Origin: Gammaproteobacteria bacterium
GTDB taxonomy: Bacteria; Pseudomonadota; Gammaproteobacteria; SZUA-229
Direction of reading: 5' to 3'
Length of the DNA stretch: 38,961 bases
NCBI GenBank assembly: GCA_029881035.1
Contig: JAOUNI010000023.1
Coordinates: forward strand, 1 to 38,961
Positions within the stretch are counted from its first letter, which is position 1. The number at the start of each line of letters is the position of its first letter. Position numbers and translations under genes: made by a program. The notes below the pieces were generated by a model that was given only the letters and a program-made list of their open reading frames with translations, was not told the origin of the DNA and searched no databases. Positions 1 through 38,961 of the stretch are shown here, in pieces.

Positions 1-121
1 AAAAAAGTGGCACTCACTGCGTGTATGAGAAAGTTTATTACCATCTTAAATACGATGATAAAGAACAAAACAGAATGGGCTTTTTAGTTAATTTTAATAG
101 GTGTTGACATCACAGTCGCTT

Positions 122-128
122 GTTAGGC
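122..128 (-). repeat. GCCTAAC heptamer, integron core-site-like
   Basis: On the minus strand this reads GCCTAAC followed by AAGCGACTG, about 16 bases after the stop codon of the unknown gene at 145-600. It fits the RYYYAAC consensus of the 5' end of an integron attC site, and the continuation resembles many attC starts. A matching GTTRRRY end cannot be found between here and the window edge, so a complete attC is not shown. It is the inverted partner of the heptamer at 626-632. Confidence 0.35.
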
Positions 129-144
129 AGTTCTTGAAACACAC

Positions 145-600
145 TTAAAGAGGAGAGCCGTGCCATATAGGGCTGTAGTAGAATGTCCATCGCTCTCCTT
201 TAAATACCCTGTTAATTTTGCCTTCTGGATCATTTAGCGTGAAATGGAACTCCCAGTTTCCAGAAGAAAGACTTTCGTAGCGCTCACCATTTGGCTTAAT
301 AAGATAAACTCTATCCCTAACATAGGGATGTTTAGGAAAGTTGTTTTCAAGGTCAAAAGGATGTGGCTCAGTTTCGATTTTGAGCCTATTTCCATCTGGA
401 GAAATAGCATATGACTCTTCAGGATTAAGATTATAGTTATTCTTTTCCATACTGGAGCCTATTTGTAGGAGGCCATAACCGTCATCATATCCAAAATGAT
501 CATATTCTTCCCCACCTTTAAAATCTCCCTGTTGAAGTGGAATTCGTGCAAAAAGTAGTATTGCCACAAATAGGACTAAAATTTTCCATCGCGTTTTCAT
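145..600 (-). CDS. Unknown membrane-anchored or exported protein, possible gene cassette cargo
   Basis: A 151-residue protein that I do not recognise. Residues 7-19 form a short hydrophobic segment after a basic start (MKTRWK), suggesting a signal peptide or a single N-terminal anchor. The rest is polar and rich in aromatic residues (Tyr, Phe, Trp), with no cysteines and no catalytic motif that I can name. It starts at ATG; no strong Shine-Dalgarno sequence is visible upstream. The gene is alone on its strand and AT-richer than dnaE. Inverted heptamers lie 16 bp beyond its stop and 25 bp before its start, the arrangement expected of an integron gene cassette. That origin is an inference. The open frame with a plausible N-terminal signal supports a real gene, but no homology could be tested. 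Confidence 0.6.
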   Translation of the reverse strand: MKTRWKILVLFVAILLFARIPLQQGDFKGGEEYDHFGYDDGYGLLQIGSSMEKNNYNLNPEESYAISPDGNRLKIETEPHPFDLENNFPKHPYVRDRVYLIKPNGERYESLSSGNWEFHFTLNDPEGKINRVFKGERWTFYYSPIWHGSPL

Positions 601-625
601 AAAATGACTTATCCGTATGTTATGT

Positions 626-632
626 GCCTAAC
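626..632 (+). repeat. GCCTAAC heptamer with adjacent inverted copy
   Basis: GCCTAAC on the plus strand (GTTAGGC on the minus strand), 25 bp before the start of the gene at 145-600. With the 638-643 copy it forms a CCTAAC-TTGCT-GTTAGG hairpin. On the minus strand GTTAGGC matches the GTTRRRY 3' end of an integron attC site, where a cassette begins. The full attC fold was not demonstrated. Confidence 0.35.
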
Positions 633-642
633 TTGCTGTTAG

Positions 643-660
643 GACGCCTGGCCAGGCGTC
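643..660. repeat. 18-bp perfect palindrome GACGCCTGGCCAGGCGTC
   Basis: Two 9-base arms with no loop, directly after the CCTAAC/GTTAGG hairpin. The right half is part of the direct repeat CAGGCGTCATATT found at 653-665 and again at 687-699. A further GGACGCCTGATTT copy of the core lies at 964-976. It could be an operator-like dyad or the stem of a recombination site; no known regulator site was recognised. Confidence 0.7.
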
Positions 661-699
661 ATATTTGTCAGTAATATGTGCCCTTTCAGGCGTCATATT
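653..699. repeat. Direct repeat pair CAGGCGTCATATT
   Basis: Identical 13-base copies at 653-665 and 687-699, start to start 34 bp. The first copy overlaps the 18-bp palindrome. Function unknown. Confidence 0.65.
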
Positions 700-953
700 A
701 GGATATTTAAGGGCAAAAGACGCCTTGCATAAGGAGACGCTAATATCGCGATCAATCGATTTTGACACTATTGATTTATCGAATGGAATAATTACAGATT
801 TCCCCAATTCCGCACCCTCCCCAATAACCCTGTGCTGCTCTAAACGTGAATTAATTTTTTATGAGAATACCACAATTAAATCGCGCTATACCTATTTTTG
901 ACTTTGACTTACCCCCCCTCACATCTTGCCGAGCCATGTGACTTTGGTAGCGC

Positions 954-976
954 AAATCAGGCAGGACGCCTGATTT
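954..976. repeat. Hairpin AAATCAGGC-AGGAC-GCCTGATTT
   Basis: Nine-base perfect inverted arms with a 5-base loop. It lies between the outer inverted pair ACATCTTGCC (921-930) and GGCAAGATGT (1047-1056), so stems appear nested. No T-run follows, so a simple terminator is unlikely. Confidence 0.65.
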
Positions 977-1074
977 AGTTTCGCGAGCGGGATTGCGAGT
1001 CGAAACGGGCGCGTTGGCAAAGTTGCTTGGTTCGGGTACCCGTAGGGCAAGATGTTATGGGCGGCATTTTTCTG

Positions 1075-1132
1075 GTTACTCTTTTGTTGCTGTTGACAAA
1101 AGAGTGACTCGCCCGTGGGTGCGACTACCCAC
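1075..1132. repeat. Two adjacent hairpins of an interspersed-repeat type
   Basis: ACTCTTTTGT (1078-1087) pairs perfectly with ACAAAAGAGT (1096-1105) around an 8-base loop and can extend by three more pairs including one G-T. Immediately after, GTGGGT (1115-1120) pairs with ACCCAC (1127-1132). From memory, closely similar sequence recurs as non-coding repeats in various gammaproteobacterial genomes; this needs a genome self-comparison. Confidence 0.55.
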
Positions 1133-1190
1133 CAACCAATGTCATAAATTACTACGAAGATTTACTAATTACACAAAAGCCCAAACATGG

Positions 1191-1210
1191 ATTCCCGCCT
1201 GCGCGGGAAT
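1191..1210. repeat. dRS3-like dyad ATTCCC-N8-GGGAAT
   Basis: Eight-base arms ATTCCCGC and GCGGGAAT around a 4-base centre, within a TGGATTCCCGCCTGCGCGGG-type context. It fits the consensus of the neisserial dRS3 repeat and similar dyads scattered through many beta- and gammaproteobacteria. It lies 20 bp beyond the stop of the minus-strand gene ending at 1230, so its transcript could fold into a stable 3' hairpin for the dnaE cluster, though no clear U-tract follows. Confidence 0.7.
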
Positions 1211-1229
1211 GACGAATAGAGAGACACAC

Positions 1230-1583
1230 TCACCCCAACCCCACCTGCCAATCCTCAACAAACTCTTCAATCGATTCAATAAAATCCGGGTCGTGCTGTT
1301 TTTTGTTGATGGTGAGATGCACAACAACTTCATTATTACTTTCAGTTGTCACTGTCCATGCAACTGCATTAGGACAACCGGGCAAGGTGAAACGTAAACC
1401 ATCTTTGATTATTTCACGATGGACAATAAACACGCCCCATATGCAATTAATTTCGCCATGGTCGCCGTCATCGTGCATGACTTCGTAGATGGATTGACAG
1501 AACTTTGGCAGGTCGCTGATGGTTATCGACGACTGCAGTTCGGTGGTGGTAATTGGCTTGTTTACTGTGCAATAAAATTCCAT
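1230..1583 (-). CDS. Conserved-looking hypothetical protein downstream of dnaE
   Basis: A 117-residue acidic, soluble protein with no signal peptide or membrane segment. It has two cysteines in the middle (INCIWG and LPGCPN) and an acidic C-terminus. I do not recognise the family. It begins at ATG 12 bp after the dnaE stop, with GGTGTGA upstream, so it is almost certainly translated from the dnaE transcript. The close spacing and the lack of in-frame stops over the whole length support a real gene. Its position last in the rnhB-dnaE cluster says little about its job, because genes at such ends vary between lineages. The dRS3-like dyad lies just downstream. Confidence 0.7.
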   Translation of the reverse strand: MEFYCTVNKPITTTELQSSITISDLPKFCQSIYEVMHDDGDHGEINCIWGVFIVHREIIKDGLRFTLPGCPNAVAWTVTTESNNEVVVHLTINKKQHDPDFIESIEEFVEDWQVGLG

Positions 1584-1595
1584 TTTTCACACCGA

Positions 1596-4500
1596 TCAAT
1601 AAATGACGTTGATCTGCTCTTCGCTAAACAGGTGTCTTAGACGATTCAACAGGTCTTCACTCGGTCTTATCTTCCAGTCATCACCCAGTGCCAGCCGACT
1701 TAGTTCTGCGCCGCTGTTGTACTGAATATAAACCGGGCACTGGCCTTCGCGGTAGGCCTGCAGGACATCACCAAGTTGTCTGGTGACTTCAGCTTCTGAC
1801 CATGAACCGTTGGCTTTGGTCCTGTCGATATTAATTTCCAGACAGCGTGAGAATTTTTCGCGTGCCTGGGTCATGCTAAAAATGGCGCTGGCGACGATTC
1901 GGTACGAGCCGTTAAATTCATCGTAGGAGACCGGGCCTTCGACCACCAGCAGTTTGTCTTTTTCTAACAGGTGATTAAATTTTTCGTAGGTTTCTTCGTA
2001 GATGACGACATCGATACGCGCGGTGCGATCATCCAGAACGGCGGTGACGATTTTGCTGCCGCGCTGGGTTTTTCTTGTGCGCATGTTGAGCATCAAACCG
2101 GCCAGACGATACTCTTTGGTATTTTTTTTGCGATAACCACCGTTACCACCGCCACTGTCTTTGGGTGCGAGGTCGGCGGCTTTGGCCAGCGTGCAGTCGG
2201 TGAACTGACGAATTTCTTTTTCATAACGCTGGATGGGATGTCCGGTTAAGTACAGGCCCAGGGTTTCTTTTTCATACGACAGGCGCAGGTCATCGTCCCA
2301 GTCGGCCACGGTCACCATGTGCACGGCTTCATGCTCATCGGTGGCTTCTACTGAACCAAACATATCGCCCTGCCCGGCCTGTGCATTTTTCTGGCTTTGT
2401 TCGGCCAGTTGCAGCACATTATTCAAACTGGCGATCAGGCTGGATCGTCCTGCGCCAAATTCATCCATGGCACCGGCCTTGATCAGCGCTTCTAGTACAC
2501 GGCGATTAACTTTACGGGTATCGGATCGGCGACAGAAGTCGTAGAGATCGACAAACCGGCCGTTTTCATCACGCTCTTTGATGATGCCTTCGAGCGCGGC
2601 TTCACCGACGCCTTTGACCGCACCCAGTCCATAGAGCACGGTTTTTGAATCCGGCACGCTGAAGTGATACAGCGACTGGTTCACGTTCGGCGGTAATACT
2701 TCGAGCTGCTGTTCGTGACAGTCTTCGATCAGGAAAACCACTTTGTCGGTGTTGTCCATATCGGCCGATAGCACCGCGGCCATAAACTCGGCCGGGTAAT
2801 GCTGTTTCAACCACGCGGTTTGATACGACAATAAAGCGTAAGCGGCCGAATGCGATTTGTTAAAACCGTAACCGGCAAATTTTTCCATCAGGTCAAAAAT
2901 TTTGGTGGCGAGATTGGCATCGACATTACGCGCCACCGCACCTTCCATAAACAAACTACGCTGCTTCTCCATTTCTTCGGGTTTTTTCTTACCCATGGCA
3001 CGACGCAACATGTCGGCACCGCCCAACGTATAGTTGGCCAGCACCTGGGCGATTTGCATTACCTGTTCCTGGTACAGAATAACCCCGTAAGTCGGGAACA
3101 GCACCGGCTCCAGATCGGGGTGAAAATAATCCACTTCGGCGCGACCGTGTTTACGATTGATGAAGTCATCAACCATGCCCGACTGCAACGGCCCCGGACG
3201 GAACAGTGCCACCAGCGCGATGACATCTTCAAACACGTCCGGCTTCAACCGGGTGATCAGGTCTTTCATGCCGCGCGACTCAAGCTGGAACACGGCGGTG
3301 GTATTGGCCGCCTGCAACAGCTTGAAGGTGTCGGCATCATCCAGCGGCAGTTTGTCGATAACCAGATGTTCTTCGTTATTTTTATCCCGTGCTTTATTAA
3401 TGTGCTTCACGGCCCAGTCAATTATGGTGAGCGTGCGCAGACCGAGAAAGTCGAACTTGACCAGGCCGACGGCTTCGACGTCATCTTTGTCGAACTGGGT
3501 AACGATACTCTGGCCGCCTTCTTCACAGTACAGCGGCGTGAAGTCGGTGAGCACGGTCGGCGAGATCACCACGCCACCCGCATGCTTGCCGGCATTACGC
3601 GACAGGCCTTCGAGCGACAGCGCCATGTCGATCAGGTCGTGCACATCGTCTTCGTTTTCGTAAGCGGCTTTCAGGTCTTCCGATTCTTCCAGCGCCTTGG
3701 TCAGGGTCATGCCGATTTCAAAAGGAATGAGCTTGGCAATGCGATCGACAAAACCATAAGGCTGGCCGAGGACGCGGCCAACGTCACGAATCACCGCTTT
3801 CGCCGCCATCGAGCCGTAAGTAATAATCTGCGAAACGCTGCGCCGGCCGTATTTCTGTGCCACATAATCGATGACGCGGTCACGGCCTTCCATGCAGAAG
3901 TCGATATCAAAGTCGGGCAACGAGACACGTTCGGGATTGAGGAAGCGTTCGAACAGCAGATCGAATTCGAGTGGATCGAGATCGGTAATTTTCAGCGCAT
4001 AGGCGACCAGCGAACCGGCGCCGGAACCACGACCCGGACCGACCGGAATGCCGTTATCTTTCGACCACTGAATGAAGTCGGCCACGATCAGGAAGTAACC
4101 CGGGAAGCCCATATCAAGGATCACTTTAATTTCGACTCTGAGGCGCTCTTCGTACTCGGCCTTGCGGCTGAGGTAATCTGCTGCCGCTGGGTCGAGGATC
4201 GACTCCAGTCGCAAGGCCAGCCCCTGTTCCGAGAGGCGGGTGAAATAACTTTCGATGGTATCGCCTGCCGGCACCGGGAATTCGGGCAGCACGCTTTTAC
4301 CCAGCACAGTGACCAGGTTGCAGCGCCTGGCGATCTCAACGGTGTTTTCCAGCGCTTCGGGAATATCTTCAAACAGCGCCTGCATTTCTGCATTGGTGCG
4401 CAGATATTGCTGGTTACTGTAATTTTTCGAGCGGCGCGGGTCATCGAGTGTACGGCCACCGTTGATGCAAACGCGGACTTCGTGGGCATCAAAATCTTCG

Positions 4501-5165
4501 GCCTTCAGGAAGCGCACGTCATTGGTCGCGACCACCGGTGTCTGTGTCTGCAGGGCCAGCTCGACGGCCTCGACAATATAGGCTTCCTCATTTTCGCGGC
4601 CGGTGCGCACCAGTTCCAGATAAAAGCTGTCCGGGAACACCGACTTCCAGTGCGTCAGCCGTTCTAGCGCCAGATCTTTCTGCCCTGATAACAGGGCACG
4701 GCCGACTTCGCCTTCACGACCGCCGGAGAGCGCGATCAGACCCTCGGAGAATTCTTCGACCCAGGCCGATTGCACCATGGGCACGCCGCCGTGCTGGCCT
4801 TCGAGGTAACTTCTGGAAATGAGCTGGCTGAGGTTGAGGTAACCCTCACGATTTTTGCACAGCAGTACCATGCGGTAGGGCAAGCCCTGCTCGTCTTCCT
4901 GACGTACCCACAGGTCAACCCCGATGATCGGCTTGATGCCCGCCGCCAGTGCCGCGCGGGTAAATTTCACCATGGCAAACAGGTTGCTCTGGTCGGTGAG
5001 CGCAGCCGCCGGCATGTGATCCGCGGCGAGCGCCGACATCAGCGGCTTGACCCGCACCATGCTATCAACCAGAGAGTACTCGGTATGCACTCTCAGATGG
5101 ATAAAGCCTGGCGCCCCACCGGTAACTGATTGATCTTGCGATGATTCTGTCAATGCCTGTCTCAC
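1596..5165 (-). CDS. dnaE: DNA polymerase III alpha subunit
   Basis: Catalytic subunit of the replicative DNA polymerase. The 1189-residue length is close to the usual 1160. The N-terminal PHP domain starts with HLRVHTEYSLVDSM. The palm shows PDFDIDF around residue 415, whose two aspartates bind metal, and the third catalytic aspartate lies in VKFDFLGLRTL near residue 572. The fingers segment FNKSHSAAYALLSYQTAWLK and a C-terminal OB-fold also match. Translation appears to start at GTG 5165, giving about 17 residues before the conserved FIHLRVH segment; an in-frame TTG at 5153 is possible and no strong Shine-Dalgarno sequence decides. A glycine-rich linker (SGGGNGGYRKK) precedes the OB-fold. 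No intein or frameshift is seen. It follows rnhB on the same strand, the classic gammaproteobacterial order. Confidence 0.98.
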   Translation of the reverse strand: MRQALTESSQDQSVTGGAPGFIHLRVHTEYSLVDSMVRVKPLMSALAADHMPAAALTDQSNLFAMVKFTRAALAAGIKPIIGVDLWVRQEDEQGLPYRMVLLCKNREGYLNLSQLISRSYLEGQHGGVPMVQSAWVEEFSEGLIALSGGREGEVGRALLSGQKDLALERLTHWKSVFPDSFYLELVRTGRENEEAYIVEAVELALQTQTPVVATNDVRFLKAEDFDAHEVRVCINGGRTLDDPRRSKNYSNQQYLRTNAEMQALFEDIPEALENTVEIARRCNLVTVLGKSVLPEFPVPAGDTIESYFTRLSEQGLALRLESILDPAAADYLSRKAEYEERLRVEIKVILDMGFPGYFLIVADFIQWSKDNGIPVGPGRGSGAGSLVAYALKITDLDPLEFDLLFERFLNPERVSLPDFDIDFCMEGRDRVIDYVAQKYGRRSVSQIITYGSMAAKAVIRDVGRVLGQPYGFVDRIAKLIPFEIGMTLTKALEESEDLKAAYENEDDVHDLIDMALSLEGLSRNAGKHAGGVVISPTVLTDFTPLYCEEGGQSIVTQFDKDDVEAVGLVKFDFLGLRTLTIIDWAVKHINKARDKNNEEHLVIDKLPLDDADTFKLLQAANTTAVFQLESRGMKDLITRLKPDVFEDVIALVALFRPGPLQSGMVDDFINRKHGRAEVDYFHPDLEPVLFPTYGVILYQEQVMQIAQVLANYTLGGADMLRRAMGKKKPEEMEKQRSLFMEGAVARNVDANLATKIFDLMEKFAGYGFNKSHSAAYALLSYQTAWLKQHYPAEFMAAVLSADMDNTDKVVFLIEDCHEQQLEVLPPNVNQSLYHFSVPDSKTVLYGLGAVKGVGEAALEGIIKERDENGRFVDLYDFCRRSDTRKVNRRVLEALIKAGAMDEFGAGRSSLIASLNNVLQLAEQSQKNAQAGQGDMFGSVEATDEHEAVHMVTVADWDDDLRLSYEKETLGLYLTGHPIQRYEKEIRQFTDCTLAKAADLAPKDSGGGNGGYRKKNTKEYRLAGLMLNMRTRKTQRGSKIVTAVLDDRTARIDVVIYEETYEKFNHLLEKDKLLVVEGPVSYDEFNGSYRIVASAIFSMTQAREKFSRCLEINIDRTKANGSWSEAEVTRQLGDVLQAYREGQCPVYIQYNSGAELSRLALGDDWKIRPSEDLLNRLRHLFSEEQINVIY

Positions 5166-5261
5166 GAAAATAACGATTTCTGAGGCCGAAAACCGACCCC
5201 GGAATAAGCCTTAAAGTGTACCTGATTCAGCTCGGTAAATTGAGGGAAATTACAAAAAAAG

Positions 5262-5858
5262 CTATTCACCACCCTCCAGGCACCGCTTCACCGGTCCATA
5301 ACTACGGCGGTGTTCGGGGCACGGGCCGTGTTCCGCCAGGGTGGCCATGTGGGCCTTGGTGGGATAACCCTTGTGCTGGTCGAAACCGTAGTACGGGTAC
5401 TGCTGGTGCAGCACTTCCATCTGCGCGTCACGCTCAACCTTGGCCAGAATTGAGGCGGCGCTGATCTCGGCGACGCGGGCATCGCCCTTGATGATGGCGG
5501 TGGCCGCGCAGCTAATATCAGGGCAGCGGTTGCCGTCGATAAAGACGTGATCGGGACTGATCTGCAATTGCTCCACCGACTGCTTCATCGCCAGCATGGT
5601 CGCCTGCAGAATGTTGATGCGATCAATCTCTTCCGGACTGACACTGACCACCGCCCAGGCTTTGGCGTGCTGCTTGATCTCTGCAGCCAGTGCTTCACGA
5701 CGGCTGGCGGTGAGCTTCTTGGAATCAGCCAGCCCTTTGATCGGGTGATCTGCATCCAGAATAACCGCCGCCGCGACCACGTTACCCACCAGCGGGCCGC
5801 GCCCTGCCTCATCGACACCGGCCAGCAGGCCATGGACCGCCGGAACTTCATCCTGCAT
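5262..5858 (-). CDS. rnhB: Ribonuclease HII
   Basis: Cleaves RNA in RNA-DNA hybrids, including single ribonucleotides built into DNA and leftover primers. The start of the domain reads [20 protein letters not shown], with the DE pair that binds metal. Further conserved elements are DSKKLT, VFIDGN and [16 protein letters not shown] chose ATG 5858 (198 residues) because GGAAGA lies upstream and the motif then begins at the normal distance; an earlier ATG at 5891 would add 11 residues. The gene precedes dnaE by 96 bp. In Escherichia coli lpxB, rnhB and dnaE all run one way, but here lpxB is divergent, so rnhB needs its own promoter in the short gap. Confidence 0.96.
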
Positions 5859-5927
5859 TGTTATGGTTCTTCCGGTAGAATTCCCAGCCATTCAATAATC
5901 CCATTATCGTAAAAAGATATCAAAAAT

Positions 5928-7070
5928 ATGAGCCAGTCCAAAACAGTTTTTATTGTTGCCGGTGAAGCCTCGGGCGATTTGCACGCGGCCAACCTGTGCC
6001 GGGAACTGCTGGGCATGGATGATAGCATCCGGCTGCAGGGTATGGGTGGCAGAAAGATGCGCGAAGCCGGGGTTGATGTTCTGTTCGACGCCTCGAAGCT
6101 GGCCGTGGTCGGCATCGTCGAGGTGCTGTTCAAATACCGCATGATCAAGGGCGTGCTCAATCAGATTGAAGCACACATCAAACAGTCACCGCCTGATTTG
6201 CTGATCCTGGTGGATTATCAGGAGTTCAACCAGAAGCTGGCGGCTTACGCCAAATCACTCGGCATCAAGGTGCTGTTTTACATCGGCCCGCAGGTCTGGG
6301 CATGGCGCCCAAAACGCGTGTATAAAATGGCGCGCATTGTGGACCAGATGGCGGTGATCTTTCCGTTTGAAGTCGAGCTGTATAAAGAAGCCAATGTGCC
6401 GGTTGAGTTTACCGGCCACCCGCTGGTCGATGAAATCATCGCCGACAAAACCATGCAACAGGCACGCGCTGCTTTATCACTGGAGGAGAAGACCACCGTG
6501 GGCCTGTTCCCCGGTAGCCGCATGGGCGAGATCGAACGTTTGCTACCGATCATGCTGGCGTCGGCCAGGCTGCTCAGACAAAAATATCCCGAGTTGCAGT
6601 TTGTGCTGCCGCTGGCCAGCACCATTCAGCGCATTGATTTAGCCAGTTATGGAAAAGAATTGTCCGCGCTGAAAGTTCATCTGGTCGAAAACAATACACA
6701 CGACGTGATTCAGGCCTGCGACAGCATTATCGTCGCCTCAGGCACGGCCACGCTGGAAATCGGTTTGATGGGCACACCGATGGTGATTACCCACAAGCTG
6801 GCCGCGCTGTCTTATTTCATTCTCAGCCGGCTGGTAAAAATCAAACACATCGGCCTGGTAAATATTGTGCCGGGCAAGGAAATTGTCAAAGAATTTATCC
6901 AGCACGAGGCACAGCCGGAAAAACTGGCAGCCGAAACACTGCACATTCTTGAAGATGAAAACTACAATCAGAACATGCGCAGCGAACTAGCCAAACTGCG
7001 CGACTTGCTGGGCGCCGGTGGCGGTTCAAAAAATGTCGCGCGACTGGCCTGCTCCATGATCGAAAAATAA
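5928..7070 (+). CDS. lpxB: Lipid-A-disaccharide synthase
   Basis: Joins UDP-2,3-diacylglucosamine and lipid X into the tetraacyl disaccharide of lipid A, at the cytoplasmic face of the inner membrane. The 380-residue length is normal. The N-terminus VFIVAGEASGDLHAANL is the family signature, followed by YIGPQVWAWRPKR and GHPLVDE in the middle and GLFPGSRMGEIERLLP at the start of the second Rossmann-like half. The ATG is fixed by the close spacing to the first motif. The gene faces away from rnhB instead of lying upstream of it, and lpxA, lpxD and fabZ are not in the window. The next gene (mlaA) starts 30 bp after its stop, so they may be co-transcribed. Confidence 0.97.
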   Translation: MSQSKTVFIVAGEASGDLHAANLCRELLGMDDSIRLQGMGGRKMREAGVDVLFDASKLAVVGIVEVLFKYRMIKGVLNQIEAHIKQSPPDLLILVDYQEFNQKLAAYAKSLGIKVLFYIGPQVWAWRPKRVYKMARIVDQMAVIFPFEVELYKEANVPVEFTGHPLVDEIIADKTMQQARAALSLEEKTTVGLFPGSRMGEIERLLPIMLASARLLRQKYPELQFVLPLASTIQRIDLASYGKELSALKVHLVENNTHDVIQACDSIIVASGTATLEIGLMGTPMVITHKLAALSYFILSRLVKIKHIGLVNIVPGKEIVKEFIQHEAQPEKLAAETLHILEDENYNQNMRSELAKLRDLLGAGGGSKNVARLACSMIEK

Positions 7071-7100
7071 AAATAATTACATCCGAATAGAGACGACAAC

Positions 7101-7853
7101 TTGAACACAGCGATTAAAAAATTCCTTATTATTTTATTGCTCGGCATTAACGCCGGCTGCACCACACTCGAAGGCCCGGCAAACCCCGACGATCCTTTCG
7201 AAAGTTTTAACCGCTCGATGTACAGCTTCAACGAAAAGCTGGACAAGTACGCGATGAAGCCAATCGCTGAAGGCTATCAGGCAATCACGCCGGACCCGGT
7301 CGACCGGGGCATCACTAACTTCTTCAGTAACCTCGATGATGTGCTGGTTTTAATTAATGATTTGCTGCAATTAAAAATTGACGATGCGATTGCTACCTCT
7401 GCACGTATTGTTTTCAATACCACCTTCGGCCTGCTTGGCATCATGGATGTCGCTACCGATTTCGGCATCCCCAAACACAATGAAGATTTTGGCCAGACGC
7501 TTGGCTACTGGGGCGTAGGCAGCGGCCCTTATCTGGTGTTGCCCTTTTTCGGCCCGAGCAACATCCGTGACACCGTCGGCTTTGCCACTGACGTCACCGA
7601 ACTGGACTTTGTTTATGACGACATGAGCACCGACCATGCTTACAGCCTGTTGTCATTGAAATACATCGACAAGCGTGCCGACCTGTTAAAAGCCAAGGAC
7701 ATTGTTGATGAAACCGCGCTTGATCCTTATGCCTTTATCCGTGATGGCTGGATACAGCGCAGAAAGAACCAGGTCTTCGATGGCAATGCGCCTGAAGAAA
7801 ACCCGGACGATCTGTTTGAAGACGACCTGTTCACTGATGATATTGTTCGTTAG
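7101..7853 (+). CDS. mlaA: MlaA (VacJ) family outer-membrane lipoprotein
   Basis: MlaA removes misplaced phospholipids from the outer leaflet of the outer membrane and hands them to the Mla system, keeping lipid asymmetry. The 250-residue protein starts with TTG and has a signal peptide ending in INAGC, with Cys20 as the lipidation site; Asn at the -3 position is slightly unusual. The body shows the family pattern: DPFESFNRSMYSFN near residue 31, then FFSNLDDVLVLINDLLQ, FNTTFGLLGIMDVATD, EDFGQTLGYWGVGSGPYLVLP and GPSNIRDTVG. It follows lpxB, and other mla genes are not nearby. The acidic C-terminal tail (residues about 232-250) probably has no fixed structure. Confidence 0.95.
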   Translation: MNTAIKKFLIILLLGINAGCTTLEGPANPDDPFESFNRSMYSFNEKLDKYAMKPIAEGYQAITPDPVDRGITNFFSNLDDVLVLINDLLQLKIDDAIATSARIVFNTTFGLLGIMDVATDFGIPKHNEDFGQTLGYWGVGSGPYLVLPFFGPSNIRDTVGFATDVTELDFVYDDMSTDHAYSLLSLKYIDKRADLLKAKDIVDETALDPYAFIRDGWIQRRKNQVFDGNAPEENPDDLFEDDLFTDDIVR

Positions 7854-7871
7854 TGATTCAACTCTGGCAAG

Positions 7872-8438
7872 ATGAGCCATAAATGGAATAAAAACCCGAC
7901 GCTCAGTTTTATCGTTGCACCCATTATTCTAATGCTGATACTTGCCGTCAGTTTTGAAAATAGTGCAGCAGCCAGAAGTGAAAAAAGTTTCGTCGAGCTG
8001 ACCGCATCAAACCACAGCAAAACACTGAATGATGTTTATAGCTTTGGACTGTACTCTTCGATTACAGGCAGCTCGAAATTAAGGACTTATGCTGGCGTGC
8101 AGTTTATGGAATTTGAACAGGCTACGCCCGGTGAAAACAGCTCAGCAATAAAGATTCTTATCGGTCAAACCTTCGGACAAACTTTTTCACCATTTTATGA
8201 AGTGGGCACCGATGTTTTCGGTTTATTCTATTTGCTCGACAATAACAAAGAAACTGATACATGTAGCACTGACCAGCAGTGTGCTATCGATTTTTACTTT
8301 CGCATCGGCGTGAGAATAAAATTAAATGAAAACCTGATTCTGGGCCTGTTTCATGAGAATATCGACTTTGGCGATTTTCACGCCAGTCTTTCAGGCGAAC
8401 ATCGTTATGTAGGAAGCAGTTTTGGATTTGAGTTTTAG
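7872..8438 (+). CDS. Small predicted outer-membrane beta-barrel-like protein
   Basis: A 188-residue protein with a hydrophobic segment at residues 12-27 followed by an Ala-rich region (NSAAARS), fitting a signal peptide. After it, alternating polar and hydrophobic stretches rich in Gly, Phe and Tyr (DVYSFGLYSSI, LRTYAGVQFMEF, IKILIGQTFG, SPFYEVGTDVF, FYFRIGVRIKL) look like beta strands. The chain ends in GSSFGFEF with a terminal phenylalanine, typical of proteins inserted by the BAM complex. Two cysteines (DTCSTDQQCAID) sit in a probable loop and could form a disulfide. It follows mlaA by 18 bp, so they are likely co-transcribed. No named family was recognised, and the specific role is unknown. 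Confidence 0.75.
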   Translation: MSHKWNKNPTLSFIVAPIILMLILAVSFENSAAARSEKSFVELTASNHSKTLNDVYSFGLYSSITGSSKLRTYAGVQFMEFEQATPGENSSAIKILIGQTFGQTFSPFYEVGTDVFGLFYLLDNNKETDTCSTDQQCAIDFYFRIGVRIKLNENLILGLFHENIDFGDFHASLSGEHRYVGSSFGFEF

Positions 8439-8511
8439 CTTCTGTGAAAATATCGATGACATTATGATAACGCCATCAAACAAGTATTGTACAAACCAGA
8501 CCCTCGCGTAG

Positions 8512-9198
8512 TTAGACAATATTAAATCGCAATTTATATAGCTCCTCAAGAGTACTTGAGCGATCTTTATAATCAATCAAATCACCAATTTCAATAACTA
8601 TTTTTAAATCTCTGGTATCATTTTTTATTGATTCCATCAGAATCTGATTGGCGTTTGTTTTTATAAAAACTGGCAATATCGGCAATCTATTTTTAATCGC
8701 AATAATTTGAGAGCCTTCCTTAAACTCTGCCAGAACCGAATCAGTTTTATTACGCGTACCTTCCGGAAAAACGAATATCGAATTTCCATCGGCAACATTG
8801 GTTTTAATTTCTTTGAAAAAAGAACTCATCTGCTTGGAATCCCGGTCCAGCAAAATGGTGCCTGCATTACGTGTAAACATACCGAAGAAAAATGAATTGT
8901 AGAGTTCCTTTTTGGCAATCCATAAACCATGAACACCAAGATGCTGTAATGCAATTTCAATAACCAATGGATCTATAATACTTCGATGATTTGAGACAAC
9001 AAGATACTGCCCTCCTTTAATTAACTTCTCTGCACCTTCAACCTCAACACTAATATGCAAACGTGACATCAGTTTTTCTGCATACTCAAGTCTAAGCCTA
9101 CTTTTTTCATTAACATCAGGAGTTCTTCTCAATTCGAAGCCATATTTATTTGTCAAAAAGAGCGCATAAAAAGCTATTTTTATCTGATTAAGAGTCAA
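8512..9198 (-). CDS. PlsC-family 1-acylglycerol-3-phosphate acyltransferase-like protein
   Basis: Lysophospholipid acyltransferase family; the usual reaction puts a second acyl chain on lysophosphatidic acid at the inner membrane. The 228-residue protein has the catalytic NHRSIIDP (an H-X4-D motif, His71 and Asp76) and the substrate-binding FPEGTRNK at residues 144-151, with LLDRD between them. The start is TTG at 9198 with GGGAG about eight bases upstream; no in-frame ATG before residue 44 would keep the domain whole. It follows relA by about 80 bp on the same strand. The gene is noticeably AT-rich compared with lpxB. Whether it acts on lysophosphatidic acid or another lyso-lipid cannot be told. 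Confidence 0.88.
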   Translation of the reverse strand: MTLNQIKIAFYALFLTNKYGFELRRTPDVNEKSRLRLEYAEKLMSRLHISVEVEGAEKLIKGGQYLVVSNHRSIIDPLVIEIALQHLGVHGLWIAKKELYNSFFFGMFTRNAGTILLDRDSKQMSSFFKEIKTNVADGNSIFVFPEGTRNKTDSVLAEFKEGSQIIAIKNRLPILPVFIKTNANQILMESIKNDTRDLKIVIEIGDLIDYKDRSSTLEELYKLRFNIV

Positions 9199-9279
9199 AA
9201 AAGGTCTCCCGGAAACATACTGCTAAAAATTTTTCGAATCATACCAGAATTGCACTCACTAAAAAATCATCTATCGTGA

Positions 9280-11445
9280 CTATCGCGGTGAATTGGAGCC
9301 GCGCATCACTTCAACCACATTGGGGAGCTGGCCAATTTTGTCCATAACTCGTGTCAACTGTTGAAGATCGTTAATTTCTATTGTCACCGCCATGCGTGCT
9401 GTTTGTTGTTTTTTGTCCGACAGCGTATTCACAGCGAGTACGTTTACCTTATCGTTCGCCAGCGTATTAATGATATCGCCCAGCAGGCCCTGGCGATCAA
9501 TTGTGTTAATAATCAGGCTAACCGGGTAAGCCTCACTTTCTTTGCCTCCCCACTCAACATCAATCAGACGGGCGACATCTTCTCCATTCATATTTATGAT
9601 ATTCACACAGTCTTTGCGATGAATACTGATACCCTTTCCGCGAGTAATAAAACCAATAATTTCATCGCCCGGTATCGGCTTGCAGCAGCTCGCCATGGTC
9701 GTCAAAAGATTGCCAACACCTCGAACGTTAATCTGACTGGGTGATGCTTTTTCAAAATTACGCAGAGCTTTGGGCACGACAGGAATTGCAACTTCCTTCG
9801 CATCCTGCCGTTGCTCCTGAAGCGCAGCCGACAACTGTGATATCGAAAAGTCTCCACGACCTAAAGCAATAAATAATTCTTCTGCTGAAGGCTGCTTGCA
9901 GGCTTTCAGCAGAACATCCTGATCGGGTCGGACGCCCTGGCGTTTTACTTCACGCTCATAAAGCGCTTTGCCATCAGTGAGATTCTTGTCCCTGTCCTGA
10001 TGTTTAAACCAGCTACGTACACGATTACGCGCCCGCGATGTTTTGATGTAACCCAGATGTGGAATCGCCCAGTCGCGCACCGGTGCTGCCTCTTTGGTAG
10101 TGAGAATCTCAATCTGCTCACCGTTTTTCAACTCATAAGTAAGCTGCACGATACGACCGTTGACTTTGGCACCACGACAACGATGACCCACTTCGGTATG
10201 CACCGCATAAGCAAAATCAATCGGTGTTGCGCCCTGCGGCAAATCAATCACCCTTCCTTCTGGCGTCAATACATAAACACGATCCTGAAACATTTCGGCG
10301 CGAAAATTATCGAGCAAATCTTCATCGCGAGTTTGTTCGGCATCCAGTAATTTTCGTAGTGAGTTGATACTGGCCTGCAAACTGGCATCCGCCTGTTTAC
10401 CTTCTTTATAACGCCAGTGAGCAGCCACACCGTGCTCGGCAAACTCGTCCATCGGTTTTGTTCTGATCTGTATTTCAAATGGCTTACCATATGGGCCCCA
10501 CACAGCAGTATGCAGAGATTGGTAACCATTATCCTTGGGATTAGCGATGTAATCATCAAACTCTTTTTCGATGTGTCGCCACAGACCATGCACCAGCCCC
10601 AGTGTCATGTAACACTCAGCCACATTTTCAACAACAATTCTCACCGCTCTAACATCAAATAACTCATCAAAATTGCGATGCTTGGCAGTCATTTTTTTCC
10701 AGATACTATAGATATGCTTGGGACGGCCATAAACTTCAGCTTTAACACCAGCAGCATGCAGTTCCTGTTTTAGTGTGTCTACGACCTGAACAATAAAGTC
10801 TTCGCGTTCTTCTCTCTTCTCATCCAGATAGGAAGCAATACGCTGGTAGGTTTCTGGCTCCAGATATCTAAATGAAAGATCTTCCAACTCCCATTTCAGC
10901 TGACCAATACCCAGGCGATTGGCAATCGGAGCGTAAATATCCAATGTTTCTCTGGCCACAGCCTGTTGCTGCTCAGATGAAGCCTGTTTCAACTGACGCA
11001 GTCGCTGCACACGATAAGCCAGTTTGATCAACACCACTCTGACATCTTCGACCATCGACAGCAGCATACGGCGCAACCGTTCAGCCTGGTCAGGGGTGTC
11101 GTCTATGTCGTACACTTTAAAGGCATGCAAGCGACAGACGTTTCTCACCATGCTCATGATTTTTCTGCCAAAAATCGACTCTAAACCATCAGCCTCGGGA
11201 GACTCCATCAACTGGCTGCTGCTCAACAAACCAACTATCAATGTGGTTTCATCCGAGCCCAGTTCGCTCAAAAGAACAGCGACATCAAGACTGCTGGGCA
11301 TATTATTGTCTGCGGGCAAAGACCAGACAATTTCACAGGCTTGCCGCAATAGAGCGTCATCTTCAACAGAAGACGCTATCAAGCGAACATATTCATCAAG
11401 TGAATAACGCTGTTTTATCTGACTATATTGGCGGGTACTCTGCAT
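9280..11445 (-). CDS. relA: Monofunctional (p)ppGpp synthetase RelA
   Basis: Makes (p)ppGpp from ATP and GTP or GDP when uncharged tRNA enters the ribosome. From ATG 11445 it has 721 residues. The N-terminal hydrolase-like domain has lost the metal-binding HD and ED residues (LLSSSQLMESP where SpoT has HDVIEDT), so it should not degrade ppGpp. The synthetase domain carries YGRPKHIYSIWKKM, the EFDD signature of RelA-type enzymes at about 295-298, and NGYQSLHT. A TGS domain, the cysteine-containing segment MASCCKPIPGDEI and a C-terminal ACT domain follow. An upstream TTG (11466) is an alternative start. The ATG lies in a perfect 10-bp hairpin and no clear Shine-Dalgarno sequence is visible. Fur is encoded just upstream on the same strand. 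Confidence 0.95.
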   Translation of the reverse strand: MQSTRQYSQIKQRYSLDEYVRLIASSVEDDALLRQACEIVWSLPADNNMPSSLDVAVLLSELGSDETTLIVGLLSSSQLMESPEADGLESIFGRKIMSMVRNVCRLHAFKVYDIDDTPDQAERLRRMLLSMVEDVRVVLIKLAYRVQRLRQLKQASSEQQQAVARETLDIYAPIANRLGIGQLKWELEDLSFRYLEPETYQRIASYLDEKREEREDFIVQVVDTLKQELHAAGVKAEVYGRPKHIYSIWKKMTAKHRNFDELFDVRAVRIVVENVAECYMTLGLVHGLWRHIEKEFDDYIANPKDNGYQSLHTAVWGPYGKPFEIQIRTKPMDEFAEHGVAAHWRYKEGKQADASLQASINSLRKLLDAEQTRDEDLLDNFRAEMFQDRVYVLTPEGRVIDLPQGATPIDFAYAVHTEVGHRCRGAKVNGRIVQLTYELKNGEQIEILTTKEAAPVRDWAIPHLGYIKTSRARNRVRSWFKHQDRDKNLTDGKALYEREVKRQGVRPDQDVLLKACKQPSAEELFIALGRGDFSISQLSAALQEQRQDAKEVAIPVVPKALRNFEKASPSQINVRGVGNLLTTMASCCKPIPGDEIIGFITRGKGISIHRKDCVNIINMNGEDVARLIDVEWGGKESEAYPVSLIINTIDRQGLLGDIINTLANDKVNVLAVNTLSDKKQQTARMAVTIEINDLQQLTRVMDKIGQLPNVVEVMRGSNSPR

Positions 11446-11465
11446 GGCATGAATTATGCCATGCA
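11441..11465. promoter_or_regulatory. Perfect hairpin over the relA start
   Basis: TGCATGGCAT (11441-11450) and ATGCCATGCA (11456-11465) are perfect inverted arms with a 5-base loop. On the minus strand the relA ATG (11445-11443) lies within the 3' arm, so the relA mRNA could hide its own start codon. No Shine-Dalgarno sequence is obvious before it. A regulatory role is an inference. Confidence 0.5.
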
Positions 11466-11501
11466 AAACATGAAGACTGGATATTTAAAAAAACGACTAG
11501 C

Positions 11502-11915
11502 TCATTTTTTCTGGCAATCACCGCAACGTCCATACAGAGTCAGGCTATGGTCTGTAACTTCATAACCCTTTCTTTCGGCAATTTTATCCTGCTGCGCTTC
11601 AATAGTTTCATCGAAAAACTCTTCTACTTTGCCACAGGTCACACAAACGATATGGTCATGATGCCCGGAACGACTGAGTTCAAAAACAGCCTGTCCACCT
11701 TCAAAATGATGTCGAGTGACCAGCCCAGCCGCCTCAAACTGTGTCAACACACGATAAACTGTGGCCAGACCAACTTCTTCACCACTATCCAGTAATGCCC
11801 TGTATATCTCTTCTGCACTCTGGTGCCGAACCGATGAATCTTCTAGAAATTCAAGAATTTTCATTCTGGGCAAAGTGATTTTAAGCCCGGCTTTTTTCAG
11901 ATCATTAGATTCCAT
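11502..11915 (-). CDS. fur: Ferric uptake regulator Fur
   Basis: Iron-responsive repressor; with Fe(II) bound, the dimer blocks iron-uptake promoters. The open frame extends upstream, but the family alignment starts at ATG 11915 (MESNDLKKAGLKITLPRMKIL), giving 137 residues. A winged helix covers residues about 1-80 (QSAEEIYRALL, LATVYRVLTQFEAAGLV). The metal-site segment RHHFEGGQAVFELS and the HHDHIVCVTCGKVEEF block are typical of Fur, and a second CGDC pair lies near the C-terminus for structural zinc. It is divergent from bamE across 81 bp, a conserved gammaproteobacterial arrangement, and lies directly upstream of relA. No clear Fur box was seen in the intergenic region. Confidence 0.96.
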   Translation of the reverse strand: MESNDLKKAGLKITLPRMKILEFLEDSSVRHQSAEEIYRALLDSGEEVGLATVYRVLTQFEAAGLVTRHHFEGGQAVFELSRSGHHDHIVCVTCGKVEEFFDETIEAQQDKIAERKGYEVTDHSLTLYGRCGDCQKK

Positions 11916-11996
11916 AGTAATTTTTCTACTGATTATGCAAGTTAAATACGTTAATATCCTCTGGCGACATGCTAAACCACTTCGATCAAAATACCT

Positions 11997-12410
11997 ATGC
12001 TTAATCACTCACGTTTTAATAAATTTGTAATTTTATTGACCTCAATCACACTCTTTTCGACATTTATAAGTTCGTGTGCTAACTGGTTACCCGAAGCTCA
12101 CAGACAGGATGTGCTTCAGGGCAATGAAATCAAGCAGGAAATGCTGAACAAAATACACCCTGGTATGAATAAAAGCGAAATTACCTCAATAATAGGCAAT
12201 CCCTCGCTCAAAGATCCCTTCCATGCCAATCGTTGGGACTACATTTACCGATTTATTCCAGGCAGGCAAGAAGCTGAGCAGTCACGTTTAACACTGTATT
12301 TTGAGGGTGAAAAGCTGATCAGAATTGATGACAGTGAATACAAAGAACCCAGATCACTGGATGGCAGTGAAGATAAAGAGCCTAAACCACTGGATGCAAA
12401 GGAAGAATAG
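11997..12410 (+). CDS. bamE: Outer membrane assembly lipoprotein BamE (SmpA)
   Basis: Small lipoprotein of the BAM complex, which folds beta-barrels into the outer membrane. The 137-residue precursor has a hydrophobic signal ending FISSC, with Cys27 as the likely lipidated residue. The mature part has QGNEIKQEMLNKIHPGMNKSEI, then IGNPSLKDPFHANRWDYIYRF and a final strand LTLYFEGEKLIRID, the BamE fold. The usual protein ends about here, but this one continues with an acidic tail built from two 11-residue repeats (SEYKEPRSLDG and SEDKEPKPLDA). It is divergent from fur and convergent with rnfH, as in the common smpB-ratA-rnfH-bamE-fur neighbourhood. Confidence 0.94.
   Translation: MLNHSRFNKFVILLTSITLFSTFISSCANWLPEAHRQDVLQGNEIKQEMLNKIHPGMNKSEITSIIGNPSLKDPFHANRWDYIYRFIPGRQEAEQSRLTLYFEGEKLIRIDDSEYKEPRSLDGSEDKEPKPLDAKEE
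12330..12395 (+). repeat. 33-bp imperfect tandem repeat inside bamE
   Basis: Two 33-base units (12330-12362 and 12363-12395) match at 26 of 33 positions and encode two similar 11-residue acidic and proline-containing units at the BamE C-terminus. The frame is kept. Confidence 0.8.
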
Positions 12411-12421
12411 AGCTTAAAATC

Positions 12422-12760
12422 TTAATCTTCGCTTCCACTACTACCGCCTTTTTTAGTAGCCTTGCCTTCTTCAGCGCGTTTTCGCCGCACTTCCTTAGGG
12501 TCCGCAATCAGCGGGCGATAAATCTCAACTCGATCAGCATCCTGCAGGACAGTGGTCATGGCTACGGCCTTACCAAAGATACCAACTTTACTGTTTTCAA
12601 TATCCAGGTCCGGGAATTTCATCATGATACCCGACTGCACAATGGCACCACCCACCGTTGTGCCTAAGTCAACATTAACCGGTAAAATCAACTGTTTATC
12701 GGGTTCCGCATAAGCGACTTCAATATTGATGGTTTTAGTGTTTGTTTCAGTCTCGCTCAC
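12422..12760 (-). CDS. rnfH: RnfH family protein (RatB, UPF0125)
   Basis: Small ubiquitin-like-fold protein of uncertain function, found with ratA in most gammaproteobacteria. With a GTG start at 12760 it has 112 residues; GAGG lies six bases upstream and the reading begins MSETETNTKTINIEVAYAEP. Starting at the earlier ATG (12793) would run far into ratA without an alignment reason. Core motifs are VAYAEPDKQ, SKVGIFGKAV, DADRVEIYRPLIADPKEVRRKRAEE. The C-terminus is Gly and Ser rich. It overlaps ratA by 14 bp, showing tight translational linkage. It is convergent with bamE with only 11 bp between stops. Confidence 0.92.
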   Translation of the reverse strand: MSETETNTKTINIEVAYAEPDKQLILPVNVDLGTTVGGAIVQSGIMMKFPDLDIENSKVGIFGKAVAMTTVLQDADRVEIYRPLIADPKEVRRKRAEEGKATKKGGSSGSED

Positions 12761-13190
12761 CGTAGACCTCGGTTGCACGTTTACAAAAAGCATCGACCAA
12801 CGAATTGGCTATTTGCGTAAAAATAGGCTTGGCTGCAATTGACATCATCGCATTATCAAACTCAAATTCCAGCTCAAGGTTCACCCTGCAGGCACCTTCG
12901 GTTTTGAGCGGTTCAAATAACCAGAAACCACGTAACTGCCTGAATGGGCCGTTCACCAGCTCCATGTCGATTCGGCTATTTTTAGTCAACCGATTCTGCG
13001 TGGTAAAGCTTTTATTCAATACGCCTTTGGCTATCTCGACTGTCGCCCGCATTTCGGTCTCAGTTTCACTCTGCACAGACGATGATCGGCACCAGGGTAA
13101 AAATTTTCCATACGAACCGACATCATTCACCAGTTCATACATTTCTGCAGCTGAGTAATTCACCAGCGCACTTCGTTTTATTAATGACAA
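12747..13190 (-). CDS. ratA: RatA family START-like (coenzyme Q-binding type) protein
   Basis: Member of the polyketide cyclase/START-like family including RatA and Coq10. In Escherichia coli RatA was reported to interfere with 70S ribosome assembly, while Coq10 homologues bind ubiquinone; which applies here is unknown. The 147-residue protein has the family features SALVNYSAAEMYELVNDVGSYGKFLPWC, then ATVEIAKGVLNKSFTTQN, NGPFRQLRGFWLFEPL and a long C-terminal helix FTQIANSLVDAFCKRA. The start is TTG at 13190 with AGGA about eight bases upstream. It begins 9 bp after the transporter gene and overlaps rnfH by 14 bp, so the three form one transcription unit. Confidence 0.92.
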   Translation of the reverse strand: MSLIKRSALVNYSAAEMYELVNDVGSYGKFLPWCRSSSVQSETETEMRATVEIAKGVLNKSFTTQNRLTKNSRIDMELVNGPFRQLRGFWLFEPLKTEGACRVNLELEFEFDNAMMSIAAKPIFTQIANSLVDAFCKRATEVYGERD

Positions 13191-13199
13191 AATACAATC

Positions 13200-14570
13200 C
13201 TAAATAACACTAACAGCCTTAAGGAACACTATTATAACGGCAATGGGGGTGACATATCTGAGTAGTATTCGCCAAAGCTTATAAAGTCCGTTATAGGTAT
13301 TCAGCTCATCACGACTGGAAGTCTCGCGCATCAGCCAGGCAGCGAAAATGGCGATAAATAAACCGCCCAGCGGTAGCATTACATTAGCCGTCAAATAATC
13401 AAGTGTATCGAAGAAACTGTAATTCTTGAATAAATACGGAATACTCCAGGTTTTATCCGACCAGATGTTGAACGAGAAGATTGTGCCCAGCCCCAGAAAC
13501 CAGGTAGCCACACCTGTCCATACCGAAGCATAAAGGCGGTTCATACCCTTATTTTCTACCAGCCAGGCAACAACAGGCTCGATCAACGAGATGGCAGAAG
13601 TCCATGCAGCAAACACTAACAGAACAAAAAAAGCTGTACCGATTAGCGTACCCGCTTCCATTTGTCCAAAGGCAATCGGCAGAGTTTTAAAGATAAGACC
13701 TGGGCCTGCCCCCGGCTCCAGACCATTGGCAAAAACGATGGGGAAAATAGCCAGGCCCGCTAGCAATGCGACAATCGTATCTGCTGCCGCGATAAACATA
13801 GTTGCCTGCACGATGGAGGTCCCTTTAGGCAGATAAGAACCGTAAACCATAATCGCGCCCATGCCTAAACTAAGGGTAAAAAAAGCATGCCCCATGGCAA
13901 TCAAAACACCTTCACGTTTGATTTCTCCCGGGGTAAACATAAATTGCACACCTTCCATAAAGTAGCCGGTTGTCATGGCATAAGCCACGACCATCAGCAG
14001 CAGCGCAAACAAAGCTGGCATCAAAAACCGAACAGCCGTTTCCAGGCCATTTTTCACACCACGAGAGACCACAATCATGGTCATCACCATGAAGATGGTA
14101 TGCCATGCCAGTAATCGTTCAGGATCTGAGACCAGATCACCAAAAACACTGTTGACGCCATCAGCGGTGGCGCCGACGAAGACACCACTGGCGGTGCGAA
14201 AAATATACGACAGAGCCCAGCCCGCAATCACGCTGTAATAAGAGAGAATCAGAAAACCGGCGATCATACCCATCCAGCCCAGCCAGACCCAGTGATCATT
14301 GCGTCGTTCCTCATCAGCCAGGGTTTTCATGGTATTAATAGGGCTTTGTCGACCCCGACGTCCGAGCATGATCTCCGCTATCATGATAGGCACACCAATC
14401 AGGACGATGCACAGCAGGTAAACCAGCACGAAGGTGCCACCACCATTTTCGCCGGTGATATAGGGGAATTTCCAGATATTACCCAGACCAACGGCTGAGC
14501 CCGTTGCAGCTAAAATAAATGCCAATCGGCTGGACCACTGCCCATGTATAGATTTCCGTTCGCTTGTCAT
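13200..14570 (-). CDS. Sodium-dependent transporter of the NSS (SNF) family
   Basis: Sodium-coupled symporter of the neurotransmitter:sodium symporter family; bacterial members such as LeuT, MhsT and TnaT carry amino acids. The protein has 456 residues from ATG 14570, supported by AGGTGG five bases upstream; an in-frame GTG at 14579 is less likely. The first membrane segment shows the signature FILAATGSAVGLGNIWKFPY followed by GGGTFVLVYL, the unwound helix that binds sodium and substrate. About eleven or twelve hydrophobic segments follow, ending in a C-terminal helix after a charged loop near LMRETSSRDEL. It lies upstream of ratA by 9 bp and so joins a conserved cluster where a transporter is not usual. 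Substrate cannot be predicted. Confidence 0.94.
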   Translation of the reverse strand: MTSERKSIHGQWSSRLAFILAATGSAVGLGNIWKFPYITGENGGGTFVLVYLLCIVLIGVPIMIAEIMLGRRGRQSPINTMKTLADEERRNDHWVWLGWMGMIAGFLILSYYSVIAGWALSYIFRTASGVFVGATADGVNSVFGDLVSDPERLLAWHTIFMVMTMIVVSRGVKNGLETAVRFLMPALFALLLMVVAYAMTTGYFMEGVQFMFTPGEIKREGVLIAMGHAFFTLSLGMGAIMVYGSYLPKGTSIVQATMFIAAADTIVALLAGLAIFPIVFANGLEPGAGPGLIFKTLPIAFGQMEAGTLIGTAFFVLLVFAAWTSAISLIEPVVAWLVENKGMNRLYASVWTGVATWFLGLGTIFSFNIWSDKTWSIPYLFKNYSFFDTLDYLTANVMLPLGGLFIAIFAAWLMRETSSRDELNTYNGLYKLWRILLRYVTPIAVIIVFLKAVSVI

Positions 14571-14711
14571 TTTTACCACCTGATACAGAAAAACGTGTCG
14601 TGAGATTATACAATCCTGCCGCCGAAGGCAAAGTCTCGGTACAAATTCACACGCAGCATGTATACTTTGCCCCGCTTTAGCTCAATCCATTTTTTTCACG
14701 CACTACCATAC

Positions 14712-15191
14712 ATGGCCAAAAAGAATAGCAAGAAGACTCCTTCCAATAATATCGCGCTCAATCGCAAGGCGCGTCATGATTATATTGTGGAGGAGCATTT
14801 TGAGGCCGGTCTGGTGCTGGAAGGCTGGGAAGTAAAGAGCCTGCGCGATCACCGGGTGCAAATCGGCGAGAGCTATATTATCGTGCACAAAGGTGAGCTG
14901 ATCTGGTTTGGCGGCCAGATTACCCCTTTACTGTCGGCCTCTACTCACATCCATCCCGATCCTAAACGCGCACGCAAGTTACTGATGCATAGACGTGAAA
15001 TCGACCGCCTCATTGGTCAGGTCGAACGCAAAGGTTACACGCTTTTACCGCTCGCCCTGTACTGGAAACATGGACGGGTGAAGATGGATGTCGGCGTCGC
15101 CAAGGGTAAAAAAGAGCACGACAAACGCGCCGCTGACAAGGAGCGTGACTGGGATCGGGAAAAACAGCGCACGCTCAAACATAAACGCTGA
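14712..15191 (+). CDS. smpB: SsrA-binding protein SmpB
   Basis: Binds tmRNA and brings it to stalled ribosomes for trans-translation. From ATG 14712 the length is 159 residues, the normal size; the open frame extends 18 codons upstream, but the family starts at the Lys-rich MAKKNSKK segment. Conserved parts are [51 protein letters not shown] and [19 protein letters not shown]. The C-terminal tail ([20 protein letters not shown]) enters the ribosome mRNA channel. No ssrA gene is recognised in the window. It is divergent from the transporter gene and convergent with dnaQ. Confidence 0.96.
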
Positions 15192-15219
15192 GCCCGGCCT
15201 GGGAATCTAAGTTTTTAGC

Positions 15220-15918
15220 TCAGGAAGACGGCCACAGGCAGGACTCGCCCATATTGCCAAGAATATCCCGATGCGCCAACAGCTCGGCGTCATTGGCCTT
15301 GATGACACTCAAACGTTCCCGTTCACCGGATAATCGCCGCTGCTCGACGGTGATACCGATTTTTGGTTCTTCCTGCTCGCTCTCCAGCATCAGGTGCACC
15401 TGACCCCCGGTCATTCTCAGATAGACTTCGGCAAGAATCTCGGCATCGAGCAAAGCGCCATGCAGTTCGCGTTGCGAGTTATTGACATCGAAGTGCTTAC
15501 ACAGGGCATCGAGATTGTTTTTCTGTCCCGGGCGCATCTTGCGCGCCATCACCAGGGTATCGATGACATTGCAGTAAGTTGAAATATCACCTAACTGCGT
15601 ACCCGCCATACGAAGCTCATGATCAAGAAAACCGACATCGAAGGGTGCATTGTGAATAATCAGTTCAGCGCCACGGATATAATTCAGGAAGTCACTGACA
15701 ATATCGGTAAATCGTGGTTTGTCCTGCAAAAACTCCGTGGTAATGCCATGAACTTCCAGAGCAGCTTCGTCACTTTCACGGTCAGGTTGTAAATACTGAT
15801 GGTAGTTATTGCCAGTTAATTTCCGCCCAATCAACTCCACACAACCAATTTCAATAATCCGATGCCCCTGTTTGGGTTCGAGGCCGGTTGTTTCAGTATC
15901 CAGTACGATTTGTCTCAT
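15220..15918 (-). CDS. dnaQ: DNA polymerase III epsilon subunit (proofreading exonuclease)
   Basis: 3'-5' exonuclease that proofreads for the replicative polymerase. The 232-residue protein has the DnaQ-type exonuclease motifs: Exo I VLDTETTGLEP at residues 5-15, Exo II around IIHNAPFDVGFLDHEL, and Exo III HGALLDAEILAEVYL with catalytic His and Asp. The C-terminal part (from about residue 185) should bind the alpha subunit, which is encoded in the same window by dnaE. The start ATG at 15918 is preceded by GAGGGA, which is formed by the last codons of rnhA. The two genes are 3 bp apart and co-directional, unlike the divergent arrangement in Escherichia coli. Confidence 0.96.
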   Translation of the reverse strand: MRQIVLDTETTGLEPKQGHRIIEIGCVELIGRKLTGNNYHQYLQPDRESDEAALEVHGITTEFLQDKPRFTDIVSDFLNYIRGAELIIHNAPFDVGFLDHELRMAGTQLGDISTYCNVIDTLVMARKMRPGQKNNLDALCKHFDVNNSQRELHGALLDAEILAEVYLRMTGGQVHLMLESEQEEPKIGITVEQRRLSGERERLSVIKANDAELLAHRDILGNMGESCLWPSS

Positions 15919-15921
15919 TGT

Positions 15922-16383
15922 CTATCCCTCAAGCGCCAGCATTTCATCAATAGCCTGATTAGCCAGAGCATCAGCAAGTTCATTACCTTCGTCGCCAGAA
16001 TGTCCTTTCACCCAAACCCATTCAATCTTATGTTTCTGCGTTGCGCTGTCCAGCCTTTGCCACAGCTCAACATTTTTAACCGGTTTTTTAGCGGCAGTTT
16101 TCCAGCCCCGCTTTTTCCAGTCCGGCATCCAGCTGGTAATGCCCTGCAGCACATATTTCGAATCAGTATGTAGCACTATGTGACAGGAACGCGTCAGCGC
16201 TTCCAACGCCCTGATTGCTGCTGTCAGCTCCATACGATTATTAGTGGTTTCAGACTCAGCGCCAAATAGTTTTTTGTGGTGGCCGTTATACTTCAAACTG
16301 ACACCCCAACCACCCGGGCCGGGGTTACCGCGGCAGGCACCGTCGGTATAAATAATAACTGAGTTGTTTGTTTCATCTTGCAT
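15922..16383 (-). CDS. rnhA: Ribonuclease HI
   Basis: Degrades the RNA strand of RNA-DNA hybrids. The 153-residue length is standard. The catalytic residues are in place: [18 protein letters not shown] carries the first aspartate, [10 protein letters not shown] the glutamate, [12 protein letters not shown] the second aspartate, and [12 protein letters not shown] the last one. [14 protein letters not shown] supplies the conserved histidine. It is the first gene of a tight rnhA-dnaQ operon. Its upstream neighbour mltD is divergent with 134 bp between the starts. The window therefore holds both RNase H types (rnhB at 5262-5858). Confidence 0.97.
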
Positions 16384-16517
16384 AATTTCACTATTCTATC
16401 TTGTAAAATAAAACAATTTCAGCCTTATCAACACGTTCATGAGAAGTTTATCCCCACAATTCGACCATAAACAGGGTAAAATGACTCAAAGTGATTGATT
16501 TCGTTAAATACAGAAAA

Positions 16518-18161
16518 ATGCCCATAAAAAACTTCAATATTATTTTTTTCAGCCTGCTAGCTATAACGCTCAGTGCTTGCCAAAGAGAAACCATCAAGCA
16601 GACTGATCTTCAAACTGAAGAAGTTCATACTGAAAATATCTCAGCTGGTGAAAGTCAGGCATCAGTTGAAACTGACCTGACTGAATTTGACTCCTTTGAC
16701 CAGGAGTTTGAGGCATTAGCCCTATCCAGCCAACCTCATGAGACCATCTGGCAACATGTGCGCGCAGGTTTCAAGCTAGGATCTTACGATAATCAACCGC
16801 TCTTACAATCAGAACTGGCCTGGTACGCTAGTCATGAAGACTATCTTCAGCGTGTTATGGAACGCAGTGACCCATTCATACACTACATTCTGAGTGAAGC
16901 AGAAAAACGGGGTTTGCCTACAGAACTGGTTTTATTGCCTATCGTAGAAAGCGCATTTCAGCCTTTTGCTTATTCACATGGCCGAGCCTCTGGTCTCTGG
17001 CAGTTTATTCCTGCCACTGCCCGTATATACGGGTTAAAACAGACCTGGTGGTATGATGGCCGCCGCGACATCTATGCTTCGACTCAGGCAGCACTTAAAT
17101 ATTTAACCAATATGAACAAGCTCTTCAAGGGCGACTGGTTACTAACTTTGGCGGCTTACAACTCGGGTTCCGGCACAGTACAAAAAGCCATTAAAAAAAA
17201 TATAAAACGTAACAAACCCACTGATTTCTGGCATCTGGATTTACCCAAAGAAACCCGTAGTTATGTACCCAAGTTATTAGCACTCAAAGAGCTGATCAAT
17301 AATCCACAACAATACGGTATCAGCCTGCGTTGCATTCCACATGTTCCGGGCTTTAAACGTATCGATGTCGGCTCACAGATCGATCTGGCACTGGCTGCCG
17401 AATTAGCTGAAATTGAACTCGACACACTATACAACTACAACCCGGCTTATAACCGCTGGGCAACACCACCCGAAGGCCCGCACTTCCTTCTTCTACCAGC
17501 AGATGCTGCAGATACCCTTGTGAAAAATCTAGAAACACTGCCGGAAGAAGATCGCATACAGTGGCAGCGTCATCTTATTAAATCTGGCGAAACACTCAGC
17601 CAGATTGCGGTCAAGTACGACACTACGATTGAACATCTACGTACAGTTAATCGTATTCGCAACAATAACATCCGTGCTGGCAAACATTTACTCATCCCCG
17701 TAGCCAGCCGCAAACGTGGTGATTACACGCTCAGTGCGGGCCAGAGACTCAGCAGCATTAAAAACTCCAGCAAGGGCGACAAAACACGGATCACTCATAT
17801 CGTTCAACAAGGTGAAACATTCTGGGAACTGTCCAGAAAATATGACGTCGATATGCACAAACTTGCAAAGTGGAACGGTATGGCAATACGGGATCCATTG
17901 CCTCAGGGACAGAAAATTGTTGTCTGGAAGAACAATTCCCCGTCTAAGAGCGAGTTAAGTCAACGCAAACCTTCTGATACAATCAAATCCATCTCCTATA
18001 CTGTAAAAAATGGAGATTCATTATCTCGGATTGCTAATCGATATAACGTCAGCGTCAACGACCTGCACCGATGGAACGAGATTGACAGCCAGTATCTACA
18101 GCCCGGACAGCGTATCAAAGTCTACATCGATATCACTGAGCAAACCGGCGGCCGCAGTTAA
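16518..18161 (+). CDS. mltD: Membrane-bound lytic murein transglycosylase D with three LysM repeats
   Basis: Cuts peptidoglycan between MurNAc and GlcNAc with formation of anhydromuropeptides. From ATG 16518 the protein has 547 residues; a GTG at 16491 would add nine. The signal peptide ends LSAC, with Cys21 the lipid attachment site, so it is probably anchored in the outer membrane. The SLT domain shows LPIVESAFQPFAYSHGRASG, with catalytic Glu144, then LWQFIPATARIYGL and AAYNSGSGTV. Three LysM domains lie at about 351-394, 425-470 and 492-536, each with the G-E-T-x or G-D-S-x start. In Escherichia coli mltD is also close to rnhA and dnaQ, but gloB and yafS, which lie between them there, are missing. 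Confidence 0.95.
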   Translation: MPIKNFNIIFFSLLAITLSACQRETIKQTDLQTEEVHTENISAGESQASVETDLTEFDSFDQEFEALALSSQPHETIWQHVRAGFKLGSYDNQPLLQSELAWYASHEDYLQRVMERSDPFIHYILSEAEKRGLPTELVLLPIVESAFQPFAYSHGRASGLWQFIPATARIYGLKQTWWYDGRRDIYASTQAALKYLTNMNKLFKGDWLLTLAAYNSGSGTVQKAIKKNIKRNKPTDFWHLDLPKETRSYVPKLLALKELINNPQQYGISLRCIPHVPGFKRIDVGSQIDLALAAELAEIELDTLYNYNPAYNRWATPPEGPHFLLLPADAADTLVKNLETLPEEDRIQWQRHLIKSGETLSQIAVKYDTTIEHLRTVNRIRNNNIRAGKHLLIPVASRKRGDYTLSAGQRLSSIKNSSKGDKTRITHIVQQGETFWELSRKYDVDMHKLAKWNGMAIRDPLPQGQKIVVWKNNSPSKSELSQRKPSDTIKSISYTVKNGDSLSRIANRYNVSVNDLHRWNEIDSQYLQPGQRIKVYIDITEQTGGRS

Positions 18162-18241
18162 CGCTTTAATCGTATCGCTATTTATTGTTAACATGCGCAT
18201 TTAACAAGCTATAATCTGACAAAAAACAAACAGGTTTTGAA

Positions 18242-19312
18242 ATGAGCACAAAGATAACAGCCAAGGATCTCAACACCTATCATCCTCTAGATACCCTGAA
18301 CTCGGAGAGTCTCAGAGAAATCTGCAACAAACTCACTATCGTCGAAATTAAAAAAGGCGACAATATTTTTATTCGTGGCGAAGCTAAATCAGATCACATC
18401 TTTCTGTACGAAGGCGTTGTTGAGTTTGTAGAAAATGGCAAAGTCATTAAAACGCTAGAAGCAGGCACTGAGGAAACAAAAACAGCACTAGCTCATATCA
18501 TTCCTAGAAATTTCACAGCCGTCGCAAAATCTAATGTAGTCGTCTTCATGATCGACTCCGACTTACTGGACATGATGCTCACCTGGGACCAAACCGGCAG
18601 CTTTCAGGTTGAGGAATTGAATGCTGAGCAAAATGATGACTGGATGTCACGTATATTGAATACCGAAGCCTTTCGACGCATTCCACCTGCTAACATTCAG
18701 GCTATTTTTACCAGCCTTGAAGATATTCAGGTAAATCCCGGTGATACTGTCATAAAACAGGGAGATCCTGGCGATTATTTTTATATCGTAAAATCGGGTC
18801 GCTGCATGGTCACTCGAAAAATGCCAGGGCAAAATAAAGACATCAAACTGGCTGAACTTGAAGCTGGCGCTTCTTTTGGTGAAGAAGCCCTGATTTCAGA
18901 TGCCGAACGTAACGCCACAATTGTTATGCTCAGCAAAGGTGTACTCAGTCGATTATCCAAAGACCAATTTCTATCATTACTTAATGAACCTTTGCTGGAC
19001 GTGATTGATTATGCTAGCGCAAAAGTAAAAATTGGAAGCGGCGAATCTGAATGGCTAGACGTACGTCTACCCAATGAATACCAATCCGCTCATATCAAAG
19101 GCGCAACTCATTTGCCTCTGATTTTTCTACGCATGAAAATCGAAACACTGGATAAGAATAAAAATTATATTTTATATTGCGACACTGGACGACGTAGTTC
19201 TTCCGCATCTTACATCCTTAATGAGCGCGGTTTTACTACGTCCGTATTAAAGGATGGCTTAAAAAATGTCGACCTCTCAGAACTTGAAGGTAACGATATC
19301 ATTGCAGATTAG
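18242..19312 (+). CDS. Double cyclic-nucleotide-binding-fold and rhodanese protein
   Basis: A 356-residue soluble protein. Residues about 13-115 form a first cNMP-binding fold (KKGDNIFIRGEAKSDHIFLY) that lacks a recognisable phosphate-binding cassette. Residues about 139-250 form a second one with VNPGDTVIKQGDPGDYFYIV and SFGEEALISDAERNATI, where Arg223 is well placed to hold the cyclic phosphate. Residues about 262-350 are a rhodanese domain with LDVRLPNEY and YCDTGRRSSSA; Cys313 is the expected sulfur-carrying cysteine. No helix-turn-helix follows, so it is not a CRP-type transcription factor. It may couple a nucleotide signal to sulfur transfer or protein partners, but the function is unknown. 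It is convergent with the HD-GYP gene. Confidence 0.9.
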   Translation: MSTKITAKDLNTYHPLDTLNSESLREICNKLTIVEIKKGDNIFIRGEAKSDHIFLYEGVVEFVENGKVIKTLEAGTEETKTALAHIIPRNFTAVAKSNVVVFMIDSDLLDMMLTWDQTGSFQVEELNAEQNDDWMSRILNTEAFRRIPPANIQAIFTSLEDIQVNPGDTVIKQGDPGDYFYIVKSGRCMVTRKMPGQNKDIKLAELEAGASFGEEALISDAERNATIVMLSKGVLSRLSKDQFLSLLNEPLLDVIDYASAKVKIGSGESEWLDVRLPNEYQSAHIKGATHLPLIFLRMKIETLDKNKNYILYCDTGRRSSSASYILNERGFTTSVLKDGLKNVDLSELEGNDIIAD

Positions 19313-19329
19313 CGAGTCAGGATGCAATC

Positions 19330-20943
19330 CTAACTCTCATAACCCGGAATTTTTGATTCATCGATGTCATCAATCTGTTCTTTCGGCAAAAAATCTTCAG
19401 CGTAACGCATATATACTTTTTCTTTGATGAAAACATCAAAAATATCCGGATCAATGTGACCATCCTTTTTCATAAAACCAAGAATACGTAAACACTCAGA
19501 TAATTTTTTACCTTTTTTGTAAGGGCGATCACTGGACGTTAGCGCTTCAAAGATGTCAGCGATGCCCATCATTCTTGCTGGAATAGAGAGCTGCTCACGA
19601 GTTAAGCCTAGTGGGTAACCTTTACCATCCATACGTTCATGATGTCCACCTGCGTATTCCGGTACATTCTTCAAATGTTTAGGAAAAGGTAATTCACCTA
19701 ACATTTTTATTGTCATTACAATATGGTTATTTATAACTTCACGTTCTTCATCATTAAGTGTGCCACGTTGAACGATCATATTTTTTACTTCATCATCACT
19801 AAGTAAATTTTCTTCAACATTATCTGAATTAAATAGCCGATATCGCGAGATATCTCTAACACGTTGCTGTAACGTATCATCCATAAACTCTCCACCGATA
19901 TTACTAACTCGAATGAAATCACGATCATCATCGAGTTGTTGTATTCTTTTCTCGTAGGCCAACTCAAGATCACTAGTATCCGCGTCAATATCTTCTCGTG
20001 TTCTTAACAGTTTCTGCTCAAGCATTTCGATTTTTGCATCCCGTTTTAATACTTCGAAACGCGTATCAACAGTATGAATACGATCATAAATCGTTTCCAG
20101 CTTAGTCGCTTTATCAACCACATATTCGGGTGTCGTCACTTTGCCACAATCATGTAACCACCCTGCGATTCGCAGCTCGTAACAATCCTCCTGCTTCATG
20201 GTGAAATTTTTTAATACACCGATATCTGAGTTATTACAGGCATCAGCGATCATCATGGTCAGTTCAGGTAAACGACGACAGTGACCGCCTGTATAAGGTG
20301 ATTTTTCGTCGATCGCACCAGCAATCAATTTAATAAAGGCTTCAAATAATTCCCTTTGTTCTTCAATCAGGCGGTTATTGGTCAGCGCCACCGCAGCCTG
20401 TGAGGCCAGTGACTCTGCCAGATCACGTTCTTCGGCAGAAAATTCCTTAGTAATACCGGTCTCATCTTTGGCATTAATAAGTTGTAACACACCAATGATT
20501 TCACCTTCATGATTTTTCATCGGTACCGTCAAAATAGACTGGGTACGATAACCTGTTTTTTCATCGAACTTACGAGTACCTGAAAAATCAAAACCTTCTG
20601 CATCATAGGCATCAGGAATATTAATAGTTCGATCTTCGTGCACAGCACAACTGACTACCATATTGAGATTGGGTTTAGCTTCAACATAAAGCTGGATAGG
20701 AGGAAAATTAATATCTACACCACTGGTACCACCCATGTGAATATTCAGTGAATGCGTGGCAACAATAACAAAATCCAGCGTCTGGCGATCATCCGACATT
20801 CTATACAGGCTGCCACCATCAGCATTGGTGAGTTCCATTGCGCCTTTCAAAATTTTATCACAGACAATATTGGTATCTCTTTCCGCTGATAGGCTGATAC
20901 CAATTTCGTTCAACCGCGCAATTCGTTGAATAACCTGATTCAT
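19330..20943 (-). CDS. GAF and HD-GYP domain protein, probable cyclic-di-GMP phosphodiesterase
   Basis: A 537-residue soluble signalling protein. A GAF sensor domain covers about residues 5-195 (LNEIGISLSAERD, GYRTQSILTVPMKN, GEIIGVLQLINAK). The HD-GYP domain starts at about 205 with SPYTGGHCRRLPEL, has the HD pair at 264-265 (GWLHDCGKVTTPEYV) and the HHERMDGKGYP motif at 434-444, so the catalytic residues appear intact. The expected reaction is hydrolysis of cyclic-di-GMP. About 125 residues (275-400) rich in charged and coiled-coil-like sequence separate the HD motif from NNHIVMTIKML, longer than a minimal HD-GYP. There is no signal peptide or receiver domain. It converges on the cNMP/rhodanese gene, with 17 bp between stops. 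Confidence 0.93.
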   Translation of the reverse strand: MNQVIQRIARLNEIGISLSAERDTNIVCDKILKGAMELTNADGGSLYRMSDDRQTLDFVIVATHSLNIHMGGTSGVDINFPPIQLYVEAKPNLNMVVSCAVHEDRTINIPDAYDAEGFDFSGTRKFDEKTGYRTQSILTVPMKNHEGEIIGVLQLINAKDETGITKEFSAEERDLAESLASQAAVALTNNRLIEEQRELFEAFIKLIAGAIDEKSPYTGGHCRRLPELTMMIADACNNSDIGVLKNFTMKQEDCYELRIAGWLHDCGKVTTPEYVVDKATKLETIYDRIHTVDTRFEVLKRDAKIEMLEQKLLRTREDIDADTSDLELAYEKRIQQLDDDRDFIRVSNIGGEFMDDTLQQRVRDISRYRLFNSDNVEENLLSDDEVKNMIVQRGTLNDEEREVINNHIVMTIKMLGELPFPKHLKNVPEYAGGHHERMDGKGYPLGLTREQLSIPARMMGIADIFEALTSSDRPYKKGKKLSECLRILGFMKKDGHIDPDIFDVFIKEKVYMRYAEDFLPKEQIDDIDESKIPGYES

Positions 20944-21000
20944 TATCTTATTCTCATTATGACAGTCTTAAATTTAAACACGTATTTACAATACATACCC

Positions 21001-22383
21001 TTATTTCTGAACACCACCTTTGGTGAGGTTTTCTGGTGCTAATAGACGCTCCAACTCTGCACGAGAAATATCAGTCATTTCACTAGCAACGTCAATCACT
21101 GCCCTGCCTTCAGCATAGGCCTGTTTAGCAATTTTCGCTCCCAGCTCATAACCAATGACACGATTTAGCGCTGTTACCAGAATTGGATTTTTTACCAAGG
21201 CGTTTTCGATATTTTTATGATTGACGGTAAAACCGGCTATCGCTTTATCAGCCAGCAAACGTGAGGCAGAAGCCAGTAAATCAATGCTCTGCAATAGATC
21301 ATAAGCCACCAGTGGCAGCATAACATTCAACTGAAAATTACCAGACTGACCGGCGATAGTAATCGAAGTATCATTACCTATCACTTTGGCACAAACCATG
21401 GCAACGGCTTCGGGTATAACCGGATTAACTTTACCTGGCATAATGCTGCTGCCCGGCTGTAAAGCAGGCAAAGCAATTTCACCGATACCCGCTAGAGGTC
21501 CACTATTCATCCAACGTAAATCATTCGAAATTTTTAACAAACTCACCGCCACCGTTTTTAGTTGCCCACTCAGAGAGACTGCAGCATCCTGTGAACTCAT
21601 ATATTCAAAACGATTCTCTGCCACGCTGAAACACAAACCTGTCTGCTGTTCCAGGCCATCAGCCACCAGCGCCCCAAATTCTTCGGGTGCATTAATACCG
21701 GTACCAACAGCAGTGCCTCCAATCGCCAACTTTTTCATTGCCGGCATAGCTTGCTGAATACGTTCAATACCGCTACGAACCTGTGCAGCCCAACCACCCA
21801 GCTCCTGCCCCAGAGTAATGGGCATAGCATCCATCAAATGGGTTCGCCCAGTGGTGACCACATCCTGTAATTCAGTTGCCCTGTCCTCAATTGTATTCAC
21901 CAGATGTATCAGCGCGGGTATCAAGCGCTCTTCACAGCCAATGCTGGCACTAACGTGGATCGTTGTTGGAATAACATCATTGGAACTCTGACTCATATTG
22001 ACGTGATCATTGGGGTGCACATCCACATCTGAATCCAGTGAGGCCAGATAGGCAATCACTTCGTTGGCATTCATATTAGTGCTGGTACCCGATCCAGTCT
22101 GGAAGACATCAATCGGAAATTCTGAATCCAGTCCACCGACTATCATTTTCTGACAAATATCAGTCACCGCCTGATAACGAGGTTTATCCAGGCTGCCCAT
22201 TTTGTAATTAGCTTCAGCACAAGCCAACTTAACCCGGCCTAGTGCCTGCAAAAAAGCACTCGGCATAGTCAGGTTACTGACAGGAAAATTCTCTATTGCA
22301 CGCTGCGTCTGGGCACCATAACAGGCCGATTCTGGCACTTCAAGTTCACCCATACTGTCTTTTACACTGCGCGTTTTTGTCAT
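21001..22383 (-). CDS. fumC: Class II fumarate hydratase
   Basis: Reversible hydration of fumarate to L-malate in the citric acid cycle; iron-independent type. The 460-residue protein has GSGTSTNMNANEVIA, HPNDHVNMSQSSND, TTGRTHLMDAMPITLGQE and the signature GSSIMPGKVNP. The His in GRTHL and the Gly in MPGKVN point to fumarase; aspartase usually has GRTQL and MPAKVN. The NPVIPEAV continuation resembles actinobacterial-type fumarases more than the Escherichia coli NPTQ form. The ATG at 22383 has GGAGAGGA just upstream. It is divergent from purB, which encodes another member of the same lyase superfamily, across a 242-bp gap. Confidence 0.92.
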   Translation of the reverse strand: MTKTRSVKDSMGELEVPESACYGAQTQRAIENFPVSNLTMPSAFLQALGRVKLACAEANYKMGSLDKPRYQAVTDICQKMIVGGLDSEFPIDVFQTGSGTSTNMNANEVIAYLASLDSDVDVHPNDHVNMSQSSNDVIPTTIHVSASIGCEERLIPALIHLVNTIEDRATELQDVVTTGRTHLMDAMPITLGQELGGWAAQVRSGIERIQQAMPAMKKLAIGGTAVGTGINAPEEFGALVADGLEQQTGLCFSVAENRFEYMSSQDAAVSLSGQLKTVAVSLLKISNDLRWMNSGPLAGIGEIALPALQPGSSIMPGKVNPVIPEAVAMVCAKVIGNDTSITIAGQSGNFQLNVMLPLVAYDLLQSIDLLASASRLLADKAIAGFTVNHKNIENALVKNPILVTALNRVIGYELGAKIAKQAYAEGRAVIDVASEMTDISRAELERLLAPENLTKGGVQK

Positions 22384-25167
<2,784 letters not shown>

Positions 25168-25198
25168 AGCCAAAGAAAACTCATCTTATTGAAATACT

Positions 25199-25636
25199 AT
25201 GACTTTTGAAAACACTCAATTTATAGCCACAACCTGGCAACAAAACAACACAGAACTAAAACAAATTCGAAGCACAGTGTTTATTAAAGAACAGCATGTG
25301 CCGGCTGAACTGGAATGGGATGAATTTGATGAACAATCTATTCACTTTCTGGCTTCCAACAATAATCAGGCCATTGCATGCGCGCGTTTAAAACCTGATG
25401 GTCAAATAGGGCGTATGGCTGTTCTCAGCAACTATCGCAATCAGGGCATTGGCACGAAGTTGCTCTCAATAGTAATATCACATGCTAAAAATAGCGGCTA
25501 TAACATGGTTTATCTACACGCCCAGAAGCAGGCTATTAATTTTTACCGAAAATTTGAATTTATTGAAAATGGCATGGAATTTATAGATGCAGGCATATTG
25601 CATCATGCCATGTACAGAACACTTATAGAACAATAA
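25199..25636 (+). CDS. GNAT-family N-acetyltransferase
   Basis: A 145-residue protein with the GNAT acetyl-CoA-binding signature QIGRMAVLSNYRNQGIGTKLL at about residues 67-87 and a C-terminal YLHAQKQAINFYRKFEFI segment typical of the family. The N-terminal part (RSTVFIKEQHVPAELEWDEFD) is characteristic of the YjdJ/ElaA-type subgroup, whose substrates are small amines or protein ends but mostly unknown. It is 31 bp downstream of roxA and 14 bp upstream of an unknown conserved gene, so the three likely form one operon with purB. The substrate cannot be predicted; a ribosome-related target would be speculation. Confidence 0.88.
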   Translation: MTFENTQFIATTWQQNNTELKQIRSTVFIKEQHVPAELEWDEFDEQSIHFLASNNNQAIACARLKPDGQIGRMAVLSNYRNQGIGTKLLSIVISHAKNSGYNMVYLHAQKQAINFYRKFEFIENGMEFIDAGILHHAMYRTLIEQ

Positions 25637-25650
25637 CAAAGATCCTTATT

Positions 25651-26199
25651 ATGCCTAAAATCCCTTCTATTCCTTTCTGTGAAGAAATGCCAAGCTATTT
25701 TATACTTGGCGAAACCAAAGCAGAAATCAAACTTAGCAATGCCGAAGAATACCGTAATGCCGCATTATCATTAGCCAGCCAGGCGCGCTATAACATTAAT
25801 ATTTTTACTCAGGACATGGATGACCCGATCTTCAATAACGATGATTTCGAAAATCATATATTCAATCTTGCTACACGTCACCCTAATTCAAAAATACGCA
25901 TTCTAGTACAAGACTCATCAACTGCAGTAAGAAAAGGGCACTGTCTAATACGACTTGCCCAAAGCTTGACCAGCTCTATCCTGATAAAAAACCCACCACA
26001 AACACATAAAAATGATAAAAGCGCTTTTATGACTGTAGACAGTGCTGGATTATTGTATCGAATTCATGCTGACAATTATAATTACGATGGCTCAGTTAAC
26101 TTTATGTCAGCGCAGCGTGCTAAAAAACTAGAAGATTTTTTCAATGAAGCATGGGAACACGGCGTACCGGACTTACAGGTTCGCAGGCTCTTTGTTTAA
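25651..26199 (+). CDS. Conserved unknown protein of the roxA-GNAT neighbourhood
   Basis: A 182-residue soluble protein. The central part NINIFTQDMDDPIFNNDDFENHIFNLA, split by a short linker from SKIRILVQDSSTAVRKGHCLIRLAQSL, and the end GLLYRIHADNYNYDG and FNEAWEHG match from memory a domain that is often fused to, or next to, a GNAT domain in pseudomonads and relatives (DUF7931, not verified). The strand pattern recalls the phospholipase D fold, but no HKD motif is present, so catalysis by that route is unlikely. It follows the GNAT gene by 14 bp. Its last 27 bases overlap the convergent GGDEF-EAL gene. Function unknown. Confidence 0.82.
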   Translation: MPKIPSIPFCEEMPSYFILGETKAEIKLSNAEEYRNAALSLASQARYNINIFTQDMDDPIFNNDDFENHIFNLATRHPNSKIRILVQDSSTAVRKGHCLIRLAQSLTSSILIKNPPQTHKNDKSAFMTVDSAGLLYRIHADNYNYDGSVNFMSAQRAKKLEDFFNEAWEHGVPDLQVRRLFV

Positions 26200-28590
26200 C
26201 TTTATATTTAGACATGAAATTGGTTCAGCCGCCATAAGGTAGTTGCCCTGTACGCAATTAACACCTAAGTCTTTGAGGATATCCAGGGTCTGCTCATCCT
26301 CTACCCATTCAGCGATGGTCATCAGGCTCATTGCCTCAGCAACTTGTTGAATTGACTTAACCATCGCTCTATCAATTTCATCTTCACTGATATCCCTAAC
26401 AAAAGATCCATCAATTTTAAGAAAATTAACAGGCAATGATTTTAAATAGGTAAAGGAACTTAGACCACTGCCAAAGTCATCCAGTGAAAACATACATCCG
26501 TACTGCTTTAGCTTATTAATAAATATAACAGCCTGACTCAAATTACTAATTGCAACTGTTTCCGTTATTTCAAAACAAACATGGTCCAATGGTACCTTCC
26601 ATCGTTCTTTTTCAGAAAAAATAAAATCAAACAAGCCTGGATCATTCAGTGAATCACCCGATAAATTAATAGCCACTACATTCATCACAGCATCAGGATG
26701 ATCAGATTTGCACGTTCCCATCAACTCAAATATATTAGCAATCACCCAACGATCTATCGAAGACATCAGATTAAATCGCTCAGCCGCTGGCAAAAAAGCA
26801 CCAGGAAGGATAATCGAACCATCTTCACCGATCATTCGCAGCAACACCTCGACGTGTTCCACCGAATTATTTTCAACATTAATGATATTTTGGTAATACA
26901 GACAGAGACGATTTTCTGCCATTGCTTGAGTAATTCGTGATGTCCAATGCATTTCACCATGGCGCTTAGAAACAGCTGCATCCGATTCCTCATAAACATG
27001 CACACGATTTCTACCTGCATCTTTAGCCGCATAACAGGCGATATCCGCAGAGCTTAAAATACTTGCCATATCCGAATTTTCAGAATTAATTTCAACAACG
27101 CCGATACTAACGCCAATTTCAAAAGTTTTATCTCCCCATACAAACCTGAAATCTTTAATATTTTCACGAACTTTATCCGCAATCAGTATTGATTTCTCCA
27201 GACTACAATTTTCCAGTAAAACACCAAATTCATCACCACCAAGTCTGGCCACAATATCACCGGTGCGCAATACATCATGAAACAACATTGGCAATTGCTG
27301 TAGTAACTCATCACCGGCAATATGTCCGCAGGTATCATTAACAACTTTAAACTGATCAAGATCAAGATAAAGAAAAACATGAGTCCTGTTTTCATTTTTA
27401 ACGCTAGATAAAGTTTCTTTGAGATGGGTTTCAAATTTTCTTCTATTGTACAACCCTGTCAGAGCATCATGACTCGCTTGATAGGATAATTGTCGAGTTA
27501 ACGTTCGAGCATGACTAACATCCTGAATAACAACGACTACACCCAATAAATCACCTGATTCATTTTCCATCGATGCAACAGATGCCTCAACCGCAGTTGA
27601 AGTCGATTTTTTATTGCGTAATGTAATTTGCTCAGGAAATTTAATAACGCCTCCTTTTTTTAAACACTCTTTAATCGGATTAGTTATTAACAGTTCTGAC
27701 ACATCATCAACAATATCTATCACTTCATAAAAGGATTTCCCAATCAGTTCTTCAGCCGTGCTATCCAGCAACTTTTCAGCCGCAGGATTAATAGACTTCA
27801 CATTACCATCCAGACCGATAGTAATTACCGAGTCGGTAATAGAGTTTAGAGTAACTTCTGCCAGCTCTTTCTCAACACTCAATGCAGCTTCATATTTTTC
27901 TGATCGATCCAGCGCTTTGACCAAATCTTCCTGCTGCTCCAGTACTGACTCGATTGCGTAATTAATAAAGCGTCCCAAATAACCAAATTCATCCTGGCGA
28001 GATTCATTAAATCTAATTGCTTCATCACCCAAAGTGAATTTTTTAGCCGACTCGAGCATCATAATAAATGGCCGCGTCAACATTATATGTAACAATTGCC
28101 GTAAAAATAGTCCAAAAACAAAGATACCAATACCAATACTCAGCAACATATTCTTTCGAATTTCAGCCACTGTTTTTTCTTTATTAGTAAAATAAACTTT
28201 AACCTTGAGTGGGTCTACAATGCCTGCACCATTTTTCTGACCAACATAATATTCAAACACATCATCATCGCTATTTGATTTACCAAATTCGAGTTGATAA
28301 TCACGCTCACTAATTATGGCGGAATTAAATCCCATAATTTCTCTAAAATAATTAATTCGCTGCTCTATTCTTTTATGCTCACTGTAAATACCACCAACCT
28401 TATCTATGAGCACGTCTATATCGTGCGCCAACAAAAAAGTATTAGTCTCCCGTTTTACATAAATTTCATTTTCGGCTTTATTTATAAAGTGAATAGCGAT
28501 AATCAGGCTAATTAATACAAGCACCCAAAAAACGATGCCGGCGATACGTGCAGGGAGCTTAGGATGAAATGGTATGGTATTTAGTTCCAT
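26173..28590 (-). CDS. Membrane GGDEF-EAL protein with HAMP and PAS domains
   Basis: Cyclic-di-GMP turnover protein of 805 residues. Two membrane segments (about 15-36 and 148-168) enclose a periplasmic sensor region; HAMP follows (about 170-222), then PAS (about 245-360). The GGDEF domain has an intact RLGGDEF at 449-455 and an RTGD I-site at 442-445, so a working cyclase with product inhibition is plausible. The EAL domain shows EVLLR (581-585), INLSGDSL, ITETVA, DDFGSG (704-709), Lys725 in LKIDGSF and Glu761. EWVE stands where EGVE is usual, and QGNYLMAAEP replaces QGYLF-type sequence. Most metal ligands remain, so phosphodiesterase activity is possible but not certain. Confidence 0.93.
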   Translation of the reverse strand: MELNTIPFHPKLPARIAGIVFWVLVLISLIIAIHFINKAENEIYVKRETNTFLLAHDIDVLIDKVGGIYSEHKRIEQRINYFREIMGFNSAIISERDYQLEFGKSNSDDDVFEYYVGQKNGAGIVDPLKVKVYFTNKEKTVAEIRKNMLLSIGIGIFVFGLFLRQLLHIMLTRPFIMMLESAKKFTLGDEAIRFNESRQDEFGYLGRFINYAIESVLEQQEDLVKALDRSEKYEAALSVEKELAEVTLNSITDSVITIGLDGNVKSINPAAEKLLDSTAEELIGKSFYEVIDIVDDVSELLITNPIKECLKKGGVIKFPEQITLRNKKSTSTAVEASVASMENESGDLLGVVVVIQDVSHARTLTRQLSYQASHDALTGLYNRRKFETHLKETLSSVKNENRTHVFLYLDLDQFKVVNDTCGHIAGDELLQQLPMLFHDVLRTGDIVARLGGDEFGVLLENCSLEKSILIADKVRENIKDFRFVWGDKTFEIGVSIGVVEINSENSDMASILSSADIACYAAKDAGRNRVHVYEESDAAVSKRHGEMHWTSRITQAMAENRLCLYYQNIINVENNSVEHVEVLLRMIGEDGSIILPGAFLPAAERFNLMSSIDRWVIANIFELMGTCKSDHPDAVMNVVAINLSGDSLNDPGLFDFIFSEKERWKVPLDHVCFEITETVAISNLSQAVIFINKLKQYGCMFSLDDFGSGLSSFTYLKSLPVNFLKIDGSFVRDISEDEIDRAMVKSIQQVAEAMSLMTIAEWVEDEQTLDILKDLGVNCVQGNYLMAAEPISCLNIKLNKEPANL

Positions 28591-28604
28591 CTGTTTATTA
28601 TGGC

Positions 28605-29000
28605 TTATTTAAATCCTAACCATCTGATGGCCAGATAGACGGGGCATACACCACTCACGCCCGCACCCAGTACTGCAAATCCAATAAACCAGGGGAAAAA
28701 CCAGAGCATATCAATATTATATTCGTGTACAGCGATATAACTGGTAAACACAACACTACCGAGAACCAGCCTTAACATACGAAATGCCCCAAATTGAAAT
28801 CTAGGTGGTTTAGTATATTGCAGCAGACCAGGTTCCAATTTAGATTTGCTGATCTTTTGCGTTATCACTGGCAGAGTAAAACCAGTAACCCCCTCAATAA
28901 TTACCACAACAACCAGCACATAAATCATGGCATTCGATTCAATGTACAATGCCATTAATATACATAAACCAAGTAGGAGCAAATAAAAGCGATCACTCAT
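28605..29000 (-). CDS. Small membrane protein, DUF2892-like
   Basis: A 131-residue protein with about four hydrophobic segments: two near the N-terminus (LLLLGLCILMALYI and MIYVLVVVVIIEGVTGF) and two near the end. The last part, FRMLRLVLGS and FIGFAVLGAGVSGVCPVYLAIRWLG, resembles the YgaP-like transmembrane domain family (DUF2892), which often ends with a Gly-x-Cys-Pro motif. I chose the ATG at 29000 because GGGGA lies six bases upstream; three earlier ATGs up to 29024 lack such a site. It ends 14 bp before the GGDEF-EAL gene on the same strand, so the two may be co-transcribed. Function unknown. Confidence 0.75.
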   Translation of the reverse strand: MSDRFYLLLLGLCILMALYIESNAMIYVLVVVVIIEGVTGFTLPVITQKISKSKLEPGLLQYTKPPRFQFGAFRMLRLVLGSVVFTSYIAVHEYNIDMLWFFPWFIGFAVLGAGVSGVCPVYLAIRWLGFK

Positions 29001-29103
29001 GTTATTCCCCATCATTAAATACATCGATCAGTCTTTTGAACAAACGAAAACAATCCTTGTATAATTTCTAATTCTATATTGAGTATATTGTATTTTTAGT
29101 ATA

Positions 29104-30120
29104 TTACGAGCTAACTCCAGCACAATCTCTGATCAATGTTGGCCCTTGATAGATAAAGCCGGTATAAATTTGCACCAGAGCTGCGCCCAGCTCCATTTTC
29201 CTTCTAGCATCTTCAGCTGAAAACACACCACCCGCGGCGATAACAGGGATCTTTCCATCTAGCTCAGCAACCAGTTTTTCCAGAACATCATTTGATATTA
29301 CGGTTAATGGTCGACCGCTCAGCCCGCCCTGCTCCTGAGCATATCGTTGATCACGCAGATCTTCACGACTACTGGTGGTATTTGTCGCAATAACACCATC
29401 AATCTTAAGCCGTATAAACGTCCGTGCCAGCTCAGCAATGGCGCCATCATCAAGATCAGGTGCAATTTTGACGGCCAGAGGTACGTATTTACCATACGTT
29501 GCTTCCAGGCAAGACTGCTCCTGCTTCAAACCTGAAAGCAGCTTCTCCAGCTCCTCACCATGCTGCAACTCCCTCAATCCCGGTGTATTGGGCGATGAAA
29601 TATTAATCGTTATATAGTCCGCATAGGGGTAAACCTGCGATAATGCAGTCCGATAGTCCTCAACGGCGTTCTCAAGTGAGGTGTCGCGATTCTTGCCGAT
29701 ATTGATGCCCAACACACATTGGCGCTGGCTGCGTTTAACATTATCTAGCAGATACTCAACCCCCTTATTATTAAAGCCCATTCGATTAATGATGGCCTCA
29801 TCCGCCTCCAGCCGGAACAGCCGTGGCTTCGGATTGCCCGGCTGGGCACGTGGCGTCACCGTGCCAATTTCAACAAAACCAAAACCGCAGGCGGCCAGGG
29901 CATCAATATGCTCACCATTTTTATCCAGACCCGCCGCCAGCCCGATCGGGTTTGAAAATTCTATACCCATCACCGTCACCGGCGCCTTAACGGGCTTGCC
30001 AACTATCCATCTCAACAGTCCCAATCGATGGGCCACATCCATTAACTTTAAAGACAGCGTGTGCGCAGTTTCAGGCTCTAATAAAAACAGCAGCTTTCGT
30101 ACAACGGGATAAAAATTCAT
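29104..30120 (-). CDS. pyrD: Quinone-dependent dihydroorotate dehydrogenase (class 2)
   Basis: Oxidises dihydroorotate to orotate in pyrimidine synthesis and passes electrons to the quinone pool at the inner membrane. From ATG 30120, preceded by AGGTGA, it has 338 residues. The N-terminus MNFYPVVRKLLFLLEPETAH is the membrane-associating part of class 2 enzymes. The core shows NPIGLAAGLDKNGE, GFVEIGTVTPRAQPGNPKPR, INRMGFNN, INISSPNTPGLR with the catalytic serine, ATNTT, GGLSGRPL and IAAGGVFS. A GTG at 30132 overlapping the recJ stop is a possible alternative start. It is the last gene of the rnr-rlmB-recJ cluster. Confidence 0.96.
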   Translation of the reverse strand: MNFYPVVRKLLFLLEPETAHTLSLKLMDVAHRLGLLRWIVGKPVKAPVTVMGIEFSNPIGLAAGLDKNGEHIDALAACGFGFVEIGTVTPRAQPGNPKPRLFRLEADEAIINRMGFNNKGVEYLLDNVKRSQRQCVLGINIGKNRDTSLENAVEDYRTALSQVYPYADYITINISSPNTPGLRELQHGEELEKLLSGLKQEQSCLEATYGKYVPLAVKIAPDLDDGAIAELARTFIRLKIDGVIATNTTSSREDLRDQRYAQEQGGLSGRPLTVISNDVLEKLVAELDGKIPVIAAGGVFSAEDARRKMELGAALVQIYTGFIYQGPTLIRDCAGVSS

Positions 30121-30128
30121 TCTGGTAT

Positions 30129-31862
30129 TCACCTGGATTCAATATATTCAATAATTAACTGCAAACTTCTACGGCCACGAAATTCATTCACATCCATGCG
30201 GTAAATCATCCGTAACGATGATTGGCCTGCCTGCAATATATCGGCGCACTGGTTAAAAGCAATCGCTTCCACCTCTTCGCGACTCACTTGATGCAGTAGT
30301 TTGAGTTTTAAATGCTTGTCGCCAACAATCCGCCAGTCCAGCACATCAAACTCATCGTCAAATAGCGGTTCGGCAAAACACTGACCCCACGGGCCGGCAA
30401 AACGCAAAGTCTCCGCCTGTTGCAGACTCAACTCACCCGACTGCAAACCACCATCGGTTTCTATAACTTTGTCCAGCGAGCTTTTACCCAAACTTGTTTC
30501 AATCTGCTCAGAAAACGCATTCGAAAACTGTTTGAGATCACCTTTTTTCAGGCTCAGACCCGCGGCCATGGCGTGACCACCAAATTTTTGAACTAACGAA
30601 GGGTACCTGGTCGCAATGGCATCCAGCACATCGCGAATATGCACACCCGGTATCGAACGCGCTGAGCCTTTCACCTCACCATCACCGGCATCGGCAAAAG
30701 CAATCACCGGGCGATGATATTTCTCTTTGACACGTGAAGCGAGCAACCCTACTACCCCTTGATGCCAGTCCTCGTCATACAAACAAAGACCGGCCTGCAA
30801 TTTTTGCTCGTCCATTTTTGCCAGCACACCATCCATAATGGTCATGGCCTGCGCCAGCATATCGCCTTCAATTTCTTTGCGTTGCTGATTCATGTCATTG
30901 AGCATTTTTGCATAATGCATGGCCTGGTCATAATCATCCGTTAACAGGCACTCAATGCCAACCGACATGTCATCCAGACGACCGGCCGCATTCAGTCTGG
31001 GCCCGACCGCGAAACCAAAATCCTGGGCGGTACAGACTTTCATATTCTTAGCTGAAATATCAAGCAAAGCATGAATGCCCGAACAACATTGAGCGTGACG
31101 AATTCGCTGCAGGCCCTGCTCGACCAGCAGGCGATTATTCCTGTCCAGCGGCACCACATCGGCCACCGTGCCCAGCGCCACCAGATCGAGTAACAATGCC
31201 ATATTGGGTTCAGGTCGCTGTTGATCAAACCACGCCCGTGCCCGCAATTCAGAACGCACTGCCAGCATCACGTAAAAAGCCACGCCCACTCCCGCCATCA
31301 TCTTGCTTGGAAACTGACAACCCTGCTGGTTAGGATTCACAATGGCATCGGCATCCGGCAACTGCGATCCCGGCAAATGGTGGTCGGTGACCACCACTTT
31401 TATATTTTCCTGTTTGGCCACGGCCACGCCGTCAACACTGGAAATCCCGTTATCGACAGTAATAATTAAATCGGGCGACATCGTTTTCGCCAGCAGAACA
31501 ATTTCCGGGGTCAAACCATAACCGTATTCAAAACGATTCGGCACCAGATAGCGAACACCCTGCAACCCCATGGAGCGCAAGGCACGCACCATCAGCGCGG
31601 AACTGGTCGCACCATCGGCATCAAAATCACCGACGATCATCACCGACTCATTATTCATCACCGCATCTGCAATCAATGCCGCAGCCCGATCGATCCCTTT
31701 TAACTGTTTAAAATCGAGCAGGCCAGTGAGTGAGTAATCAAGCTGTTCACAGCTTTCAATACCGCGGTTTGCATAAACCCGTTTCAACAAAGGATCTAAA
31801 TCGCTGGCGGCCAATGCCGGCGATATCGCAGAGCTCTTAGTGATGACACTGATATCATTCAT
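30129..31862 (-). CDS. recJ: Single-stranded-DNA-specific exonuclease RecJ
   Basis: 5'-3' exonuclease on single-stranded DNA, used in recombination repair, mismatch repair and rescue of stalled forks. From ATG 31862 it has 577 residues, the usual size. DHH-family motifs are complete: VGDFDADGATS near residues 77-87, ITVDNGISS, and VTDHHLPGS with the DHH triad at 160-162. GPRLNAAGRLDDM follows, and GGHAMAAGLSL is the DHHA1 signature. The start overlaps the end of the upstream gene by 8 bp, and pyrD starts 8 bp after its stop. A TTG at 31871 is an alternative start. Confidence 0.96.
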   Translation of the reverse strand: MNDISVITKSSAISPALAASDLDPLLKRVYANRGIESCEQLDYSLTGLLDFKQLKGIDRAAALIADAVMNNESVMIVGDFDADGATSSALMVRALRSMGLQGVRYLVPNRFEYGYGLTPEIVLLAKTMSPDLIITVDNGISSVDGVAVAKQENIKVVVTDHHLPGSQLPDADAIVNPNQQGCQFPSKMMAGVGVAFYVMLAVRSELRARAWFDQQRPEPNMALLLDLVALGTVADVVPLDRNNRLLVEQGLQRIRHAQCCSGIHALLDISAKNMKVCTAQDFGFAVGPRLNAAGRLDDMSVGIECLLTDDYDQAMHYAKMLNDMNQQRKEIEGDMLAQAMTIMDGVLAKMDEQKLQAGLCLYDEDWHQGVVGLLASRVKEKYHRPVIAFADAGDGEVKGSARSIPGVHIRDVLDAIATRYPSLVQKFGGHAMAAGLSLKKGDLKQFSNAFSEQIETSLGKSSLDKVIETDGGLQSGELSLQQAETLRFAGPWGQCFAEPLFDDEFDVLDWRIVGDKHLKLKLLHQVSREEVEAIAFNQCADILQAGQSSLRMIYRMDVNEFRGRRSLQLIIEYIESR

Positions 31863-32874
31863 AGGTATCAATATATTTTTCTATACGTTTATCACAGAAA
31901 AACCTGAATTTATTTTTACCGCTTATTTGGTAACAAACACCGTTACAGGGATACAGGTTAATGCTGATTTTATTTTTCATTGCCCAGCTTAAAATCGGTT
32001 CCAGCCAGTTTGTATATAACTCGTTAAATGTGGATTGCCACACCGTGACATCACCGTAACTGGTGATATTGAACAAATCGTCCAGCACTAGTAAAGATGC
32101 AGATTGCCTGGAAATTCTTCCAGAAAAATTCCCAAAATCAGATATCGGACAATAGTCCAGTTCATTTAAAGCAGCCAGGCCTTTAATCAAAGAATGGCGT
32201 CCATAAATATCCATCTTATGCTGGCTCGCCTTGACCGGAAGTTTGCCACCACCCCAAAGCCATGCACCATTAACAGGTAATTTATTATTACTGATTCTTT
32301 TTTCATTAACAGCACTGTGATGCAATAGCATCTGCACCTCATTCATAACCTTTTTCCAGAATAGGGCATCTTCACCCTGCGGCATAAAAGCATAGACATT
32401 ACGGCTAATGACTTCATTAACAGGTGTGGTAGACACATTTCCATGATCGACAATGTTTAAAAACCAGCTATCCTTATCATGCATAAAAAAATGAATGCCA
32501 TCTTCATTAAAATGTGTATTTAATTCCTCGATTAATGCTTCGGATTCATGCTGCGTTAAATCAAGTCCGTGTGTATCCCTTAGAATGGCGTGATCCATAT
32601 CTGCCTGAAGATAAACAGGATCAATATAAAACCAGTAACTACCTTCAGTATATTGACCACGCCCCAATAGCGATAGCGCTGCAGCAGGAAATGGTTTTTC
32701 CTCATCCACAGTAAAAAGCACGGCCAGCACATCATAAAAACTTTTTTGGGAGATTGTCTGTCGATCAGCTTTAGCTAACCATGACAACAACGACTTAACA
32801 GATTCACTGTTGAGGTTATCTATTTCTGGAAGAGGACCACATAAGCCCGGTATGACAAGATTAAGCTGCGCCAA
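31855..32874 (-). CDS. Conserved hypothetical protein between rlmB and recJ (COG4255-like)
   Basis: A protein of about 339 residues. From memory it resembles a gammaproteobacterial family (COG4255-like) commonly encoded just before recJ and sometimes labelled phosphoglycerate mutase-like; I could not verify this. Conserved-looking stretches are LVIPGLCGPLP, FYIDPVYLQADMDHAILRD, VNGAWLWGGGKLP and VLDDLF. No signal peptide or membrane segment is visible. The start is taken as TTG 32874, with AGG seven bases upstream; the open frame goes on to 32967, but that part lies within rlmB. It overlaps rlmB by 14 bp and recJ by 8 bp, so translational coupling is likely. Molecular function unknown. Confidence 0.8.
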   Translation of the reverse strand: MAQLNLVIPGLCGPLPEIDNLNSESVKSLLSWLAKADRQTISQKSFYDVLAVLFTVDEEKPFPAAALSLLGRGQYTEGSYWFYIDPVYLQADMDHAILRDTHGLDLTQHESEALIEELNTHFNEDGIHFFMHDKDSWFLNIVDHGNVSTTPVNEVISRNVYAFMPQGEDALFWKKVMNEVQMLLHHSAVNEKRISNNKLPVNGAWLWGGGKLPVKASQHKMDIYGRHSLIKGLAALNELDYCPISDFGNFSGRISRQSASLLVLDDLFNITSYGDVTVWQSTFNELYTNWLEPILSWAMKNKISINLYPCNGVCYQISGKNKFRFFCDKRIEKYIDTYE

Positions 32875-33607
32875 TTTTTCGCCTGATTTCAAACAAGGCA
32901 ACGCCTGTCGCAACTGAAACGTTAAGACTTTCCACGCTGCCATGCATCGGAATATAAACCAGCTCATCGCAGTTTTCGCGGGTCAGTCTGCGCATGCCTT
33001 TTTCTTCTGCACCCATAACCAGGGCCATGCGCCGGCTGGCATTAATGTCGTACAAACTCTTGTCGGTTTCGCCGGCCGTGCCGACAATCCAGACATCATG
33101 ATCATGCAGCAACTCCATCGCCCGCGCCAGATTGGTTACCTGAATAAAGGGCAAGGTATCGGCTGCGCCACAGGCTACTTTTCGCACCACCGCAGTAAGA
33201 CCCGGGCTATGATTTTTTGTAACGATGACCGCATCCACACCTGCCGCGTCAGCGGTGCGCAAACAGGCTCCCACATTATGCGGATCCTGTATTTCATCGA
33301 GAATCAGCAGCAACAGTTCACCCGGCTTGTTTAATATATCTTCCAGGTCATTCTGCCCGACTTTACTCACGCGCATTTCTGCCATCACGCCCTGATGGCT
33401 GGCATCCTGACTTTTCTTTTTCATCTTGTCGGCAGAAATAGCCTGCACTGAAACACCCAGTTTTTTAGCCAGATCAGTCAGTCTGGTAATTCGGTGGTCA
33501 GTCCTTCCCTGCAATATCCATAACTGCAGAACATTCTCGCCGCGATTTTTTAGTGCAGATTCTACGGCGTGAATACCGTAGATTAATTCATTACTAGTCT
33601 TACTCAA
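32861..33607 (-). CDS. rlmB: 23S rRNA (guanosine-2'-O-)-methyltransferase RlmB
   Basis: SpoU (SPOUT) methyltransferase that modifies G2251 of 23S rRNA in Escherichia coli, using S-adenosylmethionine. The 248-residue protein begins with the substrate-binding segment IYGIHAVESALKNR. The catalytic trefoil-knot domain shows DEIQDPHNVGACLRTADAAG, SPGLTAVVRKVACGA, LVMGAEEKGMRRL and IPMHGSVESLNVSVATGVAL. The start appears to be TTG 33607 with AGGG upstream, inside the end of rnr (8-bp overlap). In Escherichia coli rnr and rlmB are also adjacent and co-directional. Confidence 0.96.
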   Translation of the reverse strand: MSKTSNELIYGIHAVESALKNRGENVLQLWILQGRTDHRITRLTDLAKKLGVSVQAISADKMKKKSQDASHQGVMAEMRVSKVGQNDLEDILNKPGELLLLILDEIQDPHNVGACLRTADAAGVDAVIVTKNHSPGLTAVVRKVACGAADTLPFIQVTNLARAMELLHDHDVWIVGTAGETDKSLYDINASRRMALVMGAEEKGMRRLTRENCDELVYIPMHGSVESLNVSVATGVALFEIRRKIGAA

Positions 33608-36191
33608 CTGAAACGCCCTGAGTATTTTTTACCAGTTCAAAGTCGATGCGTCTTTCACCGCGATCGACATTGGTCACACGTACCGTGACCGGATCACACA
33701 GGCGGAATTCCATGCCCCTGTTCTCACCCAGCAGGCGGTGCTGTATCGGGTCGAACTGATAATAATCTTTGGGCAGACTGGTGATGTGAATCAAACCTTC
33801 GACATAATAATCATCCAGCTCGACAAACAGGCCAAACGAAACCACCGCCGTGACATGCGCAGTGAATTCCTGACCAATCTTGTCCAGCATGTATTCACAC
33901 TTGAGCGCAAACTCGGCATCACGCGTGGCTTCATCAGCACGGCGCTCGTTGTTCGAACAATGTTCGCCCATCGATGCCATCTGAGTTTGATCGTAGATGT
34001 AATCTTTTTTCTTCTGCTTATGAATGATATGTTTCAGCGCCCTGTGCACCAGCAAATCGGGATAACGACGTATTGGAGAAGTGAAGTGGGCATACGCTGC
34101 CAACGCCAGACCAAAGTGGCCGGTATTCTCGGCTTTGTAAACCGCCTGCTTGAGTGATCGCAACAACAAGGTTTGCACCAGATGCTTGTCTTCTCTTGCT
34201 TTTAAAGCTTCGGTTAAGACCGAATAATCCAGCGAAGCAATTTTTTTCTGCGGATCACCCAGGGTCAGGCCCAGCTCACTCAGGAAGCCACGCAAGTCTT
34301 CAATCTTGTCATCATCAGGACGGTCATGATCACGATACAAAGCCGGCAACTCATGCTTAAGAATGGTTTCTGCCGCAGAGACATTAGCTGCAATCATGCA
34401 CTCTTCAATAATTCTGTGTGCATCATTACGAATGAAAGGTTTAATGCTGGCAATGCGTTTATCATCGGTGAAATCAATTTTTGTTTCTGTAGAATCAAAT
34501 TCAATCGAACCGCGTTTTCTTCTGGCTTTCATGAACGCGCCATACAACGCATAAAGATCTTCGAGATGCGGCACCAGACTGCCAAGTCTTGTCCTCACCG
34601 CTTCGGATTTCTCAACCACCACATCAGCTACTTCATCATAAAGCAATCGTGCATGTGAACGGAACACCGCTTCGTAGAATTTGTGTTTTGCAATCTCACC
34701 GTGCTCATCAATGCGCATTTCACAAACCATGCACAGGCGATCAACTTCAGGATTAAGCGAACACAGTCCGTTGGAAATTTCTTCCGGCAGCATCGGAATA
34801 ACACGGCCCGGGAAATACACCGAAGTCGCACGATCATAAGCACTGATATCCAGTGCCGAACCGGGTTTCACATAATGCGCGACATCGGCAATCGCAACCA
34901 GTAAACGCCAGCCGCCATTCACCGGCTCACAATACACCGCATCATCAAAATCGCGTGCATCCGCACCATCAATCGTCACCAGCGGCACTGAACGCAGATC
35001 AACACGACCCTGCTTATCTTCCTCCCTGACCTCGGGTCCCAGCTTCGCCGCTTCCGCGATCACAGCGTCTGTCCATTCATGCGGCAAACCATGGTTATGT
35101 ATCGCGATTTCGATTTCCATACCCGGTGCAGACAGATCACCAATCACACTCTCTACCCGACCAATTGCTTCCCTCTTAAAAGTGGGGTACTGCAGAATCT
35201 CGACTTTAACAATCTGATCCGGCTGTGCATCACCCACGTCTTTTGCAGGAATCAAAATATTCTGGGTGAGGCGCTTGTTATCCGGTACCACAAAATAAAT
35301 GCCACTCTCATCAAACAGGCGACCCACCACAAACTGATGGGAGCGCTCAATAATACTAATGACCGCACCTTCGCGGCGGCCGCGTCGATCGATGCCTGCT
35401 ACCTTTACCACGGCCCGGTCGCCATGCATCAAGGTGCGCATTTCGCGTGCATTCAGGAACAGGTCATCACCGCTCTCTTCCGGCACCAGAAAACCAAAAC
35501 CATCCGGATGGGCAATCACACGGCCGCGAATCAGATCGTCCTCTTCCACCGACAAATAGCCGCCGCGACGGTTCTGTACCAGCTGCCCATCTCGAACCAT
35601 GGCACGCAGACGCCGACGCAAAGCTTCCTGCTCATCATCCGTCTCCATCTTCAGATGCTCAATCAGCTCGGGCAGCGTCATCGCATTCTGGTCTCTGATC
35701 AATTGCAGCAGCAGGTGACGACTTGCTATCGGGTTTTCATACTTACTCGCTTCCTTCTGCGCTTCCGGATCAACGATCGGGCCACGCTTAGCGCCTCTGC
35801 TTCTGGCTTTAGGCTTATCCTCTGACTGCGACCCTGACTTGCCACCGCGACCACGTCTTGACCTGGATTTTGGCTTAGCCTTTTCTCTCGTGCCTTCCTT
35901 AGTCTTTTCCCCGGTTTTTGCTTTTGGTTTAGGTTTAGATTTTGCTTTAGACTTAGTTTTTGCTTTAGCTTTGACCTCAGTTTTTACCTCAGCCTGAACC
36001 GCGGTTTTAGCTCTGGTCTTCGTTCTGGTTTTTGCCTCAATCTTTACTTCAGATACCACTTCGGTTTTAACCCTGGCTTTTACTTTAGTTTTTGATCGGC
36101 TCATCGATTTAACAATTGACTTGGCCATGGCCTTAACTTTGGCACCAACCTTTGTCTTAGTTTCTGTTTTTTTAGTGTTTTTTTCGCTCAT
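33600..36191 (-). CDS. rnr: Ribonuclease R with an N-terminal basic extension
   Basis: 3'-5' exoribonuclease that degrades structured RNA and works in rRNA quality control and with tmRNA. The 863-residue protein has the winged helix from about 150 (YENPIASRHLLLQLI), cold-shock domains with GRVIAHPDGFGFLVPE, and the RNB domain with VTIDGADARDFDDAVY near 410-420, whose aspartates bind metal, then FTSPIRRYPDLLVHR. A C-terminal S1 domain (FTAHVTAVVSFGLFVELDDYYVEGL) ends the chain after only a few more residues. Residues 1-137 are a low-complexity Lys, Thr, Ala and Arg-rich extension. Most RNase R proteins have a basic tail at the C-terminus instead; here it is missing. The start ATG lacks a strong Shine-Dalgarno sequence. 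Confidence 0.96.
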   Translation of the reverse strand: MSEKNTKKTETKTKVGAKVKAMAKSIVKSMSRSKTKVKARVKTEVVSEVKIEAKTRTKTRAKTAVQAEVKTEVKAKAKTKSKAKSKPKPKAKTGEKTKEGTREKAKPKSRSRRGRGGKSGSQSEDKPKARSRGAKRGPIVDPEAQKEASKYENPIASRHLLLQLIRDQNAMTLPELIEHLKMETDDEQEALRRRLRAMVRDGQLVQNRRGGYLSVEEDDLIRGRVIAHPDGFGFLVPEESGDDLFLNAREMRTLMHGDRAVVKVAGIDRRGRREGAVISIIERSHQFVVGRLFDESGIYFVVPDNKRLTQNILIPAKDVGDAQPDQIVKVEILQYPTFKREAIGRVESVIGDLSAPGMEIEIAIHNHGLPHEWTDAVIAEAAKLGPEVREEDKQGRVDLRSVPLVTIDGADARDFDDAVYCEPVNGGWRLLVAIADVAHYVKPGSALDISAYDRATSVYFPGRVIPMLPEEISNGLCSLNPEVDRLCMVCEMRIDEHGEIAKHKFYEAVFRSHARLLYDEVADVVVEKSEAVRTRLGSLVPHLEDLYALYGAFMKARRKRGSIEFDSTETKIDFTDDKRIASIKPFIRNDAHRIIEECMIAANVSAAETILKHELPALYRDHDRPDDDKIEDLRGFLSELGLTLGDPQKKIASLDYSVLTEALKAREDKHLVQTLLLRSLKQAVYKAENTGHFGLALAAYAHFTSPIRRYPDLLVHRALKHIIHKQKKKDYIYDQTQMASMGEHCSNNERRADEATRDAEFALKCEYMLDKIGQEFTAHVTAVVSFGLFVELDDYYVEGLIHITSLPKDYYQFDPIQHRLLGENRGMEFRLCDPVTVRVTNVDRGERRIDFELVKNTQGVSVE

Positions 36192-36237
36192 GGGCGAATT
36201 GTAACCGTCATGCCGATATATTCATAGCATACTGAAA

Positions 36238-36266
36238 TTGACAGCCCAACAATCTGCATGTAAAGT
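36238..36266 (+). promoter_or_regulatory. Predicted tRNA-Leu promoter
   Basis: A perfect -35 TTGACA at 36238-36243, a 17-bp spacer, and TAAAGT at 36261-36266 as -10 (four of six matches). The following bases TCGCGCC form a GC-rich discriminator, a hallmark of stable-RNA promoters that respond to ppGpp; relA is in the same window. It would start transcription near 36273, about 33 bases before the tRNA. Confidence 0.6.
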
Positions 36267-36274
36267 TCGCGCCC

Positions 36275-36298
36275 TGTCTAGGATCTAGGATCCAGACA
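36275..36298 (+). repeat. Imperfect hairpin in the tRNA leader
   Basis: TGTCTAGGATC and GATCCAGACA pair as 10-bp arms with one bulged A around a TAG loop. It ends 7 bases before the mature tRNA and may guide 5' processing; this is an inference. Confidence 0.4.
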
Positions 36299-36305
36299 CA
36301 CCTTT

Positions 36306-36392
36306 GCCCAGGTGGCGGAATTGGTAGACGCGCTAGCTTCAGGTGCTAGTGGCCGTACGGTCGTGGAGGTTCAAGTCCTCTCCTGGGCACCA
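36306..36392 (+). tRNA. tRNA-Leu, anticodon CAG
   Basis: An 87-base class II tRNA. Acceptor arms GCCCAGG and CCTGGGC pair perfectly, followed by A and an encoded CCA end. The D-arm is GGCGGAATTGGTAGACGC, the anticodon stem CTAGC/GCTAG encloses loop TTCAGGT (anticodon CAG, reading CUG), the long variable arm is TGGCCGTACGGTCGT-like, and the T-arm has GGTTCAAGTCC. It is close in sequence to the Escherichia coli leucine CAG tRNA. It lies between rnr and the mechanosensitive channel gene. No attachment-site duplication was seen nearby. Confidence 0.97.
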
Positions 36393-36597
36393 TCTTAAAA
36401 CTCCCTGTTTTTAAAACCTTAAGCCTATCCCTGCTTCAACGATTTCTGAGCAGTGATTTTTTACGTCCGCCAAACCAGCCAATAACCCGGTCACTTTCCC
36501 CCTTTCCATACCAATAACCTGCTGAAATCATGGTGGTATAAATAATTGATGTCGCTCATAATAAAATTCGTGACTATCTGATTTTAGAGGCTCAACC
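36393..36597. other. Intergenic region between tRNA-Leu and the MscS-type gene
   Basis: About 205 bp. No gene, no GC-rich terminator with a T-run, and no repeat was recognised. GAGG about nine bases before 36598 serves as Shine-Dalgarno sequence for the channel gene. Confidence 0.6.
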
Positions 36598-37938
36598 ATG
36601 TCTAACTGGCCTGACCGCAGTCAAATGAAAGCCTTCGTTATAGAAGAAACAGATGCCTTGCTGGCCTTACTGATATCTGAAGGCTTCTGGATCCAGCTTA
36701 CCGTCATCATCTCCGTGTTTGTGCTGGCACGCTGGTTGCTCACGCCACGATTGCAGGCCGCGCTCACCCGCCTCAGCACCGCCACTGGCCGCGTTGCCAA
36801 TTTCCATCAACTCATCGTCACCCTCAATGAATTCGCCAATACGCTGGTCTGGCTGATATTGCAGTGGACCGCGATTGAGGTATACATCTATCTGGACAAA
36901 CCACACAGCCTGCTCACCCCGGTCGCCAGCCTGCTCAGCGCCTGGTTATTGATACGCATTGCCTCGAAACTGTTACAAAACAAAGCCGCCGCACGTTTTG
37001 TCGCCAGCGTCGCCTGGACACTGGCAATACTAAATATTTTTGACTGGTTAGATCCCGCGCTGGACTTACTCGACAGCATGTCGCTCACCCTCGGTTCGGT
37101 GCGCCTGTCACCGCTGCTGGTGATCAAGGCCGGGCTGTCATTATGGCTCTCCCTGTGGCTGGCCAATGTACTCGCCACCTTTCTCGACCGGCGACTGGAA
37201 GGCTCGGAAAACGTCACCCCGGTGATGCGCGTACTCAGCGTCAAACTGCTGCACATCGGCCTGATCACCGCCGCCTTCCTGATTACCTTTTCCGCAGTCG
37301 GCATCGACCTGACCGCACTGGCGATTTTTGGTGGTGCCCTCGGTGTTGGCCTCGGCTTTGGCCTGCAGAAAATATTCTCCAACCTGATCAGCGGCGTCAT
37401 CCTGCTCATGGACCGCTCCATCAAACCCGGAGATGTCATTTCCGTGGGCAACACCTTCGGCTGGATCAATCACCTGAGTGCACGTTATGTCTCGGTGATC
37501 ACCCGCGACGGCATTGAACACCTCATTCCCAACGAAGTGCTCATCACCGAACGGGTAGAAAACTGGTCATTCAGCGATAATCTGGTGCGTCTCCGGGTTC
37601 CGGTCGGCGTCTCCTATAATGCCGATGTGCGTCTGGCGATGAAACTGTGCGTCGAAGCCGCGCTGGCCACACCACGCATTCTCAAAAACCCCGAGCCGCG
37701 CTGTTTGCTCAAAGGTTTTGGCGACAGCTCGGTCGATCTCGAACTGCGCGTCTGGATCAACGATCCGCCGAATGGCCGCTCCAACGTTTTGAGCGACGTG
37801 CTGCTTGGCGTCTGGGACCGCTTCCATGAACACGGCATAGAAATTCCCTACCCGCAACGAGACCTGCACTTACGCAGCGGCTTTGAAAAACTCGGTGATA
37901 GCGACAACGCGCCGACGAACAAAGGAGAAAACTCATGA
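36598..37938 (+). CDS. MscS-family mechanosensitive ion channel
   Basis: Pressure-gated channel that releases solutes when the cell swells; inner membrane. The 446-residue protein has about five hydrophobic segments in the first 230 residues, then the pore helix and upper vestibule: ALAIFGGALGVGLGFGLQKI, FSNLISGVILLMDRSIKPGD and the beta domain VSVITRDGIEHLIPNEVLI. The C-terminal part RVPVGVSYNADVRLAMKL and GIEIPYPQRDLHLRS is typical. The Gly- and Ala-rich pore helix is well preserved. It is larger than Escherichia coli MscS (286) but smaller than MscK, like many YbdG- or MscM-type homologues. The corA-type gene overlaps its stop by 4 bp. Confidence 0.94.
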   Translation: MSNWPDRSQMKAFVIEETDALLALLISEGFWIQLTVIISVFVLARWLLTPRLQAALTRLSTATGRVANFHQLIVTLNEFANTLVWLILQWTAIEVYIYLDKPHSLLTPVASLLSAWLLIRIASKLLQNKAAARFVASVAWTLAILNIFDWLDPALDLLDSMSLTLGSVRLSPLLVIKAGLSLWLSLWLANVLATFLDRRLEGSENVTPVMRVLSVKLLHIGLITAAFLITFSAVGIDLTALAIFGGALGVGLGFGLQKIFSNLISGVILLMDRSIKPGDVISVGNTFGWINHLSARYVSVITRDGIEHLIPNEVLITERVENWSFSDNLVRLRVPVGVSYNADVRLAMKLCVEAALATPRILKNPEPRCLLKGFGDSSVDLELRVWINDPPNGRSNVLSDVLLGVWDRFHEHGIEIPYPQRDLHLRSGFEKLGDSDNAPTNKGENS

Positions 37939-38894
37939 TGCAGTTTATATTGTGCCACAACAACACCACCCAGGTCGGCGGCCAGGAATTACTGGAACAA
38001 TGGCAGAACAAACCCGACAGCTGGATCTGGCTCGACCTGTACGCCGAACCCGCCGAACAGGAACGTGAATTTCTTGAACAGCATTTCGCGCTGGAGCACG
38101 GCGCCATCATCGAAGCCCAGCGTGACCGCCACCCGCCCAGCTTTGAAATATTTAAAAATTATATTTACCTGCTGCTCAAACCGCTGGACGCCGAATCCGA
38201 CTCGCTCGACTTCGGCACCCTGCAACTGGCCATGTTCGCCAGCGATCGTTTTCTGGTCACGCGTCGCTCAAAAAAATCGCCCTACCTGGCAAAGCTGTGG
38301 TCAACACTGCAGAAAAATGGTTATAAAAATGGAGCACCCATGTCCATCGTCACCGCCATGAGCCGACGCGTCGCGCAACGTTACGGCAATGTGTTACTCG
38401 ACCTGGAACAACGCCTCGACGTCATCGAAGATGAACTGTTTGACAGCCCCACCGACGAGCTGATGAAAGAACTGGTCGGCTACAACACCGGCCTGCGAAA
38501 AATGCACCGCATCCTGGCTTATTATGAAAACGTATTCACCAACGTGCGCGAACAACTGCACAAAACCGGCAGCCATCACCACGATGACTTTCACGACATC
38601 TACGCACTCATCGAACGCTTCAACAGCTTATCGACGCTCTATCAAAACGTCATCACCGACCTCATCGAAGCCTACATCAGCCTCAACGGTCACCGACTCA
38701 ATCAGATCATGAAAGTGCTCACCATCGTCACCGTCATCTTCGTACCGCTGACCTTGTTAGTCGGTATCTACGGCATGAACTTCGAAAACATGCCCGAACT
38801 GAAAAGCCAGCACGGTTACTACATCCTGCTAACAGTCATGTCAGGCATCACCGTAGTCATGCTGTATCTGTTCAGACGAGTGCGCTGGTTGTGA
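37935..38894 (+). CDS. corA: CorA-type magnesium or divalent-metal transporter
   Basis: Pentameric metal channel of the inner membrane. The 319-residue protein has a large cytoplasmic N-terminal domain, a long helix (about 195-265), and two C-terminal membrane segments (about 256-278 and 294-313). The first ends in the signature YGMNFENMPEL, with Gly-Met-Asn at 280-282, which forms the selectivity loop. A basic C-terminus (RRVRW) fits the inside-facing end. The start codon overlaps the channel gene's stop (ATGA), with AGGAG upstream. A ZntB-like zinc transporter is an alternative, since subfamily cannot be separated by eye. The pairing with an osmotic channel suggests co-expression. Confidence 0.92.
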   Translation: MMQFILCHNNTTQVGGQELLEQWQNKPDSWIWLDLYAEPAEQEREFLEQHFALEHGAIIEAQRDRHPPSFEIFKNYIYLLLKPLDAESDSLDFGTLQLAMFASDRFLVTRRSKKSPYLAKLWSTLQKNGYKNGAPMSIVTAMSRRVAQRYGNVLLDLEQRLDVIEDELFDSPTDELMKELVGYNTGLRKMHRILAYYENVFTNVREQLHKTGSHHHDDFHDIYALIERFNSLSTLYQNVITDLIEAYISLNGHRLNQIMKVLTIVTVIFVPLTLLVGIYGMNFENMPELKSQHGYYILLTVMSGITVVMLYLFRRVRWL

Positions 38895-38961
38895 TTATTA
38901 TTTTTTTACAGGCAGATTTTACTCTGACCCATGTTAAAGCTGTAAATCAGGCAGCATTAGT
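38895..38961. other. Trailing intergenic sequence
   Basis: Sixty-seven bases after the CorA-type gene. A run of Ts (38900-38908) follows the stop, but no GC-rich stem precedes it, so a factor-independent terminator is not supported. No gene start was recognised before the window ends. Confidence 0.5.

Follow-up and report, generated by a model that had tools for sequence, protein, structure and literature searches.

The left end of the window, that is, the whole stretch of 38,961 nucleotides that was analysed, very probably represents an integron platform without an integrase gene, in which an attI site with its leader carries a first cassette at the crossover point and the attC site of this cassette was later broken by an insertion sequence (IS). 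That the feature consists of an attI site and a captured cassette and has no intI is close to certain. The window is the entire contig C39 of a draft genome (2.69 Mb, 99 contigs, 98% complete); its left end is the contig end, with no sequence left of position 1 in the assembly.

Predicted attI site and cassette beside dnaE

The features of the locus are as follows.
1-118, minus strand: end of an IS110-family (IS1111-attC type) IS within the cassette attC, assigned from homologous copies; the rest lies beyond the contig end
119-128, minus strand: first 10 nt of attC (GCCTAACAAG) with the R'' heptamer at 122-128, severed from the remainder by the IS
145-600, minus strand: cassette gene (151 aa, ATG start), from the ORF list, family searches and AlphaFold
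626-632, minus strand: R box GTTAGGC at the attI/cassette junction, where homology to the intI-linked attI ends at GTTAG
628-746, plus strand: attI and intI leader without intI, 119 bp ending in AT, all that is left of the start codon, from homology to C82
638-644, minus strand: TCCTAAC in place of the attI L box, from its position and comparison with attI1
643-660, plus strand: perfect 18-nt palindrome GACGCCTGGCCAGGCGTC in the leader, from the sequence
681-725, plus strand: leader hairpin module with arms at 688-694 and 719-725, from pairing over 28 modules
747-1215, plus strand: dispersed intergenic repeat whose first base directly follows the leader, where intI would be expected, 72% identical to C70:844-385
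1230-1583, minus strand: 117-aa ORF adjoining dnaE, with homologues beside dnaE in relatives
1596-5165, minus strand: dnaE, the chromosomal anchor of the locus (PF07733, PF17657, PF02811 and others)

An earlier note, made from the letters of the window, had described gene 145-600 as an unrecognised gene bracketed by GTTAGGC and GCCTAAC, and this description was confirmed. On the gene strand, GTTAGGC (632-626) lies 25 bp 5' of the start, and GCCTAAC (128-122) lies 16 bp 3' of the stop and is followed by AAGCGACTG. attC sites start with RYYYAAC and finish with GTTRRRY. When the motifs GTTRRRY (upstream) and RYYYAAC (downstream) were each allowed within 45 bp of a gene, both were found for only one of the 34 gene-like ORFs hand-picked out of the 81 ORFs in the window, namely 145-600. 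Moreover, GTTAGGC occurs twice on the two strands of the 39-kb window, both times as a flank of this gene. The gene is a short ORF pointing away from attI, as expected of a cassette gene. Its product matched no NCBIfam or Pfam family at E ≤ 1, and the AlphaFold model, an N-terminal helix followed by beta strands, is of low confidence (mean pLDDT 56.9). Among the 54 genomes of the family, which were also those covered by the order-level gene search, the gene is carried by one other (G037, apparently the same as locus L112), with 89% identity over residues 63-151. The earlier note had held that relatives carrying the gene without the heptamers would speak against a cassette; in L112 the homologue is followed by ACCTAAC and an attC-like 5' half (ACCTAACAAGACAAGCAAG) with no IS in between, but no closing GTTRRRY was found at the 3' end of this attC-like stretch. 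In a plasmid collection searched at E ≤ 1e-5, neither gene 145-600 nor the attI stretch 628-746 was found. Judged by its sequence, gene 145-600 is a captured integron gene cassette, a reading that goes beyond the motifs alone because it draws on homology, namely the integrase and attC matches and the attI copy in this genome.

The attI copy was recognised by comparison with contig C82 of the same genome. Positions 628-746 align with C82:3376-3494 over 119 gapless columns at 90.8% identity (E 4.6e-42), and the latter is the stretch from the first cassette to the intI start codon. The match ends at the R box (GTTAG) on the cassette side and at the AT of the ATG on the other. Being homologous to sites directly 5' of full-length intI genes, 628-746 is a predicted attI site, and the upstream heptamer 626-632 is, by the same homology, its R box, with the crossover expected between 632 and 631. 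Thus, of the proposal that both heptamers are cassette ends, the flanks themselves held, but the upstream one is the R box of attI, not part of a neighbouring attC. The suggestion of an array edge or a lone captured cassette beside dnaE was borne out by the attI copy at the upstream heptamer, together with the integrase and attC sites elsewhere in the genome. An attI model built from eight sequences (R1) gave 115 bits on the window, which is one of its eight seeds. The putative L box TCCTAAC and the R box GTTAGGC stand at the crossover, and the direct repeats are two copies of AGGCGTCATATT; the box in the L position of attI1 is CCCTAAA, according to the available part of PMC12901181. Within its own genome, 628-746 matched three places at E < 1e-3 (the window, C72 and C82), and C97 gave a partial match at 0.0045. 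No sigma-70-type promoter was found in window 560-1240, and Rfam returned nothing in window 1-5000 at E ≤ 1, leader module included.

The leader also contains a hairpin module in which the loop, TATTNCGATATTTAAGGG, is nearly constant and the arms vary jointly between species and between modules. CCCTT at 681-685 is able to pair with AAGGG of the loop, likewise in several other leaders. The module is also present in C82, C72 and C97 and in ten relatives (G002, G003, G004, G005, G017, G024, G041, G043, G046 and G052). In a set of 28 distinct modules, pairing between the arms was counted at 154 of 224 positions, against 53-111 when the offset was changed (shuffle p 7e-4, without correction for relatedness).

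On the other side of the leader, no intI lies beside attI and the locus is not a complete integron. The C82 integrase searched against the window by tblastn gave only hits of E ≥ 2.5, and seven IntI proteins searched against the 1500 bp beyond the attI gave a best E of 0.73. The bases after 746 had been considered as the 3' end of an intI on the basis of an FDTI match seen by eye, which was rejected since the stretch is a dispersed repeat copied elsewhere; it starts exactly at 747, is 72% identical to C70:844-385 over 481 bp and has further copies. A dispersed element with the core CCAAYTCCGCACCCTCCCCAATAACCCTGTGCTG, present in 19 other copies in the loci examined, lies at window 807-850. It is found on the former intI side of four solo attI sites (C39, C72, G024:C66 and G024:C98), and in 13 of the 16 copies away from attI the nearest left ORF (at least 90 aa) is transcribed away; it is possibly a promoter or UTR element.

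The 117-aa ORF is 83% identical in G002:C17 and 78% identical in G004:C152, beside dnaE in both, and a broken piece occurs in G001. In G002, dnaE and the 117-aa ORF are accompanied by no cassette within the 1.5 kb read beyond, whereas in G004 (L128, 1000-1467) a different cassette with a recognisable attC directly follows the ORF by dnaE, with no attI in view. Therefore, the place at the side of dnaE is variable in the genus.

The attC of the cassette appears to be broken 10 bases in by an IS1111-attC type element. Window 1-118 is 100% identical to C10:1-113, and bases 119-122 (CTTG) are common to the IS end and its target. Seven relatives have this IS end at eight loci in all, with 79-86% identity over 63-131 bp, and weaker pieces occur elsewhere; the IS end stands after YAAC at seven of these eight loci and in nine of the ten copies listed, the exception being AGC in G046. 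Full-length copies in G024:C131 and G001:C262 (1177 and 1179 bp) encode a 315-aa transposase with PF01548 and PF02371, sit after ...AACAAG of an attC with the other attC part on the far side, and have flanks that rejoin into an attC-like sequence. Some IS1111 elements are known to target attC at one of its ends (Tetu & Holmes 2008 and Post & Hall 2009, as cited in the accessible part of PMC11187229). The window IS is like these in belonging to the IS110 family, with a DEDD transposase, and in lying at one attC end, and no clear difference was seen, with the domains read from the copies of the two relatives and the own genome showing IS ends alone. The earlier note had put the missing attC fold down in part to the window edge; the edge does count, but the fold is unseen also because the IS interrupts attC just after its first heptamer. 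The attC model check that it had proposed gave, with a covariance model (R2), no match in the window, because merely 10 nt of attC remain there, but did find attC sites elsewhere in the genome, including those in arrays on other contigs. A CALIN, or cluster of attC sites lacking an integrase, is defined by at least two attC sites with no intI nearby; in the window one attC, interrupted, is visible.

Contig C50 terminates in the opposite end of an IS of this type, and the array of C39 or that of C10 may extend into it; the window array may thus go on past the IS. At C10:1-1126, a lone cassette-like gene is followed by the identical IS end, next to a large gene that is helicase-like by reading of its translation, and GTTAGGC occurs at C10:793-799, shortly 5' of an in-frame ATG. 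At the right end, window 37850-38961 overlaps the end of C61 (97.4% over 1112 bp), and beyond the overlap C61 carries another cassette array, including a sulfotransferase (PF17784) and a protein that we read as PEP-CTERM-like. Cassette arrays may therefore lie on both sides of the window.

Integron, attI copies and arrays in the genome and the family

Further cassettes and an intI gene, which the earlier note had also suggested looking for, were found on other contigs. One integron integrase above the family cut-off was found in the genome, a full-length protein on C82 (TIGR02249, 430 bits) encoded by a single open frame of 331 aa that starts directly after the leader matching 628-746; six attC sites follow from intI to the contig end. 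Over the whole genome, R2 gave 21 matches at E ≤ 1, nine of which are model seeds. Its attC pairs were set by hand because RNAalifold gave no attC structure on the MAFFT alignment; a previous attC scan had been too insensitive (three places in known arrays vs two in the rest of the window). The genome contains four attI copies, with intI on C82 and without it on C39 (the window), C72 and C97.

The copy at C72:3501-3632 is 97% identical to window 628-746, and the two share an identical leader/repeat junction with about 107 further repeat bases before the first gap. C72 is an island within one contig, where attI and four cassette ORFs, with three complete attC sites and one broken one, stand between chromosomal genes, which from their translations are presumably metZ-/purF-like on one side and kinase-like on the other; no intI was found on C72. 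Inverted repeats of 160 bp flank the island, but its reading as a mobile unit was weakened when the copy of this repeat in the window, used as the query, gave 14 matches in the genome, itself included. The C97 attI is 72-75% like the other copies and heads one cassette. C72 (6.9 kb) and C97 (5.1 kb) may be mis-binned because the contigs are short and the draft has 99 of them, which is less likely for the 39-kb window contig.

Each of the four attI copies has its own first cassette, with those of C82, C72 and the window differing from one another. One C72 attC is 98.8% like a C82 attC over 82 bp. C25 and C82 share 115 bp at 100% identity and then diverge inside the attC R' box, a pattern expected of two cassette orders in one population and suggestive of shuffling. 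This overlap aside, blastn among ten array segments found no gene common to the arrays. Cassettes without a detected attI occur on C61, C35 and C50. On C39, C72 and C97, the terminal attC sites are broken by IS or REP-like sequences. The REP-like sequence GGGGTCAGAACACAGTTTTC, at C72:5729-5751 and on C97 (L053:2522-2547), starts after 15-18 bases of the final attC in these two arrays; right behind it on C97 is a Y1-transposase gene (PF01797), which we take to be REP-associated.

The R1 model was run over the 54 family genomes, own included, and gave 29 matches at E ≤ 0.01, of which 17 were strong at 67 bits or more (8 seeds and 9 new). The other 12, all at or below 41.5 bits, were left out of the count; six of them are further modules of a counted leader or stand beside a known IntI (G002:C2, G017:C97 twice, own C97, G017:C127 and G043:C23), and those of G017:C127 and G043:C23 adjoin IntI genes. 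IntI was looked for in the 1486-1501 bp beyond each strong site. A full-length IntI was found at four sites (own C82, G002:C2, G024:C59 and G024:C10) and a broken one at two (G005:C38 and G017:C97), and no IntI was found at the remaining 11 of 17 (best tblastn E 0.016-0.73), namely own C39, C72 and C97, G003:C187 and C106, G024:C66 and C98, G052:C60, G004:C176, G041:C7 and G046:C125. This share is biased because R1 was built from such copies, and integrases with other kinds of attI are beyond its reach. A wider pattern would rest on these 11 sites, from draft genomes of seven species, and on a model built partly from them (4 of the 11 are R1 seeds).

Nine of the 11 solo sites have an ORF of 40 aa or more with its start 10-45 bp away from attI; the exceptions are the G004 site, which is cut by the contig start, and the G046 site, which has no such ORF. 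The attC model gave clear sites beside C72, G024:C98 and G052:C60 and weak ones beside G024:C66 and G041:C7. An exact break of the leader at the intI start codon had been considered as a common feature of all solo sites, but it holds for C39, C72 and G046:C125 (+2), not for most others.

A homologous site precedes intI in G002, G024 (two loci) and G005 and is therefore the attI and leader of such integrons. In G005:C38 the 3' part of intI is broken, the frame breaking before the tyrosine region, presumably the catalytic one. Compared with the C82 integrase, those beside R1-type sites are between 44% (the G005 fragment) and 79% identical, indicating that leader and integrase types are not strictly coupled. 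Any IntI was found in 29 of the 54 genomes at E ≤ 1e-60, mostly away from R1 sites. In G003, G004, G041 and G052 the compared IntI is 46-53% identical to that of C82 and is not beside an R1 site, a comparison that covered one IntI each of G003 and G041, which have a second. In G046, which has a solo attI, no IntI was found in a draft that is 57% complete. G024 has two full-length intI and two solo attI.

Proposed origin of the integrase-less attI sites

In the proposed course of events, an integron would have been duplicated and intI then lost, leaving the solo attI copies. A single loss may account for both C39 and C72, because their junctions are identical. Cassette 145-600 would have entered by IntI-catalysed attC × attI recombination, with an intI then still adjacent or with the C82 IntI acting in trans, and an IS1111-attC type element would later have interrupted its attC. 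This explanation has an inert and an active form.

In the inert form, whole integrons were duplicated or acquired and lost intI, so that attI and a few cassettes are left as remnants. We give this form slightly less than an even chance. Broken integrases beside attI (G017:C97 and G005:C38) and the attC sites at the array ends of C39, C72 and C97, disrupted by IS or REP-like sequences, are what such decay would leave, and pseudo-integrons arising by intragenomic duplication have been described (PMC2426708, in the part available). Less easily accommodated are an attI and leader at 91% gapless identity while intI is wholly gone, and the three full attC sites kept on C72.

In the active form, the solo attI are working landing sites, and the C82 IntI inserts and removes cassettes in trans at all of them, much as a single Cas1-Cas2 set can act at several CRISPR leaders. 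This form is possible, though we hold it tentatively and would lean against it. The genome has one full-length IntI for four attI copies that each have a different first cassette, the C72 and C82 attC are nearly identical, C82 and C25 bear signs of shuffling, and G024 has the same layout. However, the near-identical attC could predate the intI loss, no gene is common to the arrays apart from the C25/C82 overlap, and G046 has a solo attI yet no IntI in its incomplete draft. Moreover, the IntI proteins of G003, G004, G041 and G052 are divergent and stand off R1 sites, so that the solo sites there may be leftovers, although identity is a weak guide here, the IntI fragment beside the G005 attI itself being merely 44% identical to that of C82. 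The three attI copies without intI and the one complete integron in this genome suggest that a single integrase may serve, or may once have served, several scattered landing sites.

Insertion of the cassette at a secondary genomic site (attG) by dnaE, with a coincidental likeness to attI, is very improbable: this genome does have cassettes for which no attI was detected (C61, C35 and C50), as does G004 near dnaE, but the 119-bp gapless homology to an intI-linked attI ends at the crossover. Least credible of all is an ordinary chromosomal gene with chance heptamers, since, short as the heptamers are by themselves, both motifs flank only 8 of 20,000 segments of 456 bp drawn at random from the window, and the sequence on either side of the gene has homology to parts of an integron or an IS.

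Comparison with known systems and implications

Some class 1 integrons have kept an intact attI1 beside a truncated intI1, the truncations being on mobile elements. The window locus is like these in having kept attI and lost intI; in contrast, several chromosomal copies are found here beside one full-length integrase. With CALINs it shares cassettes without an adjacent intI and an integron elsewhere in the genome, as far as the available descriptions go, but here an attI that can be recognised, leader included, still adjoins the cassettes. CALINs located elsewhere than the intI locus are present in about 50% of Xanthomonas genomes, according to the accessible part of PMC12444791. Pseudo-integrons (PMC2426708, available part) likewise involve several integron copies per genome, some of them inactive; the second copy there is an intI pseudogene, whereas here intI is absent and attI is kept. 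In delta-attI gene cassettes (PMC12901181, portion available), attI sequence also lies away from intI, but the attI piece stands in for attC on a cassette within an array, while the window attI heads its array and has a leader and a chromosomal flank. attG insertions (PMC12901181 and PMC12444791, as far as accessible) place cassettes away from the integron as well, but the target here is an attI copy. In the literature, covered in part, no genome with more than one integrase-less attI was found described.

The attI detection of IntegronFinder is restricted to class 1, according to the available text of PMC9024848, and therefore loci such as this one would be filed as CALINs or missed. The origin of CALINs and their continued uptake of cassettes are open questions in part because, by the same source in that part, attI sites of other classes than class 1 are poorly characterised. 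In the family studied here, homology makes it possible to recognise the attI of one lineage of chromosomal integrons, and of 17 strong copies in 54 genomes, 11 have no integrase beside them. Such homology-based recognition offers a way to separate attI-bearing arrays from attG insertions, and the set of solo attI provides a direct test case for IntI action in trans. If one integrase does serve them all, losing intI would not end an integron but help to distribute its capture sites along the chromosome, and among the loci classed as CALINs there would be functional arrays that possess an attI themselves.
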